Origin: Lachnospiraceae bacterium
GTDB lineage: Bacteria > Bacillota > Clostridia > Lachnospirales > Lachnospiraceae
Assembly (NCBI GenBank): GCA_017621815.1
Contig: JAGASK010000022.1
Span: 1-60,384, forward strand
DNA length: 60,384 nt
Reading direction: 5' to 3'
This document shows positions 1-60,384 of the stretch, piece after piece. Within the stretch, counting starts at the first letter, position 1; the number at the start of each line of letters is the position of its first letter. Made by a program: the position numbers and the translations under genes. Below the pieces are notes generated by a model. That model ran no database searches, was not told the DNA's origin, and worked only from the letters and a program-made list of their open reading frames with translations.

Positions 1-377
1 TGTCCATCGTGAGGTGGAATCTGAAGGAAGTTGGATGTGGGAAACACACTAACCCACGGGCAAATCTCTGGTCTGACGAACAGAAATCACATATAAGGTC
101 ATGCATGAGGGTAAGGCTGCAACCCAAGTCGAAGCCCTATAACTACACGGAATCATGCATGATAAATGTGGCAGATGGATGGAGAGAAGGAAACGTGTGG
201 TACCTAGGGAGGTCTGTGTGATACGCTCCGAAAAGAGCAACCAACATTGAGAAGTGTTGCTGAACACACAGAAGTCAGCAGAGGTCATAGTAGCCAAATA
301 GAACAAGTTCTATTCGAGGTGAAGGACTGAATCAGTAGGAGTCTTGAGTATGACCGAGAAAGGAGGAATGACCGCTC

Positions 378-1769
378 ATGACAGAAAACACAAGCAGTGG
401 CTGTTCGCAAAGAGATAGTGCGGAACATGAAGGGTATGCGAAAGCGTCAAGGTCGTTCAATCGGATATGGAAAGAAAGAGACAGTGCACAGCCGAAGCTC
501 TTGGAAGCGATTCTGTACAAAGATAATCTTAACAGAGCGTACAAAAGGGTGAAAGCAAACAAAGGAGAGGCAGGTATTGATGGAATGACCATCGAAGAAG
601 CCTTGCCATACCTAAAGGAACATCAACAGGAGCTGATTAACCGTATACTTAGGGGAAAATATACTCCATCTCCGGTAAGGAGGGTTGAGATTCCAAAACC
701 AGATGGTGGTGTGCGAAAGCTTGGCATACCAACAGTGATAGACCGTACAATCCAACAGGCAATAACACAACAGCTAGTGCCAATCTATGAACCATTATTT
801 GCAGAAAACAATTTCGGTTACCGCCCAAATAGGAGCGCAAAAGATGCAATCACAAAGGTCAAGGAATATGCGGAACAAGGATACACGTATGCGGTAGTTC
901 TTGATTTATCCAAGTACTTTGACACCTTAAACCACGAAATCCTCATAAATCTGCTGAGACGGAACATAAAGGACGAACGTGTGGTGCAGCTGATTAAGCG
1001 CTACCTGAAAAGCGGTGTAATGGAAAACGGAGTGGTCATGGAAACAAAGGAAGGCTCTCCGCAAGGCGGAAATCTGTCGCCACTGCTTGCAAATATCTAC
1101 CTCAATGAGTTCGACCAAGAATTCTTAAAGAGAGGAGTTCCATGCATCAGATACGCAGATGATATCGTGCTTCTCGCAAAGAGTAAGCGTGCATCAGAGC
1201 GGTTGCTGGAAAGTAGTACAAAATATCTTGAGGAAAAGCTGAAATTAACAGTGAACCGGGGGAAAAGCCGTACGGTCAGCGTGTTTGCAATCCGAAATTT
1301 TAAGTTTCTTGGCTTTGCATTGGGAAGGAACGGAAGCGGGATTTATGTCCGAGTTCATCCAAAGTCATGGAAGAAGTTTAAGTCAAAACTGAAAGACCTA
1401 TCTTCCCGTAGGTCTGTACAGAGTATCAAACCAAGCCTTGAGAAAATCAAAGTGTATGCAAGAGGTTGGCTGAACTATTACGGAATAGCAAGCATGAAGA
1501 ACAACATAGATGACATAAATGGATGGCTCTATCACAGAATACGCATGTGTATATGGAAACAATGGAAACTACCCAGGACGAGGCGGAGAAATCTCATCAG
1601 CTTAGGAGTGGCAGAACACTATGCGACAACCATAGCCTATAGTCGCAGGAAATATTGGTTTATTAGTAACAATAAGGCTGTGATTTGGGCATTAAACAAA
1701 GAAAGACTGATAAACAGTGGTTTTTATGATTTAGCCACAGCCTATCAGTCAGTGCACGTCAACTATTGA
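378..1769 (+). CDS. ltrA: Group II intron reverse transcriptase/maturase
   Basis: This 463-residue intron-encoded protein should help its intron fold and splice and should copy it into DNA during retrohoming. Reverse transcriptase blocks run from about residue 60 to 300, including GSPQGGNLSPLLANIYL and the catalytic YADD (CIRYADDIVLL). The maturase X domain follows (RGWLNYYGIAS and onward to about residue 400). No C-terminal HNH endonuclease with CxxC pairs is present, so it is an endonuclease-less type, shorter than the roughly 600-residue LtrA of Lactococcus. The ATG at 378 is chosen because AGGAGG lies at 361-366 with good spacing. The frame is intact, so the protein may be active. Confidence 0.95.
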   Translation: MTENTSSGCSQRDSAEHEGYAKASRSFNRIWKERDSAQPKLLEAILYKDNLNRAYKRVKANKGEAGIDGMTIEEALPYLKEHQQELINRILRGKYTPSPVRRVEIPKPDGGVRKLGIPTVIDRTIQQAITQQLVPIYEPLFAENNFGYRPNRSAKDAITKVKEYAEQGYTYAVVLDLSKYFDTLNHEILINLLRRNIKDERVVQLIKRYLKSGVMENGVVMETKEGSPQGGNLSPLLANIYLNEFDQEFLKRGVPCIRYADDIVLLAKSKRASERLLESSTKYLEEKLKLTVNRGKSRTVSVFAIRNFKFLGFALGRNGSGIYVRVHPKSWKKFKSKLKDLSSRRSVQSIKPSLEKIKVYARGWLNYYGIASMKNNIDDINGWLYHRIRMCIWKQWKLPRTRRRNLISLGVAEHYATTIAYSRRKYWFISNNKAVIWALNKERLINSGFYDLATAYQSVHVNY

Positions 1770-1840
1770 AACCGCCGTGTACCGAACGGTACGCACGGTG
1801 GTGTGAGAGGACGGGAGCTAATCACTCCCTCCTACTCGAT
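1769..1840 (+). ncRNA. Group II intron domains V and VI
   Basis: Directly after the maturase stop, ACCGCCGTG pairs with CACGGTGGT (9 bp with one G-U). The upper helix is TACC/GGTA, with a two-base bulge on the 3' side: the domain V shape. The catalytic triad position reads CGC rather than AGC, a variant known from group IIC introns. Domain VI is seen as GGGAG CTAATCA CTCCC, with an A-rich loop that could supply the branch point. Pairing was done by eye. Confidence 0.75.
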
Positions 1841-1914
1841 TACATAACTGCACGTAATCTTTCTGATTGCCAATAAAAACTATACACTAACGTGTAATTT
1901 TTGGCTGATTAAGT

Positions 1915-1943
1915 TTGTTAACACATTATGTATATGCTATGAT
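1915..1943 (+). promoter_or_regulatory. Predicted sigma-A promoter for the DUF3160 lipoprotein
   Basis: TTGTTA at 1915-1920, a 17-base spacer and TATGAT at 1938-1943. It lies just downstream of the intron end and 25 bases before the start codon, so the lipoprotein gene probably does not depend on transcription through the intron. Confidence 0.5.
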
Positions 1944-1968
1944 TACATTAAGGGAAGGGAGTGAATTT

Positions 1969-4179
1969 ATGATGCATAAAAAATGGAAACAGTTTATAGT
2001 ATTATCACTTGTAATAAGTTTACTGTGCGGATGTGCCGTGCAGAATCAGGAGAGCAGCAGGGAATCTGCAGGAGAACAGGAAATTCAGGATACGGAAGAA
2101 GCAGAAAAAAAGCCTGCAAAGGAGGCGGGCACAACTGATGCAATAGGGGAACGTCCGCTTCTGGTTGATACAACAGCCGGAAATGATGAAGGCGGCGTTG
2201 TACCCTGTGTCGGAGAATATACGGTGAATGCAGATTTAAGCAATGTTGACAATCTGTGGCAGTTTTATCTGGAAGAGGGTCAGATAGAGAAGCTCTCACA
2301 GAATGGCTTCGTGGTGTGCGGTGATGCGGGCAGGGAGTTTTATGAAATTTATGAGTCCAACAGATACAGCCTGATACCCAACTTTGTGACAGTGGATTCC
2401 ATGATGCACACATATCATCTGTATTTCAGCTATTTATTGAAAAATCTGGAAAAAGGCTGCCTGTCAGACAGTATAGCGCAGTTAAGCAGCAGGATGCTTG
2501 ATGACAGCATTGACCAATACGAGAAGCTGAAAGGCAGCGAGTGGGAAAGCGCAGCAAAGCGAAATGTTGCATTTTTTACTGTGGGGGCGAAGCTCCTTGA
2601 TGACAGTACGGATGTAAATGATGCTGTGGCGGACATGGTCCGGTATGAGCTTGACCATATCGATCAGGCGAAAGGGATAGATGAATCTCAGGTAACCGGG
2701 ATTTTTGAAGATTATTCTCAGTATAAGCCACGGGGATATTATGAGGGTGATGCCGGGCTGGAAGCTTATTTTAAAGCCATGATGTGGTATGGCAGGATGC
2801 ATTTTAAGCAGGAAGAAGAGGATTTGGACAGGAGTGCCCTTCTTATCACCAAAGCGCTGGAGGAAGATACGCAGGCTTATGAATTATGGGAATCGGTTTA
2901 TGCCATAACCTCATTTTTTGCAGGCGCAAGTGATGACCTTGGTATATGTGAATATGCGCCGATTATGAGGGAAGTTTATGGAGAGGGTGCAAAAACGGAG
3001 GATTTCATAGGAAAAGAACAGGCATTTCTTGAGTTTCATGAAAAGACAGCCGGATTAGCTGCGCCTTCCATTAACTCCATACCTATTTGGGATGGGGAGG
3101 ATAATGTGATTCCCGGATTCCGGTTTATGGGGCAGAGATTTACCATTGATGCATCTATTATGCAGAAGCTGATTTACAGTGATGTAAAGGGAAACAGCGC
3201 AGGAGACAAGCGGATGCTTCCTGATGTGCTTGATGTGCCTGCAGCCCTCGGCAGTGATGCAGCACTGGGGATTCTTAAGGAAAGCGGTGCGGCAGATTAT
3301 CAGGGCTATTTGGAAAATATGGAGAAGCTGAGAAAAAGCTTTTCGGAGGCGAATGATACGCTGTGGTCAGCAAGTTTGTATGCGGGCTGGCTGAATACGC
3401 TTCGCCCCCTGCTTACTGTTAAGGGAGAAGGCTACCCTATGTTCATGCAAAATGAAGAATGGACAAAGAAGAATCTTGAATGCTTCGCAGGCAGCTTTAC
3501 AGAGTTAAAGCATGATACCGTGCTTTATTCCAAGCAGGTTATTGCGGAAATGGGCGGCGGAATGGATGAGGAGCCGGATGACAGGGGCTATGTGGAGCCG
3601 GAGCCTCTTGTTTATAAAAGATTTGCTGCGTTGGCAGATGAAACGGCACAGGGATTAAAAAGATATGGGATGCTCAGCGAAGCTGATGAAGAAAACCTGT
3701 ACCGGTTATCAGAGCTGGCAGGCCGGCTGCAGACTATTTCCAATAAAGAGCTTGAAGACAAAATACTGACTGACGAAGAGTACGAACTGATAAAGGGCTA
3801 TGGCGGCAATATTGAACATTTTTGGTATGAGGTAATGAAGGATGAGAGTGAAGACGGCATAGTGTCTTCTCAGGAATGTCCGGCAGCTGTGGTGGTGGAT
3901 ATCGCTACAGACCCTAATGGAGCGGTGCTTGAGGCTGCAACGGGAGACCCTTCTGCGATTCTTGTTGTGGTTAAGGTGGATGGAAGCCTCAGAATTGCCA
4001 GAGGAAGCGTATATTCCTTTTACCAGTTTACCCAGCCTTTGGACGACAGACTGACAGATTCTAAGTGGCGCATCATGATAGGAATACAGGCTGATGAAGA
4101 GGGAAATTACAACGTTGATACGAAGATTGACCGGCCGGACTGGACGGACAGCTACCGGTACAGATATGACTGGGAATAA
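1969..4179 (+). CDS. DUF3160 family lipoprotein
   Basis: A 736-residue predicted surface lipoprotein of unknown function. The N-terminus MMHKKWKQ is followed by a hydrophobic stretch and a lipobox ending at Cys22 (LLCGC), so it should be lipid-anchored on the outer face of the membrane. An acidic, low-complexity linker of about 45 residues follows. The body then matches what I recall of DUF3160, with NGFVV, FYEIYESNRYS, PNFVTVDSMMHTYHLYF and, near the C-terminus, PLDDRLTDSKWR. The ATG at 1969 is chosen for its signal peptide and the AAGGGAAGGGAG ribosome site; an upstream ATG at 1915 would bury the signal peptide. The next gene overlaps its end, so the two are probably translated together. 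Confidence 0.8.
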   Translation: MMHKKWKQFIVLSLVISLLCGCAVQNQESSRESAGEQEIQDTEEAEKKPAKEAGTTDAIGERPLLVDTTAGNDEGGVVPCVGEYTVNADLSNVDNLWQFYLEEGQIEKLSQNGFVVCGDAGREFYEIYESNRYSLIPNFVTVDSMMHTYHLYFSYLLKNLEKGCLSDSIAQLSSRMLDDSIDQYEKLKGSEWESAAKRNVAFFTVGAKLLDDSTDVNDAVADMVRYELDHIDQAKGIDESQVTGIFEDYSQYKPRGYYEGDAGLEAYFKAMMWYGRMHFKQEEEDLDRSALLITKALEEDTQAYELWESVYAITSFFAGASDDLGICEYAPIMREVYGEGAKTEDFIGKEQAFLEFHEKTAGLAAPSINSIPIWDGEDNVIPGFRFMGQRFTIDASIMQKLIYSDVKGNSAGDKRMLPDVLDVPAALGSDAALGILKESGAADYQGYLENMEKLRKSFSEANDTLWSASLYAGWLNTLRPLLTVKGEGYPMFMQNEEWTKKNLECFAGSFTELKHDTVLYSKQVIAEMGGGMDEEPDDRGYVEPEPLVYKRFAALADETAQGLKRYGMLSEADEENLYRLSELAGRLQTISNKELEDKILTDEEYELIKGYGGNIEHFWYEVMKDESEDGIVSSQECPAAVVVDIATDPNGAVLEAATGDPSAILVVVKVDGSLRIARGSVYSFYQFTQPLDDRLTDSKWRIMIGIQADEEGNYNVDTKIDRPDWTDSYRYRYDWE

Positions 4180-5611
4180 GGTTAAAAAAAGAATATTGAT
4201 ACTAATAGCGGCGGTGGGTATCGCCGCTGTTTTGTATGTGCTGTGGAGACAGGGAGGTTTCCTGCCCGGCTGGATAGAATGGAAGGACACAGAGGCTTTT
4301 GACAGTGAAGGCGGATATAAAATTGTATTGCATCATAAGTCGGTGGCTATCAGGTATCAGGATGAAATAATATGGACTTCACCGGATGGCGTAAGGGTGC
4401 AGGATGCCTTATTCTGCGATATTGACGGCGATGGCTTTCAGGAGTTTATACTCCTGTGTTGGAAGAAAGGCAGATATGGAAAGTATAAACCCTTTTGGGT
4501 GGAAAAAGATGAAAGCGGCTGGTCACAGCACATTTTTGTATATGAATGTCAGAAAAAAGAAATTAGGCCGAAATGGATGTCGTCCTATATCGGACAGGAT
4601 GTTGTTTCTGTTTCGGCGGGTGAAGGAACAGCTTCCTCTCACCGCCTTTTACTCACTGACAGGGATGGCATTATAAGCAGCTGGGTATGGGACTTTTGGG
4701 GATTTACCAAAGAAGATACGGAGGTTTCTTTTGCCGTATTTGGCGATAATCTGATGCATGAACCTATATATCGATATGGCCTTCAAAATGATAAGGATTT
4801 TAGTTTTTTATTTGAAAATGTACAGGATATTATTTCCGAAAGCGATATTGCCGTGATTAACCAGGAGACTCCCCTTGTAGATAGGCCGTCCATGTACAGT
4901 GATTATCCCAGATTCGGAACGCCCCTTCATGTGGGGCAGGCCATTGTAAATGCAGGTTTTGATGTGGTGACCTGCGGAACCAATCACGCGCTGGATAAGG
5001 GAACGGAAGGAATTCGCGTAACGAAGGACTTTTTTGACTCACAGGGAGTAGTATGTCTTGGCATCCAGTCGGAAAGGGAGATAGAATATGAGCCATACAA
5101 AATTATTGTCAGAAACGGCATTAAATTTGCCATGCTGAATTATACCTATGGCACAAACGGCATTAAAATACCGGAAGAAAATCCCTGTATGGTTCACTTA
5201 TTGGGAAATGAGGACCAAATCAGGGAGGATATCGGTAAAGCAGGACAGGAAGCGGACTTTGTTATTGTATTTACCCATTGGGGTACGGAAAATTCGGAGG
5301 AAATTGACGATTTTCAAAGGAAGTGGGCGCAGATATTTCTGGAAAGTAAGGTGGATGTGGTGGTTGGAACTCATCCTCATGCGCTGCAGCCCTGTGAGGT
5401 AATGAAAGGTGATGACGGACATGAAATGCTCATTTATTATTCCATTGGAAACTATATCAGTGCACAGGCGGAAGAAGTGTGTACAAAAGGCGGCATAGCG
5501 AGGTTTACGGTAACCCTTACAGAGTCGGGATATAAGGTTACGGAATATGGTTTAATACCGCTTAAAATTAAATGGGAAAAAGGCGGAAAGTATACTGCGC
5601 AGGTTGAGTAA
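4166..5611 (+). CDS. CapA/PGA-synthesis-type metallophosphatase-fold protein, membrane-anchored
   Basis: About 481 residues. One N-terminal membrane segment (residues 8-26) anchors a large extracytoplasmic part. Residues about 40-175 hold a repeat-like module with an acidic DIDGDGFQE loop, resembling FG-GAP or EF-like calcium sites. From about residue 185 the CapA/PgsA domain begins: FGDNLMHEP, INQETPLV, TCGTNHALDKG, VIVFTHWGTE, VVVGTHPHALQP, YSIGNY, carrying the Asp, Asn and His residues of the metallophosphatase core. CapA proteins act in poly-gamma-glutamate capsule work, but no pgsBC partners are nearby, so the role here is open. The start overlaps the preceding gene by 14 bases. An in-frame ATG at 4094 is possible but would precede the membrane segment with a basic stretch. 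No strong ribosome site is seen. Confidence 0.8.
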   Translation: MTGNKVKKRILILIAAVGIAAVLYVLWRQGGFLPGWIEWKDTEAFDSEGGYKIVLHHKSVAIRYQDEIIWTSPDGVRVQDALFCDIDGDGFQEFILLCWKKGRYGKYKPFWVEKDESGWSQHIFVYECQKKEIRPKWMSSYIGQDVVSVSAGEGTASSHRLLLTDRDGIISSWVWDFWGFTKEDTEVSFAVFGDNLMHEPIYRYGLQNDKDFSFLFENVQDIISESDIAVINQETPLVDRPSMYSDYPRFGTPLHVGQAIVNAGFDVVTCGTNHALDKGTEGIRVTKDFFDSQGVVCLGIQSEREIEYEPYKIIVRNGIKFAMLNYTYGTNGIKIPEENPCMVHLLGNEDQIREDIGKAGQEADFVIVFTHWGTENSEEIDDFQRKWAQIFLESKVDVVVGTHPHALQPCEVMKGDDGHEMLIYYSIGNYISAQAEEVCTKGGIARFTVTLTESGYKVTEYGLIPLKIKWEKGGKYTAQVE

Positions 5612-5704
5612 AAATGATATAATAAATTTTATTAAGTTATCATTATGGGGACAGAAAGCTTAAAGCAGGAAATTGAAAGTAAATGACAGGGAGTTTGAGT
5701 AATT

Positions 5705-6718
5705 ATGGTTTCAATTAAAGAAGTGGCGCAGCGCGGTGGGGTATCAGTTGCCACAGTCAGTAAAGCATTAAATGATAAAAGTGATATTGGAGAAGAAACA
5801 AAAAAGAAAATCCGGGAAATTGCGGATGAAATGGGTTATCTGCCTAATGCTACAGCAAGAGCGCTTCGGTCGAAAAGAAGTTACAGCATAGGAGTATTAT
5901 TCGGTGATGAAGAAGGAACAGCGCTGACTGATGAATTTTTTCCGAAAGTGCTGAATGCATTTAAACTGGCTGTAGAGAAAAGGGGTTATGAAATTATTTT
6001 TATTAATAAAGAAATTGGAAATCATACCATGACCTACCTGGAGCATTGCCGGTATCGGGGAGTAGACGGAGTTGTGCTGGCGTATGCACCATTCTGGGAT
6101 CCGGAAGTGATAGAGCTCATAAAAAGTGACCTGCCGGTAGTAACTGTGGACCGTATTTTTAAAGAAAAGACTTCTGTTTGTTTTGATTATACGCAGGGAA
6201 TGCGGGATTTGGTCACTTATATTTATGAAAAAGGGCACCGGAGGATTGCTTATATTCATGGAGAGTGGCTGGAAGAAAGCATTACAAGCCAGCGGCTTGA
6301 CAGCTTTTATCAGACAATGGCGGATTTGGGACTTCAGGTTCCGGATGCTTACGTGAAAAAGGGGAAATACCTTGATTTCCGGTTGGCGGGAGAATTGACA
6401 GCGGGGCTTTTAGACCTTCCCGACCCGCCCACCTGTATTGTTTATCCTAATGATTTTTCGGCGCTGGGCGGAATCGGAATGATTTACAAAAGAAAGCTTG
6501 CCATTCCGGATGATATATCAGTAGCAGGTTATGATGGGATACCGCTTGCGGAAGCGACCACGCCGGAGCTTACCACATTGAAGCAGGATTCAGAAGGAAT
6601 GGGAGAAGCCATAGCGGAAAGGATTGTGGCGCTGATTGAAAATCCGGGAAAGGAGCCGGTTAAGAGGGTTGTGATAAAGGGAAGGGTGTCCTGCGGAAGT
6701 TCAGTAAAAAGCCTGTAA
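5705..6718 (+). CDS. LacI-family transcriptional regulator
   Basis: A 337-residue repressor-type protein. Residues 2-50 form the LacI helix-turn-helix and hinge (VSIKEVAQRGGVSVATVSKALN, then LPNATARALRS). A periplasmic-binding-like effector domain follows (SIGVLFGD, GVDGVVLAY, AYIHGEW, TSQRLDSF, PNDFSALGG, SVAGYDGIPLAE), the pattern for sugar-like or nucleoside-like ligands. It starts 93 bases after capA. The two ABC exporter genes begin 48 bases after it on the same strand, so it may be co-transcribed with them or control them, although LacI proteins more often govern sugar import or catabolism. Effector unknown. Confidence 0.93.
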   Translation: MVSIKEVAQRGGVSVATVSKALNDKSDIGEETKKKIREIADEMGYLPNATARALRSKRSYSIGVLFGDEEGTALTDEFFPKVLNAFKLAVEKRGYEIIFINKEIGNHTMTYLEHCRYRGVDGVVLAYAPFWDPEVIELIKSDLPVVTVDRIFKEKTSVCFDYTQGMRDLVTYIYEKGHRRIAYIHGEWLEESITSQRLDSFYQTMADLGLQVPDAYVKKGKYLDFRLAGELTAGLLDLPDPPTCIVYPNDFSALGGIGMIYKRKLAIPDDISVAGYDGIPLAEATTPELTTLKQDSEGMGEAIAERIVALIENPGKEPVKRVVIKGRVSCGSSVKSL

Positions 6719-6766
6719 ATCGGCACAGTAAATTCATGTTAATTATGCTTATGATGGGGGATATTT

Positions 6767-8599
6767 ATGAGGAAGAAAAAAGAAAATAAGAGGAAGCCCG
6801 GAGAGATTATCCGGAACAACTTGTATGCGATAAAGCTTTCCTGGAGTATCAGCAAAAGCCGGGTCATCAATGCCTTTTTCAGGAGGGTCTTTGTTTATTT
6901 TGAATGGGTATTTTTCAGCGCGTTTTTTCTGCGTTACATAGTGGATGCCCTGGATAAGAAAAAGGAGCCCGGTCATATTTTTGTTTTTATTGTTTCATGC
7001 GGCATTCTGTTTTTCTGCATTAACTTTTATAATAACTACACCGAAAATGTAATATTTCCGCTGACAGATATAAGATTGTACTGCGGGATATACAGGAAGC
7101 TTTATGCCAAGGCAAAGAATGTAGAGCTGCGCTGTTATGAAGATTCGGACTTTTATAACCGCTATACCATGGCTATTGATGACGCGGGAGAAAAGGTAAC
7201 AGTCATTATTGACAGTGTATGGGGAATTGTTACGGGAATTTTCGCGGTTGTTATGATATTCTATTCCATGTTTACGATTGCGCCGCTCTCTGTTTTGTTT
7301 ATTATTTCACCTTTAGTGGGAAACTTTCTGTTCGGGAATATTAAGAATAAACTGGAATTCAGGCGTTATCAGGAGAGCGCGCCCAATGACAAGGTGATGA
7401 ACTATGTAAACCGCGTCATGTATCTGCCGGATTATGCAAAGGAAATCAGGCTGTCGGATGTCTTTAATCTGTTAAGACACCAGTATGATGAAGCAACGGA
7501 CAGCAATATGAAGATTGCGGGGAAATATGCTTTTCCCATAGCAGGCATGGACTTATTGAGACTGACTTTTACATTTACAGTCATATTTGAGGGCGTGCTT
7601 TTGTTTGCAGTATATGAGAATATTGTGAAGGGCACAATATCACTGGCTGAACTGACGGTGATGACCAGCCTTATGGTATCGGCAACCTGGATTTTAATCG
7701 GTCTGTTTGGAAATGTTATGAATACCATTAAAAACGGTTTATTCATCAGCAATTTAAGAAATTTCCTGGAATATGAAGAGAAGATACCTGAAGACCAGGG
7801 CGGCATATTGCCGTCTGAGACGTTTACAGACATTGAATTTGACCACGTATCTTTTTCCTATCAGCAGGAAGAAACCATTAAGGACTTATCTTTCAGGATT
7901 CGGAAGGGAGAGATTGTGGCGCTGGTAGGGCACAATGGAGCGGGCAAGTCCACCATAGTCAAGCTTCTGCTTCGTTTGTATGACCCTACGGAGGGGGTTA
8001 TCCGTTTAAACGGCACAGATATCAGGGAATATGACCTGCAGGCATACAGGAGACTGTTTGCCACTGCTTTTCAGGATTACCGTATTTTCGGAATGACGGT
8101 TAAGGATAATGTGCTTATGGGTACACATCCCGAAAATGAGGAGGAGCTGGTTAAGGAGGCCCTTGAAAAAGCAGGAGTATATGAAAGAATCATGGCATTG
8201 CCGGAAGGCATCCATACCATGATGACAAAGGAGTTTGATGATAAGGGAGCTGTGCTTTCGGGCGGTGAAAGCCAGAAGGTTGCTGTGGCAAGGGCTTTTG
8301 TCAAGGAGTCGCCCATCAGGATTTTTGATGAGCCTTCCAGCGCCCTTGACCCTATAGCGGAATATGAATTATTTAACAGTATTATGGAGGACGGACAGGA
8401 GCACACCATGATATTCATTTCCCACCGACTTTCCTCCGTTAAGAATTCGGACAGGGTATTTATGCTTGAAAAAGGGAGGATTATAGAGGAAGGTACCCAC
8501 AGGGAGCTGATGGAAAAGGATGGAAGTTATGCAGAAATGTATAAAAAACAGGCAATGAACTATCTGGCAGTGGATACGGTGGAAGGGGTGGCATTATGA
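6767..8599 (+). CDS. ABC exporter half-transporter (membrane plus ATPase), first of a pair
   Basis: A 610-residue type IV exporter subunit. The N-terminal membrane domain (about residues 50-330, roughly six segments) is followed by an ATPase domain with Walker A GHNGAGKST, Q-loop FQDYRIF, signature LSGGESQK, Walker B/D-loop FDEPSSALDP and switch His in ISHRLS. All catalytic residues appear present. The signature is not the usual LSGGQ, and the partner shares this. The stop overlaps the next gene's start by four bases (ATGA), which implies translational coupling and a heterodimer. No peptide precursor, lanthipeptide enzyme or peptidase domain is seen beside it, so the substrate is unknown. Confidence 0.92.
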   Translation: MRKKKENKRKPGEIIRNNLYAIKLSWSISKSRVINAFFRRVFVYFEWVFFSAFFLRYIVDALDKKKEPGHIFVFIVSCGILFFCINFYNNYTENVIFPLTDIRLYCGIYRKLYAKAKNVELRCYEDSDFYNRYTMAIDDAGEKVTVIIDSVWGIVTGIFAVVMIFYSMFTIAPLSVLFIISPLVGNFLFGNIKNKLEFRRYQESAPNDKVMNYVNRVMYLPDYAKEIRLSDVFNLLRHQYDEATDSNMKIAGKYAFPIAGMDLLRLTFTFTVIFEGVLLFAVYENIVKGTISLAELTVMTSLMVSATWILIGLFGNVMNTIKNGLFISNLRNFLEYEEKIPEDQGGILPSETFTDIEFDHVSFSYQQEETIKDLSFRIRKGEIVALVGHNGAGKSTIVKLLLRLYDPTEGVIRLNGTDIREYDLQAYRRLFATAFQDYRIFGMTVKDNVLMGTHPENEEELVKEALEKAGVYERIMALPEGIHTMMTKEFDDKGAVLSGGESQKVAVARAFVKESPIRIFDEPSSALDPIAEYELFNSIMEDGQEHTMIFISHRLSSVKNSDRVFMLEKGRIIEEGTHRELMEKDGSYAEMYKKQAMNYLAVDTVEGVAL

Positions 8600-10422
8600 A
8601 TAAAAAGGACAATAGGATTAGCACAAAGCAGACTGTGAAGCAGGTCTTTGAAAATAATCTGTTCCTGATAAAGCTTTGCTTTAGCGCTTCGCCTCTTTAC
8701 ATAATTACCATGACACTGGATGCGGCGAGAAACCAGATTTCCATTTTCTTTGAGCATACTTATGGAATCGGATATGTGCTCGAGGCTGCCGAGTTTCACT
8801 ATCCCTTCCGGCAGGTGGCAGCTTTTCTTCTGATTCTGGCAGGCTGTATTACGCTGGGCATGTTATTTTCCGTCATTGTAACTGATTACTGGGCGGCAAG
8901 GGAGCTTCCCAAGGTACGCCGCAGGGTTAAGATGGCGCTTTATGAAAAGGCCAGGGACCTGGACCTTAAATGTTATGATGACCCTGATTATTATAATGAG
9001 CTTGTACTTGCCATATCGGAAGCAGACAAGCAGATTGACAGATGTGTCACATTTCTGCAGAATACGGCATCGGGGATTGCCGTGTTTGTTTCTACCGGAA
9101 TTTATTTTTTCAGCAAAGATAAGTTATCCATTGTGTTTGCGGCAGTATCCTTTTGTCTTTCCTTTTTCTTTAATCAGCTGTATAACAGGCTGTCCTATGA
9201 GATACGAATGAAAAGGAATCCCTTTGAACGGAAGCGGGATTATGTGAAAAGGGTCTTCTATTTAAGCGATTATGCAAAGGAACTCCGGCTGAATCCCCAG
9301 GTGTCGGATATTTTGTTTACGGATTTTGATAAAGCCAATGATGAAATTTATAAGGCTGAAAAGAATTATGCAAACCGCAGGTTTGCCTTAAGCTTTTTGT
9401 GCCGTTATGTGAGCAATTATTTTTTCAGTGATGTCCTTTATACTTCCTATCTTGTTTTTAAGGCGGCGGTAATCCATACGCTTTCTTACAGCAGTGTGGC
9501 AATTTTATATAATTCTTTCGGCAGGATGAAGCAGAGTATGAGCCTTTTTACAGATGTTTATCCTTATGCCAGTGAAACCAGCCTGTATGTGCAGAAGATT
9601 CGTGATTTCCTTGATTATGAGCCGGAAATCAAGAGCCGGAAAGGGCTCCCTTCGGCAAACCGGGCAAAGGCCCTTGAGTTAAAGCATGTATCTTTTGCCT
9701 ACAATAAAGCAGACGGCAATATTATTAATGATGTTTCCCTTTCCGTTATGCCGGGAGAAAAGATAGCGCTGGTGGGATATAACGGAGCAGGAAAAACTAC
9801 TTTGATTAAGCTTATTATGAGGCTTTATGAGGTGGCGGAAGGGGAAATCCTTGCGGACGGTATTGATATCCGGGATTATGATGTAGAGAAATACCGCCAT
9901 TCTATCGGAACAGTATTCCAGGATTTTAAGATTTTTGCGGGAACAGTAACGGAAAATGTCCTGCTTGACCTTGACAATGGAACTGAAAAGGAGAAGGTAA
10001 GGGATGCCCTTTGCCGCAGCGGGCTTGCAGAACGAATAGAAGGACTTCCTTATGGGTTGGATACCCAGCTGACCACAGAATTTGCAAAAGAAGGTGTGAA
10101 TCTTTCCGGAGGTGAGAGCCAGAAACTGGCAATCGGCAGGGTATTTTACAAGGATACAGGACTGATTATTTTAGATGAACCCTCCAGCGCCCTTGACCCC
10201 ATAGCGGAATACCAGCTGAATCATGCCATGCTTGAGGCTACGGAAAATAAAACGGTTATTTTTATTTCACACCGTTTATCGACCACCCGGCTTGCAGACC
10301 GTATTGTACTTTTGAAGGACGGCAGGATTGCAGAACAGGGAACCCATGAGGAGCTGCTTTTGCTGAACGGATGGTATGCACAGATGTGGCGGGCACAGGC
10401 AGGACAATATATAGAGGTGTGA
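8596..10422 (+). CDS. ABC exporter half-transporter (membrane plus ATPase), second of a pair
   Basis: A 608-residue partner of the preceding protein with the same architecture: six predicted membrane segments, then an ATPase domain with Walker A GYNGAGKTT, FQDFKIF, signature LSGGESQK, LDEPSSALDP and ISHRLS. Both halves keep a Walker B glutamate, so both ATP sites may work. Shared features (CYDDPDYYNELVLAI here, CYEDSDFYNRYTMAI in the partner) show that the pair arose by duplication. The gene begins inside the last codons of its neighbour. It is followed by an 80-base gap with a TATACAAT-like -10, so the operon probably ends here. Confidence 0.92.
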   Translation: MNKKDNRISTKQTVKQVFENNLFLIKLCFSASPLYIITMTLDAARNQISIFFEHTYGIGYVLEAAEFHYPFRQVAAFLLILAGCITLGMLFSVIVTDYWAARELPKVRRRVKMALYEKARDLDLKCYDDPDYYNELVLAISEADKQIDRCVTFLQNTASGIAVFVSTGIYFFSKDKLSIVFAAVSFCLSFFFNQLYNRLSYEIRMKRNPFERKRDYVKRVFYLSDYAKELRLNPQVSDILFTDFDKANDEIYKAEKNYANRRFALSFLCRYVSNYFFSDVLYTSYLVFKAAVIHTLSYSSVAILYNSFGRMKQSMSLFTDVYPYASETSLYVQKIRDFLDYEPEIKSRKGLPSANRAKALELKHVSFAYNKADGNIINDVSLSVMPGEKIALVGYNGAGKTTLIKLIMRLYEVAEGEILADGIDIRDYDVEKYRHSIGTVFQDFKIFAGTVTENVLLDLDNGTEKEKVRDALCRSGLAERIEGLPYGLDTQLTTEFAKEGVNLSGGESQKLAIGRVFYKDTGLIILDEPSSALDPIAEYQLNHAMLEATENKTVIFISHRLSTTRLADRIVLLKDGRIAEQGTHEELLLLNGWYAQMWRAQAGQYIEV

Positions 10423-10504
10423 TTTACAGTCAATAAATATGGATTTTCGAAAAGCTTTAGTATACAATAAATAGTGATACTGTAGGATAGGAGTCAGAAA
10501 GCAT

Positions 10505-11461
10505 ATGAAAATTGTAATTTTAGAAAGAAACAGCGTGGGAACCGATGTTTCCGTGGATGAAATCAGTACATACGGAGAAGTGGCAGTTTACCGCAATACA
10601 ACAAAAGAAGATGTGTCAGAAAGAGTTAAGGATGCGGAAATTATTGTTGCAAACAAGGCACCGCTGAATGCAGAGACCTTAAAGGATGCACAGAATGTAA
10701 AGCTGATTTGCGAGTTTGCAACGGGCTATGACAATGTTGACCTTGAGTATTGCAGGAGCAGGGGAATTAAGGTTGCCAATGTGGTAAATTATTCTACCGA
10801 TGCGGTAGCCCAGCATACTTTTGCCCTCTGTCTGTATATTCTGGAAAAACTGAACCACTATGATAATTATGTGAAATCCGGAGAATATGCGGCACAGGAC
10901 AGGTTTTCCAATTTTGATATTCCTTATACGGAGCTGGCGGGCAAGACCTGGGGAATTATCGGTATGGGAAATATCGGCAGGAAGGTGGCGGAAATAGCAA
11001 AGGCTTTCGGCTGTCGTGTCATATTTTATTCCGTTACGGGAAAAAGCAGCTGCACGGAGTATGAAAGAGTGGATTTTGACACACTGCTTGCGGAATCCGA
11101 TTTTCTGTCGCTGCACTGTCCTTTAAGTGACATTACAAGAAATCTGATAAATCTGGATGCCCTGAAAAAAATGAAGAAAACGGCAATTCTCATTAATGTG
11201 GCAAGAGGTCCTGTTGTAAATGATGAAGACCTGTATACTGCCCTGACTGAAAATTATATTCTGGGCGCGGGACTGGATGTAACGGGTACGGAGCCTATGA
11301 AGGACAGCAATCCCTTAAGCAAGATTACGGACAGCAGCCGTCTGATTATTACACCTCATATGGCATGGGCAAGTATTGAAGCCAGAACCAGATGTGTTTC
11401 GGAAACCTGCAAAAATATTGAAGCCTATTTGAAGGGTGAGGAAAGAAATATTGTTTCTTAA
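10505..11461 (+). CDS. D-2-hydroxyacid dehydrogenase (NAD-dependent)
   Basis: A 318-residue enzyme of the D-isomer-specific 2-hydroxyacid dehydrogenase family, which interconverts 2-oxoacids and D-2-hydroxyacids in the cytoplasm. The NAD-binding Rossmann motif GMGNIGRKVAE is at about residues 157-167. The catalytic Arg lies in NVARGPVV, the Glu in GTEP and the His in PHMAW. Overall features resemble glycerate/hydroxypyruvate reductases, but substrate choice cannot be read from sequence. It starts with a good AGGAG site and sits 22 bases before the deaminase gene, so it is likely the first gene of an operon with the two SAH-recycling genes. Confidence 0.9.
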   Translation: MKIVILERNSVGTDVSVDEISTYGEVAVYRNTTKEDVSERVKDAEIIVANKAPLNAETLKDAQNVKLICEFATGYDNVDLEYCRSRGIKVANVVNYSTDAVAQHTFALCLYILEKLNHYDNYVKSGEYAAQDRFSNFDIPYTELAGKTWGIIGMGNIGRKVAEIAKAFGCRVIFYSVTGKSSCTEYERVDFDTLLAESDFLSLHCPLSDITRNLINLDALKKMKKTAILINVARGPVVNDEDLYTALTENYILGAGLDVTGTEPMKDSNPLSKITDSSRLIITPHMAWASIEARTRCVSETCKNIEAYLKGEERNIVS

Positions 11462-11483
11462 AGAAAAATAACGGAGGATTTTT

Positions 11484-12785
11484 ATGGGAATTGTTTTAAA
11501 AAATATTTCGGCAATTCTGCCAGACAAAGATAAGGATGAAGTGAAGGAAACCAGTATTTATATTGAAGGGAACAGGATTGCTGCTATAGGAGAAAAGCCG
11601 GAAGGCTTTACAGAGGATAAGGTGATTGACGGCAGGGACAAGCTGGTTATTCCGGGACTGATTAATTGTCATACCCATTCTTATATGGCATTTATGAGAA
11701 ATGTAGCGGATGATCTGTCCTTTATGGACTGGCTGTTTGGAACCATTGACCCTATTGAACAGCAGATGACGGATGAGGATACTTACTGGGGAGCATGTCT
11801 TGCCATTATTGAAATGATGAAAAGCGGAACTACCTGCTTTAATGATATGCAGATGAACATTCATCAGACAACCAGGGCGGTAAAGGAGTCCGGCATGAGG
11901 GCTGTTATCTGCAGGGGGCTGGTTGGAAGCGGCAATGATGAGGCAGGACAGATCCGGTTAAAACAGGCATATGAGGAAAGAGATGCTGCCAGGGATTGTG
12001 ACAGGCTGAGCTTTGCATTAGGACCCCATGCGCCTTATACCTGTGATGATGGCTTTATGAGGATCGTGTCTGAGGAAGCAAAAAAGAATCATATGCGGAT
12101 TCATGTGCATTTATCCGAAAGCGTCAGTGAAATAGAACAGATTCGGGAAAAATACGGCTGTACTCCCATTGAAATGGCCGATAAAAACGGATTGTTTGAT
12201 GTGCCTGCAATCGCAGCCCACTGTGTACAGGCAACAGACAGTGATATTGATATTTTAAAAGAAAAAGGAGTCAGCGTAGTTACCAATCCTGCCAGCAACA
12301 TGAAGCTTGGCAATGGCTTTGCCCCTGTGGCAAAAATGCTGGAAAAGGGAGTGAATGTGTGTCTTGGAACAGACGGGGCAGCGTCCAATAACAGTCTTAA
12401 TATGTTCCATGAACTGAGCCTTCTGACCTTAATCCATAAGGGCGTCAATAAAACTCCCCAGTGTATCAGCGCAAGAGAAGGCTTCCGTATTGCAACTATT
12501 AACGGAGCTAAGGCCCTTGGGCTTGAGAGAGAAATCGGTACGATTGAGGCGGGTAAAAAGGCAGACCTTGCCATTCTGAATTTGAATACACCTTCCCTTA
12601 CACCCAGAAATAACCTGATTGCGGGACTTTCCTATTCTGCAAACGGTTCTGAGGTGGAAACGGTTATTATTGACGGTAAAATTACCATGGAAGACAGAAA
12701 GATACTGACCATGGATGAAGAGCTGGTATATAAAAAAGTGAATGAAATCATAACCCGGATGGGACTGGATAAGAAAGAATATTAA
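11484..12785 (+). CDS. mtaD: S-adenosylhomocysteine / 5'-methylthioadenosine deaminase
   Basis: A 433-residue amidohydrolase-superfamily enzyme. Metal ligands are seen in NCHTH (His63, His65), HVHLSES, AAHCVQ and LGTDGAASNN. The pattern fits the MtaD/SsnA/TRZ branch, in which Thermotoga TM0936 was shown to deaminate SAH and MTA to the inosine forms. The next gene is an AhcY homologue, which supports SAH as the substrate: deamination to S-inosylhomocysteine, then hydrolysis. Start at 11484 with ribosome site CGGAGG. Alternatives are guanine or other aminohydrolases, but the neighbour makes these less likely. Confidence 0.88.
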   Translation: MGIVLKNISAILPDKDKDEVKETSIYIEGNRIAAIGEKPEGFTEDKVIDGRDKLVIPGLINCHTHSYMAFMRNVADDLSFMDWLFGTIDPIEQQMTDEDTYWGACLAIIEMMKSGTTCFNDMQMNIHQTTRAVKESGMRAVICRGLVGSGNDEAGQIRLKQAYEERDAARDCDRLSFALGPHAPYTCDDGFMRIVSEEAKKNHMRIHVHLSESVSEIEQIREKYGCTPIEMADKNGLFDVPAIAAHCVQATDSDIDILKEKGVSVVTNPASNMKLGNGFAPVAKMLEKGVNVCLGTDGAASNNSLNMFHELSLLTLIHKGVNKTPQCISAREGFRIATINGAKALGLEREIGTIEAGKKADLAILNLNTPSLTPRNNLIAGLSYSANGSEVETVIIDGKITMEDRKILTMDEELVYKKVNEIITRMGLDKKEY

Positions 12786-12829
12786 TCTATTTAAAATGGA
12801 AAATCGGAAAAGATAACGGAGGAAACGAA

Positions 12830-14080
12830 ATGAGCAGTGAAATCAGAGATATTAATTTGGCGCAGTCCGGCGCACGTAAAATTGAATGGGTAAAAAGAAA
12901 TTGTGATTTGCTCCGCACTCTGGAGGAAGAGTTTTCAAAAACAAAGCCCTTTGCAGGAAAGAAAATTGCGCTTTCCGTGCATTTGGAGGCAAAGACAGCT
13001 TATCTTTGCAAGGTGCTTCGTGCAGGCGGTGCGGAAATGTATGTAACGGGTTCCAATCCCCTTTCCACCCAGGATGATGTGGCAGCAGCCCTTGTGGCGG
13101 ACGGGCTTGAGGTACATGCATGGTATGACAGTACGCCGGAAGAATATGAAATGCATATCCGCCATACTTTGGAGGCAGGTCCCAACATTATTATTGATGA
13201 CGGCGGCGATTTGGTAAATATGGTTCACAGCCATATGCCGGAACTGATTCCGGATATTATCGGCGGATGCGAAGAAACCACTACAGGCATTATCCGTCTG
13301 GAGGCAATGAATAAAGCGGGAGAATTGAAATTCCCCATGGTTCGTGTGAACAATGCGGACTGTAAGCATTTATTTGACAACAGATACGGTACAGGCCAGT
13401 CCGTATGGGACGGCATCAACAGAACCACCAATCTGATTGTAGCAGGTAAAATTGTAGTAGTAGCAGGCTACGGCTGGTGCGGTAAGGGAACTGCCATGAG
13501 AGCAAAAGGACTTGGGGCAAGGGTTATCGTAACGGAAATTGACCCTATTAAAGCGATTGAAGCCGTTATGGATGGATTTGATGTAATGCCCATGCACGAG
13601 GCTGCCAGGGTAGGTGATTTCTTTGTTACCGTTACAGGATGTGAAAAGGTTATTGATGAGGAAGATTTTGCCGTATTAAAGGACGGCGCTATTCTCTGCA
13701 ATGCAGGTCATTTCGATTGTGAAATCGATATGGCAAGACTTCGTGAAATTGCAGTGGAAACAAGGGAAATGAGAAAGAATATTATGGGCTATAAACTTCC
13801 CACCGGACAATGGGTATTTGTTCTCGGCGAAGGCAGGCTGGTTAATCTGGCAGCAGGTGACGGACATCCTGCAGAGATTATGGACATGAGCTTTGCAATT
13901 CAGGCACTTTCTGCGAAATATCTGGTGGAACATGGCAGTGAACTTACGGAAAAGCTGATTGATGTTCCGAAGGAGGTTGACAGGGATGTTGCAAAACGTA
14001 AGCTGGCATTCCTCGGCAAGGAAATCGATGTGCTGACACCTGAGCAGGAAAAATACCTGAACAGCTATGCATTGGATTAA
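12830..14080 (+). CDS. ahcY: Adenosylhomocysteinase homologue, likely S-inosylhomocysteine hydrolase
   Basis: A 416-residue NAD-dependent hydrolase that splits the thioether of S-adenosyl- or S-inosyl-homocysteine into homocysteine and nucleoside. The NAD site is GYGWCGKGTAMRAKGLGA, with the expected DNRYGTGQS before it and NAGHFDCEID after it. Two features point to the archaeal/Thermotoga type. The purine-contact segment reads VHLEAKTAYL (His51, Glu53, Lys55), where animal enzymes have His-Met-Thr-Val-Glu-Thr. The protein also ends in LNSYALD, without the C-terminal Lys/Tyr tail of the long form. With the deaminase 45 bases upstream, S-inosylhomocysteine is the probable substrate. Ribosome site GGAGGAAACG. 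Confidence 0.93.
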   Translation: MSSEIRDINLAQSGARKIEWVKRNCDLLRTLEEEFSKTKPFAGKKIALSVHLEAKTAYLCKVLRAGGAEMYVTGSNPLSTQDDVAAALVADGLEVHAWYDSTPEEYEMHIRHTLEAGPNIIIDDGGDLVNMVHSHMPELIPDIIGGCEETTTGIIRLEAMNKAGELKFPMVRVNNADCKHLFDNRYGTGQSVWDGINRTTNLIVAGKIVVVAGYGWCGKGTAMRAKGLGARVIVTEIDPIKAIEAVMDGFDVMPMHEAARVGDFFVTVTGCEKVIDEEDFAVLKDGAILCNAGHFDCEIDMARLREIAVETREMRKNIMGYKLPTGQWVFVLGEGRLVNLAAGDGHPAEIMDMSFAIQALSAKYLVEHGSELTEKLIDVPKEVDRDVAKRKLAFLGKEIDVLTPEQEKYLNSYALD

Positions 14081-14142
14081 TTTCAAGAAAAAATAAATAT
14101 ATTGATTAAAATTGCATAATGATTTAAAATATAAACATATTA

Positions 14143-14171
14143 TTGTTGTACAATTTATATATTTTTATACA
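14143..14171 (+). promoter_or_regulatory. Predicted sigma-A promoter with inverted repeat
   Basis: TTGTTG at 14143-14148, a 17-base spacer and TATACA at 14166-14171, in a very AT-rich gap. The two promoter elements contain inverted copies TGTTGTA and TACAACA, so a dimeric regulator could sit across the promoter. It drives the phosphoribosyltransferase-like gene at 14219. Confidence 0.55.
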
Positions 14172-14218
14172 ACAGGAAGTATATTAACCGGTATTAAATT
14201 TAAAAGGAGGTATGTCAT

Positions 14219-14860
14219 ATGCAGGATATGATAAAAATCAGTTCCAAGTCTCACCCGAATGTTGTTTTAAAAGCAATTCCAGGACATTTCGTAACGCCGA
14301 ACTCACATGTAAATTATTATTTGGATATGACAACCTTAAAATCCCGATTAAGTGAAGCATCCATGGCAGCCAGAGAATTGAGCAGACAGATAGCGGTTAC
14401 AACCATTGTGGATACCATAGTATGTATAGACGGATGCGAGATAATCGGTGCATTCCTGGCAGAGGAATTGACCAGAGCCGGAATATATTCCATGAATACT
14501 CACAAGACAATTTATATTGTAACGCCGGAATTTGCAAATTCCGGACAGATATTATTCAGGGACAACCTCCTGCCAATGATAAAAGGCAAGAATGTATTGC
14601 TTTTACTGGCTTCAGCAACAACCGGCCAGACTATTATTAAAGCAGCACAGGCGCTTAGTTATTACGGAGCCACTATCAGCGGAGTCAGCGCAGTGTTCAG
14701 TGCAGCAAACAGTGTGATAGGAATTCCCATAAGATCTTTATTTACCATAGTGGATATTCCTGATTATAAAGCATACAATCCGGAAGGATGCAGCATGTGT
14801 AAGGAAAATCAGCCGATTGATGCATTTGCAAACGGTTTTGGATATTCCAAAATTAATTAA
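14219..14860 (+). CDS. Orotate-phosphoribosyltransferase-like protein with degenerate PRPP motif
   Basis: A 213-residue type I phosphoribosyltransferase-fold protein. The fold is recognised from KNVLLLLASATTGQTIIKAA (about residues 124-143) followed by GATISGVSAVF, the place where active enzymes have VLLVDDVxTTGGT. The acidic pair that binds PRPP-ribose is replaced here by Leu-Ala. This suggests a regulator or binding protein, or an unusual enzyme, rather than a PyrE doing de novo UMP synthesis. A short CSMC motif lies near the C-terminus. The gene stands alone with its own promoter and terminator, and no pyrimidine genes are nearby. AAAGGAGG lies before the ATG. Confidence 0.75.
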   Translation: MQDMIKISSKSHPNVVLKAIPGHFVTPNSHVNYYLDMTTLKSRLSEASMAARELSRQIAVTTIVDTIVCIDGCEIIGAFLAEELTRAGIYSMNTHKTIYIVTPEFANSGQILFRDNLLPMIKGKNVLLLLASATTGQTIIKAAQALSYYGATISGVSAVFSAANSVIGIPIRSLFTIVDIPDYKAYNPEGCSMCKENQPIDAFANGFGYSKIN

Positions 14861-14866
14861 AAGACA

Positions 14867-14912
14867 AAAATAAGGAGTATGGGTGAAAATTCACTTTTAT
14901 GCTCCTTATTTT
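14867..14912. terminator. Bidirectional intrinsic terminator
   Basis: AAAATAAGGAGTAT (14867-14880) pairs with ATGCTCCTTATTTT (14899-14912), 14 bp with one G-U pair. A-runs and T-runs lie on both sides. It serves the phosphoribosyltransferase-like gene on + and the ABC exporter ending at 14991 on -. Confidence 0.85.
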
Positions 14913-14990
14913 CCTGTTATAAGTAATTTTTCAATCGTCAGTGCAGCAGTCCCTTTTTGCGGCATTGGATATTATATAATTTTATTATCT

Positions 14991-16733
14991 TTATCGTATA
15001 CGGAACTGCATATTATAAAGCTCGGCATAAATCCCGTTTTTAGCCATAAGCTCTTCATGATTTCCGCTTTCGGCAATGCCGTTTTCCGTAAGCACCAGAA
15101 TTTTCTGCGCATTTCGGATGGTGGAAAGCCTGTGGGCAATGACAAAGGTGGTACGTCCTTTTGCCAGCTTTTCAAGAGATTCCTGTACAACACGTTCGCT
15201 TTCATTATCAAGGGCGGAGGTTGCTTCGTCAAAAATCAGAACAGGAGGATTTTTTAGAAATACCCTTGCAATGGAAAGGCGTTGTTTCTGTCCCCCGGAC
15301 AGCTTAATTCCCCTCTGACCGATGTTGGTATCATAGCCTTCGGGTAAATTCATAATAAACTCATGGGCGTTGGCATTTTGTGCCGCTGCCACGATTTCAG
15401 CCTCTGTGGCATCGGGCTTTCCGTATCTGATGTTGTCCATGACGCTGCCTGTAAATAAATAGACATCCTGCTGTACAATGCCGATATTGTTACGAAGGCT
15501 TTTAATGGTGAAATCCCGGATGTCAGTGCCGTCAAGCATAATGCATCCTTCCGATACATCATAAAATCTGGGTATCAGACTGCATAATGTGGACTTTCCC
15601 ACGCCGGAGGTGCCCACAAGGGCAATATATTCCCCTTCCTTTACATGAAGGTTCAGATTGGAAAGTACGGTTTCGGAATTTTCTTCATAATGAAAGGATA
15701 CATTTTTAAAGGTAATATCGCCTTTTGCCTTTTTCAGTTCAACAGCGCCGGGCTTATCTTCAATATCAGGATGGATGTTCAGTATTTCCAGAAATCTTGT
15801 GTATCCGGAAGCGCCGTTCTGAAACTGTTCCGTAAAACTGATCAGCTTTTTAATAGGATCCGTAAAATTATTAATATAGAGAAGAAAAGTAATTAAGTCC
15901 GTAATGGAAATCAGGTTTTTAGTGATGAAAACGGCGCCCATGGCAATTACAATTACGCTGATAAGAGTGGTAAAAGCACCCAGGCCTGAGTTATATAAGC
16001 CCATATATTTATAGCTTTCCTTTTTGCTTTCCACAAAGCGGTCATTACCTGCCTTGAATTTGTCCATTTCGATATCTTCGTTGGCAAAGGATTTTACCAC
16101 GCGGATACCTGAAAGATTGTCCTCGATCTGAGCATTGATGTCAGCGATTCTTGCCCTGTTTTTTACAAACGCTTTCTTCATTTTAATATTGAAGTAAAAA
16201 GCATAGGCAAGCATAAAGGGAACCACCGCAAATGCTACCAGTGCCAGATACCGGTTAACGGAAAGAAGAATCGTAAAGGAACCGGCAAGCTTAATGAGGG
16301 AAATAACGATATCTTCAGGACCATGGTGAAACAATTCGCTGATTTCAAATAAATCATTGGTAACACGGCTCATCAGCTGTCCGACCTTCTGGTTGTCATA
16401 AAAACTGAAGGACAGCTTCTGGTAATGGGCGAAAATTTCGTTTCGCATATTATATTCCATTTTAGCGCCCATAATATGACCGTAATAAGCAATAAAATAA
16501 TTGCAGTAGCACTCCAGAATAATTAAAGCTGCCATTATCACCGTCAGCATTAGAATGGTTTTAAGGGATTCTGATGCCTCCCGGTAAATAACATCGCTTG
16601 TAATGTAGCGGATAATCAGGGGAATGATTAAAGTTACCGCTGCACCTAAGCAGGCAAAAAACATATCTGCCGCAAATATTTTTTTGTATGGTTTGTAATA
16701 AGATAAAAATTTTTTCCATTGTTCTTTTTTCAT
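14991..16733 (-). CDS. MsbA/BmrA-type ABC exporter half-transporter
   Basis: A 580-residue multidrug or lipid exporter subunit. The membrane domain (about residues 15-300, six segments) is followed by a canonical ATPase: Walker A GTSGVGKST, signature LSGGQKQRLSIARV, Walker B LIFDEATSALD and AHRLST. Unlike the two exporter pairs elsewhere in this window, it stands alone and probably works as a homodimer. It is the first of only two - strand genes. It begins 170 bases from the divergently transcribed esterase gene, so the gap should hold both promoters. Substrate unknown. Confidence 0.93.
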   Translation of the reverse strand: MKKEQWKKFLSYYKPYKKIFAADMFFACLGAAVTLIIPLIIRYITSDVIYREASESLKTILMLTVIMAALIILECYCNYFIAYYGHIMGAKMEYNMRNEIFAHYQKLSFSFYDNQKVGQLMSRVTNDLFEISELFHHGPEDIVISLIKLAGSFTILLSVNRYLALVAFAVVPFMLAYAFYFNIKMKKAFVKNRARIADINAQIEDNLSGIRVVKSFANEDIEMDKFKAGNDRFVESKKESYKYMGLYNSGLGAFTTLISVIVIAMGAVFITKNLISITDLITFLLYINNFTDPIKKLISFTEQFQNGASGYTRFLEILNIHPDIEDKPGAVELKKAKGDITFKNVSFHYEENSETVLSNLNLHVKEGEYIALVGTSGVGKSTLCSLIPRFYDVSEGCIMLDGTDIRDFTIKSLRNNIGIVQQDVYLFTGSVMDNIRYGKPDATEAEIVAAAQNANAHEFIMNLPEGYDTNIGQRGIKLSGGQKQRLSIARVFLKNPPVLIFDEATSALDNESERVVQESLEKLAKGRTTFVIAHRLSTIRNAQKILVLTENGIAESGNHEELMAKNGIYAELYNMQFRIR

Positions 16734-16906
16734 GATGCACCTCGCAAGCCGATTATTTCATATGCCTAATATGGTAACATGCAAAATTCAATGAATCAAT
16801 TGATTTTTACATTTATTATGTGTAGTAGAACGGGAAGAAATATGATAAGATGTAAAGAACAAAGCGAAGTCAGGTCATGCAGTATTAAGGAAGGCAGGTC
16901 AGTCAT

Positions 16907-18457
16907 ATGTTACAGGCAGCGGCAATTTTCAGCGATAATATGGTTTTACAGAGAAATAAGAAAATCAGGGTATTCGGTACCGCTGACAGCGGCAGCAGGA
17001 TTACGGTTTCTTTATTGAATCAGATAGCGGAAACGGAGTGCAGGGACGGCAAATGGAAGGTTTATCTGCCTGAACTGGAAAAAGCAGAAGGCGCCGAAAT
17101 GGTAATTTCAGACGGTACGGAGACGATATGTTTTACCAATATTGCAATAGGAGAAGTATGGCTGGCAGGAGGGCAGTCCAATATGGAGCTGGAACTTCAG
17201 AATGCGGACGGCGGAGCGGAAATACTGAAAAACGGATTAAAGGAAAGTGATATATTAAAAAATATCCGGTTTTATTATACGCCAAAGGTTGCGTATGAAT
17301 GTGAAACGCTTTATGCAGAAGAAAGAAAATCACACTGGGAATTGTTCAGCGAAAAGGACGCGGCCAAATGGTCTGCAGTAGGGTTTTTCTTTGCAAAGGA
17401 ACTGGCAGAAAAATTTCATGATGTTAAGGAAGATGTTACAATTGGCATAATAGGCTGCAACTGGGGCGGTACATCCGCAAGCGCATGGATGAGCCGGGAA
17501 GCGCTTCTTGAGCAGGAGGCTACCGAAAGCTATGTGGAAGAGTATGAAAATTCACAATGGGTAAAAAAGTCAAGGCAGGAGCAGATTCAGGATTACGAGG
17601 ATTACCTCATTTATCATGCGGATTGGGAGAAACGGGCGGCGCAGGTTTATGAAAAGGAGCCCATGATGCCGTTTGACAGGGTGCAGGAAATTGTAGGACC
17701 CTGCAAGTACCCGGGTCCCATGAATTGTGCCAATTTTACAAGACCATATGGCTTATATGAGTCCATGCTGAAAAGGATTATGCCTTATACGCTGAGAGGA
17801 TTTATTTATTATCAGGGAGAAAGCGATGACCATAAGCCGGAAAGCTATTATGCGCTTTTTACCCGCATGATTCGTCAGTGGCGGGAGGATTTTGAGGAGG
17901 AAACGCTTCCTTTTCTTATGGTACAGCTGCCCATGCACCGTTATCAGCATGACCCGGATACCAAAAACTGGTGCATTATCAGGGAAGCCCAGATGAAAGC
18001 ATATCATATGGTTAAGAATACGGGAATTGCCGTAATTATTGACTGCGGGCAGTTTCACGAAATCCACCCGAAAAATAAAAAGCCGGTAGGATACCGTCTT
18101 GCTCTTCAGGCGCTTTGGCAGGTATATCATCTGATTCCGGAAAAAGCGGCGTTCGGTCCCATATATAAGGACTTTTTGTATAGGGACGGAGGTATGGAAA
18201 TCAGTTTTCAGTATGAAGAGGACGGTTTTTCCCTAAAAGGAGAGCTTTCCGGTTTTGAAATTGCAGGGGCAGATGAAAAATTTTATCCTGCAAAGGCAGT
18301 TGTTTTATTAAACAAAAACACTGTTTTTCTTTCTTCTGAGGAAGTAAAACAGCCGGTTATGGCAAGGTATTTGTGGACAAACTACGGAGAAATAACACTA
18401 TTTGGTGCAAACGGGCTGCCTGCGGCGCCCTTCAGGACACATATTTTTGCATCATAA
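16907..18457 (+). CDS. Sialate O-acetylesterase-like SGNH hydrolase
   Basis: A 516-residue esterase of the sialate O-acetylesterase (SASA) family, removing acetyl groups from sialic acid or other glycans. The nucleophile is Ser91 in AGGQSNMELEL. The oxyanion Gly-Asn regions follow (IGCNWGGTSA, YYQGESDDHKP), and the catalytic Asp/His are likely in IDCGQFHEIHP. An N-terminal beta-rich part (residues 1-80) and a C-terminal beta-rich part flank the core, as usual. No signal peptide is seen, so it probably acts inside the cell on imported sugars. The ATG at 16907 follows AAGGAAGG. No sialic acid catabolism genes are nearby. Confidence 0.85.
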   Translation: MLQAAAIFSDNMVLQRNKKIRVFGTADSGSRITVSLLNQIAETECRDGKWKVYLPELEKAEGAEMVISDGTETICFTNIAIGEVWLAGGQSNMELELQNADGGAEILKNGLKESDILKNIRFYYTPKVAYECETLYAEERKSHWELFSEKDAAKWSAVGFFFAKELAEKFHDVKEDVTIGIIGCNWGGTSASAWMSREALLEQEATESYVEEYENSQWVKKSRQEQIQDYEDYLIYHADWEKRAAQVYEKEPMMPFDRVQEIVGPCKYPGPMNCANFTRPYGLYESMLKRIMPYTLRGFIYYQGESDDHKPESYYALFTRMIRQWREDFEEETLPFLMVQLPMHRYQHDPDTKNWCIIREAQMKAYHMVKNTGIAVIIDCGQFHEIHPKNKKPVGYRLALQALWQVYHLIPEKAAFGPIYKDFLYRDGGMEISFQYEEDGFSLKGELSGFEIAGADEKFYPAKAVVLLNKNTVFLSSEEVKQPVMARYLWTNYGEITLFGANGLPAAPFRTHIFAS

Positions 18458-18487
18458 AAACTGTGTGGAAATGAGGATACACGTATA

Positions 18488-19447
18488 ATGAATTATATTG
18501 TACTGGATTTAGAGTGGAATCAGAGCAATACAGGGGAAGAAGCGGAGGTAAAAGACATCCCTTTTGAGATTATTGATGTCGGCGCTGTCAAGTTAAACGG
18601 AGGCAGAAGTATGACAGATGAGTTTAATCAGCTGGTTAAGCCTACTGTTTATCTTCATATGCATAAGATTACCGGCAAGCTTATTCATCTTCATATGCAG
18701 GATTTGCAAAATGGGAAACCATTTCCGCAGGTTATGGAGGAATTTAAGGTCTGGTGCGGACAGGACTATATTTTTTGTACCTGGGGTCCCCTTGATTTAT
18801 ATGAGCTGCAGCGGAATATCCGGTATTATGGGCTTGAGCCTTTAAGTAATGCGCCGATTGGTTTTCTGGATGTGCAGAAGCTTTTCAGCATTGCTTATGA
18901 AGACGGCAAATCCAGAAGAAGTTTGGAGTATGCTATCGATTTTCTTCATATAGAAAAGGATATTCCTTTTCACAGGGCTTTCAGTGACGCTTATTATACA
19001 GCAAAGATTATGGCGCTGCTTCCGGAAGAAGTTTTGGAGAATTATTCCATAGATACGTTTGTGCTGCCAAAGAAAAGGGAAGAGGAAATTCATGTGTTAT
19101 TTCATAACTATATGAAATATATTTCCAGGGAGTTTGCTGACAAGCAGGAAGCCCTTGAGGATAAAGAGGTTATCAGCACTAAATGCTATCTGTGCCGTAA
19201 AAATATCCGGAAAAAAATCCGCTGGTTTACTCCCAACGGAAAACATTATTACAGCGTGGCAATATGTCCCGTTCATGGATTTATGAAATCAAAAATCAGA
19301 ATCCGTAAATCCGGGAACGATAATGTTTATGTAGTTAAAACTTCCAAATTTATTTCAGAAGAAGAATGTGCAAAGCTTCAGAAGAAAAAGGAAGAAGCCA
19401 GGGAACACCGGAAACTGAAAAAGAAATCAGGCCATGCTAAAAAGTAG
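18488..19447 (+). CDS. DEDDh 3'-5' exonuclease family protein with Cys-rich tail
   Basis: A 319-residue protein. Residues 1-175 are a DnaQ-like exonuclease: Asp7 and Glu9 in VLDLEWNQ, then IIDVGAVKL, a central FCTWGPLDLYEL, and HRAFSDAYYTAKI with the catalytic His and Asp. The C-terminal part carries CYLCRKNIRKK followed by CPVHG, a CxxC/CxxH arrangement that could bind zinc, and ends in a lysine-rich stretch. It may trim RNA or DNA; the exact substrate is unknown. It ends tail-to-tail with dacA, the two stops overlapping by 11 bases on opposite strands. Confidence 0.82.
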   Translation: MNYIVLDLEWNQSNTGEEAEVKDIPFEIIDVGAVKLNGGRSMTDEFNQLVKPTVYLHMHKITGKLIHLHMQDLQNGKPFPQVMEEFKVWCGQDYIFCTWGPLDLYELQRNIRYYGLEPLSNAPIGFLDVQKLFSIAYEDGKSRRSLEYAIDFLHIEKDIPFHRAFSDAYYTAKIMALLPEEVLENYSIDTFVLPKKREEEIHVLFHNYMKYISREFADKQEALEDKEVISTKCYLCRKNIRKKIRWFTPNGKHYYSVAICPVHGFMKSKIRIRKSGNDNVYVVKTSKFISEEECAKLQKKKEEAREHRKLKKKSGHAKK

Positions 19448-20921
19448 GACCCTTGTCCCGGTTCCTTTTGGTTATCCCCCGGAATTTGCTGCGTTTGCGG
19501 ATTTTCCGGCTGCCCAGAAAACTATAATTTATAAGAATGTCGCGTATGATAAAAATAATGATGAGTAAAGCGGCAACAATAAGTACAATGATGAGTACAG
19601 TTTTTATATTTATGAAAATAACCCGCTGCTCAGCTGTGCCGGATGCTTCCGGTTCACTGCCGTCGCTGCCGAAAATAACAGGTTCACTGTCAAAATCATA
19701 GGATAAATGATTTTCCTTTGCAAAATCCACGGTAGCAGTTCCTACGTAGGTATTATGGTAATAGTAATTGATTTCGGCAATTTCATCGGTGCCTGCCGTA
19801 CTATAGGAAATTTTTGATGTTAAATCGTCAAAACTCACGGTTTTCGGCAGAATCAGATAGCTGTTTTTGTTTAACTCGAGAATCGGATTGGAGTTGCCGA
19901 AAATATCGTAGGAAGTATGAAAAAATCTGGTATTTTCTATATTATATCTTGTTTCATTTTCCGCGACATTGGTAACAGCAAAATTAGTGAAGCCATAATC
20001 AAACAATTTTACGGTATCATTAAACTGCTCAGGGCTTTCTTCCTTTAAAATCACGCAGATAAGCTTCATACCGTTCTTTTCCGCACAAGTGACAAGAGTC
20101 TGCCTTGCTTCATCGGTATAGCCTGTTTTGCCCCCTTTAATGCCGTTATAAGAAATTTCTCCCGTAATAAGCTTATGTTTATTGCGCACAATAAAATCGT
20201 CCGGCTGGGTAGCAGTGGCTTCAAAGTGATGTGAGGCGGTATTCCCCAGCCTGGAAAGCTGTTCGTTTTGAAAAAAAGCCTTTGCGATAATTGCCAGGTC
20301 ATATGCGGAAGTATAGTGATTTTCGTCAAAAAGACCGTGTGCATTGACAAAATGTGTGTCCTTGCAGCCAAGTTCGGCAGCTTTTTCATTCATCATGTCC
20401 GTAAAGTCATCCATACTGCCTGCCACATGTTCCGCAACCGCATTGGCAACCTCATTGGCAGAAGCAACCAGTATGCCGTAAAGACATTCTTCCATAGGCA
20501 GTGCCTGTCCCACATCAATTCCCATGTTGGAGCTTCCCGATTCAATGCTGAAAACAGCGTCATTTGAAAAAGTTACCATTTCGTCCATGGAAGAATTTTC
20601 CGCTGCAATCAGGCAGGTCATCAGTTTGGTGGTGCTGGCAGGATACAGCTTTTCGTGGATATTTTTTGCATAAAGAATAATGCCCGTATTGGCTTCCAGC
20701 AAAATAGCAGCCTGAGCGCCGATGGCAGGGCCTTCAGGCCAGTTTTCGACCTGATTGCTCTGAACAGTAAGGGATTTACGCTCATCTGCCTGTGCAAGAT
20801 AATCGGGAACTTCCGATGCCGGTGCGGCAAATACGGGAAGGGTGTCCGATAATATAATGGATGTATATAAAAAGGCGGATAATAATAAGGTTTTTATCCG
20901 CTTTAAACAACGATGTTTCAT
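19437..20921 (-). CDS. dacA: D-alanyl-D-alanine carboxypeptidase (PBP5/6 family)
   Basis: A 494-residue membrane-bound penicillin-binding protein that trims the terminal D-Ala from peptidoglycan stem peptides outside the cell. A signal peptide is at residues about 8-32 (ending VFAAPAS). SxxK is at Ser96-Lys99 (ASTTKLMT), the SxN box in LVASANEVAN and the KTG box in KGGKTGYTDEA. Unlike PBP5, which uses an amphipathic helix, the C-terminus has a clear membrane segment (VLIIVLIVAALLIIIFII) and a basic cytoplasmic tail. The start is supported by the signal peptide and an AGAGGA site. Convergent with the exonuclease gene. Confidence 0.93.
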   Translation of the reverse strand: MKHRCLKRIKTLLLSAFLYTSIILSDTLPVFAAPASEVPDYLAQADERKSLTVQSNQVENWPEGPAIGAQAAILLEANTGIILYAKNIHEKLYPASTTKLMTCLIAAENSSMDEMVTFSNDAVFSIESGSSNMGIDVGQALPMEECLYGILVASANEVANAVAEHVAGSMDDFTDMMNEKAAELGCKDTHFVNAHGLFDENHYTSAYDLAIIAKAFFQNEQLSRLGNTASHHFEATATQPDDFIVRNKHKLITGEISYNGIKGGKTGYTDEARQTLVTCAEKNGMKLICVILKEESPEQFNDTVKLFDYGFTNFAVTNVAENETRYNIENTRFFHTSYDIFGNSNPILELNKNSYLILPKTVSFDDLTSKISYSTAGTDEIAEINYYYHNTYVGTATVDFAKENHLSYDFDSEPVIFGSDGSEPEASGTAEQRVIFINIKTVLIIVLIVAALLIIIFIIRDILINYSFLGSRKIRKRSKFRGITKRNRDKGPTF

Positions 20922-21160
20922 TTCGGTTCCTCTGTCTATTGATTAACATGTTTCTTATCGTATATCTTACACTATTTTGGGAAAAAACCAAATGAATTTC
21001 ACAAAATTTTCATGGATAATATTGGAAACGGATTTTACGGCATGATAACAGGTGTTAAGAAATGGTTTAAAATAATTTTTTAGCTTTTCTTTTTAAAATA
21101 AAAGGTGTACAATAAAATGCTTGAAAAGAGCAATAAACAATATATGAAAGGTTTTGACTT

Positions 21161-21802
21161 ATGAGACTTAAGAATGTGCCCGGCGCCAGGGAGACGATTG
21201 CGGAAAGCAGTCTGGTAATTCATGAGCCTGAAAAGCAAAAGGGCATTTGGCAGCAGCTCTTTGAGAACAGTAATCCCATTCATATTGAAATCGGAATGGG
21301 AAAGGGCAGGTTCATTTACGGAATGGCCAAAGAGCATCCTGATATTAATTATGTAGGAATTGAAAAATATTCCAGTGTTTTACTGCGTGCTGTTCAGAAA
21401 ATGGAGGAAGAACCTCTGCCCAATTTGAGATTTATCAGAATGGATGCGGAGGAAATTGCAGAGGTTTTTGCAAAAGATGAAGTGGACAGAATTTATCTGA
21501 ATTTTTCCGACCCATGGCCTAAGGACAGACATGCTAAGCGCAGGCTTCCCTCCAGAGAGTTTCTTGCAAGATATGACAGCTTTCTGAAACAGGACGGGCA
21601 GCTGGAGTTTAAAACAGATAACCGTGAGTTGTTTGATTTTGCGGTAGAAGAGCTTCCCTTTGCAGGGTGGAAGATTGACAACATTACATATGACCTTCAT
21701 CATGATGAGGAAATGATGAAAGGCAATATTATGACAGAGTATGAAGAAAAGTTTTCCTCAATGGGAAATCCGATTTATAAGTATATTATAAGCCGTATAT
21801 AA
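21161..21802 (+). CDS. trmB: tRNA (guanine-N7-)-methyltransferase
   Basis: A 213-residue SAM-dependent enzyme that makes m7G46 in tRNA variable loops. The SAM site is IEIGMGKGRFI (about residues 45-55), followed by YVGIEKYSSV. The family signature LNFSDPWPKDRHAKRRL is at about residues 116-132, and the C-terminal TEYEEKF is typical. Length is normal. It has its own start region, with AAAGG before the ATG and a TACAAT -10-like box about 50 bases upstream. Thioredoxin follows 46 bases downstream. Confidence 0.96.
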   Translation: MRLKNVPGARETIAESSLVIHEPEKQKGIWQQLFENSNPIHIEIGMGKGRFIYGMAKEHPDINYVGIEKYSSVLLRAVQKMEEEPLPNLRFIRMDAEEIAEVFAKDEVDRIYLNFSDPWPKDRHAKRRLPSREFLARYDSFLKQDGQLEFKTDNRELFDFAVEELPFAGWKIDNITYDLHHDEEMMKGNIMTEYEEKFSSMGNPIYKYIISRI

Positions 21803-21848
21803 TGGGCTTTTAATGGAATACTAAATCTTATTTTAAGGAGGTAAAATC

Positions 21849-22169
21849 ATGGAATTAAAAGTTACGGAAAGCAATTTTGAAGAAGAAGTTTTGAAAAGTG
21901 AGGTTCCCGTATTAGTAGATTTTTATGCAGACTGGTGCGGACCATGTAAAATGATGGCGCCTATTGTTGCCGGACTTGCAGATGCTTTTGCGGGTAAATG
22001 TAAAGTAGGCAAATGCAATATAGATGAAAACATGGAGCTTGCAAGGAAGTACCGTGTTATGTCGATTCCGACCATTATCATATTTAAGAACGGCGAGGCA
22101 GTGTCAACTACCGTAGGGGCTGTTTCTAAAAATGAATTAGAAGAAAAAATGGCGCAGGTGCTGGCATAA
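21849..22169 (+). CDS. trxA: Thioredoxin
   Basis: A 106-residue cytoplasmic disulfide reductase. The redox site WCGPCK is at about residues 29-34, preceded by VLVDFYADW, and the cis-proline region is SIPTIIIFKNGE. AAGGAGG lies just before the ATG. It stands between trmB and the Mrp operon. A perfect 9-bp stem straddles its stop codon, so it may be partly separated from the antiporter genes. Confidence 0.96.
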   Translation: MELKVTESNFEEEVLKSEVPVLVDFYADWCGPCKMMAPIVAGLADAFAGKCKVGKCNIDENMELARKYRVMSIPTIIIFKNGEAVSTTVGAVSKNELEEKMAQVLA

Positions 22170-22182
22170 TGCAGCACCTGTC
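22157..22182 (+). promoter_or_regulatory. RNA hairpin at the trxA stop codon
   Basis: CAGGTGCTG (22157-22165) pairs perfectly with CAGCACCTG (22174-22182). No U-run follows, so it is not a classical terminator. It may stabilise an mRNA 3' end or mark a processing site between trxA and the antiporter operon 22 bases downstream. Confidence 0.45.
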
Positions 22183-22203
22183 TGATTGTGAAGAGGTAAG
22201 GAT

Positions 22204-22668
22204 ATGTACATAATATTTTTTCTGATATGGGTAATTTTTAATGGCCAGTTTACGCTTGAAATAGCAGCCTTTGGTGTAGTAATTGCAGGTGTAATATATG
22301 CTTTTATCTGCAAATTTATGAATTACAGTCCGAAGACTGATATTTTAATAGCAAAAAAACTGATTTATATTCTGCAATATGCATTTATCTTAGTAAAAGA
22401 AATTATTAAAGCTAATTATGCAGTCATTAAGATGATTACTTCATCCCGTTATGAAATTGAACCGGCTGTGGTGCGTTTTAAAGCCGATTTGAAAACGAAT
22501 TCCGCAAGGGTCATGCTTGCCAACTCCATTACCCTGACCCCGGGAACCATTACCGTTTCCCTGGAAGGTGATGAGTATGTTGTTCATTGTCTTGATAAGG
22601 GGCTGGCGGAAGGAATTAACAGCTCTGTTTTCGTGGATTTACTTAAAAAGCTGGAAAGGATGGAATAA
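22204..22668 (+). CDS. mrpE: Mrp-type antiporter subunit E
   Basis: A 154-residue membrane protein, first gene of the antiporter operon. Two or three N-terminal membrane segments are followed by a cytoplasmic domain with the MrpE hallmark NSARVMLANSITLTPGTITV (about residues 98-117). MrpE is needed for assembly or full activity of Mrp complexes, although its direct role is unclear. It is separated from mrpF by only two bases. In Bacillus the order is ABCDEFG; here E, F and G lead, as in Mbh-like and other anaerobe clusters. Confidence 0.9.
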   Translation: MYIIFFLIWVIFNGQFTLEIAAFGVVIAGVIYAFICKFMNYSPKTDILIAKKLIYILQYAFILVKEIIKANYAVIKMITSSRYEIEPAVVRFKADLKTNSARVMLANSITLTPGTITVSLEGDEYVVHCLDKGLAEGINSSVFVDLLKKLERME

Positions 22669-22670
22669 TT

Positions 22671-23027
22671 ATGGAATTACAGGAAAAGCTTACGGCTTTG
22701 CAGACGGCCTATAACGGTATTTACTGGTTTGTCCTTTTTATACTTGCACTTATGTTGTTCGCCTGCCTGATTCGCGCAGTTAAGGGACCAAGGATAGCGG
22801 ACAGAATTGTTGCCGTTAACATGATGGGAACAATGGTCATGGTAATTATTGCAGTAATGTCTCTTTTGCTGGATGAAAGCTATCTTGTGGACATCTGTCT
22901 GATATATGCCATGGTGAGTTTTCTGGCAGTTGTGGTGCTGGCAAAGGTATATATGGGTATTTATGAAGAAAAACGTCATGAAATACATGACCGTGATGAT
23001 GTAAAAGAAACTGGAGATGGAAAATAG
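22671..23027 (+). CDS. mrpF: Mrp-type antiporter subunit F
   Basis: A 118-residue protein with three membrane segments and a charged C-terminal tail. The MrpF feature LIRAVKGPRIADRIVAVN (about residues 34-51) links the first two segments. It belongs to the small membrane subunits around the Na+ path in Mrp and Mbh complexes. The start follows the mrpE stop almost directly, consistent with translational coupling. Confidence 0.88.
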   Translation: MELQEKLTALQTAYNGIYWFVLFILALMLFACLIRAVKGPRIADRIVAVNMMGTMVMVIIAVMSLLLDESYLVDICLIYAMVSFLAVVVLAKVYMGIYEEKRHEIHDRDDVKETGDGK

Positions 23028-23038
23028 GAGGTGCCGGT

Positions 23039-23449
23039 ATGCAGGTATTAGAATGGGTTCGATTTATAGTGGGAGCGGGAATGCTTCTTTGCGGTCTTGG
23101 GATTTTTCTGATAGAGGTATACGGAGTTTTCCATCTTGATTATGTGCTGAACCGCATGCATGCGGCAGCCATGGGAGATACTCTTGGCATCAGTTTTTCT
23201 CTGATTGGGCTGATGATTTTCTGCGGGTTGAATTTTACCACCCTGAAGCTGGCGCTGATAGTTATATTTTTCTGGTTTGCGTCACCTGTCTGTTCCCATA
23301 TGCTTTCCAGGCTTGAGGTAACAACCAACGAAAATCTGAAGGAACACTGCGTGATCTATGACGATTTGGAGCAGCTGGAAGATGAACTGAAAAACATAAA
23401 AAGCGAAAAAGAGCCTTTGGATGAGGCTTCGGAGGGGAGGCAGTTATGA
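23039..23449 (+). CDS. mrpG: Mrp-type antiporter subunit G
   Basis: A 136-residue protein with three membrane segments. Residues about 30-75 carry the MrpG pattern DYVLNRMHAAAMGDTLGIS, then LNFTTLKLALIVIFFW. The acidic C-terminal tail (about 40 residues) is longer than in many homologues and probably cytoplasmic. Its stop overlaps the next gene by four bases (ATGA). Ribosome site AGGAGG before the ATG. Confidence 0.88.
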   Translation: MQVLEWVRFIVGAGMLLCGLGIFLIEVYGVFHLDYVLNRMHAAAMGDTLGISFSLIGLMIFCGLNFTTLKLALIVIFFWFASPVCSHMLSRLEVTTNENLKEHCVIYDDLEQLEDELKNIKSEKEPLDEASEGRQL

Positions 23450-23739
23450 CAATATTTCAATTAATGCTGATGGGATTTTTAATTGTATGTGCGGTTTCTG
23501 TCAGTTTTTCAAAAAATCTGCTTAACTCCATACTTATATATATGTCCTATAGTCTGGTAATGTCAATTTTGTGGGTATGTCTGGAGTCTCCGGATTTAGC
23601 CATTACAGAGGCTGCAGTAGGTGCCGGAGTTACCAGTATCCTGTTTTTTGCAACCTTAAAAAAGATACATGCCATTCAGATTGAAAAGGAAGTTAAGGAC
23701 AAGGAAGAAGCAGAAAGGGAGGAACAATCCCATGAGTAA
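23446..23739 (+). CDS. MbhD/DUF4040-like antiporter subunit
   Basis: A 97-residue membrane protein with three segments and a charged tail. SPDLAITEAAVGAGVTSILFF is the conserved segment found in MbhD and in the C-terminal part of Bacillus MrpA. It therefore supplies a piece that in aerobic Mrp systems is fused to the large A subunit. The gene overlaps mrpG by four bases and the next gene by eight. Confidence 0.82.
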   Translation: MTIFQLMLMGFLIVCAVSVSFSKNLLNSILIYMSYSLVMSILWVCLESPDLAITEAAVGAGVTSILFFATLKKIHAIQIEKEVKDKEEAEREEQSHE

Positions 23740-24706
23740 ATTAAAACCTCAGAAAGAGTATGAAAAAACGAAAGCGTTTCATTTCTTCCGATGGCTTTCG
23801 GGAAGTAAGGACCCTTATCTCGGAGAAGTGGAAATGAAGCCTCAAAAGGAATGGAAGGTGGAAGAATCCACAATTCAGGAGCGTATGAGAGAAAAACAGA
23901 TGCTCAGGGATAAGGTATATGATGTTGAGCATAATGATAAGTTAATTTTCTTTCATAAGGTATATGCAATAGCTGCAATTTTTTTCTGTATTGCTTTAGC
24001 CGGCCTTTTATTGTATACGGTTTCTTATCTTCCTGAAACAGGAGCGGCTGACAGACCGGTCAATAATGAAGTTCCTGCGCGTTATATAGAGAATGGGCTG
24101 CAGGAAACCGGGGCAGTGAATATTGTTACAGGTATGATTCTGGATTACCGTGCTTTTGATACATTTGGAGAATCTAATGTATTATTTGTAGCGACGGTTA
24201 CCGTTTTGATACTTCTTCACACAAATAAGAAGAAAAGCAAGGACGGCAAGGCGGATGAAGAACCGGAAAATGACCGTATTTATGAACCGAAGAATGATGC
24301 GATTCTTCAGGCGGGAGCAAAAGTGCTGGTGCCCATAATTATTTTATTTGGCATTTATGTAATTCTGAACGGGCATCTGTCTCCCGGCGGCGGATTTTCC
24401 GGCGGTGCAATTATCGGTGCAGGCTTAATATTATATTTGAATGCTTTCGGATTTAAAAAGACAGAAAAATTGTTTACCGAAAAGACATATAAAGTGATTA
24501 GCTTTGCGGCTTTGACAACTTATTGTCTGGCAAAGAGCTATTCCTTCTACACAGGTGCCAATCACATGGAGAGCCATATTCCTCTTGGCATTCCGGGGCA
24601 TATTTTGAGCAGCGGTTTGATTTTGGTATTGAATATCTGCGTAGGCATGGTGGTTGCCTGCACAATGTATACTTTCTATGTGATGTTTCGTAAAGGAGAT
24701 TTTTAA
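23732..24706 (+). CDS. mrpB: Fused MbhE-like plus MrpB subunit
   Basis: About 324 residues. A charged N-terminal cytoplasmic stretch of about 75 residues precedes a first membrane part with ENGLQETGAVNIVTGMILDYR, FDTFGE, which is the MbhE / end-of-MrpA signature. From about residue 190 the protein is a standard MrpB: GHLSPGGGFSGGAIIGAG, then GIPGHILSSG. This fusion joins what is the tail of MrpA in Bacillus with MrpB. The ATG at 23732 is chosen for its AAAGGGAGG ribosome site inside the preceding gene; an in-frame start at 23669 would lie wholly within that gene. Confidence 0.85.
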   Translation: MSKLKPQKEYEKTKAFHFFRWLSGSKDPYLGEVEMKPQKEWKVEESTIQERMREKQMLRDKVYDVEHNDKLIFFHKVYAIAAIFFCIALAGLLLYTVSYLPETGAADRPVNNEVPARYIENGLQETGAVNIVTGMILDYRAFDTFGESNVLFVATVTVLILLHTNKKKSKDGKADEEPENDRIYEPKNDAILQAGAKVLVPIIILFGIYVILNGHLSPGGGFSGGAIIGAGLILYLNAFGFKKTEKLFTEKTYKVISFAALTTYCLAKSYSFYTGANHMESHIPLGIPGHILSSGLILVLNICVGMVVACTMYTFYVMFRKGDF

Positions 24707-25081
24707 ATGGGTACCAATTTATTCAGTAATTATGGAGAAGCAGTTGCCATGATTTTGTTTGTTATCGGATTTACCAATCTGCTTTTGCAGAAAAATCTGA
24801 TTAAAAAAATTATCGGCTTAAATATTATGGATTCTGCGGTGTATCTTTTTCTGGCGGAAAAAGGATATATTAACGGAAGAACAGTTCCGATTGTAGTAAA
24901 CGGCGTGCAGGATGTAGAAGCATATATTAATCCTATTCCCAGCGGACTTGTGTTAACGGGCATCGTGGTGTCAGTGTCAGTGTCAGCGTTAATGCTGTCC
25001 CTTACTATTCGTTTATACCGCAGGTATCATACTCTGGATTTGGATGAAATTTCCATCAGGCTGAAAAAGGAGGGATTATAA
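24707..25081 (+). CDS. mrpC: Mrp-type antiporter subunit C (NuoK-like)
   Basis: A 124-residue NuoK/MrpC-type protein with three membrane segments. KIIGLNIMDSAVYLFL (second segment) and NPIPSGLVLTGIVVSVSVSALML (third segment, shown only for recognition) match the family. It starts at the base after the mrpB stop and ends at the base before the next gene, showing very tight operon packing. It should sit at the interface between the antiporter subunits and the small subunits. Confidence 0.88.
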   Translation: MGTNLFSNYGEAVAMILFVIGFTNLLLQKNLIKKIIGLNIMDSAVYLFLAEKGYINGRTVPIVVNGVQDVEAYINPIPSGLVLTGIVVSVSVSALMLSLTIRLYRRYHTLDLDEISIRLKKEGL

Positions 25082-26575
25082 ATGGACTTTATACAGAATT
25101 TTCCTTTTTTCTCTATTATTTTGTCCATGTTCTCAGGAACTGTCTGTTCTGTTCTTCCCCGTAAGGCAGCCAGATGGGTCAATACGATAGTTGTTTCCGT
25201 GGCAGGGATTTTGTCCCTGATATTATTGATTTATTTAATCGGAACAGGTGAAAGCTACACCTATATGATGGGGCATTTTCCGGCACCCTGGGGAAATGAG
25301 ATACGTGCAGGCATTCTGGAAGCATTAATGGCATTATTTTTCTGTATTATTATGCTGCTGTCCATGCTTGGCGGAAGAAAAAAGCTGGATGATGAGGTAG
25401 TGGAAAGTAAGCATAATCTCTATTATATTCTGGTGAATCTGCTTTTAAGCTCGCTGCTTGCGCTTGTTTATACGAACGACTTATTTACGGCATATGTATT
25501 CGTGGAAATCAATACCATTGCTGCCTGCGGGCTGATTATGATCCGCCAGAACGGAAGAACCATCGAAGCGGCTGTAAGATATATGATTATGAGCCTTTTG
25601 GGCTCAGGTATGCTGCTTCTTGGAATTTGTATGCTGTATGATCTGACGGGGCATCTTTTGATGAGCAATATCAAAGAGTCTGTAGAATTGATTATGGCAG
25701 AGGGAACTTACCATGTTCCGCTTCTCATAACCATTGCGCTGATGAGTGTGGGGCTTGCCATTAAGAGTGCATTGTTTCCCTTTCATGCATGGCTGCCGGA
25801 TGCTTATGGTTATTCCATAGTTTCCTCGGCGGCAATGCTTTCAAGCCTCGTGTCCAAGGGATACATATTTTTGCTGATGAAAATTATTTACAGAGTGATT
25901 GGCTTTGATGTATTTGATGGCAGCAGAATTATAGACGTGCTGTTCGTATTCGGGCTTATGGGTATGATTTTCGGTTCACTGAATGCGATTGAGGAAAATG
26001 ATATCCGCAGGATGATTGCTTTTTCATCCGTAGCGCAAATCGGATATATTTATATGGGTATTGGTATGGGCACTCAGGCAGGTATGACAGCCAGTGTATT
26101 TCATATTCTTTCCCATGCAGCTACGAAGTCCCTGTTATTCATTGCGGCTATCGGACTGACAGATGTTTCGGGCGGCAGCAGGAAATTTATTGATTTAACA
26201 GGTGCGGCTTACAGAAATAAATGGGCAGGAGTTGCTTTTATGGTAGGTTCTTTATCCATGGTAGGTGTGCCCATGTTCTCAGGATTTATCAGCAAACTGT
26301 TATTTGCCCAGGCAGCGGTTCAGAATCATGGGAAAATGCTGCCGGCATTGATAGTGCTTGCAATCAGTACTATATTGAATGCAATTTATTTTATGAAAAC
26401 AGTGATTCGTATTTATACACCTGTTGAAGAAAGCAAATATGAAAGCATCACTTTTAAGAATATGAAACTGTATGCGGTAACATTGGTATGCTTCATTATT
26501 TTAAATGTAGTGCTCGGTATCAGTTCACAGCCTATAGTGGATTTAATCGAACAGGGTCTTGCTATGTTCGCATAA
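25082..26575 (+). CDS. Antiporter-type subunit 1 (MrpD/NuoN-like)
   Basis: A 497-residue membrane protein with about 14 segments, homologous to MrpD and the NuoL/M/N antiporter subunits of complex I. It keeps the two charged residues at the centre of the proton path: the helix-5 Glu (FVEINTIAACG) and the helix-7 Lys (SAAMLSSLVSKGY) after HAWLPDAYG. It is the most divergent of four such proteins in this operon. It directly abuts mrpC without a spacer. Which of the four corresponds to MrpD cannot be settled by eye. Confidence 0.88.
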   Translation: MDFIQNFPFFSIILSMFSGTVCSVLPRKAARWVNTIVVSVAGILSLILLIYLIGTGESYTYMMGHFPAPWGNEIRAGILEALMALFFCIIMLLSMLGGRKKLDDEVVESKHNLYYILVNLLLSSLLALVYTNDLFTAYVFVEINTIAACGLIMIRQNGRTIEAAVRYMIMSLLGSGMLLLGICMLYDLTGHLLMSNIKESVELIMAEGTYHVPLLITIALMSVGLAIKSALFPFHAWLPDAYGYSIVSSAAMLSSLVSKGYIFLLMKIIYRVIGFDVFDGSRIIDVLFVFGLMGMIFGSLNAIEENDIRRMIAFSSVAQIGYIYMGIGMGTQAGMTASVFHILSHAATKSLLFIAAIGLTDVSGGSRKFIDLTGAAYRNKWAGVAFMVGSLSMVGVPMFSGFISKLLFAQAAVQNHGKMLPALIVLAISTILNAIYFMKTVIRIYTPVEESKYESITFKNMKLYAVTLVCFIILNVVLGISSQPIVDLIEQGLAMFA

Positions 26576-26587
26576 AGGAGGTTTACT

Positions 26588-28063
26588 GTGATTTATTTAA
26601 TGTTATTACCAATTTTATTTCCGATTCTGATGGGAATATCTCTGCTTGTCAGAAAGGAAATGAAAAACAGACCGGCTTTATTAATCACAACCGGGGTATC
26701 CCTGATTATTACCGCCCTGTTAGGACTGCTTGCCATTATTCTGGCAAGAGGAGAGATGCTTCTTTTATTTAATCTGACGGCAACTCTTCCCATTATATTT
26801 AAAATAGACAATATGGGAATGGTTTTTGCGGGAATGACAATGATAGTGTTTGTTTGTGCAGGATTTTTTTCCTTTGAATATATGAAGCATGAGCAGAAGG
26901 AAAAAAGGTATTACGGATATTATCTGATTGTATTCGGCATTCTGATGGCTCTGTGTTTTGCGGGAAATATAATAACCTTTTATCTGTTTTTTGAAATACT
27001 GACACTGTCATCCATGCCTTTAGTGCTGCATAACGGTTCCAGGGAAGCTGTTATGGCGGGGCTGAAATATTTATTTTATTCCCTGTGCGGCGCTTATATG
27101 GCTTTGTTTGGATTATATTTTCTCAATAAATACGGAAATACCCTTTCCTTCAGCGAGGGCGGAGTGATTAATGCGGAGCTTGCAGCAGGCAATATTCAGT
27201 TGCTGCTTGCAGTAGCCTTTGTCATGATTCTGGGATTTTCCGTGAAAGCGGGTATGTTTCCCATGCACGCATGGCTGCCTGCGGCTCATCCTGTGGCGCC
27301 TGCACCGGCTTCTGCTGTTTTGTCAGCAGTCATTGTAAAAGCAGGTGTGCTTGGTATTGTGCGTGTTGTTTATTATTTGTTCGGCGCCTCCTTCCTGAGA
27401 GGTACATGGGTACAGACAGCCTGGATGATTCTTACACTTATTACGGTATTTATGGGTTCCATGCTGGCTTACAGGGAGCCTGTACTTAAAAAGAGACTGG
27501 CCTATTCTACTGTCAGCCAGGTATCTTATATTCTGTTTGGACTTTCCGTAATGGATGCGGGCTCCGTAACAGGCGGTGTTCTGCATGTGATTTGTCATGC
27601 CTTTATTAAGGCAGCGCTGTTTCTTTGCGCCGGGGCCATTATTTATAAGACCGGCAAAACAAGGGTGGACGAGCTTAGGGGTATCGGCAAGGAAATGCCC
27701 CTGCTGTTGTGGTGTTATACTATTGTATCGCTGGGGCTGATCGGAATACCGCCTACGGGTGGCTTTGTCAGCAAATGGTATCTGGCAGTGGGAGCTCTTG
27801 AGTCCGGCATGCCGGGATTTTCCTGGGTGGGTCCTGTGGTATTGCTTATCAGTGCGCTTTTGACAGCAGGATATCTGCTTCCGGTTACCATTCACGGATT
27901 TTTCCCCGGTGCGGATTATGATTATCAGAAGCTGCAGAAAAAAGAGCCGAACAGTTTCATGACGGTTCCGGTGCTGATACTTACTGTATTGTCGGTGCTT
28001 GTCGGTTTATTTCCCAATGTGCTGATTAATTTCATACAGCAGTTTGTGACAAAGATTGTATAA
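26588..28063 (+). CDS. Antiporter-type subunit 2 (MrpD/NuoM-like)
   Basis: A 491-residue protein with about 14 membrane segments. The helix-5 Glu is in FFEILTLSSMPLVLH, and the helix-7 Lys is in ASAVLSAVIVKAGVLG after HAWLPAAHPVAPAP. Both key residues are present, so it is probably a working proton or Na+ channel half. The start follows AAAGGAGG. Resembles the next protein in length and layout, suggesting duplication. Confidence 0.9.
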   Translation: MIYLMLLPILFPILMGISLLVRKEMKNRPALLITTGVSLIITALLGLLAIILARGEMLLLFNLTATLPIIFKIDNMGMVFAGMTMIVFVCAGFFSFEYMKHEQKEKRYYGYYLIVFGILMALCFAGNIITFYLFFEILTLSSMPLVLHNGSREAVMAGLKYLFYSLCGAYMALFGLYFLNKYGNTLSFSEGGVINAELAAGNIQLLLAVAFVMILGFSVKAGMFPMHAWLPAAHPVAPAPASAVLSAVIVKAGVLGIVRVVYYLFGASFLRGTWVQTAWMILTLITVFMGSMLAYREPVLKKRLAYSTVSQVSYILFGLSVMDAGSVTGGVLHVICHAFIKAALFLCAGAIIYKTGKTRVDELRGIGKEMPLLLWCYTIVSLGLIGIPPTGGFVSKWYLAVGALESGMPGFSWVGPVVLLISALLTAGYLLPVTIHGFFPGADYDYQKLQKKEPNSFMTVPVLILTVLSVLVGLFPNVLINFIQQFVTKIV

Positions 28064-28078
28064 GAAAGGAGAAGGGAT

Positions 28079-29554
28079 ATGAAAGAGATTATGATGCTGG
28101 TTGTTATTTTACTTCCCATAATTACGGGTATACTGGTTCCCTTACTTCCTTTTAAACAGAGAAAACATATGGAAGTTTTTCTGGAAGGGCTTGTAGTGCT
28201 GAATTCTCTGTTGGTCTGGTGGCTTTTGACGGGAAGTCAGGAAGAGGCGTTTACTCTTGCAAGATTTACGGGAAACTTAACTATCACTTTTAAAATAGAC
28301 GGTATGAGCATGGTGTTTGCAGGACTTGTTTCCGCACTCTGGCCTTTTGCGACTTTATATGCTTTTGAATATATGACGAAGGAAGAGCATGAGAAAACAT
28401 TTTTTGCTTTTTATACTATGACCTATGGTGTAACGCTTGGAATCGCACTGGCAGGGAATATGCTTACCCTGTATTTCTTCTATGAGCTGCTTACCCTGGT
28501 TACGGTGCCGCTTGTTATGCATACGCTTACAAGAGAAGCGATTCTTGCCAGCAGAAAGTACTTGTACTATTCTCTGGGCGGCGCGGCCTTTGCTTTTATT
28601 GGCCTGATATTCATTATTATTTACGGAAACACCACGGATTTTGTGCTGGGCGGTGTTTTAGACCTTAATAAAATCGGGGACAGGACCAATACACTTTTGC
28701 TTATTTATGTAATGGCATTTATGGGATTTGGCGTGAAAGCGGCGGTCTGTCCGTTTAATTCCTGGCTTCCTGATGCCGGTGTGGCTCCCACTCCCGTTAC
28801 CGCCCTGCTTCATGCGGTGGCTGTGGTTAAATCAGGTGCGTTTGCTATTTTGCGCCTGACGTATTACAGCTTCGGCACAGATTTTCTGAAGGGAACCTGG
28901 GCCCAGACGGTGGTAATGCTGATTGCCATGTTTACGATTGTATACGGATGCAGCCGTGCTGTAAAGGAAACTCATATTAAAAGAAGACTGGCTTATTCCA
29001 CTATCAGTAATCTGTCTTATATTGTATTTGGGGCAACGCTTATGACGCCCCTTGGAATGATGGGCGCTTTAAGCCATATGGTATTCCATGCGGTTATGAA
29101 AATCAGCTCTTTCTTCTGTGCAGGCGCCATCATGCATCAGACGGATAAGCATTATGTACATGAATTGGATGGTTTGGGATATAAAATGCCCTGGGTATTT
29201 ACGGTGTTCACGATTTCCGCATTCGGACTTATGGGAGTACCCGGTCTTGCAGGCTTTGTCAGCAAATGGAACCTGGCATCGGCAGCTGTGGAAAGCGGCA
29301 ATCCCGTGGCATATGCAGGAATTGTCTGCCTTTTAATTTCTGCACTGTTGACAGCAATTTATATGCTGACTATTGTTGTCAGGGCGTTTTTCCCGGGAAA
29401 AGATTTTGATGACAGCAGCATTCAGGACATAAAAGACCCCAGCTGGAAAATGCTTGTTCCTTTAGTAATTTTTACAGTATTTATTATTTTGTTTGGATTA
29501 TGTTCCGGGCCTGTTGTGAGTTTCCTTAAAGATGTAGCAAATGGAGGGTATTAA
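28079..29554 (+). CDS. Antiporter-type subunit 3 (MrpD/NuoM-like)
   Basis: A 491-residue protein with about 14 membrane segments, the same length as the preceding one. The helix-5 Glu is in FYELLTLVTVPLVMH, and the helix-7 Lys in ALLHAVAVVKSGAF after FNSWLPDAGVAPTP. The conserved His of the HxxWLP motif is replaced (FNSWLP), which sets it apart from its sisters. AGAAGGGATA precedes the ATG. It ends one base before the next start codon. Confidence 0.9.
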   Translation: MKEIMMLVVILLPIITGILVPLLPFKQRKHMEVFLEGLVVLNSLLVWWLLTGSQEEAFTLARFTGNLTITFKIDGMSMVFAGLVSALWPFATLYAFEYMTKEEHEKTFFAFYTMTYGVTLGIALAGNMLTLYFFYELLTLVTVPLVMHTLTREAILASRKYLYYSLGGAAFAFIGLIFIIIYGNTTDFVLGGVLDLNKIGDRTNTLLLIYVMAFMGFGVKAAVCPFNSWLPDAGVAPTPVTALLHAVAVVKSGAFAILRLTYYSFGTDFLKGTWAQTVVMLIAMFTIVYGCSRAVKETHIKRRLAYSTISNLSYIVFGATLMTPLGMMGALSHMVFHAVMKISSFFCAGAIMHQTDKHYVHELDGLGYKMPWVFTVFTISAFGLMGVPGLAGFVSKWNLASAAVESGNPVAYAGIVCLLISALLTAIYMLTIVVRAFFPGKDFDDSSIQDIKDPSWKMLVPLVIFTVFIILFGLCSGPVVSFLKDVANGGY

Positions 29555-29555
29555 T

Positions 29556-31682
29556 ATGAGTTTTCTTTTAGCTTTCAGTGTGTTTTTTCCCATGGCAGCA
29601 GCGGTTATCTCATATTTGCTGGGAAGATATCAGAAGAATATCCGTGATTACTTTGCAGATGCTGTGACAGTAATTACATTTGCCGTACTTCTGTTTTTGG
29701 CAGTGAATTATCTGACCGGAAAGATGCCGGAAGAGGGACTTGTGTGTACTGTTCCGTATGTGTGCGGGTTCGGGCTGCATTTTAAACTGGATGGCTTTCG
29801 GGCGTTGTATGGAACCATAGCTTCTTTTATGTGGATGATGACTACTCTGTTTTCCAAAGAGTATTTTGCACATTACAGGAACAGAAACCGTTATTATCTG
29901 TTTTTGCTTTTGACCCTCGGTGCAACAATCGGCGTATTTCTTTCTGCTGATTTTTATACTACTTTTATTTTCTTTGAAATGATGTCCTTTACATCTTATG
30001 TATGGGTTGCCCATGATGAGAAAAAGGAGTCCTTACGAGCAGCAGGAACTTATCTTGCGGTAGCGGTAATCGGCGGTCTTGTTATGCTGATGGGCATTTT
30101 CCTTTTATACAGTATTACGGGAACTTTGATGTTTGAGGAACTGATTGGCCTGTCAGGTAAGTATGATTTATCTTTGAATGTGGATGCTTCAGCACCCGGT
30201 GCGGTAAGGAAGCTGTGGGCGGCAGGAATTTGTATGCTGTTTGGTTTTGGTGCCAAGGCAGGTGCTTTTCCCCTTCATATCTGGCTTCCCAAGGCTCACC
30301 CGGTAGCGCCGGCGCCGGCTTCTGCGCTGCTTTCCGGTATTTTAACAAAAGCAGGTATGTACGGAATTCTGATTTTAAGCAGTTACCTCTTCCTCGGAAA
30401 CAGCGCATGGGGAAGCATGATTTTAATTATCGGCGTATGCACTATGGTAGTGGGTGCAGTGCTGGCTTTGTTTTCCGTGGATTTGAAAAGGACGTTGGCC
30501 TGCTCTTCCGTATCCCAGATTGGTTTCATTCTGGTAGGCGTGGGTATGGCAGGACTGCTGGCGGAAGAAAATGCCCTGGCAGTGAGAGGTGCCCTGCTTC
30601 ATATGGTGAATCATTCCCTGATTAAACTTGCGCTGTTTATGGCAGCAGGCGTAGTATTTATGAATGTGCATAAGCTGAATCTTAATGATATAAAAGGCTT
30701 TGGGCGCAAAAAGCCGCTGCTCAATTATATCTTTTTGATGGGCGCTCTGGGTATCGGAGGAATTCCTCTCTGGAACGGATATGTGAGCAAGACTTTGATA
30801 CATGAAAGCATTGTGGAATATATAGAGCTGCTTAAGGAAGGGGCCGTCAGCGGTATGTTCAGTGCAGGCATGATGAAAGGCATTGAATGGATTTTCTTAA
30901 TCAGCGGCGGTCTTACGGCAGCTTATATGACCAAGCTGTATGTAGTATTGTTTGTGGAGAAGAATAATGATGCCGCTCTGCAGGAAAAGTATGATTCCCT
31001 GAAAGGAACTTATATGAATAAGGTCAGCGCATTTGCCCTTACAGTCAGCGCAGCGCTGCTTCCTGTTATGGGATTTTTCCCCGGGAAGGTAATGAATATG
31101 CTGGCAGATATGGGGCAGGGATTTATGCAGCTTGAGGAATCCAAAGAGGTAGCATATTTTTCCCTTTCCAATCTGAAGGGCGGATTAATATCCATTGTAA
31201 TCGGCGCGGTAATTTATCTGGTGGTTGTAAGATTATGGCTGATGAAGAAGGAAGATGGGAAAACAGTATACCTCAACAGGTGGAATCCTTATCTTGACCT
31301 GGAAAATACAATTTACCGTCCGATTTTACTTCAGTTTTTACCGTTTGTCTGCGGTGTGGTCTGCCGTATACTGGACAGTCTTGTGGATGCTGTTGTGGTA
31401 GCGCTCCGTAAGACAATTTACAGGGACAGCAAGCTTCCCCATGAATTGGAAGAAGGAACTGCAGTTACCCATATGCTGGGATGCTTTGTAAATACACTTG
31501 AAAGAGCGGCTAATGCAACTATTTTCAAAAAGAATAACAGGAATGTGGACTACGAGCACAAATATGCCCTGGTGCATGAGGAGTTGACGGAGGACAAGAT
31601 TCTCATCCGGAGAAGTCTTTCTTTCGGCCTGCTGCTGTTTTGCGTTGGATTGATTATTACGGTTTTATATTTATTGCTTTAA
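29556..31682 (+). CDS. Antiporter-type subunit 4 (NuoL/HyfB/MrpA-like), long form
   Basis: About 708 residues, the largest antiporter subunit and last gene of the operon. The core carries FFEMMSFTSYVWVAH (helix-5 Glu) and SALLSGILTKAGMYG (helix-7 Lys) after LHIWLPKAHPVAPAP. A C-terminal extension of about 200 residues ends in a final membrane segment, as in NuoL-type proteins with a lateral arm. The Bacillus MrpA C-terminal MbhD/E parts are not here but in separate upstream genes. ATG 29556 follows GGAGGG inside the end of the preceding gene. Confidence 0.88.
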   Translation: MSFLLAFSVFFPMAAAVISYLLGRYQKNIRDYFADAVTVITFAVLLFLAVNYLTGKMPEEGLVCTVPYVCGFGLHFKLDGFRALYGTIASFMWMMTTLFSKEYFAHYRNRNRYYLFLLLTLGATIGVFLSADFYTTFIFFEMMSFTSYVWVAHDEKKESLRAAGTYLAVAVIGGLVMLMGIFLLYSITGTLMFEELIGLSGKYDLSLNVDASAPGAVRKLWAAGICMLFGFGAKAGAFPLHIWLPKAHPVAPAPASALLSGILTKAGMYGILILSSYLFLGNSAWGSMILIIGVCTMVVGAVLALFSVDLKRTLACSSVSQIGFILVGVGMAGLLAEENALAVRGALLHMVNHSLIKLALFMAAGVVFMNVHKLNLNDIKGFGRKKPLLNYIFLMGALGIGGIPLWNGYVSKTLIHESIVEYIELLKEGAVSGMFSAGMMKGIEWIFLISGGLTAAYMTKLYVVLFVEKNNDAALQEKYDSLKGTYMNKVSAFALTVSAALLPVMGFFPGKVMNMLADMGQGFMQLEESKEVAYFSLSNLKGGLISIVIGAVIYLVVVRLWLMKKEDGKTVYLNRWNPYLDLENTIYRPILLQFLPFVCGVVCRILDSLVDAVVVALRKTIYRDSKLPHELEEGTAVTHMLGCFVNTLERAANATIFKKNNRNVDYEHKYALVHEELTEDKILIRRSLSFGLLLFCVGLIITVLYLLL

Positions 31683-31765
31683 GGCAGATTGGCTATAGAA
31701 AATTTGCGGTGCAGACATTGACAATCAGCTGTAAAAATTGTATGATGTGTAATGTCGTAGCACTT

Positions 31766-31839
31766 CGGCGCGTGGCTCAGTTTGGTAGAGCGCTGCGTTC
31801 GGGACGCAGAGGTCGCAGGTTCAAATCCTGTCGCGCCGA
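31766..31839 (+). tRNA. tRNA-Pro (anticodon CGG)
   Basis: A 74-base cloverleaf. Acceptor stem CGGCGCG pairs with CGCGCCG, the D-arm is GCTC/GAGC, and the anticodon stem CTGCG/CGCAG has loop TTCGGGA (anticodon CGG, reading CCG). The variable loop is AGGTC and the T-arm is GCAGG TTCAAAT CCTGT. The discriminator base is A. CCA is not encoded, so it must be added enzymatically. Confidence 0.95.
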
Positions 31840-31842
31840 CTG

Positions 31843-31875
31843 AAAAAGGGAGCCTTTATCAGGTTCTCTTTTTTG
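31843..31875 (+). terminator. Intrinsic terminator after tRNA-Pro
   Basis: AAAAAGGGAGCC pairs with GGTTCTCTTTTT across a short loop, with two wobble pairs, and runs into a T-tract. It starts four bases after the tRNA. Confidence 0.85.
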
Positions 31876-32017
31876 ATGTATAAAACTATTTTAATTCTTC
31901 AGAGTGAAGCGGAAATACAAAAAGAATATTTTTATCAGTGATTATGTGGTATAATTTTATGAAAGTGTTTTTGCAGGTGCATAAGAGTAAAGCGTATGGC
32001 AGTCGGGAGGATTTCAG

Positions 32018-32437
32018 ATGCTTGAAAGGATTAAATCAAAATTCGATATAACCTTTATAAAATTTGTTCTTGTGGGTGTTGTAAATACCCTGGTGGGAAC
32101 TGCGGTTATGTTTATTGCGTATAACATATTTCATTTATCCTATTGGATATCATCTGCCGCAAATTATGTAATCGGCAGTATCTGCAGTTATTTTCTGAAT
32201 AAATATTTTACTTTTCAGAATAAGGATAAATCTCCGGTTATTATTCTGAAATTTATTTTAAACATCACCATATGTTACCTGATTGCATATGGGGGAGCAA
32301 AAAAACTGATATTACTGCTGCTTTCCGGATTTTCCAGGCAGTGGCAGGACAATATTGCCATGCTTTGCGGTATGGGCTTGTTTGTTATTTTGAATTATTT
32401 CGGACAACGCTTTTTTGCATTTAAAAAGAAGGACTAA
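32018..32437 (+). CDS. GtrA-family membrane protein
   Basis: A 139-residue protein with four predicted membrane segments. IKFVLVGVVNTLVG at the start and NYVIGSICSYFLNKYFTFQ in the middle are the family hallmarks. GtrA proteins are thought to flip or help move polyprenyl-linked sugars for cell-surface glycans. No glycosyltransferase partner is seen next to it. The following pseudo-protease gene begins 13 bases downstream, so the two may be co-transcribed. Confidence 0.85.
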   Translation: MLERIKSKFDITFIKFVLVGVVNTLVGTAVMFIAYNIFHLSYWISSAANYVIGSICSYFLNKYFTFQNKDKSPVIILKFILNITICYLIAYGGAKKLILLLLSGFSRQWQDNIAMLCGMGLFVILNYFGQRFFAFKKKD

Positions 32438-32449
32438 AGGAGCTTGTGA

Positions 32450-33763
32450 ATGGAAGAAAAGCATAATCAGGAAACTGATTTTATGAAGGAAACAATTAAA
32501 CAGCGGCCGTTAAACAGAAAAAAGCTGATACGGCGTACTTTGATTACGGCGGCTATGGCAGTTATATTCGGAACAGTAGCATGCCTGACCTTTCTTGTTC
32601 TGGAGCCTGTCATCAGCAACAGGCTGTATCCGGAAGAGGAGCCTTCTACCGTAGTGTTTGTGGAAGAAACGGAAGAAAATGAAATTTTGCCGGAGGATAT
32701 GATAGCTGATGATTCCCAGATGCTTCCGGAACCTTCGCCTCCGGTACTTGAGGATGAACAAATTGCACAGGTATTGTCGGAGATGAAGCTTGGAATAGAG
32801 GATTACAGTTCGCTTTATAATTCTTTGTCAGAGGTTGCCAAAGAGGTGCAGAAATCCATAGTAACTGTAGTGGGAGTTACTTCTGATGTGGACTGGTTTA
32901 ATAATGCCTATGAAAATGAAGGTGTAATCTCCGGCGTCATTGTTGCGGATAATGGAAAAGAGCTGTTAATACTGGCTAATGTAAATGCGATTCAGGATGC
33001 GGATGCTTTAAAAATAACCTTTAATGATAATCTGGAATATGAGGCAGCCTTAAAGAAAAAGGACAGCAATACGGGATTAGCGGTTTTATCTGTTTTAAAA
33101 ACGACTATGGAAAAAAGCACGTTGGATGCGGTAAAGCCTGTTGACCTTGGAACTTCGGCAGTAAGCAATTTTGCAGGCACTCCTATTATTGCTCTTGGGC
33201 GTCCTTTGGGAACTGTGAATTCTGTTTGTTATGGTTTTGTTACTTCGGCGGGAAGCATTATTAATCTTCCCGATTCCAGGTATAAATGGATTACAACGGA
33301 TATTTACGGAAGCACCGGCGCTACAGGAATACTTGTTAACCTGAAAGGGCAGGTCGTGGGAATCATTGATACTTATAATAACAGCAGTGATACAAAAAAT
33401 CTGATTGGAGCTTTTGGGATTACGGAGTTAAAGAAGGTAATTGAGCGTTTGTCGAATGATAAGGATATTCCCTATATGGGGATACACGGAGCAGATGTAA
33501 CGATGGAAGCCCACGAGGATCTGGAGGTTCCTTACGGTGCATATATTATGGAAATTGACATGGACTCTCCGGCTATGGCAGCAGGAATTCAGAGCGGTGA
33601 TGTGATAATCGGGGTAGGAGATACTCTGATCAACACGTATCAGGAGTTGATTAACTGTATTATAACAAGTGAGCCGGAACAGACGATTACCGTTGATTTA
33701 TTGAGACAGGGACCGGAAGGCTATACGGAAATGGAATTGGATGTAGTGCTTTCCAGAAAGTAA
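32450..33763 (+). CDS. HtrA/DegP-like protein with PDZ domain, catalytic triad lost
   Basis: A 437-residue membrane protein. A basic cytoplasmic stretch is followed by one membrane segment (about residues 28-50) and an acidic linker. A trypsin-like domain covers about residues 125-330, and a C-terminal PDZ domain (GAYIMEIDMDSPAMAAGIQSGD) ends the protein. The overall layout is that of HtrA-type S1C proteases, but the triad is gone. The His region (usually LTNNHVV) reads ILANVNAI, the Asp region (usually TDLAVL) reads NTGLAVL, and the nucleophile loop (usually GNSGGP) reads TGATGI. It is therefore likely a non-enzymatic scaffold or sensor at the cell surface. The frame is intact, so it is a conserved pseudo-enzyme rather than a broken gene. 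Confidence 0.85.
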   Translation: MEEKHNQETDFMKETIKQRPLNRKKLIRRTLITAAMAVIFGTVACLTFLVLEPVISNRLYPEEEPSTVVFVEETEENEILPEDMIADDSQMLPEPSPPVLEDEQIAQVLSEMKLGIEDYSSLYNSLSEVAKEVQKSIVTVVGVTSDVDWFNNAYENEGVISGVIVADNGKELLILANVNAIQDADALKITFNDNLEYEAALKKKDSNTGLAVLSVLKTTMEKSTLDAVKPVDLGTSAVSNFAGTPIIALGRPLGTVNSVCYGFVTSAGSIINLPDSRYKWITTDIYGSTGATGILVNLKGQVVGIIDTYNNSSDTKNLIGAFGITELKKVIERLSNDKDIPYMGIHGADVTMEAHEDLEVPYGAYIMEIDMDSPAMAAGIQSGDVIIGVGDTLINTYQELINCIITSEPEQTITVDLLRQGPEGYTEMELDVVLSRK

Positions 33764-33823
33764 TTATTATGAATTTAGAGGAAAGGGCAGTGAATTGTCA
33801 TTGCCGTTTATGAGGTAGGAGAA

Positions 33824-34768
33824 ATGAAATTTATTAAGGATTACAGTGACGGAGACAGAGTTTTTGATATTTATCTTTGCAAGCACAAAACTTCAGCAGT
33901 AACAAAAAACGGCAAGCCTTATGATACCGTTATTCTTCAGGATAAAACAGGTACCATTGATGCAAAGGTATGGGATCCTAATAATGCGGGAATCGCAGAG
34001 TTTGATTCTCTGGATTATATAGAGGTTTATGGGGAAATTACCAGCTTTCAGGGAGCTCTTCAGGTGAATGTGAAGAGAATCAGGAAGTGCCAGGAGGGTG
34101 AATATAATCCGGCAGATTATCTTCCGGTAAGTAAATTTGATATTGAAGAAATGTATGCAGAGCTGCTTAAATTTATCAGTCAGATTGAAAATCCGTATCT
34201 GAAGCAGCTTTTACAGGAGTTTTTTGTAAAGGATGCAAAATTTATAAAAGCCTTTAAGCAGTCATCTGCCGCAAAAACAGTGCATCACGGCTTTATCGGA
34301 GGGCTGCTGCAGCATACTTTAAGCGTCACCAGATTATGTAATTATTATTGTTCTGCGTATCCGCTGCTCAATAAGGATTTGCTGATTACAGCGGCAATTT
34401 GTCATGATATAGGAAAAACGAAGGAAATTTCCCTGTTTCCCGAAAATGACTATACCGATGACGGACAGTTTTTAGGGCATATCGTAATCGGAGTGGAAAT
34501 GGTAGGAGAAAAAATCCGCCTGATTCCCGGTTTTCCCAAGGTTCTTGCCAATGAATTAAAACACTGCATTTTAGCTCATCATGGCGAGTATGAATTTGGG
34601 TCGCCCAAAAAACCTGCAATTATGGAAGCGGTTGCCCTTAATTTTGCGGACAATACCGATGCAAAAATGCAGACCTTTACGGAAATTATGGAAAATACTG
34701 CTGAAACGGGCTGGCTCGGATTCAACAGGCTGTTTGATTCCAATCTCCGGAAAACAGAGATGGAATAG
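33824..34768 (+). CDS. yhaM: 3'-5' exoribonuclease YhaM family
   Basis: A 314-residue cytoplasmic nuclease. Residues about 1-110 form an OB-fold nucleic-acid-binding domain (KPYDTVILQDKTGTIDAKVW). Residues about 150-300 are an HD domain with HHGFIGGLLQHTLSV, then AICHDIGKTKE and LAHHGEYEFG as metal ligands. YhaM trims RNA 3' ends in Firmicutes. Length and domain order are normal. The spacing to RlmD suggests possible co-transcription. Confidence 0.92.
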   Translation: MKFIKDYSDGDRVFDIYLCKHKTSAVTKNGKPYDTVILQDKTGTIDAKVWDPNNAGIAEFDSLDYIEVYGEITSFQGALQVNVKRIRKCQEGEYNPADYLPVSKFDIEEMYAELLKFISQIENPYLKQLLQEFFVKDAKFIKAFKQSSAAKTVHHGFIGGLLQHTLSVTRLCNYYCSAYPLLNKDLLITAAICHDIGKTKEISLFPENDYTDDGQFLGHIVIGVEMVGEKIRLIPGFPKVLANELKHCILAHHGEYEFGSPKKPAIMEAVALNFADNTDAKMQTFTEIMENTAETGWLGFNRLFDSNLRKTEME

Positions 34769-34813
34769 CATGGGCAATGCCGGCGGTGAAAAAGTTTGAA
34801 AGAGCGGTTGATT

Positions 34814-36544
34814 ATGGAATATAAGAAAAATGATATTGTTACCATAAAAATACAGGACATCAGCAATGATGGAGAAGGGATAGGAAAAATTGACGGCTAT
34901 CCCTTTTTTGTTAAGGATGCAGTTATCGGCGATACGGCATTGGTACGCATTACTAAGGTAAAGAAAAATTACAGCTTCGGAAGATTAGAGAAGGTAACAG
35001 AGCCTTCTGCGTTTCGTGTGGAGCCGGTTTGTCCCATTCATAAGCAGTGTGGCGGCTGTCAGATACAGGCAATGGATTATAAAAAGCAGCTTGAGTTCAA
35101 AGAATCAAAGATTAAAAATAATCTTGTCCGTATCGGCGGTTTTGCGCCGGAATTTGTGGACAGTGTAATGGAGCCTATAGCTGGTATGGAATATCCCTTC
35201 CGGTACAGGAACAAAGCTCAGTATCCTATCGGAACTGACAGGGATGGAAATCCGGTTACCGGATTTTATGCAGGCAGAACTCACAGTATTATTCCGAATA
35301 CGGATTGCTATCTGGGAGCGGAGGAGAACAAGGAAATTCTGGAGATTATTTTAAGCTACATGAAAGAAAATCATGTGGCTGCTTATGATGAAAATACGGG
35401 AACGGGTCTGATTCGCCATGTGTTGATTCGTAAGGGTTTTACCAGTGGGGAGCTGATGGTATGTCTGGTGGTTAACCGGGCAGGAAAGCAGGCGGATAAG
35501 AGGTTAAAGCAGTATCTTCCAAAGCAGGATAAGCTGACAGGGGCGCTTTCCAAGGTTCCGGGCATGACAAGTATTTCTGTCAGCATAAATACGGAAAATA
35601 CAAATGTAATCATGGGCAAAGAGGTTTTCACTATTTGGGGAAAGGACAGGATTAGAGATACGATTCATGTAAGAGACAGTGTAAATGGCTTTGCGCTGAC
35701 AGGAAAGGGGATTACCTTTTCCATTTCGCCATTATCCTTCTATCAGGTGAATCCTGTTCAGACAGAAAAGCTGTACAGTCTTGCCCTGGAGTACGCACAG
35801 CTTACCGGGAAGGAAACGGTATGGGATTTGTACTGCGGCATAGGCACCATTTCTTTATTCCTGGCAGGAAAGGCGAAGCAGGTATATGGTGTGGAGATTG
35901 TTCCCCAGGCCATAGAGGATGCCCGGGAAAATGCCCAAAATAACGGCATCGAAAATGCAAAATTCTTTGTGGGCAAAGCGGAAGAGGTTCTGCCTGAGAA
36001 ATATGAAAAGGAAGGCATTTTTGCAGATGTGATTGTGGTTGACCCACCCAGGAAGGGTTGTGACAGTGCCTGCCTTGAAACCATGCTTAAGATGCAGCCG
36101 GAGCGGATTGTGTATGTGAGCTGCGACAGCGCTACACTGGCAAGGGATTTGAGGATATTGTGCGATGGCGGGTATGAGGTGAAGAGAGTCAGGGGCGTGG
36201 ACCAGTTCGGGATGACGGTGCACGTTGAAACGGTTGTACTTTTGGGTAGGAAAAAATCGACTGATAATATAGAGTATAGTTATATAGATTATAAGCCTGC
36301 TGATTCTAGCTGTTTAGATAACTTGACTATGCGTGTGACATATGCAGAAATCAAGGCGTGGATACTTGAAAAATACGGGCTTAAAGTTTCAAATCTTTAT
36401 ATAGCACAGATGAAGGATAAATGTGGTCTGTATAAGAGAGATAACTATAATTTACCGAAATCAGAAGATGCAAGGCAGCCACAGTGTCCGACTGGAAAGG
36501 AAGCAGCTATTATAGATGCGTTTAAACATTTTAGGATGATATAG
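34814..36544 (+). CDS. rlmD: 23S rRNA (uracil-C5)-methyltransferase RlmD with replaced C-terminal tail
   Basis: About 576 residues. The N-terminal TRAM RNA-binding domain is followed by the iron-sulfur cysteines (CPIHKQCGGCQ), SAM motif WDLYCGIGTIS, VVDPPRKGCD and catalytic Cys in YVSCDSATLARD. This enzyme makes m5U in 23S rRNA. The normal protein would end shortly after VHVETVVLL. Here it continues for about 100 residues (YAEIKAWILEKYGLKVSNLY, CGLYKRDNYNLPKSED, AFKHFRMI) in visibly AT-richer DNA. A second, orphan copy of the normal end lies at 38600-38638, so the tail was probably brought in by an inserted element. ATG 34814 is chosen; an in-frame TTG at 34796 is possible. Confidence 0.92.
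   Translation: MEYKKNDIVTIKIQDISNDGEGIGKIDGYPFFVKDAVIGDTALVRITKVKKNYSFGRLEKVTEPSAFRVEPVCPIHKQCGGCQIQAMDYKKQLEFKESKIKNNLVRIGGFAPEFVDSVMEPIAGMEYPFRYRNKAQYPIGTDRDGNPVTGFYAGRTHSIIPNTDCYLGAEENKEILEIILSYMKENHVAAYDENTGTGLIRHVLIRKGFTSGELMVCLVVNRAGKQADKRLKQYLPKQDKLTGALSKVPGMTSISVSINTENTNVIMGKEVFTIWGKDRIRDTIHVRDSVNGFALTGKGITFSISPLSFYQVNPVQTEKLYSLALEYAQLTGKETVWDLYCGIGTISLFLAGKAKQVYGVEIVPQAIEDARENAQNNGIENAKFFVGKAEEVLPEKYEKEGIFADVIVVDPPRKGCDSACLETMLKMQPERIVYVSCDSATLARDLRILCDGGYEVKRVRGVDQFGMTVHVETVVLLGRKKSTDNIEYSYIDYKPADSSCLDNLTMRVTYAEIKAWILEKYGLKVSNLYIAQMKDKCGLYKRDNYNLPKSEDARQPQCPTGKEAAIIDAFKHFRMI
36220..36228 (+). repeat. Left copy of 9-bp direct repeat at the rlmD insertion site
   Basis: GCACGTTGA, inside rlmD codons for VHVE. 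The same nine bases occur at 38599-38607, where they start the orphan 3' end of rlmD. They could be the recombination core. Confidence 0.6.
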
Positions 36545-36569
36545 TTTTTATTCTTCACTTAACACGAGG

Positions 36570-36589
36570 CAACCACGTTAATGTGGTTG
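36570..36589. repeat. Short hairpin after rlmD
   Basis: CAACCAC pairs with GTGGTTG across GTTAAT. It lies 26 bases after the rlmD stop. No proper T-tract follows, so terminator function is uncertain. The rest of the 87 bases between rlmD and the decayed gene shows nothing recognisable. Confidence 0.4.
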
Positions 36590-36631
36590 TAACACTTTTC
36601 AAATATAAAGGGTTACAGGAAAAGGCATTGA

Positions 36632-37177
36632 TTATCAAGTCTATTTGCGGTTGGTACTACTCCGGAGGCATATGATAGAGAAGTACAGTTTTGCAGAAAT
36701 AATCCTAATATTAAAGTTGGGTTAGGGATGCATCCACAATTAATTTCTAGTGGCTATGATGATATCGGGTTATTTAAATCTCTATTTGAAAGAAGTCATT
36801 ATATCGGTGAAATAGGACTGGATTTTAGCAGAGAATATGTTCAAACCAGAGAAACACAAATAAAAGTGTTTCGTGAGATTATCAAGTTATGTGAAAAACA
36901 TGGGGGAAAGGTGGTTTCCCTTCATTCCCTTAAAGCAGTAAATTTGATGACTGAAATTTTGAAAGAATCTAAAATGCAAAAAAACAATATATATATCTTT
37001 CATTGGTTTACAGGATCTATACCACAGTTGGAGAAAGTAATAGAATTAGGATGTTGCTTTTCAATTAATCCAAGGATGTTAAAAGCAAAATCAGGAATAG
37101 AGGTAGTAAAAAAAGTGCCGATTAGTCGTATGCTGTTGGAAACAGATGTACCATTTATATTCACAGTTCGTTACTGA
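36632..37177 (+). pseudogene. Truncated TatD-family DNase, QatD-like remnant
   Basis: The reading frame is open from 36632 after a stop, without a start codon at its head; the first ATG is at 36728. It encodes FAVGTTPEAYDREVQFC, VGLGMHPQL, IGEIGLDFSREY, VVSLHSLKA, FHWFTGSIPQLEKVIELG, then SRMLLETDVPF. This is a TatD metal-dependent DNase of the kind found as QatD in the QatABCD anti-phage system. The N-terminal strand with the HxH metal ligands is missing, and the frame ends right after ETDVPF, short of the normal C-terminus. No qatA, qatB or qatC is present. It is a decayed leftover of a defence gene. Confidence 0.75.
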
Positions 37178-37304
37178 ATGCTTGTAAGTTTTATCAATGG
37201 TGAGGGAAGAGTTACCTACATGATTGCTACGATAAGTGAATATATTATCTAAAATGGTATCAAATAGAAAAATTTGCATATACTGTAATAACTGTAAAAA
37301 CTGC

Positions 37305-37333
37305 TTGACATGAAGTTTATGGTCGGGTACGAT
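37305..37333 (+). promoter_or_regulatory. Strong sigma-A promoter for the AbiF-associated RNA
   Basis: TTGACA (37305-37310), a 17-base spacer and TACGAT (37328-37333). The -35 is perfect. Transcription should start near 37340, at the head of the structured RNA. Confidence 0.75.
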
Positions 37334-37339
37334 AAATGC

Positions 37340-37407
37340 AGTGATCGCGTTGCAGAAACCTGTGAGGCCTGCGACCGGGGGAGAGCCTGCGGGGTCTCCT
37401 CTTTTTA
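37340..37407 (+). ncRNA. Structured RNA upstream of abiF-like gene (candidate abiF RNA / RNA antitoxin)
   Basis: Starting about seven bases after a strong promoter, the transcript would fold into two hairpins. The first is GTTGCAG (37349-37355) with CTGCGAC (37369-37375), with an inner CCT/AGG stem. The second is GGAGA (37380-37384) with TCTCC (37395-37399), extended inward by CC/GG and followed by CTTTTT, i.e. an intrinsic terminator. The AbiF-like gene begins 20 bases later with its own AAGGAG. A conserved abiF RNA motif upstream of Abi_2 genes is known, and AbiF-type proteins have been described as working with a non-coding RNA. Assignment to that motif is from context; I could not compare to a covariance model. 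Confidence 0.65.
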
Positions 37408-37426
37408 CTTTAAGGAGATATTCAAT

Positions 37427-38365
37427 ATGCTAAAGATTTTTTTGAATTATGATCAGCAAATAGAAAAACTGAAGAATGAGAAAAATCTACAGATTGATGA
37501 TACGGTATATGCTAAGGATATTTTAATGCAAATGAGCTACTATTCATTAATCGGAGGGTATAAGGATATCTTTAAAAATCCGACAACCAAGAAATATAAG
37601 GATGGAACGCGGTTTGAGGATATTGTAGAGTTATATTATTTTGATGAATCCTTAAGGCAGTTGTTTTTGAGGTATCTCATTAAAGTGGAAAATGAAATAA
37701 AGTCACAAGTTTCCTACTATTTTACGGAAAAGAATGGTGAGAACCAAAAGGAATATCTTGATACCGCAAATTATAATTATGTGGGCAAGAAAAATCAAAG
37801 AGATATTAATCGTTTAATAAAAATTTTAGAAGGATATGTTACTAAACCGACGGATTATCACTATATAAATCATGCACAGAAAAAATATGGAAATGTTCCA
37901 TTGTGGGTACTGACAAATGCGTTAACATTCGGTAATATTTCAAAAATGTATATGTTGCTTCCACAAGATATACAGATTAAGGTCAGTAGGAATTATCCGT
38001 GTATCAATGAAAGCCAAATGACTTCTATGTTGGCAGTAATGGTAAAATTCAGAAACGTTTGTGCACATGGAGAGCGATTGTTTACATATAGAACCGTTGA
38101 TAGCATTCCGGATTTACCAATGCATAAGAAATTAGGCATAGCTCAAAAAGGCACACAATATATAAATGGAAAAAATGATTTGTTCTCAGTTGTAATTGCT
38201 TTAAGGTATCTTTTAAACGATGGTTGGTATAGGGAATTTATAAAAGAACTTAAAGTTCTGATTGATAAGTATCTTAAGAAACACGACAGTATAGCAGAAC
38301 AAGAATTATATGAAAAAATGGGATTTCCAGAAAACTGGAGAAAGATAACCAGGTACAGGAAATAG
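37427..38365 (+). CDS. AbiF/AbiD-type abortive infection protein (Abi_2, HEPN)
   Basis: A 312-residue Abi_2 family protein. The family N-terminus is LNYDQQIEKLKN, then LMQMSYYSLIGGYKDIF and FDESLRQLFLRYLIKVENEIKSQV (here split for reading). Near residue 209 is KFRNVCAHGERLF, a HEPN RNase motif RxxxxH (Arg209, His214). It is therefore a likely ribonuclease toxin acting against phage-infected cells. ATG 37427 is chosen for its AAGGAG site; the same frame is open back to 37310, but that part overlaps the promoter and the structured RNA. Its low-GC composition differs from the flanks. It sits in the rlmD insertion beside a QatD remnant, supporting a defence role. Confidence 0.85.
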   Translation: MLKIFLNYDQQIEKLKNEKNLQIDDTVYAKDILMQMSYYSLIGGYKDIFKNPTTKKYKDGTRFEDIVELYYFDESLRQLFLRYLIKVENEIKSQVSYYFTEKNGENQKEYLDTANYNYVGKKNQRDINRLIKILEGYVTKPTDYHYINHAQKKYGNVPLWVLTNALTFGNISKMYMLLPQDIQIKVSRNYPCINESQMTSMLAVMVKFRNVCAHGERLFTYRTVDSIPDLPMHKKLGIAQKGTQYINGKNDLFSVVIALRYLLNDGWYREFIKELKVLIDKYLKKHDSIAEQELYEKMGFPENWRKITRYRK

Positions 38366-38389
38366 TGAAAATATAAAATGGTCGGAATC

Positions 38390-38423
38390 AAGTCTCCAAG
38401 TCTAAGGATTTGGGGGCTTTCTT
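38390..38423 (+). terminator. Intrinsic terminator after abiF-like gene
   Basis: AAGTCTCCAA (38390-38399) pairs with TTGGGGGCTT (38410-38419) including G-U pairs, followed by TCTTCT. It lies 25 bases after the stop codon. Confidence 0.7.
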
Positions 38424-38694
38424 CTGCCCATTTTGATTTCGGAAAGCCTATCCGAAAAAGCAAAACTATGGTACAATGGCAGGTGCATTAGTGTGCAGTA
38501 TGCCATTTGTGCAGTTCCGTTATGGGACTATTGCATTATTTTTGAATCCAAGGCTTAATGGAAAACCAAGGTTTGTGCATCTAAATTGCACGCTCATGGC
38601 ACGTTGAGAGTGTCGCTCTGCTTGTTAAGAAACGTTGATTTTCCGGGATTTTCAGGTATTTCAGAGAAATTCAGCAGAATTAATAGTCTGACTT
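38424..38694. other. Gene-poor gap containing the right end of the rlmD insertion
   Basis: No credible gene is seen. There is a TACAAT-like box near 38471-38477 and a 43-codon frame without a ribosome site that ends inside the right repeat. The orphan rlmD end occupies 38599-38638. Beyond it the DNA looks like ordinary intergenic sequence leading to the diguanylate cyclase promoter. Confidence 0.6.
38599..38638 (+). pseudogene. Orphan 3' end of rlmD (right boundary of insertion)
   Basis: Starting in the repeat GCACGTTGA, the + strand reads HVESVALLVKKR and a TGA stop at 38636-38638. The intact rlmD has HVETVVLLGRKK at the matching place (36221 on). The codons differ (GAG AGT here, GAA ACG there), so this is the displaced original ending, not a fresh copy. 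The codons before it do not match RlmD, placing the junction at the repeat. Confidence 0.8.
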
Positions 38695-38748
38695 TTGAAC
38701 ACAGATGAACATTTAGGGTACAATTTATAATCTGCAATTTTGCAGATT
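38695..38748 (+). promoter_or_regulatory. Promoter plus downstream palindrome for the diguanylate cyclase
   Basis: TTGAAC (38695-38700), an 18-base spacer and TACAAT (38719-38724). Just after it, AATCTGCAA (38729-38737) faces TTGCAGATT (38740-38748), a perfect 9-bp palindrome placed at or just after the start site, where a repressor would block transcription. The leader to the ATG is about 120 bases. Confidence 0.55.
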
Positions 38749-38850
38749 GTACTTGGAGTGGTATGGATTATTTTGGGCTTTTGTGATATTCTGTCTGTGT
38801 ATAATTTTCAGGTTCTATATTGGGATTTGTTTGAAAAAGGAGGGATGGGT

Positions 38851-40563
38851 ATGCATAATTTAGTGAAGCCGCTTTCGAGGCGATATAGTCTTTTTTTGTT
38901 TTTGGGTATACTTTTTACACTTCTTTTTACATTATTACCTTCTGTTTGTTATGAGTCCTGGATGCCCGGTGTTCCCAGTACTCCGGTAGAATGCATGGAT
39001 TCAGGCTGGACTGATGAGAACGGAGTATCCGTGGGGCAGCTCCCATGCAGTCTGGATTCGTCAGGCAGTACCCTGTGTCTTACACATGACCTTTCTGATA
39101 TAGTGACGGACGCCGGGAAGGTTTTTGTTTTTCGGACACGATATGAAACCATCCGTGTATGGGCGGATGACACATTGGTTTATGAGACTGCGCAAGGGGA
39201 GGAACATGCATTGGGCAGCAGGTGGCATTTTATTCCTGCAGGCAGCTGCAAAGGAGCATCGCTGCTCCGGGTCGAGTTTACAAGATACGAGGAAAAAAAT
39301 GACTGGTATTTATCCACGGTGTTTATAGATCATCCGGCGGCTGTCCTGATTTACCTTCTTGATGACTATGCTTCGGTTATTTTATTCTGTGTTTTCAGCG
39401 TGTTATTTACGTTGCTGCTGCTTTTTATTGTTATCTTTATGGCAAAGGAAAAAATGCCGGGTATGTCTGCAATTTTAGCATTGGCTGTTTTTGTTTTTCT
39501 TTCAGGCCAATGGGTTTTGCTGGATTCCAAGATTACGACACTGCTTGGCGGAAATTATGCCCTGACATATTTTTTCAGTTATTGTGTTTTTTATCTTCTG
39601 ATGGTTCCGTTTTTGTTGTATATTCAACTGATGCTGGACTGTAAAAATCGGATACTGCGTTATTTGCCATGGGCTTTTATAGGAAATGCTGTTGTCTGTA
39701 TGGGACTGCATCTTTTCGGAGTGGTTTCCATACAGAATACAACGGGTATCGTTCATATTTTAATGGTTTTAGCTATTTTTATCTCTACATGGGAATTATT
39801 CCACAGTGTCGTGAAATGGAGAGAAGGAAAGACCATTGTTACCTTTTATGGAATATTGCTTGTATATGCGGTAGGGCTGCTTTCGATTATTTTATACAAC
39901 GCCGGCTTTCTGCGGCCGGCTAACAATGCTGTGCTGTATTCGTGGGCATTACTTATTCTGATTCTCAGTATGTCGGTAGATGCAATTTTCTCGTTTGGTC
40001 GTATGTGGAAACAAAAGCAGTATATTGAGCACTATCGGCAGATGGCCATTCAGGACAGTATGACCCTGCTGAAGAATCGCAATGCTTATGAGCTGCATCT
40101 GCAGAAGATTGTATCAGATCCGCCCCGTAGGCTTACATTCATTCTTTTTGATGTGGACAATCTGAAAATGATTAATGATACATACGGTCATCATGTAGGG
40201 GATCAGATTATTTATTTGTCTGCACAATGTGTTCGTGAGATTTTTGAGCCTTATGGTAACTGCTATCGAATCGGAGGGGACGAATTTTGTGTGATATTGA
40301 ACTGTGCCGAAGATATTCCATCAAAGCTCAGTCAGTTTGATGTTCTTTTTAAAAGCAGGAGCAAGGATGTAATTCCCACTACTGTTTCTTATGGCTGGAA
40401 AGAAAAGGCCTTTGACAAAGGTGCGAAGGTTACGATGGAGGATATAGCTGCACTGCAGAACGAAGCGGACGAGAACCTGTATCGTCATAAAAAGGCAAAT
40501 AAAGCGGCTTTTATCAATAAAGAAAGCGCTGAGACAGTGAATGAGGTGCCGGGGCGTATTTAA
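38851..40563 (+). CDS. Membrane receptor diguanylate cyclase (7TM-type, GGDEF)
   Basis: A 570-residue enzyme predicted to make cyclic di-GMP from GTP. An N-terminal membrane segment and an extracytoplasmic beta-rich domain (about residues 35-155) precede seven membrane segments (about 165-390), as in 7TMR-DISM receptors. A GGDEF domain fills the rest, with FDVDNLKMINDTYGHHVGD and the active motif GGDEF at residues 475-479. The usual RxxD inhibitory site upstream of GGDEF is not seen (NCYRIGGDEF), so product inhibition may be weak. ATG 38851 is chosen because AAAGGAGGG lies eight bases upstream. Followed by a hybrid kinase gene. Confidence 0.88.
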   Translation: MHNLVKPLSRRYSLFLFLGILFTLLFTLLPSVCYESWMPGVPSTPVECMDSGWTDENGVSVGQLPCSLDSSGSTLCLTHDLSDIVTDAGKVFVFRTRYETIRVWADDTLVYETAQGEEHALGSRWHFIPAGSCKGASLLRVEFTRYEEKNDWYLSTVFIDHPAAVLIYLLDDYASVILFCVFSVLFTLLLLFIVIFMAKEKMPGMSAILALAVFVFLSGQWVLLDSKITTLLGGNYALTYFFSYCVFYLLMVPFLLYIQLMLDCKNRILRYLPWAFIGNAVVCMGLHLFGVVSIQNTTGIVHILMVLAIFISTWELFHSVVKWREGKTIVTFYGILLVYAVGLLSIILYNAGFLRPANNAVLYSWALLILILSMSVDAIFSFGRMWKQKQYIEHYRQMAIQDSMTLLKNRNAYELHLQKIVSDPPRRLTFILFDVDNLKMINDTYGHHVGDQIIYLSAQCVREIFEPYGNCYRIGGDEFCVILNCAEDIPSKLSQFDVLFKSRSKDVIPTTVSYGWKEKAFDKGAKVTMEDIAALQNEADENLYRHKKANKAAFINKESAETVNEVPGRI

Positions 40564-40625
40564 AAATTAAAATTTGGTCTGTTTGCATTTTCTGCGGTTC
40601 TTTTACAGGCATTACGACTCTTGCT

Positions 40626-40661
40626 AAGAAGAAGGCATTTGAAGCCGGAATGAACGGGCAT
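40626..40661 (+). pseudogene. Fossil fragment of a receiver domain
   Basis: 36 bases here, encoding KKKAFEAGMNGH, match 43521-43556 at the end of the downstream hybrid kinase at 33 of 36 positions by my count. The matching codons form the last helix region of a response-regulator receiver domain. The fragment lies just before the kinase gene and has no surrounding gene, so it looks like the end of a deleted related gene. Confidence 0.65.
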
Positions 40662-40706
40662 TGGACACACAAAACAGTTCTTTACGTATTGGGGAAGGTT
40701 AAATTG

Positions 40707-43634
40707 ATGAAAAAAAATCTGATGAATTTACAATTAAATGAGTATACACTTCCAAGTATTGCCCAGATTTCCGAAAAAATGCCCGGCGGTTTCTTTATTT
40801 ATCACGCTGACGGGGAAGAGAACTTTATCTTTTTTAACAAAGCGCTGATCCGCATCTGTGGGTGTGAAACAGAAGAAGAGTTTCGAGAATTAACAAATAA
40901 TTCTTTTAAAGGCTTCGTGGTTCCTGAGGAGCTGGAGGAAGCAGAGAAACAGATATGGAAGTGTATCAACGAACGTGAAGATGAGATGGATTATGTTCAA
41001 TATCATATAAAGAGAAAAGACGGATCTGTACGCAAAATTATGGATTATGGGCATCTTGTTCATACAGATACCTACGGAGATGTATTCTATGTTTTTGTGG
41101 ATGATATGACAGAACGTATGACAGAAGAAAATAAAGAATATGGAAATGTTTATCCTCATTTAACGCTTACAAAAAAAGAACAATATCATCAGGTTGCTGT
41201 TTCCGGTGCAATTATGGCCTTTTGCATCAATGTAACTAATGGAACAATTGATGATGAGATCTATGAAAATATTGATGGCAGATTTATACCGATATTGGAA
41301 CCGGCAGGACTTCAGTTGCCGTGTCCTATAATTGAAATGGTTGATTATTATTGCAGGGATAGGATTATTGCTGTCTATCATCAGCCGGTCAGGGATTTTT
41401 TTAACCGGGAAAAAATTCTTGCAGCTTACCAAAACAAAGAATATGAGCAGTTTATGGAATGTACTGTTCAGAAAAGCGGTATCAGAAAAAGAATACGAAT
41501 TACATTTCTTCTTTCAAAGGATTCTGCAACAGGAAATATTATTGCGTTTTGCAATGTAAAGGATATTACCGACAGCTACAACAAACAGCTTCAGATTGAA
41601 GAGACAGCTAGGGCTGCAGAATTGTCAGAAGCCATAGAAACGATCAATGAAGCCCTCGGTTCAGGAAGCTGGAGCATGGAGTTTGATAAAAATGCGCAGA
41701 TGGTTTCCTGTACATGGAGTGACACTTTCCGAAGAATGGTAGGCGCTGAATCTGGGGAAGATTATCCTGATGCTGTTGATTCATGGTCAGACATGCTGCA
41801 TCCGGAAGATAAAGAAAAGACACTGAAAGCATACTGGGATACAGTCAACGATTATTCCGGTCAGAAGACCTATAATGTTACCTATCGGCTGAAAACGAAA
41901 AATCGTGGTTACAGGTGGTTTAAAGCATTGGGACGCCTCACAAGAAGAGCAGACGGTTCTCCTTCTACATATTATGGTGTATTGATGGACATTGATGATG
42001 AAGTGCGTGCCAATGAGGAACTTATACAGACCAGAAAAAATCTCGAAGACGCATTGAATGCTGCCCAGCATGCAAACAGGGCAAAGACAACTTTCCTTAA
42101 TAATATGTCCCATGATATCCGTACGCCTATGAATGCAATTATCGGTTTTACTTCTCTTGCTGCAGCGCATATTGATGATAAACAGAAGGTACAGGATTAT
42201 CTGGCAAAAATTCAAACATCCAGCAATCATCTGCTGAGCTTAATCAATGATGTTTTGGATATGAGCAGAATCGAATCTGGTAAAGTTAAAATTGAAGAAC
42301 AGGAAGTTCATCTGCAGGATATTTTTCACGATCTTCGTACGATTGTGCAGGCTGAGGTTAATTCCAAACAGTTGGATTTCTTCATGGATACGGTTGATGT
42401 TGAAAATGAAGACATTATTTGTGATAAGCTGCGCATGAATCAGGTACTATTAAACATTTTAAGCAACGCGCTTAAATTTACAAAGCCCGGCGGAATGGTC
42501 AGTCTTCGGGTAATCCAGAAAACGGAAGCAGTCAGGGGGTATGCCAAATACGAATTTCGCATTAAAGATTCCGGTATCGGAATGAGTCAGGATTTCATAA
42601 ATCATATCTTTGAACCTTTTGAAAGAGAGCGGACCTCTACTGTAAGCGGAATCAGGGGTACAGGACTGGGCATGTCTATCACGAAAAACATTGTCGATAT
42701 GATGGGCGGAATAATTGACGTATACAGTGAAGTTAATAAAGGAACAGAATTTATCGTAACACTGGAGTTCAAAACATGCGGTACAAAGGTTAATTATGAG
42801 GTAATTCCCGAACTGCAGGGACTTAGAGCGCTGGTTGCGGATGATGACGCAGATACCTGCATGAGTATTGCAAAGATGCTTAGTGTGATTGGCATGAGGT
42901 CGGACTGGACAACGCTTGGAAAGGAAGCTGTCCTCAGGACAAAATTTGCTGTAGAACAAAAGGATGAATACAGTGCATACATCATAGATTGGCTGATGCC
43001 TGATATGAACGGTATTGAAGTTGTCCGCCGCATCCGGAATATTATAGGTGAAAGCAGACCGATTATTATTCTCACTGCTTATGATTGGACTGCTATTGAA
43101 AAAGAAGCCCGCGAAGCAGGAGTAACAGCATTTTGCTCCAAGCCTCTGTTTATGTCTGAGCTTAGAGACGCACTTACCAAACCGTACAGAGTATCGGAAA
43201 CAAAAACGGCAGTCTCTGTGAAGGCTGATCTGCTTAAGGGAAAGAATATACTGCTTGTTGAAGATAATGAATTGAATCAGGAGATTGCTGTGGAAATTTT
43301 GACAGAAGCCGGATTCGTTGTGGATACTGCAGATGATGGTGATATGGCGGTTTCTATAATGAGCCGTGCGAAGGAAGGGCAGTATGATCTGATTTTAATG
43401 GATATTCAGATGCCTAAAATGGATGGCTATGCAGCAACCAGGGAAATCAGAGCATTATCGGTTCCTGAGATTGCCAATATTCCGATTATTGCCATGACAG
43501 CTGATGCCTTTGAAGAAGATAAGAAAAAAGCGTTTGAAGCCGGAATGAACGGGCATATTGCAAAACCGATTGATATACCGAAGCTAATGGGGACTTTGGA
43601 AGTAATACTTAATAACATGGAAGGAACGGCTTGA
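40707..43634 (+). CDS. PAS-containing hybrid histidine kinase with two receiver domains
   Basis: A 975-residue cytoplasmic kinase; no membrane segment is seen. An N-terminal PAS-like domain (PGGFFIYHADGEENFIFFN) is followed by a second sensory region and a PAS/PAC domain (LGSGSWSMEFDKNAQ to YYGVLMDIDDEV). The HisKA domain has phospho-acceptor His469 in NNMSHDIRTPMNA. The ATPase domain has NILSNALKFTKPGG and GTGLGMSI. Two receiver domains follow, with Asp761 in IIDWLMPDMNG and Asp899 in LMDIQMPKMDG. The start at 40707 follows GGGGAAGG; an earlier in-frame ATG lies in a fossil receiver fragment. No output DNA-binding domain is present, so it may act through protein contacts or with the neighbouring cyclase. 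Confidence 0.9.
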   Translation: MKKNLMNLQLNEYTLPSIAQISEKMPGGFFIYHADGEENFIFFNKALIRICGCETEEEFRELTNNSFKGFVVPEELEEAEKQIWKCINEREDEMDYVQYHIKRKDGSVRKIMDYGHLVHTDTYGDVFYVFVDDMTERMTEENKEYGNVYPHLTLTKKEQYHQVAVSGAIMAFCINVTNGTIDDEIYENIDGRFIPILEPAGLQLPCPIIEMVDYYCRDRIIAVYHQPVRDFFNREKILAAYQNKEYEQFMECTVQKSGIRKRIRITFLLSKDSATGNIIAFCNVKDITDSYNKQLQIEETARAAELSEAIETINEALGSGSWSMEFDKNAQMVSCTWSDTFRRMVGAESGEDYPDAVDSWSDMLHPEDKEKTLKAYWDTVNDYSGQKTYNVTYRLKTKNRGYRWFKALGRLTRRADGSPSTYYGVLMDIDDEVRANEELIQTRKNLEDALNAAQHANRAKTTFLNNMSHDIRTPMNAIIGFTSLAAAHIDDKQKVQDYLAKIQTSSNHLLSLINDVLDMSRIESGKVKIEEQEVHLQDIFHDLRTIVQAEVNSKQLDFFMDTVDVENEDIICDKLRMNQVLLNILSNALKFTKPGGMVSLRVIQKTEAVRGYAKYEFRIKDSGIGMSQDFINHIFEPFERERTSTVSGIRGTGLGMSITKNIVDMMGGIIDVYSEVNKGTEFIVTLEFKTCGTKVNYEVIPELQGLRALVADDDADTCMSIAKMLSVIGMRSDWTTLGKEAVLRTKFAVEQKDEYSAYIIDWLMPDMNGIEVVRRIRNIIGESRPIIILTAYDWTAIEKEAREAGVTAFCSKPLFMSELRDALTKPYRVSETKTAVSVKADLLKGKNILLVEDNELNQEIAVEILTEAGFVVDTADDGDMAVSIMSRAKEGQYDLILMDIQMPKMDGYAATREIRALSVPEIANIPIIAMTADAFEEDKKKAFEAGMNGHIAKPIDIPKLMGTLEVILNNMEGTA

Positions 43635-43718
43635 AAAGCATACCGAACCTGCTTATAATAAGTATATCCCGATGGCAGCAGCAATGGGAAAATGAGCGAA
43701 AGAGGAGACAGTGCAGCG

Positions 43719-44294
43719 ATGAAATTACTTGAGGAGCGCATCCGGAAGGATGGAACAGTTAAGGCAGGAAATGTGCTGAAGGTGGATTCTTTTCTGAATC
43801 ATCAGATGGACATAGACCTGTTTAATGAAATGGGAAAGGAATGGGCACGTCTGTTTTCGGATTGTCCGATTACAAAGATTCTGACAATAGAGGCTTCCGG
43901 CATTGGCATAGCCTGTGTGGCAGCCCAGCATTTTCATGTGCCGGTGGTTTTTGCCAAGAAGGCGCAGTCCCTTAACATTGACGGAGAAGTGTATTCCACT
44001 AAAATTCAGTCTTTTACCCATAAGAAAGTTTATGATGTTATTGTCTCTAAAAAGTTTATAGGTCCGGAGGATCATATCTTAATCATTGATGATTTTCTGG
44101 CAAACGGACGTGCTCTGGAAGGACTGCTGGAGATTGTCAGTGAGGCCGGCGCGACAGTGGAGGGAATCGGCATTGCTGTTGAAAAAGGTTTCCAGGAGGG
44201 CGGTGATTTAATCCGCTCTAAAGGAATCAGGGTGGAATCCCTGGCCATTGTAGAGAGCATGAATGATGAGACAGGAGAAATCATATTTCGATAA
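43719..44294 (+). CDS. xpt: Xanthine phosphoribosyltransferase
   Basis: A 191-residue purine salvage enzyme making XMP from xanthine and PRPP. The start [23 protein letters not shown] and the PRPP motif [16 protein letters not shown] are typical of Xpt, and the length matches the Bacillus enzyme. The acidic pair of the PRPP site is intact, unlike the phosphoribosyltransferase-like protein at 14219. The nucleoside importer follows, so uptake and salvage are neighbours, though the importer has its own promoter. The ATG at 43719 is favoured over one at 43692 by length. Confidence 0.93.
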
Positions 44295-44320
44295 AAAAAC
44301 AGAAATTTTGAACCTTCTCT

Positions 44321-44349
44321 TGACAAAAGCAGTCGCAGATGATTATACT
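44321..44349 (+). promoter_or_regulatory. Strong sigma-A promoter for the nucleoside importer
   Basis: TTGACA (44321-44326), a 17-base spacer and TATACT (44344-44349). This is close to consensus and lies about 106 bases before the lipoprotein start. Confidence 0.8.
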
Positions 44350-44373
44350 GATTAGCGATAAGAGCAGACAATG

Positions 44374-44405
44374 GGGTTGTATGGAGGTGTCATACTACCC
44401 TTTTT
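44374..44405 (+). terminator. Terminator-like hairpin in the importer leader (possible attenuator)
   Basis: GGGTTGTATG (44374-44383) pairs with CATACTACCC (44391-44400) with one T-T mismatch and is followed by TTTTT. It lies between a strong promoter and the lipoprotein gene, so it could stop transcripts early. Upstream GAGC and downstream GCTC could form an alternative structure. No known riboswitch is recognised. Confidence 0.6.
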
Positions 44406-44454
44406 ATGTTAAGCTCACAAAAGTCATATATGTGAAAAAACAGGAGGAGAAATT

Positions 44455-45732
44455 ATGAAAAAGAAAGTTTTAAGCTTACTTGCAGTTATGGCTTTGACAG
44501 TAAGTACTTTGGTTGGCTGTGCATCTTCCGATGCAGGTGCTGCCGACACAGATGCTGCTGCTGAAACAGAAACGGCAGCAGATGCCGATACTGCTTCTGA
44601 AACAGCAGAAACACCGGCAGCTGCCGGAGTGAAGGCAGGTTTCATTTTCCTGCATGATGAGAATTCTACTTACGATCTGAATTTCCTGAATGCAGCAAAG
44701 GAAGCTTGTGAGAAATTAGGTGTTGAATGTGTATTAAAGACAAACATTCCTGAAGGCCAGGAGTGCTATGAAGCAGCCTGCGAACTTGCTGATGCAGGAT
44801 GCAACTTCATTTTTGCAGACAGTTTTGGTCATGAGGATTACATGATTGAAGCAGCAAAGGAATATCCTGAGGTGCAGTTCAGCCATGCAACCGGAACAAA
44901 GGCTCATACTGAGAATCTTGCCAATTACCACAATGCATTTGCTTCCATCTATGATGGTCGTTATCTTGCAGGTATTGCAGCAGGTATGAAGTTAAATGAA
45001 ATGATTGAGAACGGTGAAATCACTGCAGATCAGGCTAAGATGGGTTACGTTGGTGCTTATACCTACGCAGAAGTTATTTCCGGTTATACCTCTTTCTTCT
45101 TAGGTGCCCGCTCCGTTTGCCCTACTGTTACTATGGAAGTAACCTTTACAGGTTCCTGGTATGATGAAACAGCAGAGAAGGAAGGCGCTAATAAGCTTAT
45201 CGAAAACGGCTGCGTGCTTATCAGCCAGCATGCGGATTCTATGGGTGCTCCCACTGCTTGTGAGACCGCCGGTGTACCTAATATTTCCTACAACGGAAGC
45301 ACGGTAAGCGCTTGTCCTAATACCTTTATCGTATCTTCCAGAATTAACTGGGTGCCTTATTTTGAATATGCTATCGGATGCGTAGCTGACGGTACTGCAA
45401 TCGATGCAGACTGGTGCGGTTCCCTGGAGACAGGTTCTGTTGAATTGACCGAGCTTGGTTCTGCAGCAGCTGAGGGAACACAGGATGCGATTGATGCAGC
45501 TAAAGCTGAGATTATTGCCGGAAACGTGCATGCCTTTGATATTGCTACCTTCACTGTTAACGGTGCAGCTTTAGAGAGCTATGAAGCAGATGTGGATACT
45601 GATGCAGACTACACACCTGACCATGAAGTGGTAAGTGACGGATATTTCCATGAGTCCGGTGAAGGATTCCGTTCCGCACCTTATTTTGATGTGCAGATTG
45701 ACGGAATCACCCTTCTTGATACTGCATTCTGA
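44455..45732 (+). CDS. BMP/PnrA-family nucleoside-binding lipoprotein
   Basis: A 425-residue substrate-binding lipoprotein. The signal peptide ends in a lipobox at Cys22 (STLVGC), followed by an Ala/Thr/Asp-rich linker. The BMP domain covers about residues 62-350: GFIFLHDENSTYDLNF, ADSFGHEDYM, FSHATGTKAH, YLAGIAAGMKL, GYVGAYTYAEV, ISQHADSMGAPTACE. PnrA-like proteins bind purine nucleosides at the cell surface and hand them to an ABC importer, whose ATPase and two permeases follow here. A good AGGAGG precedes the ATG. Confidence 0.9.
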   Translation: MKKKVLSLLAVMALTVSTLVGCASSDAGAADTDAAAETETAADADTASETAETPAAAGVKAGFIFLHDENSTYDLNFLNAAKEACEKLGVECVLKTNIPEGQECYEAACELADAGCNFIFADSFGHEDYMIEAAKEYPEVQFSHATGTKAHTENLANYHNAFASIYDGRYLAGIAAGMKLNEMIENGEITADQAKMGYVGAYTYAEVISGYTSFFLGARSVCPTVTMEVTFTGSWYDETAEKEGANKLIENGCVLISQHADSMGAPTACETAGVPNISYNGSTVSACPNTFIVSSRINWVPYFEYAIGCVADGTAIDADWCGSLETGSVELTELGSAAAEGTQDAIDAAKAEIIAGNVHAFDIATFTVNGAALESYEADVDTDADYTPDHEVVSDGYFHESGEGFRSAPYFDVQIDGITLLDTAF

Positions 45733-45754
45733 TATAAAGCCTTGCAAATTGCAG

Positions 45755-45792
45755 AGGGCGGCACAGCGATTTTCGCCGCGCCGCCCTTTTTC
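45755..45792 (+). terminator. Internal operon terminator after the lipoprotein gene
   Basis: AGGGCGGC (45755-45762) pairs with GCCGCCCT (45780-45787), with an inner GCGA/TCGC stem, followed by TTTTT. No new promoter is evident before the ATPase gene, so it probably reduces downstream expression, giving more binding protein than transporter. Confidence 0.85.
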
Positions 45793-45864
45793 TATAAGGT
45801 TGAAAAAGATTTCGACAAAATAGAAAAAGGGCGGAACAATCAAAAACTCGAAAGGGGATAAGTG

Positions 45865-47397
45865 ATGGAGACTAAAACAGCCGCAGTTTCAATGAGAAAT
45901 GTTACGAAAGCCTTTGGATCTGTGAATGCCAATGAGAAGGTTAATCTGGATATTTATAAGGGAGAGATTTTGGCCTTGCTGGGCGAAAACGGAAGCGGAA
46001 AGACAACTTTGATGAATATGCTTTCCGGTATTTATTTTCCTGATGAAGGTCAGATTTTTATTAATGGGAAAGAGGAAGTCATTAAGTCACCCAAAGATGC
46101 TCTCAAGCTGGGTATCGGAATGGTTCATCAGCACTTTAAGCTGATTGATGTGCTGTCTGCTACGGAAAACATTATTTTGGGGCTGGAGGGAAAGCTGAAT
46201 ATCAAAGAGGCTTCCCAAAAGATAGAAGATATCTGCAAAAAATACGGATTTGAAGTAGAGCCCAGGCAAAAAATTTATGATATGTCCGTTTCCCAGAAGC
46301 AGACAGTGGAAATTGTCAAGGTACTGTATCGAGGTGCGGATATTCTGATTTTAGATGAGCCCACAGCAGTGCTGACTCCCCAGGAGACAGAGAGACTGTT
46401 CAGCGTGCTGCGGAAAATGCGGGATGACGGCAAGGCGATTGTTATTATTACCCATAAAATGCATGAGGTGGAGTCCCTGTCTGACAGAGTGGCGGTACTT
46501 CGTGGTGGCCAGTATATCGGCAGCTTGGCAACTAAAGATACTAATGTTACCGAAATGACCAATATGATGGTGGGTCATGCGGTAACATTAAATATTGAGA
46601 GACCGGAACCGGTGAATCCCAGGCCCCGTATTGAAGTGCAGGGGCTGACCGTTCGCAGCGAGGAGGGTATACTGAAGCTGCAGGATGTAACCTTTACCGC
46701 AAACAGCGGAGAGATTCTTGGCATTGCCGGAATTTCCGGCTGCGGTCAGAAGGAATTGCTTGAGGCGATTGCCGGACTGCAGGTCATAGAATCCGGCAGC
46801 ATCAATTATGTGGAGGATGACGGCACCAGGGAGTTGTTAATAGGAAAGGATCCCCTTAAAATTGCAGAAATGGGAGTTTCCCTTTCCTTTGTGCCGGAGG
46901 ACAGGCTTGGAATGGGACTGGTAGGTAATATGGATATTACCGATAATATGATGCTTCGTTCTTTCCGCAGGGGCCACAGTCCTTTTACCAATCGGAAGCC
47001 GCCGAAACAGCTGGCTGTAGATGTGGTGAAAAATCTGGATGTGGTGACAGCAGGCATATCAACTCCGGTACGAAGACTTTCCGGTGGAAATGTACAGAAG
47101 GTGCTGGTAGGTCGTGAAATAGCTTCTGTTCCCACCGTATTGTTGACTGCTTATGCAGTGCGGGGTCTGGATATCAATTCTTCTTATACTATATATGACC
47201 TGATTAATGAACAGAAGAAAAAAGGTGTGGCTGTAATTTTTGTCGGAGAAGATTTGGATGTGCTGTTGGAATTATCCGACAGAATTCTGATTCTCTGCGG
47301 CGGACAGGTCAGCGGCATCGTGGATGCAAGAAAAACAGATAAAAATCAGGTCGGAATGATGATGACCAGAATAGGAGGCAGCGGGAATCATGAATGA
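45865..47397 (+). CDS. Nucleoside ABC importer ATPase with two ATP-binding domains
   Basis: About 510 residues, two ABC domains in tandem, as in RbsA/NupO-type ATPases. Domain one has Walker A GENGSGKTT, Walker B LILDEPTAVLTPQE and a variant signature MSVSQKQTVE. Domain two has the degenerate Walker A GISGCGQKE, signature LSGGNVQK, and a Walker B segment VLLTAYAVRGLD in which the usual Asp-Glu is missing. One working and one silent site is usual in this family. ATG 45865 is used; an in-frame GTG lies directly before it. Overlaps the first permease gene by eight bases. Confidence 0.92.
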   Translation: METKTAAVSMRNVTKAFGSVNANEKVNLDIYKGEILALLGENGSGKTTLMNMLSGIYFPDEGQIFINGKEEVIKSPKDALKLGIGMVHQHFKLIDVLSATENIILGLEGKLNIKEASQKIEDICKKYGFEVEPRQKIYDMSVSQKQTVEIVKVLYRGADILILDEPTAVLTPQETERLFSVLRKMRDDGKAIVIITHKMHEVESLSDRVAVLRGGQYIGSLATKDTNVTEMTNMMVGHAVTLNIERPEPVNPRPRIEVQGLTVRSEEGILKLQDVTFTANSGEILGIAGISGCGQKELLEAIAGLQVIESGSINYVEDDGTRELLIGKDPLKIAEMGVSLSFVPEDRLGMGLVGNMDITDNMMLRSFRRGHSPFTNRKPPKQLAVDVVKNLDVVTAGISTPVRRLSGGNVQKVLVGREIASVPTVLLTAYAVRGLDINSSYTIYDLINEQKKKGVAVIFVGEDLDVLLELSDRILILCGGQVSGIVDARKTDKNQVGMMMTRIGGSGNHE

Positions 47398-48493
47398 AAA
47401 AAGTAAAGAGCCGTTTTTTCATATAGTGAAAAGGGATGCGCTTCCCTGGTATAAATCTATAGGAATCCGCATTGCAGCGATTGTATTGGCATTGATTCTT
47501 TGTGCTGTTGTAACTACAATCACTACCGGTATTAATCCGATTCGGGTGTATGAATCCATTTTTCTCGGAGCTTTCGGCACAGCCAGAAAAACCTGGATTA
47601 CTTTTCAGAATATTTCTATTTTGCTTTTGATTTCGCTGGCACTGACTCCGGCTTTTAAAATGAAATTCTGGAATATCGGAGGAGAAGGGCAGGTGCTCAT
47701 TGGCGGTCTGGCTGCCGCAGCCTGTATGATTTGTCTTGATGATAAACTGCCGAATGTACTGGTGATGGTTTGTATGGTGATTGCCAGCATTGCTGCCGGT
47801 GCTGTCTGGGGCCTGATTCCCGCTTTTTTCAGGGCAAAGTGGAATACAAATGAGACTCTTTCCACATTAATGATGAACTATATCGCCACACAGTTGGTTG
47901 CCTTTTTTACTATTGTATGGGAGGTGCCCAAGGGTTCCGGAAAAATCGGTATTATTAATCAGGATTCCAATGTGGGATGGCTGCCCCAGATTTTCGGTTC
48001 CAAATATCTGTTGAGTATCCTGGTGGCTGTGGTTATCACGGTGTTTATGTACATTTACCTGAATTACAGCAAGCATGGATATGAGATTTCCGTTGTGGGT
48101 GAAAGTGAAAATACTGCGAAATATGTGGGTATTAAAGTGGAGAAGGTTATCATCCGTACTATGGTCCTTTCCGGTGCCGTATGCGGTCTGGTAGGCCTGC
48201 TGCTGGTGGGAAGTATCAATCATACCATAACCACTACTATTGCCGGCGGGCAGGGATTCACTGCCGTGCTGGTGTCATGGATGTCCAAATTTAATCCGTT
48301 GACCATGGTTCTTTCCAGCTTCCTGATTATCTTTATGAACCGGGGAGCCAGTGAGATTTCCACTAACTTCGGACTGAACCATTCCTACTCGGATATCCTG
48401 ACAGGTATCATTCTGTTTTTCATCATCGGCTGTGAATTTTTCATTGCCTATCGGATTCAGTTCCGTAAAAAAGCAGAAAAGGAGGAACAGTAA
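47390..48493 (+). CDS. Nucleoside ABC importer permease 1
   Basis: A 367-residue inner membrane subunit of the branched-chain amino acid/ribose-type permease family. About nine membrane segments; WNIGGEGQVLIGGLAAA and NTNETLSTLMMNYIATQLV are characteristic of the NupP / YufP branch. It starts inside the end of the ATPase gene and ends two bases before the second permease. It forms a heterodimeric pore with that partner. Confidence 0.92.
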   Translation: MNEKSKEPFFHIVKRDALPWYKSIGIRIAAIVLALILCAVVTTITTGINPIRVYESIFLGAFGTARKTWITFQNISILLLISLALTPAFKMKFWNIGGEGQVLIGGLAAAACMICLDDKLPNVLVMVCMVIASIAAGAVWGLIPAFFRAKWNTNETLSTLMMNYIATQLVAFFTIVWEVPKGSGKIGIINQDSNVGWLPQIFGSKYLLSILVAVVITVFMYIYLNYSKHGYEISVVGESENTAKYVGIKVEKVIIRTMVLSGAVCGLVGLLLVGSINHTITTTIAGGQGFTAVLVSWMSKFNPLTMVLSSFLIIFMNRGASEISTNFGLNHSYSDILTGIILFFIIGCEFFIAYRIQFRKKAEKEEQ

Positions 48494-48495
48494 TC

Positions 48496-49497
48496 ATGTG
48501 GAGTTTCTTACTTGCATTTATTCCGAGAGCAGTTGTACAGGGTATTCCGCTTCTGTACGGCAGTACAGGAGAAATCGTTACGGAAAAATCCGGTAATCTG
48601 AATCTGGGAATTCCCGGCGTCATGTATGTGGGCGCCATCAGCGGTGTTATCGGTTCCTTTTTCTATGAGAGAACAGTATCCGATGCATCTGCAATGAATC
48701 CGGTGCTGGCTGTATTGATTCCAATGTTATGCTGCCTGCTTGGTTCTTTGCTGATGGGATTGCTTTATTGTTTCTTGACAGTAACGCTGCGGGCTAATCA
48801 GAATGTAACAGGTTTGGCCATGACTACCTTTGGTGTGGGATTCGGCAATTTCTTCGGAGGTTCTTTGATAAAACTGGTTGCAAGCGATGTGCCTTCTATT
48901 GCACTGACTGCCACCAGTGGGTATTTCAGTAAAGCGCTCCCTTTTGCGGGAAAATTTGGCTGGTTTGGAAAGCTGTTTTTGTCTTATGGATTTTTGGCAT
49001 ATTTAGGAGTGTTCATTGCACTGATAGCCTCCTATATTTTGAATCACACCCGAGTGGGGCTACATCTGAGAGCTGTGGGTGAAGGTCCCAACACTGCTGA
49101 TGCAGCAGGTATCAATGTGACAAAGTACAAATATATTGCTACCTGTGCCGGTTGTATGATTGCAGGCCTGGGAGGCTTGTATTATGTGATGGATTACGCC
49201 TGCGGCGTATGGTCTAATGATGCCTTTGGTGACAGGGGATGGCTTGCGATTGCGCTGGTTATTTTTACAATCTGGCGTCCTAATCTGAGTGTGCTGGCAT
49301 CTTTCCTGTTTGGCGGGCTTTATATCTTATATCTGTATATTCCTACCGGTATGGATCATATGGAGTATCAGGAATTATATAAAATGATTCCTTATGTGGT
49401 TACTCTGGCAGTTCTGGTAATTACCAGTATGCGCAGTAAACGTGAGAATCAGCCGCCTGCAAGTCTCGGATTGGCATATTTCAGAGAAGAGCGTTAA
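48496..49497 (+). CDS. Nucleoside ABC importer permease 2
   Basis: A 333-residue partner permease (NupQ / YufQ-like), with about eight membrane segments. Characteristic are YGSTGEIVTEKSGNLNLGIPG (read in two parts), MYVGAISGVIG and RANQNVTGLAMTTFG. It completes the importer: lipoprotein, double ATPase and two permeases in one operon. The TetR-type regulator starts 30 bases further on. Confidence 0.92.
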   Translation: MWSFLLAFIPRAVVQGIPLLYGSTGEIVTEKSGNLNLGIPGVMYVGAISGVIGSFFYERTVSDASAMNPVLAVLIPMLCCLLGSLLMGLLYCFLTVTLRANQNVTGLAMTTFGVGFGNFFGGSLIKLVASDVPSIALTATSGYFSKALPFAGKFGWFGKLFLSYGFLAYLGVFIALIASYILNHTRVGLHLRAVGEGPNTADAAGINVTKYKYIATCAGCMIAGLGGLYYVMDYACGVWSNDAFGDRGWLAIALVIFTIWRPNLSVLASFLFGGLYILYLYIPTGMDHMEYQELYKMIPYVVTLAVLVITSMRSKRENQPPASLGLAYFREER

Positions 49498-49527
49498 TAT
49501 TTTATAGTTTAGAAGAGTGGAAAAAAG

Positions 49528-50094
49528 ATGTCGAATACAACCAAACTGGCGCTGGAAGCATCGCTTAAGAAGCTTTTGCTGCAAAAAAGAATTGATAAGA
49601 TAACAATAAATGATTTAACAGCAGACTGCGGTATCAGCCGGATGTCCTTTTATTATCATTTTAAGGATATTTATGATTTGGTTGAATGGGTATGTGTGGA
49701 AGATGGGAAAAAGGCTTTGCAGGATAAGAAAACCTATGATACATGGCAGGAGGGGATGAATCAGGTTTTTGAAGCTGTTTTGGAAAACAAGCCTTTTATT
49801 CTGAATGTATACAGTTCTGTCAGCCGGGAAAAAATCGAAAGCTATTTGTATAAGCTTACTTACCATCTGATTGCCGGTGTGGTGGAGGAAAAGTGCATAG
49901 AAAGCGCATTGGCAGAAGAAGATAAAGCGTTTATTGCGGAATTTTACAAATATGGCTTTGTGGGAATTATGCTGGATTGGATTGCCCGGGGAATGAAAGA
50001 TGATTATAAAGAAATTGTGGAGAGAATGAGCATCACTCTCCATGGAAATATCACCAATTCAATTCACAATTTTGAAAAAGTAAAAAAGAATTAA
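49528..50094 (+). CDS. TetR/AcrR-family regulator
   Basis: A 188-residue repressor-type protein. The N-terminal helix-turn-helix is KLLLQKRIDKITINDLTADC, then GISRMSFYYHFKDIYDLVEW. The C-terminal half is a helical ligand domain of the DhaS-like kind. It lies between the nucleoside importer and the oleate hydratase gene. A 15-bp palindrome in front of the latter is the best operator candidate, so a fatty acid-linked response is possible (inference). It is followed by a strong terminator. Confidence 0.88.
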   Translation: MSNTTKLALEASLKKLLLQKRIDKITINDLTADCGISRMSFYYHFKDIYDLVEWVCVEDGKKALQDKKTYDTWQEGMNQVFEAVLENKPFILNVYSSVSREKIESYLYKLTYHLIAGVVEEKCIESALAEEDKAFIAEFYKYGFVGIMLDWIARGMKDDYKEIVERMSITLHGNITNSIHNFEKVKKN

Positions 50095-50102
50095 TTTTAA
50101 TC

Positions 50103-50145
50103 AAAATGAGCGGAATGATAAGTTTTTTATCATTTCGCTCATTTT
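50103..50145 (+). terminator. Intrinsic terminator after the TetR gene
   Basis: A 19-bp stem (50103-50121 with 50127-50145) with one G-T pair and a five-base loop. A-rich and T-rich ends make it bidirectional in form. Confidence 0.88.
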
Positions 50146-50157
50146 GTAAGTAGAATT

Positions 50158-50172
50158 ACTTGTTTTACAAGT
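50158..50172. promoter_or_regulatory. Candidate TetR operator before oleate hydratase
   Basis: ACTTGT TTT ACAAGT, a perfect palindrome with 6-bp arms, directly upstream of a TATAAG -10-like box (50173-50178). A repressor here would block RNA polymerase. The adjacent TetR gene is the natural candidate. Confidence 0.5.
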
Positions 50173-50230
50173 ATAAGATAAGGGCATAAAACAAGTGAAC
50201 AAACAAATTAAAGGAAAGGTGGCAATTATT

Positions 50231-52207
50231 ATGGCAGGAAAAAAGAATATAGGAATTGGCATGGCAGCAATTGCGGCAGGAGCCGGAGTGGCAGCAGTAG
50301 CAGCAAAAAATCATAAAAAAGCGGATAAAAAGGCAGAGAAAAAAGCAGGCGCAGCTGCCGAAAAAAAAGAATACCGCAATACGGAAATAGGGAAAAACCA
50401 GAAAAACAGCAAGGGGATTTATTATACAAACGGCAATTATGAGGCATTTGCAAGACCCAGGAAACCGGAGGGCGTGGATGATAAAAATGCATACATTGTC
50501 GGCAGCGGTTTAGCTGCACTGGCAGCGGCATGCTTTTTGGTACGTGACGGACAGATGCCGGGTTCCCACATTCATATATTAGAGGCAATGGATATTGCCG
50601 GAGGTGCCTGCGACGGTATTTATGATGCAACAAGGGGCTATGTAATGCGTGGCGGACGTGAGATGGAAAATCATTTTGAATGTCTTTGGGATTTGTTCCG
50701 CAGCATTCCTTCTATAGAAACACCGGGCGTATCCGTATTGGATGAATATTATTGGCTGAATAAGGAAGACCCGAACTATTCCTTATGCCGTGCAACTGTG
50801 AACCGCGGCAAGGATGCACATACGGACGGTAAATTCAATTTAAGCCAAAAGGGCTGCATGGAAATCATGAAGCTGTTTATGACCAGGGATGAAGATTTAT
50901 ATGATAAGACCATTGAAGATGTATTTGATGATGAGGTATTTAATTCAACCTTCTGGTTATATTGGAGAACCATGTTTGCTTTTGAAAACTGGCACAGCGC
51001 TTTGGAAATGAAGCTCTATTTCCAGAGATTTATTCATCACATTGCAGGACTGCCGGATTTCAGCGCATTGAAATTTACTAAGTACAATCAGTATGAATCA
51101 TTGATTCTGCCTATGCAGAAGTATCTGGAATCAGCAGGGGTTGATTTCCAGTTTAATACAGAGGTTACTAATGTAATTTTTGAATTTGAAGATAATAAAA
51201 AGGTAGCAAAGGCAATCGAATGTAAGGTTAAAGGCGTGGAAAAGGGAATCATGCTTACGGAAAATGACCTTGTATTTGTAACCAACGGAAGCTGTACGGA
51301 AGGCACGATTTACGGGGACCAGAATCATGCGCCTAACGGAGATGCCGAAGTAAGAACCAGCGGCTGCTGGAGTTTATGGAAAAATATTGCAAAGCAGGAT
51401 GCGGCATTTGGACATCCGGAAAAATTCTGTTCCGATGTTGCAAAGACAAATTGGGAGTCTGCAACAGTTACAACTTTGGATGATAAGATTCTTCCTTATA
51501 TTACAAACATCTGCAAGCGTGACCCGAAGAGCGGAAAAGTTGTTACCGGCGGTATTGTAAGCTGTCAGGATTCCAGCTGGCTGATGAGCTGGACCATTAA
51601 CAGGCAGGGACAATTTAAAGACCAGGATAAAGATAAGGTATGCGTCTGGGTATATGGATTATTTACAGATGTCCCCGGTGATTTTGTGAAGAAGCCCATG
51701 AAAGAATGTACGGGTAAGGAAATTACGGAAGAATGGCTGTATCACTTGGGCGTTCCGGTAGAAGAAATTCCTGAACTGGCTGAAAACAGCGCCGTCTGTG
51801 TGCCTACCATGATGCCTTATATCACAGCATTTTTCATGCCGAGGGCAAAGGGAGACCGTCCTGATGTGATTCCTGACGGCTGTGTAAACTTTGCATTCCT
51901 TGGACAGTTTGCGGAAACTCCCAGAGATACTGTCTTTACGACTGAATATTCCGTAAGAACTGCCATGGAAGCTGTATATGGGCTTTTGGGCGTAGACAGA
52001 GGCGTGCCGGAGGTTTGGGGCAGCGTTTATGATATCCGTGAACTGCTGGACAGCAGTGTAAAGCTTATGGATGGCAAATCTCCCCTTGAAATTGAACTGC
52101 CGGGCCCCCTTAATGCACTTAAGAAACCCCTCCTTCGTGTGGTAAAGGGAACTGTAATTGAAAAAGTATTGCGTGACCATGATGTCTTAAAGGATGGAAT
52201 GATTTAA
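50231..52207 (+). CDS. ohyA: Oleate hydratase (MCRA family)
   Basis: A 658-residue FAD-binding enzyme that adds water to the cis-9 double bond of unsaturated fatty acids, detoxifying oleate to 10-hydroxystearate. The core begins at about residue 63 (YYTNGNYEAFARPRKPEG). The FAD motif is YIVGSGLAALAAACFLV, and the lid and substrate regions (GGREMENHFECLWDL, FATFxGQFAETPRDTVFTTEYSVRTAMEAVY in part) are typical. Oddly, about 60 extra residues precede the core: a Gly/Ala-rich hydrophobic stretch (GMAAIAAGAGVAAVAA) and then a Lys/Ala-rich segment, which could attach it to the membrane. ATG 50231 follows AAAGGAAAGGTGG; a GTG at 50195 is in frame. Confidence 0.95.
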   Translation: MAGKKNIGIGMAAIAAGAGVAAVAAKNHKKADKKAEKKAGAAAEKKEYRNTEIGKNQKNSKGIYYTNGNYEAFARPRKPEGVDDKNAYIVGSGLAALAAACFLVRDGQMPGSHIHILEAMDIAGGACDGIYDATRGYVMRGGREMENHFECLWDLFRSIPSIETPGVSVLDEYYWLNKEDPNYSLCRATVNRGKDAHTDGKFNLSQKGCMEIMKLFMTRDEDLYDKTIEDVFDDEVFNSTFWLYWRTMFAFENWHSALEMKLYFQRFIHHIAGLPDFSALKFTKYNQYESLILPMQKYLESAGVDFQFNTEVTNVIFEFEDNKKVAKAIECKVKGVEKGIMLTENDLVFVTNGSCTEGTIYGDQNHAPNGDAEVRTSGCWSLWKNIAKQDAAFGHPEKFCSDVAKTNWESATVTTLDDKILPYITNICKRDPKSGKVVTGGIVSCQDSSWLMSWTINRQGQFKDQDKDKVCVWVYGLFTDVPGDFVKKPMKECTGKEITEEWLYHLGVPVEEIPELAENSAVCVPTMMPYITAFFMPRAKGDRPDVIPDGCVNFAFLGQFAETPRDTVFTTEYSVRTAMEAVYGLLGVDRGVPEVWGSVYDIRELLDSSVKLMDGKSPLEIELPGPLNALKKPLLRVVKGTVIEKVLRDHDVLKDGMI

Positions 52208-52253
52208 ATTACGCATTATGCTGCTGAAGACGCTGCTGAAAGAACATTATTTG

Positions 52254-52283
52254 TTTGAAGCATAAAAGCTTCTGGTATATAAT
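52254..52283 (+). promoter_or_regulatory. Predicted sigma-A promoter
   Basis: TTTGAA (52254-52259), an 18-base spacer and TATAAT (52278-52283), a perfect -10. It drives the small membrane-anchored protein gene at 52314. Confidence 0.6.
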
Positions 52284-52313
52284 GTATTCATCAGAGACGG
52301 AAGGAGAAGAAAG

Positions 52314-52907
52314 ATGAATACTCGTTATATTATCATAGGTGCTGCGGTTCTTATTGTTTTATTCGTTATTTTTTATATCAGGGAGTGTATAAAAGAAAAA
52401 AAGGGTATTAACAGTGAAGAAAAGCAAACGATAAAAAAAATTATCAGTGAACTGGTGCCTGATGCAGAGCAGTATACCACAGCATATGCCATATGGCAAT
52501 CAATTGCTTTGAGCGGCGGAGGAAGGAGAGTAACCACCACAACACAGTATTGGTATTATGCAGTTGCATTTAAGCCGGGTATCATATATGTAGTGCCGCT
52601 GTTTTTCAATAAAGGAGATATAAGCTATGGAAATCCCAAATGCCTGACAAAGGAAAATCTGGGAATGGTCAATGCCAAGGCGGGTGACAGCTGGGCAACC
52701 TTTTATGATTTGGACAGGGAAGAAATCCTGACGCTTATGGTAGGACCCCATAATACCAAGGATGACGAATTCCATCCCGTCAATATTCAGCAGAAAGAGG
52801 AATATCAGGCATTTGTCAGCTTTTTGAAAGAATTTATGGCAGAAGTAAATGAATATCGTCAGGTGACGGTTACCGGAAAAATAGGAAAACCATTAAAGAA
52901 TAAATAA
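52314..52907 (+). CDS. Membrane-anchored protein of unknown function
   Basis: A 197-residue protein that I do not recognise. Residues 5-24 are a membrane segment (IIIGAAVLIVLFVIFYI), followed by a charged stretch and a mixed alpha/beta domain (about residues 45-180) with TTTTQYWYYAVAFKPG and YVVPLFFNKGDISYGNPKCL. The N-terminus lacks a cleavage site, so the domain is probably anchored. It has its own promoter and terminator, with GGAGAAGA before the ATG, and so looks like an independent unit. Confidence 0.7.
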   Translation: MNTRYIIIGAAVLIVLFVIFYIRECIKEKKGINSEEKQTIKKIISELVPDAEQYTTAYAIWQSIALSGGGRRVTTTTQYWYYAVAFKPGIIYVVPLFFNKGDISYGNPKCLTKENLGMVNAKAGDSWATFYDLDREEILTLMVGPHNTKDDEFHPVNIQQKEEYQAFVSFLKEFMAEVNEYRQVTVTGKIGKPLKNK

Positions 52908-52914
52908 AAATGAA

Positions 52915-52955
52915 AGAGCAAATTCTTGTCGTATTTTGTTGAATTTGCTCTTTTT
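52915..52955 (+). terminator. Intrinsic terminator
   Basis: AGAGCAAATTC (52915-52925) pairs perfectly with GAATTTGCTCT (52941-52951), followed by TTTT. It ends the unit at 52314-52907. Confidence 0.88.
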
Positions 52956-53018
52956 CTGTGCTAAATTCACTAGTAACAGTATTTCCAGAAAATGGGAATT
53001 TTTTTACAGGTGGATTAT

Positions 53019-54350
53019 ATGGTACGGGAATATTTGGAACAGAATGTATATACAGCCTTGCAGGAGCGCCTGCATTTTCTTTTTGAAGAGTTTGACAATA
53101 TTTATGTTTCGTTTTCGGGGGGAAAAGACAGCGGACTGCTTTTAAATATGGTGCTGGATTATCAGAAAAGACATTATCCTGGCAGAAAAATAGGCGTTTT
53201 TCACCAGGATTTTGAAGCCCAGTATACGGTAACTACAGAATATGTGGAAAGAACCTTTGAGAGAATTAAGGATGAAGTGGAGCCTTACTGGGTATGCCTT
53301 CCCATGGCTACGCGGACAGCCCTGAGCAGTTATGAAATGTACTGGTATCCCTGGGATGATACAAAAAAGGACTGCTGGGTCAGGGAAATGCCGAAAAAGG
53401 ATTATGTGATTAATCTGGAAAATAATCCTGTCATTACATATCGTTACCGGATGCATCAGGAAGACCTTGCCAGGCAGTTCGGACGCTGGTACAGAATGGC
53501 ACACGGTGATAAGAAGACAGTCTGCCTGCTTGGAATGCGTGCGGATGAGTCTCTGCAAAGATACAGCGGATTTTTAAATAAAAAGTATGGATACAGGGGA
53601 GAATGCTGGATTAGTAAGCAGTTTAAGGATGTCTGGTGCGCTTCGCCCCTGTATGACTGGTCCTCGGAAGATGTCTGGCATGCAAACTGGCTTTTTGATT
53701 ATGATTACAATCATCTATACGACCTTTATTATAAAGCGGGTCTTAAGGTTTCACAGATGCGGGTTGCATCTCCGTTTAATGATTATTCCAAGGATTCATT
53801 AAATTTATACCGGATTATTGACCCGGAAATATGGGTAAAGCTGGTGGGAAGAGTGCAGGGGGCTAATTTTGCATGTATTTACGGCAAGACGAAAGCAATG
53901 GGTTACCGGAATGTAACATTGCCGGAAGGGCATACATGGAAATCTTACACAATGTTTCTTTTGGATACTCTGCCGGCGAGACTGCGCAACAATTATGTAA
54001 AAAAATTCAATACATCTATTGAGTTCTGGCATAAAACGGGAGGCGGTCTGGACGAGGATACGATTCAGGAGCTGGAGGAGCATGGTTATCAAATCCGGCG
54101 GAACGGTGTTTCCAATTATACATTGAACAAGAAATCACGAATTGTGTTTATCGGAAGCATTCCCGATAATACCGATGACATCAAATCAACCAAGGATATT
54201 CCGAGCTGGAAGAGAATGTGCTTTTGCATCCTGAAAAATGACCATATTTGTCGCTTTATGGGATTTGGCATGAGTAAGCAGCAGCAAAAACGCATTGATA
54301 TAATCCGGCGTAAGTACAAGAGCATAGAGGAGATGAATTATGGAGTATAA
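53019..54350 (+). CDS. ibrA: IbrA-like protein (PAPS-reductase family, DUF3440)
   Basis: A 443-residue protein. The PP-loop ATP-binding motif SFSGGKDSGLLLNMV lies at about residues 32-46, as in PAPS reductases and related ATP pyrophosphatases. Further conserved pieces are FHQDFEAQYT, LGMRADESLQRY and SPLYDWSSEDVWHAN. The C-terminal DUF3440 half completes the IbrA layout. In E. coli IbrA and IbrB raise expression of immunoglobulin-binding proteins, but their chemistry is unknown. No sulfate assimilation genes are nearby, so simple PAPS reduction is unlikely. ATG 53019 follows CAGGTGG. Overlaps ibrB by 11 bases. Confidence 0.85.
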   Translation: MVREYLEQNVYTALQERLHFLFEEFDNIYVSFSGGKDSGLLLNMVLDYQKRHYPGRKIGVFHQDFEAQYTVTTEYVERTFERIKDEVEPYWVCLPMATRTALSSYEMYWYPWDDTKKDCWVREMPKKDYVINLENNPVITYRYRMHQEDLARQFGRWYRMAHGDKKTVCLLGMRADESLQRYSGFLNKKYGYRGECWISKQFKDVWCASPLYDWSSEDVWHANWLFDYDYNHLYDLYYKAGLKVSQMRVASPFNDYSKDSLNLYRIIDPEIWVKLVGRVQGANFACIYGKTKAMGYRNVTLPEGHTWKSYTMFLLDTLPARLRNNYVKKFNTSIEFWHKTGGGLDEDTIQELEEHGYQIRRNGVSNYTLNKKSRIVFIGSIPDNTDDIKSTKDIPSWKRMCFCILKNDHICRFMGFGMSKQQQKRIDIIRRKYKSIEEMNYGV

Positions 54351-54867
54351 AAGTCCTGTTTACAGCGTCATAGCAGTTCCGGTTGAAAAAATAAAACCGA
54401 ATACTTATAATCCCAATTCGGTAGCGCCGCCTGAAATGAAGCTGCTTTATGAAAGCATTAAAGCGGATGGCTATACAATGCCTATTGTTTGTTATTACAG
54501 TAAGGAACAGGATATTTATATCATTGTGGACGGCTTTCACCGTTACAGGATTATGCTTGAATATCCTGATATTTATGAAAGAGAAAAGGGTCTGCTCCCG
54601 GTTTCTGTAATTAACAAGCCCATTGACCAGAGAATGGCGAGCACTATCCGCCATAATCGTGCAAGGGGAAACCATGATGTGGATTTGATGAGTAATATTG
54701 TAAAGGAGCTGCATGAGCTGGGGCGTTCCGACGCATGGATTTCCAGGCATCTTGGGATGGACCGTGATGAAATTCTGCGTTTGAAGCAGATTACAGGTCT
54801 TGCGGCATTGTTTAAGGACGTAAAATTCGGGAAGGCGTGGAGACCTGTGGACGAACCGGAGGAATAG
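54340..54867 (+). CDS. ibrB: IbrB-like protein (ParB/sulfiredoxin-fold)
   Basis: A 175-residue protein with a ParB N-terminal-type domain: EKIKPNTYNPNSVAPPEM, then IYIIVDGFHRYRIM with the GxxR-like core, and MASTIRHNRARGNHD. A helix-turn-helix-like stretch follows (SDAWISRHLGMDRDEILRL). ParB-fold proteins bind CTP/ATP and DNA, and the sulfiredoxin relatives act on sulfur, which pairs oddly well with the PP-loop partner. The gene overlaps ibrA and ends just before a large inverted repeat. Confidence 0.85.
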   Translation: MEYKSPVYSVIAVPVEKIKPNTYNPNSVAPPEMKLLYESIKADGYTMPIVCYYSKEQDIYIIVDGFHRYRIMLEYPDIYEREKGLLPVSVINKPIDQRMASTIRHNRARGNHDVDLMSNIVKELHELGRSDAWISRHLGMDRDEILRLKQITGLAALFKDVKFGKAWRPVDEPEE

Positions 54868-54887
54868 CTTTTTTAAAGAAAAAATAA

Positions 54888-54950
54888 AATAATAAGGTAC
54901 CTTGACAAATCTGGCGCATTATGCCAAAATTGTCAAGGTACCTTATTATT
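54888..54950. promoter_or_regulatory. 21-bp inverted repeat with two AAGGTACCTT sites: MarR operator/promoter and terminator
   Basis: 54888-54908 and 54930-54950 are perfect inverted copies of 21 bp. Each arm contains the palindrome AAGGTACCTT (54894-54903, 54935-54944). Between them lies a promoter: TTGACA (54902-54907), a 17-base spacer and CAAAAT (54925-54930). The arrangement fits a dimeric MarR protein binding both sites and blocking its own promoter. The stem followed by TTTTT may also end the ibrAB transcript. Confidence 0.7.
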
Positions 54951-54972
54951 TTTGGTTTTAAGGAGGATTTTT

Positions 54973-55404
54973 ATGTCTGAAGATATGAATAAAGAGCTTA
55001 TTATGAATCTGCGGAATCTGGGGCATACGATACGTTTTCTTTTTGAGGGGAAAGGAAGTCAGAAGAGAATTCTGATAATTTTGTATGAAAACGGGAATAT
55101 GACGCAGCGGGAATTAACGGAAAGACTGGGAATCCAGCCCGGTTCTGCCAGTGAAGTCATAGGAAAACTGGAAAGCGCAGGACTGATTCAGCGCAGATTG
55201 AGCAGGTCGGACCGCAGGACTGCCGATATCCTGCTGACGGAAAGCGGGCGGTTGCAGGCGGAAGAAGCCGCTATGCAGCGCAAAATACGGCATCAGCAAA
55301 TGTTTTCCTGCCTGACTCAGGAAGAAAAAGAGACTTTGCTAAAACTTACCGGAAAGCTTGATGCAGACTGGAACAGCCGTTACGGTGATGTTCACAGACA
55401 CTGA
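54973..55404 (+). CDS. MarR-family regulator
   Basis: A 143-residue winged-helix regulator. KRILIILYENGNMTQRELTERL, GIQPGSASEVIGKLESAGLI and RRLSRSDRRTADILLTESG (the wing) are classic MarR. It starts after AAGGAGG and lies 18 bases before the exporter genes, so it probably represses its own operon until an exported compound is present. The twin AAGGTACCTT palindromes directly upstream are the likely binding sites. Confidence 0.93.
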   Translation: MSEDMNKELIMNLRNLGHTIRFLFEGKGSQKRILIILYENGNMTQRELTERLGIQPGSASEVIGKLESAGLIQRRLSRSDRRTADILLTESGRLQAEEAAMQRKIRHQQMFSCLTQEEKETLLKLTGKLDADWNSRYGDVHRH

Positions 55405-55422
55405 TTAAAGGAGAAGGTTTTT

Positions 55423-57162
55423 ATGTGGAAATATATAAAGAAATATCTTCATATTGCGATTTTGGCAGCGCTGTTCATGATGGGGGAAGTGCTGATGGAT
55501 TTAATCCAGCCCGGAATCATGAGCCGGATTGTAGATGAAGGTGTATTGGGAATTAATAATAACGGCATCGGGGACATGCATTTAATTCTGACATTGGGCT
55601 TTACTATGATTGGGCTTGTATTGTTCGGAGGATTATGCGGTTCGATGAACAATGTATTTGTGCATATGTCAAGCCAGAATATTGGAAATGAAATGCGTAA
55701 GGACTGCTTCCGCAGAATTATGACCTTTTCATTTCCGCAGATGGACCGTTTCGGAACAGGTTCGCTTGTAACAAGAGTTACGAATGATATTACCCAGGTT
55801 CAGAATTTTGTTGCACAGTTTGTCCGCGGCATGATTCGTACAACCATGCTGATGGCAGGAAGCATTTTCTTTATGTTCCGGCTGAACCACCGGTTCGGAC
55901 TTATTGTTTTATGTGCTTTCCCGTTTATTCTGGGATGTATGATTTTTTGCCTTTATAAGGCAGGACCGCTGCTTCCGAAGCTTCAAAATCAGCTTGACCA
56001 GATTAACGGCATACTGCAGGAGGACGTGTCCGGCATCAGGATTATTAAAGCCTGTGTCAGGGAAATCTACGAAAAACTGCGTTTCGGAAAAGCAAATGAT
56101 GATTTGATTAAAACACAGCTGCGGGTGCTTGTAATTTTTGCTTTTATGAATCCGGTGATGAATGCGCTGATGTATATTGTTGTTGTAATTATTTTGCTGG
56201 CAGGTTCTTATCAGGTGAAAGAAAATACAACAACACCCGGTGTTATCATGGCAGCTATTACTTATACAACGCAGCTTTTGAATGCGATTTTGATGCTGGT
56301 GATGCTGTTTCAGAATATTTCCAAAGGAATTACATCCTGGAAGCGGGTTAAGGAAGTGCTGCACAGCCAGCCTGATTTAAAAGACGGAAATTCGGACGAA
56401 AATACTTCTGTCCGCGGCAAAGTTGAATTCCGTAACGTATCCTTTGCATTCCCCGGAACAGAGCAGACAGTATTGAAGAATATTAATCTGACTATCAATC
56501 CCGGAGAAGTAGTGGCAGTTATGGGTGCTACGGGCTGTGGAAAAACAGCCCTTGTCAGTTTGATACCCCGTTTTTATGATGTAACAGGCGGAGCAGTTCT
56601 TGTGGACGGAGTAGATGTGCGTGAGTATAAACAAAAGGATTTAAGAAATAAAATTGCGATTGCATTACAGAAAAGTGAATTATTCAGCGTTTCCATTAAA
56701 GAAAATATTTCCTGGGGAAAACCGGATGCAGGGAATGAAAGTATTTTAAAGGCAGCAGGCATTGCGCAGGCAGATGATTTTATTCAGTCAACGCCGAATG
56801 GATATGATACTCCGGTTGCAGAGCGGGGAATGAGCTTATCAGGCGGGCAAAAGCAGAGAATTTCTATTGCAAGGGCAATATTAAAGGATGCCGAGATACT
56901 GATTTTCGATGATTCTACCAGTGCGCTGGATTTGAAAACGGAAGCAAATCTTTATGCGGCATTGCGGGAAGCAAGGCCGGAAAGCACCAGGATTCTGATT
57001 GCCCAGCGTATTGCATCCGTACGGCTGGCTGACAGAATAGTAGTTTTAAATAACGGCAGCATAGAAGCCTGCGGTACCCATGCGGAGTTAATGCAGTCCT
57101 GTAAGACTTATCAGGATATATATCATTCACAGATAGGAAATGAAGGTGAGAGTTATGAGTGA
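55423..57162 (+). CDS. Multidrug-type ABC exporter half-transporter A
   Basis: A 579-residue exporter subunit: six membrane segments (about residues 15-310), then an ATPase with Walker A GATGCGKTA, signature LSGGQKQRISIARA, Walker B/D-loop LIFDDSTSALD and switch position IAQRIAS. The catalytic Glu after Walker B is Asp, and the switch His is Gln. Both point to a degenerate ATP site that is completed by the partner, as in heterodimeric exporters such as BmrCD or TM287/288. Overlaps the partner gene by eight bases. Confidence 0.93.
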   Translation: MWKYIKKYLHIAILAALFMMGEVLMDLIQPGIMSRIVDEGVLGINNNGIGDMHLILTLGFTMIGLVLFGGLCGSMNNVFVHMSSQNIGNEMRKDCFRRIMTFSFPQMDRFGTGSLVTRVTNDITQVQNFVAQFVRGMIRTTMLMAGSIFFMFRLNHRFGLIVLCAFPFILGCMIFCLYKAGPLLPKLQNQLDQINGILQEDVSGIRIIKACVREIYEKLRFGKANDDLIKTQLRVLVIFAFMNPVMNALMYIVVVIILLAGSYQVKENTTTPGVIMAAITYTTQLLNAILMLVMLFQNISKGITSWKRVKEVLHSQPDLKDGNSDENTSVRGKVEFRNVSFAFPGTEQTVLKNINLTINPGEVVAVMGATGCGKTALVSLIPRFYDVTGGAVLVDGVDVREYKQKDLRNKIAIALQKSELFSVSIKENISWGKPDAGNESILKAAGIAQADDFIQSTPNGYDTPVAERGMSLSGGQKQRISIARAILKDAEILIFDDSTSALDLKTEANLYAALREARPESTRILIAQRIASVRLADRIVVLNNGSIEACGTHAELMQSCKTYQDIYHSQIGNEGESYE

Positions 57163-58963
57163 GCCGAGAAAAATAGAAAGCAATATTCCGGGAATGAACA
57201 GGCGTGAGCGGTTTGTGGAAGTGGAACATGCGGAAAATGTGGGGGAAACCATTAAGAGAATAATATCATATTTCGTACATGAAAAAATATTGGTTATTGG
57301 CATGCTGGGCATTGTTATTTTCGGCACGCTTTGCGGCGTTTATGCCCCCAGCCTGCAAAGTAAGGCCATAGATATTATCGCCGGTGCGGCTGAAGGCAGT
57401 CTGTCCCGGGTACTGCTGTTTATGCTTTTAACTTATTTGCTGTACAGTAGCAGCCAGCTGGTTCAGGGACTGCTTGGCGCAAATTTAAGCCAGCGGATTG
57501 TTAAGCGGATGAGGGAAGAATTATTTGGAAAAATTGTGGATTTACCTGTTAAGTATCTGGATACCCATTCCCATGGTGATGTCATGAGCCGGATGACTAA
57601 TGATATTGAAAACATTTCAACGACTGTTTCGCAGTCGCTGCCTTCCTTATTTTCCGGCGTTTTGACGATACTTGGCACTGTTGCAATTATGTTCTGGTAC
57701 TGCTGGCAGCTGGCGCTTTTAAGCTGTATTACTGTACTTCTGACAGTGGCGGCAACAAAAATACTGTCTAAAAAGGTACGGAAGTTTTCACGAAGCCGTC
57801 AGCGGCTGTTAGGTGAACTGAACGGCACAGTTGAAGAAATGGTGTCAGGATACCGGACAGTTGTGGCATATAATCATCAGGATATTACGGTGGATGAGTT
57901 TTGCAATACTTCTGATTCCCTGACGAAAGCAGGAATCAGGACCGATGTCGTAAGCGGTGTTATGGGTCCTGTAATGAATTGTATCGGGAATATCGGTTTT
58001 GTAATTATTGCAGCTTTCGGAGGATATTTTGCGCTTACCGGTCTGATATCGGTGGGAGTTATTTCCGCATTCATTGTATATGCAAAACAGTTCAGCCGTC
58101 CTATTAATGAAATTGCACAGATTTACGGGCAGCTTCAGACAGCAATAGCAGGCGCTGAAAGAGTATTTTATGTTATTGATGAGGCAAGTGAGGATAAAAC
58201 AGGGGAAGCTCTTGCGGAAGGTTTGGCTGCTACAGTAGATTTCCGGAATGTGAAATTTTCATATGAGAAAGGATATCCGGTCATTCATGATTTCACGTTA
58301 ACAGTGCCTTCAGGCAAAAAAGTTGCCCTGGTAGGAGCTACCGGCAGCGGTAAAACAACGGTGGTAAATCTGCTGATGCGCTTTTATGATATTGACAGCG
58401 GCGAAATATACATTAATAATCAGAATATAGAGGATATTGCAAGGGATAGTCTGCGCAGGAATGTTGCCATTGTATTGCAGGACACCGTCCTGTTTTCCGA
58501 TACCGTCAGAAATAATCTGAAATACGGAAATGAAAACGCTTCCGAAAAGCAGCTGGAGGAAGCTGTGGAAATGAGCCGGTGCAGGGAAATGATTCAAATG
58601 CTGCCACAGGGTTATGAAACTGTCCTGACAGGCTCAGGAGAAAATATCAGTCAGGGGCAAAGGCAGCTTCTTGCAATAGCCAGAGCCTTTGTGGCAGACC
58701 CTAAAATACTGATATTGGATGAAGCTACATCTAATGTAGATACCAGAACAGAAAAGGCAATACAGGATGCCATGCAGCTGGTTATGCAAAACCGTACCAG
58801 TATTATCATTGCTCACCGTTTATCAACAATCAGGGATGCCGATATCATCGTGGTTATGGATAAGGGACGGATTGTGGAAAGCGGAAGCCATGACAGCCTG
58901 CTTGCGATGAAAGGCAGGTATTATGAGCTGTATATGACGCAGTATGCAGGTTTTGCAACGTAA
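57155..58963 (+). CDS. Multidrug-type ABC exporter half-transporter B
   Basis: About 602 residues, the catalytically competent partner of the heterodimer. The membrane domain covers about residues 45-330. The ATPase has Walker A GATGSGKTT, Walker B LILDEATSNVD with an intact Glu, and AHRLST. The signature is unusual, ISQGQRQ, where most have LSGGQ. In heterodimers, the subunit with a good Walker B often has the weaker signature, matching the partner. The start at 57155 lies inside the end of the preceding gene; an in-frame ATG at 57140 is possible. Confidence 0.93.
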   Translation: MSEPRKIESNIPGMNRRERFVEVEHAENVGETIKRIISYFVHEKILVIGMLGIVIFGTLCGVYAPSLQSKAIDIIAGAAEGSLSRVLLFMLLTYLLYSSSQLVQGLLGANLSQRIVKRMREELFGKIVDLPVKYLDTHSHGDVMSRMTNDIENISTTVSQSLPSLFSGVLTILGTVAIMFWYCWQLALLSCITVLLTVAATKILSKKVRKFSRSRQRLLGELNGTVEEMVSGYRTVVAYNHQDITVDEFCNTSDSLTKAGIRTDVVSGVMGPVMNCIGNIGFVIIAAFGGYFALTGLISVGVISAFIVYAKQFSRPINEIAQIYGQLQTAIAGAERVFYVIDEASEDKTGEALAEGLAATVDFRNVKFSYEKGYPVIHDFTLTVPSGKKVALVGATGSGKTTVVNLLMRFYDIDSGEIYINNQNIEDIARDSLRRNVAIVLQDTVLFSDTVRNNLKYGNENASEKQLEEAVEMSRCREMIQMLPQGYETVLTGSGENISQGQRQLLAIARAFVADPKILILDEATSNVDTRTEKAIQDAMQLVMQNRTSIIIAHRLSTIRDADIIVVMDKGRIVESGSHDSLLAMKGRYYELYMTQYAGFAT

Positions 58964-58983
58964 GCAATATAGATTTAGAAAAA

Positions 58984-59074
58984 TTTCAAAATTAACATTT
59001 TTGAAACAAAACTCAAATATTTCAAAAACATTAAAGGCCTATTCTTTATTTATCAAAACAAAATAAAGAATAGG
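58984..59074 (+). promoter_or_regulatory. Leader with TTTCAAAA repeats and a 14-bp hairpin overlapping the ribosome site
   Basis: TTTCAAAA occurs at about 58984 and again near 59020, with its inverse TTTTGAAA between them, forming a small repeat cluster. Further on, CCTATTCTTTATTT (59038-59051) pairs perfectly with AAATAAAGAATAGG (59061-59074). The 3' arm covers the AGG of the AGGAG ribosome site of the gene at 59083, so folding could hide the translation start. Confidence 0.55.
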
Positions 59075-59082
59075 AGAATGAA

Positions 59083-59280
59083 ATGGCAAAATCAAAATTA
59101 ATTGAAGTAAACAAAAAGGTGGAGGAAAAAGTTGTAAGCGGATTTAACAAGATTTCAGATAAGTTTGTGGACAATTACCTGACCAAAGAAGGAGAATCTG
59201 TGGAGAATGCCAAAAAAAGGCTGGCTGAGGAACAGAAGGCAAGGGAAAAAGCAAAGGCAGACAGAAGGGCAGGTATGTAA
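59083..59280 (+). CDS. Small charged helical protein, unknown function
   Basis: A 65-residue, highly charged protein (Lys/Glu-rich) predicted to be almost entirely helical, with possible coiled-coil character (LIEVNKKVEEKVVSGF, ENAKKRLAEEQKAREKAK). No membrane segment or known domain is recognised. It starts after TAGGAGAATGAA, within a structured leader, and the next gene begins two bases after its stop, so it belongs to a three-gene set with two membrane proteins. It could be a soluble regulator or adaptor for them. Confidence 0.75.
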   Translation: MAKSKLIEVNKKVEEKVVSGFNKISDKFVDNYLTKEGESVENAKKRLAEEQKAREKAKADRRAGM

Positions 59281-59282
59281 TC

Positions 59283-59651
59283 ATGAAAAAGAGTAGTTTT
59301 GTTGCAATGATTTTAGGAACAATCGGAGGAATTTTATTTGCACTTGGCATGTGTATGGCGTTGATTCCGGAATGGAATGCATTTGAACCGGGAATTATTA
59401 TGGGAATAATCGGTATCATTGTGCTGCTTATCATGGTTGTTGTATGGAGAAAGATGGAAAATAAGGCTCCTGCCAAATTATCGGGAAAAACAATCGGTGC
59501 GGTATTGATAGGAATTACAGGAGCTTTATTATTAGGCGTGGGAATGTGCCTGACTATGGTATGGAGCCGGATGCTGCCCGGCATTGTAATCGGAATAATC
59601 GGCATTGCTGTATTGCTGTGTTTGATTCCTTTTATCAAAGGTTTAAAATAA
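59283..59651 (+). CDS. Small membrane protein with internal duplication
   Basis: A 122-residue protein with four membrane segments in two repeated halves: IGGILFALGMCMALIPEW with PGIIMGIIGIIVLLIM, and ITGALLLGVGMCLTMVW with PGIVIGIIGIAVLLCL. A basic linker lies between. No known family is recognised. The strong repeat suggests a symmetrical membrane unit, perhaps a channel or scaffold. Nearly touches the preceding gene. Confidence 0.75.
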   Translation: MKKSSFVAMILGTIGGILFALGMCMALIPEWNAFEPGIIMGIIGIIVLLIMVVVWRKMENKAPAKLSGKTIGAVLIGITGALLLGVGMCLTMVWSRMLPGIVIGIIGIAVLLCLIPFIKGLK

Positions 59652-59684
59652 TGGGTTATTCATATTTTGGAGGAATATCTGTAA

Positions 59685-60248
59685 ATGAAAGAGAGTAAGA
59701 AATCGAAATTTAATATAAAAATTCCGACTCTTAAATTGCGCTATCGGCTGCTTTTATATACGGCAGCCGTTCTCTTTTCATTGCTTTCTTTAATAAGTGT
59801 GAATGAGGATAAATTTCCATATATTATGGAAATGATTCTTTATGTGCTGGCAGCAGGAACCCTGTTTCCATCCTGCTATTATCTGACTGTAGATATAAAA
59901 TATGGTATAAAGGAAAAAATTAAACCGGGTATGGAAGCAAATTTTTTTACTAACCGCTTAACAAATGATTACAGCTACAGGACAATTATATTTGCTTTTC
60001 CGGGATTGCTGCTTAATGTAATTTTTGCGGTTTTTAACGCTTTTGTCGGAGTAAGCAGTCATTCAGCCTGGTTTGGCACTATGGCTGCCTATTATATTTT
60101 GTTAAGTGTTATGAGATTCCGGGCAGTATGGTATAACAGGAAAGCAGCCGGAAAAGAAAAGGAAATTGCTGTATATCGTACCTGTGGAGTCTTATTTATT
60201 ATTATGACTGCGGCGCTTTTGGGGGCAGTAATCCTTTTAATACAATAA
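59685..60248 (+). CDS. Polytopic membrane protein, unknown function
   Basis: A 187-residue protein with about five membrane segments and a basic N-terminus (KESKKSKFNIKIPTLKLRY). The segments are near residues 20-38, 45-66, 98-120, 125-145 and 163-185. No motif that I recognise. It starts 34 bases after the preceding membrane protein, with GGAGGAAT as ribosome site, and probably ends this small operon. The remaining 136 bases of the window hold no gene, only a TATAAT-like box at the very end. Confidence 0.72.
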   Translation: MKESKKSKFNIKIPTLKLRYRLLLYTAAVLFSLLSLISVNEDKFPYIMEMILYVLAAGTLFPSCYYLTVDIKYGIKEKIKPGMEANFFTNRLTNDYSYRTIIFAFPGLLLNVIFAVFNAFVGVSSHSAWFGTMAAYYILLSVMRFRAVWYNRKAAGKEKEIAVYRTCGVLFIIMTAALLGAVILLIQ

Positions 60249-60384
60249 TCTCTCGGAATCCTGAGTGATTATATCCAGCACAACTGGTAATGAACATTGA
60301 AAAGTGAATATTATCCGAAAGAAATAAAAATAAGCATGAGAAACAGACATAACTGTCGCTATGCCTTAAAAAGGTGTATAATAA

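What the first reader, a model, noticed from the sequence alone, without database searches (positions are those of the whole stretch)
36220..38638. A defence cargo element inserted into the 3' end of rlmD, shown by a displaced copy of the original gene end
Directly seen: rlmD reads HVETVVLLGRKK at 36221 and continues into a new tail. At 38600 the sequence HVESVALLVKKR-stop stands alone, and both begin in GCACGTTGA. The nucleotide differences (GAA ACG against GAG AGT) show that the orphan is the old native end. The DNA between is AT-richer and holds a QatD remnant, a structured RNA and an AbiF-like gene. From general knowledge, the rumA/rlmD 3' end is an integration site for mobile elements in Firmicutes. 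The lack of an integrase raises the question of how such cargo is exchanged.
Basis: partly seen in the sequence, partly recalled or inferred. Interest (0 to 1): 0.88.

Follow-up and report, generated by a model that had tools for sequence, protein, structure and literature searches.

The report
Stranded defence island in rlmD end
A piece of mobile DNA carrying a likely anti-phage toxin gene sits in the tail end of a ribosomal-RNA methyltransferase gene, whose original last twelve codons now lie 2.4 kb downstream; relatives suggest it is the leftover of a larger serine-recombinase island of a kind that carries different defence systems.

Summary
GCACGTTGA occurs in the window only at 36220 and 38599; the second copy opens an in-frame orphan rlmD end, HVESVALLVKKR-stop (38600-38638). 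The insertion reading holds and can be sharpened. The new rlmD tail (36229-36544) is the left arm of known rum-integrating elements: on plasmid pAPRE01 it lies directly behind a recombinase gene, and it occurs in Streptococcus rum phages. From 36637 on, the insert is the right part of another island. A more complete relative (CAJFQC010000003.1, chicken MAG) runs serine recombinase - qatABCD - ncRNA - abiF - right end and is 97% identical to the window over 1,320 bp. The window lacks the recombinase, qatABC and parts of qatD, so its missing integrase is best read as loss: a hybrid, CIME-like remnant. Loci with a complete or partial copy of this right end carry Gabija, Lamassu, SIR2-pAgo, IetAS, AbiLi, Qat or AbiF. 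18 of 20 tabulated right ends run in phase into an rlmD-type end, at least four of these being another element's arm. The right end is a covarying structure of about 230 nt without a credible Rfam match in nine relatives. No empty-site strain was found, so this is comparative inference.

The parts
34814..36228 (+). rlmD (23S rRNA m5U methyltransferase), chromosomal part up to the core
   Evidence: TIGR00479 E 5.7e-129. Start taken as the ATG at 34814; the listed ORF opens with TTG at 34796.
36220..36228 (+). left core GCACGTTGA (attL-like)
   Evidence: One of two copies in the window. DNA similarity of the 19 genus loci fetched to window rlmD ends between 36185 and 36244, inside a query that ran to 36260.
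36229..36544 (+). element-borne replacement tail of rlmD (T-type left arm)
   Evidence: Tail domain aligned with five genus tails; found in rum phages and behind the recombinase of plasmid pAPRE01. No Pfam match.
36545..36636 (.). 92-bp linker at the presumed deletion junction, with an inverted repeat at 36570-36589; origin not found
   Evidence: blastn against all fetched loci: apart from the window's own copy (L001) the best hit is 15 bp, E 0.23 (63 rows, best 25 looked at).
36637..37177 (+). qatD remnant: the first 26 codons missing, 111 bp (37 codons, in frame) missing near the 3' end, own stop kept
   Evidence: 86% identical to intact qatD of L152; sequences compared. ORF 36728-37177 matches QatD.
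37305..37333 (+). promoter-like TTGACA-17-TACGAT of the abiF ncRNA
   Evidence: Read in the sequence; TTGACA with TAAGAT in L152 and L028. Inference.
37334..37407 (+). predicted ncRNA with terminator hairpin; CCTGYGRGG at 37359 and 37386
   Evidence: Fold of 37300-37420 z -2.18, 6 of 200 shuffles as good. Repeats. No Rfam abiF match at E up to 5.
37427..38365 (+). abiF-like Abi_2 gene, 312 aa, intact; RNVCAH motif
   Evidence: PF07751, PADLOC AbiD, RNVCAH at residue 209. 91% aa to L028.
38390..38429 (+). terminator-like hairpin after abiF, start of the conserved right end
   Evidence: Conserved in the six genomes aligned.
38459..38599 (+). right-end structured module, shortened here (about 97 bp with the P1-P2 part missing against L152)
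   Evidence: Model R1 112.3 bits, but the window copy is one of the 17 training sequences. Covariation across copies. The window copy alone folds no better than shuffles, z -1.16. Missing stretch.
38599..38607 (+). right core GCACGTTGA (attR-like)
38600..38638 (+). orphan original 3' end of rlmD, HVESVALLVKKR-stop
   Evidence: analogous ends after the same right end elsewhere.

Best explanation
The 2.4-kb insert is the decayed, hybrid remnant of site-specifically integrated elements at the 3' end of rlmD. Integration cut the gene at the codons for His-Val-Glu. The incoming left arm gave rlmD a replacement tail and stop; the native last codons stayed at the far end. The left arm kept here (T-type tail) is that of rum-integrating ICEs and phages. 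Everything from the qatD remnant to the right core is the right part of a second island type: serine recombinase - qatABCD - ncRNA - abiF - structured right end. The likeliest history is tandem integration, then deletion from just behind the tail into qatD, which removed the recombinase(s) and qatABC. What remains is CIME-like: two core copies, defence cargo, no recognised integration or transfer gene. AbiF most likely acts as an RNA-cleaving HEPN abortive-infection toxin held in check by the RNA made just upstream. Shown: the cores, the orphan end, homology of both arms, the cargo order in a relative, what the window lacks against it. Inferred: tandem accretion, order of events, that this serine recombinase recognises this site, AbiF/RNA function, any present mobility.
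For: Cores and orphan end. More complete relative L152: recombinase with PF00239, PF07508 and PF13408, QatA-D and AbiD hits, 97% nt to the window over 1,320 bp. Same RNA and abiF with another rlmD tail and its own orphan end in G014 (86% nt over 1,206 bp). 18 of 20 tabulated right ends followed in phase by an rlmD-type end. T tail adjoining the recombinase on pAPRE01 and in rum phages. Tandem islands with two right ends 6.2 kb apart on one contig, and a right end followed by a T tail (L085). Published precedent: rumA/integrase 3'-end exchange (PMC4701971) and the CIME route (PMC5704250), passages read.
Against: No empty-site or intact strain of the same species was found; the downstream gene has only 31-65 bp matches elsewhere in the genus. 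No rlmD-family gene was found next to the island on L152's contig, and left of its recombinase lies an FtsX-like permease, so that island's left end is unseen. The T left arm and this right end were not seen together in an intact element. The 92-bp linker is unexplained. The own genome has no recombinase close to L152's, so present mobility is doubtful. Two of 20 right ends (L134, L135) do not run into an rlmD-type end.
Confidence: 0.85

Rival explanations
1. Integrase-free cassettes: the cargo unit with its structured right end is a mobile unit in its own right, moved in trans by a recombinase supplied elsewhere, much as integron cassettes are.
For: The same right end, complete or partial, closes very different cargo. 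Two islands lie in tandem on SVFD01000001.1. The same RNA, abiF and right end lie at rlmD in G014 and next to a different rlmD paralogue in G158 (there with a frameshifted abiF), and tblastn with the recombinase found nothing in either locus.
Against: A full-length recombinase lies left of qatA in L152, and recombinase fragments lie behind the left end in L121 and L153. The own genome has no close recombinase.
Confidence: 0.12
2. Cargo is exchanged mainly by homologous recombination between conserved rlmD bodies and conserved right ends, with no site-specific step in recent history.
For: Left tails and cargo combine freely: T, Y and M tails, and abiF with T in the window but Y in G014. Right ends are 68-91% identical between the query copy and other genomes.
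Against: Identity breaks close to the core at the right end, and several islands sit at rlmD-like paralogues of only about 30-40% protein identity (L109, L110, L113, L117, L121).
Confidence: 0.15
3. The tailed rlmD is ancestral and the 38600 match is chance or another gene.
For: A 9-bp repeat alone is not rare: 27 of 1404 rlmD 9-mers recur.
Against: Peptide score above all 200 shuffles; the same arrangement at 18 of 20 tabulated right ends; 11 of 22 readable genus rlmD genes end short.
Confidence: 0.02

Closest known systems
rumA-integrated ICEs and IMEs with a single serine integrase (Streptococcus; PMC4701971, PMC5704250, passages read) and rum prophages such as phi-SgaBSJ31_rum
   Same: Same target gene region, 3'-end exchange of the target, and the same tail domain fused to rum/rlmD.
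   Different: There the attR core lies inside the integrase gene; here the right core follows a noncoding structured module, and the related recombinase lies left of the cargo.
CIME (cis-mobilizable element)
   Same: Two core copies kept, no recognised integration or transfer gene, cargo retained.
   Different: The two arms come from different element types; mobilisation not shown.
AbiF_Cd with RNA antitoxin RCd22 (PMC12373285; abstract and three sections read)
   Same: Abi_2 protein with RxxxxH, and a predicted short RNA with promoter and terminator directly upstream.
   Different: The RNA does not match Rfam abiF at E up to 5; located in an rlmD island, not a prophage lysis module.
QatABCD
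   Same: qatD remnant in the window; all four genes in L152.
   Different: The window keeps no qatA, B or C and only a damaged qatD.

Membership tests
CIME | retains attL and attR | tested here: inconclusive
   Two identical 9-bp cores at the expected places, but the arms belong to two element types; recombination not testable.
CIME | lacks integration genes | tested here: met
   The tail, the qatD and the abiF ORF and the two antisense ORFs of 60 aa or more were scanned; only TatD/QatD and Abi_2 matched, besides two chance-level PADLOC rows at E 0.03-0.04. tblastn with the L152-type recombinase C-part gave no window hit.
CIME | lacks transfer genes | tested here: met
   Same scans; no relaxase or conjugation match in those ORFs.
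CIME | can be mobilised in cis | not testable with these tools
   Needs an excision assay.
rumA-type single-serine-integrase ICE | insertion in rumA/rlmD with exchange of the 3' end | tested here: met
   Replacement tail at 36229-36544 and orphan end at 38600-38638.
rumA-type single-serine-integrase ICE | attR inside the serine integrase gene | tested here: not met
   The right core follows a noncoding module with no integrase.
AbiF with RNA antitoxin | Abi_2 domain with HEPN-type RxxxxH | tested here: met
   PF07751, RNVCAH. That RxxxxH is the HEPN motif is recalled.
AbiF with RNA antitoxin | short RNA with terminator upstream of abiF | tested here: inconclusive
   Seen by reading and folding only; transcription not tested.
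AbiF with RNA antitoxin | Rfam abiF motif RF03085 | tested here: not met
   Not among matches up to E 5 in 36200-38800.
Qat system | four genes qatABCD | tested here: not met
   Only a qatD remnant in the window.

The most novel reading that the evidence does not exclude
The islands that target rlmD-family 3' ends in Lachnospiraceae and similarly labelled gut Firmicutes form one mobile family specialised in defence cargo, and their roughly 230-nt structured right end is an RNA (or a folded DNA site) that works in mobility or in gene expression at the junction: a new class of element-end RNA.
Probability: 0.3. Interest if true: 0.8.

Novelty: new variant of a known kind. Interest (0 to 1): 0.6.

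Why it matters
It extends a known ICE attachment gene to a set of rlmD-like paralogues in gut Firmicutes and shows islands there that share ends but differ in whole defence systems (Qat, AbiF, Gabija, Lamassu, SIR2-pAgo, IetAS, AbiLi). It gives a concrete case of defence genes outliving the element that brought them. The conserved right end gives a sequence handle for finding more such islands, and it is a structured element without a credible Rfam match that can be tested directly.

Tried and rejected
Rejected: chance repeat. Rejected as the main reading: an integrase-free cassette class, after the full-length recombinase was found in L152. A coding reading of the right end was considered and dropped: candidate small frames differ between copies, by reading. 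Empty site by downstream flank: only short matches of 31-65 bp in five other genus genomes. Rfam scans of the window, L028, L119, L120, L108, L145, L140, L087, L136 and L109 gave no credible match for the right end; the nearest were MIR3712, far below its gathering score, on the terminator hairpin (L108 E 0.031, window E 2), and a norovirus model on L087 at E 0.16. Right-end pattern in viral contigs: 0; right end by blastn in phages and plasmids: none. A broad DNA search in 397 family genomes gave 38 with a match, but most rows cover only the last 30-40 bases of the query, the rlmD end itself. An RNAalifold run on the first full-length alignment gave a poor joint structure, and the MAFFT alignment is out of register in the P5 stem. 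A first extraction script used a wrong pattern, corrected. Papers: the listings showed no work on rlmD/rumA as a defence hotspot; one search read passages of PMC6907783 and found no rumA in it. This is a limited, open-licence library.
Full report
1. The observation. rlmD carries GCACGTTGA at 36220 and continues past it into a new tail ending at 36544; the same nine bases return at 38599 and open HVESVALLVKKR-stop. These are the only two copies in the window on either strand. A repeated 9-mer by itself is not rare (27 of 1404 rlmD 9-mers recur in 36262-38700), but the peptide match scores 36 against a maximum of 30 in 200 shuffles (two-base blocks, not a strict dinucleotide shuffle). The insert is 34.1% G+C against 42.9% and 42.7% in the 10 kb either side and holds a QatD remnant and an Abi_2 gene.

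2. rlmD ends in the genus. Of 37 genus genomes (own included), 28 matched the rlmD 3' DNA. I read the ends in 22 of these 28; one was cut by its contig end (L007) and five were not fetched. Sorted by my own criteria: 6 bear the T tail (a domain with YIAQ), 3 the Y tail (..CGCIYG), 2 the M tail (..MQY.GKEK), 11 end short; one of the short ones (L012/L030) is followed by a frameshifted T tail. Short ends such as HVETVCLMSR are thus common, and the tails look replaceable.

3. What the tail is. The 97-residue tail has no Pfam match but aligns with five genus tails. tblastn found it in 10 phage records and 1 plasmid record, covering 43-76% of the query. On plasmid pAPRE01 a gene annotated as recombinase overlaps the core and the tail follows at once; in Streptococcus phage YS162 it is fused to rum, and phi-SgaBSJ31_rum carries part of it too. 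This fits the published exchange of 3' ends between rumA and a serine integrase (PMC4701971, passages).

4. The right end. In G014 (L028) the same RNA and abiF (86% nt over 1,206 bp) lie behind an rlmD with a Y tail, and the island ends in its own orphan end HVETVCLLSKQ-stop. Aligning six genomes shows a conserved right end that stops about CTCATGG|CA; beyond it the sequences differ. A pattern of 25 positions found 17 stretches in genome contigs: 14 in records labelled Lachnospiraceae, Agathobacter, Roseburia, Ruminococcus, Eubacterium, Clostridium porci or unclassified, 3 in Verrucomicrobia or Bacteroidales that I take as chance; 12 of the 14 continue in phase with an rlmD-type end. Two of the 14 (L143, L149) appear, from contig lengths, to be the contigs of L108 and L119. 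In a table of the window plus 19 loci, 18 of 20 do so; L134 and L135 do not. Of the 18, at least four are the Y or M arm of a further element (L136; L121, L145, L147), and L108 reads HCK in place of HCE. Left out of that table: L083, L085 and L110 (variant or shortened right ends, followed by an rlmD-type end or, in L085, a T tail, on reading), and L109, L112, L113, L114, L116, L117, L118, L122, L123 and L124 (partial modules; where I read on, I saw no rlmD-type end; L124 was not read).

5. The more complete relative. In CAJFQC010000003.1 (L152; record label uncultured Ruminococcus, chicken) the order is serine recombinase (546 aa; PF00239, PF07508, PF13408) - a gene without a family match - qatA, B, C, D - ncRNA - abiF - right end - HCEVVCLFSRG-stop. 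The window matches it at 97% over 1,320 bp (37167-38484), 86% in qatD (36637-37174) and 80% in the right end (38477-38601). Against L152 the window lacks everything left of codon 27 of qatD, 111 bp (37 codons, in frame) near the qatD 3' end, and about 97 bp of the right-end module. Left of the L152 recombinase lies an FtsX-like permease, so its left boundary is not defined. In Clostridium porci (L154) three serine recombinase genes lie in a row, the second short and the third with an in-frame stop, before a qat set that by ORF reading is damaged (the third was not scanned). The window's genome (91.55% complete) has no recombinase at E up to 1e-100 to the L152 protein; 5 of 37 genus genomes do.

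6. The island family. Loci with a complete or partial copy of this right end carry, by PADLOC: GajA and GajB (L153), LmuA and LmuB (L121, shortened right end), IetA and IetS (L146), a SIR2-pAgo protein and an Stk2-like kinase (L150, before a partial right end), AbiLi (L117, partial right end). Of the 20 proteins scanned in those two calls, 7 had no match at E up to 1e-5, so not all cargo is recognised defence. On SVFD01000001.1 two right ends lie 6.2 kb apart, each followed by an rlmD-type end, and a partial one lies further upstream. The M left end (coding ..VIMMQY..KEKK and a conserved flank) recurs in L121, L010, L142, L153, L147, L022 and L150; recombinase fragments follow it in L121 and L153. 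Several islands sit at rlmD-like paralogues of about 30-40% identity (L109, L110, L113, L117, L121).

7. The right end as a structure. A model (R1) of the last 139 positions was built from 17 sequences with a structure I wrote by hand from folds and column inspection. On 22 matches, 17 of them the training copies, 11 of 21 pairs have changes on both sides; 25 such cells against 7.4 in shuffles (0 of 500 reach it), and slid partners do far worse. Caveats: that alignment was fitted to the structure, and related sequences can exceed shuffles. Independently, MFE z-scores of 15 full-length copies run from -1.4 to -5.3; the shortened window copy gives -1.16, no better than shuffles. The reverse strand folds as well or better in three copies (L119, L087, L120), so RNA versus folded DNA is open. 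Rfam gave no credible match. In 397 family genomes R1 found 5, the own genome included (strict filters), so the family is not common at that sensitivity.

8. AbiF and its RNA. The abiF ORF is intact with RNVCAH. Upstream lie TTGACA-17-TACGAT, about 70 nt with two CCTGYGRGG copies, a terminator-like hairpin and a ribosome site, an order like that of C. difficile RCd22-abiF_Cd (PMC12373285; abstract and the sections on identification, ncRNA and complex structure read), where the RNA neutralises the toxin. Rfam's abiF family did not match here, so function is by analogy.

9. Verdict. An insertion at the rlmD 3' end with a displaced native end is well supported, short of an empty-site strain. The new part is what it came from: a defence-carrying serine-recombinase island family with a conserved structured right end, here reduced to a hybrid remnant.

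Noticed in passing
window 3-327: Group II intron domains at the window's start (Rfam RF02001 and RF01998).
   Followed up: no
L150 (G432:C11) 5742-11869: An Stk2-like kinase, a 468-aa protein with weak pAgo/SIR2-model matches and a 1071-aa SIR2-pAgo protein side by side upstream of a partial right end.
   Followed up: partly
L121 6451-6648 and 14011-14206: rlmD-paralogue end plus flank duplicated (90% identical) on both sides of a Lamassu island, probably two M left ends in tandem.
   Followed up: partly
L021 8527-8694 (coordinates on the rlmD-oriented strand): A second fragment of the T tail domain 7.3 kb behind the rlmD stop of G008, suggesting stacked insertions.
   Followed up: no
L085 (G058:C76), last 90 bases: A right end directly followed by the core and a T tail: the successor is another element's left arm, not a native end.
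   Followed up: no
window 38740-40563: The gene behind the insert, a membrane GGDEF-type protein by reading, has only matches of 31-65 bp in other genomes of the genus, so the right flank is itself poorly conserved.
   Followed up: no
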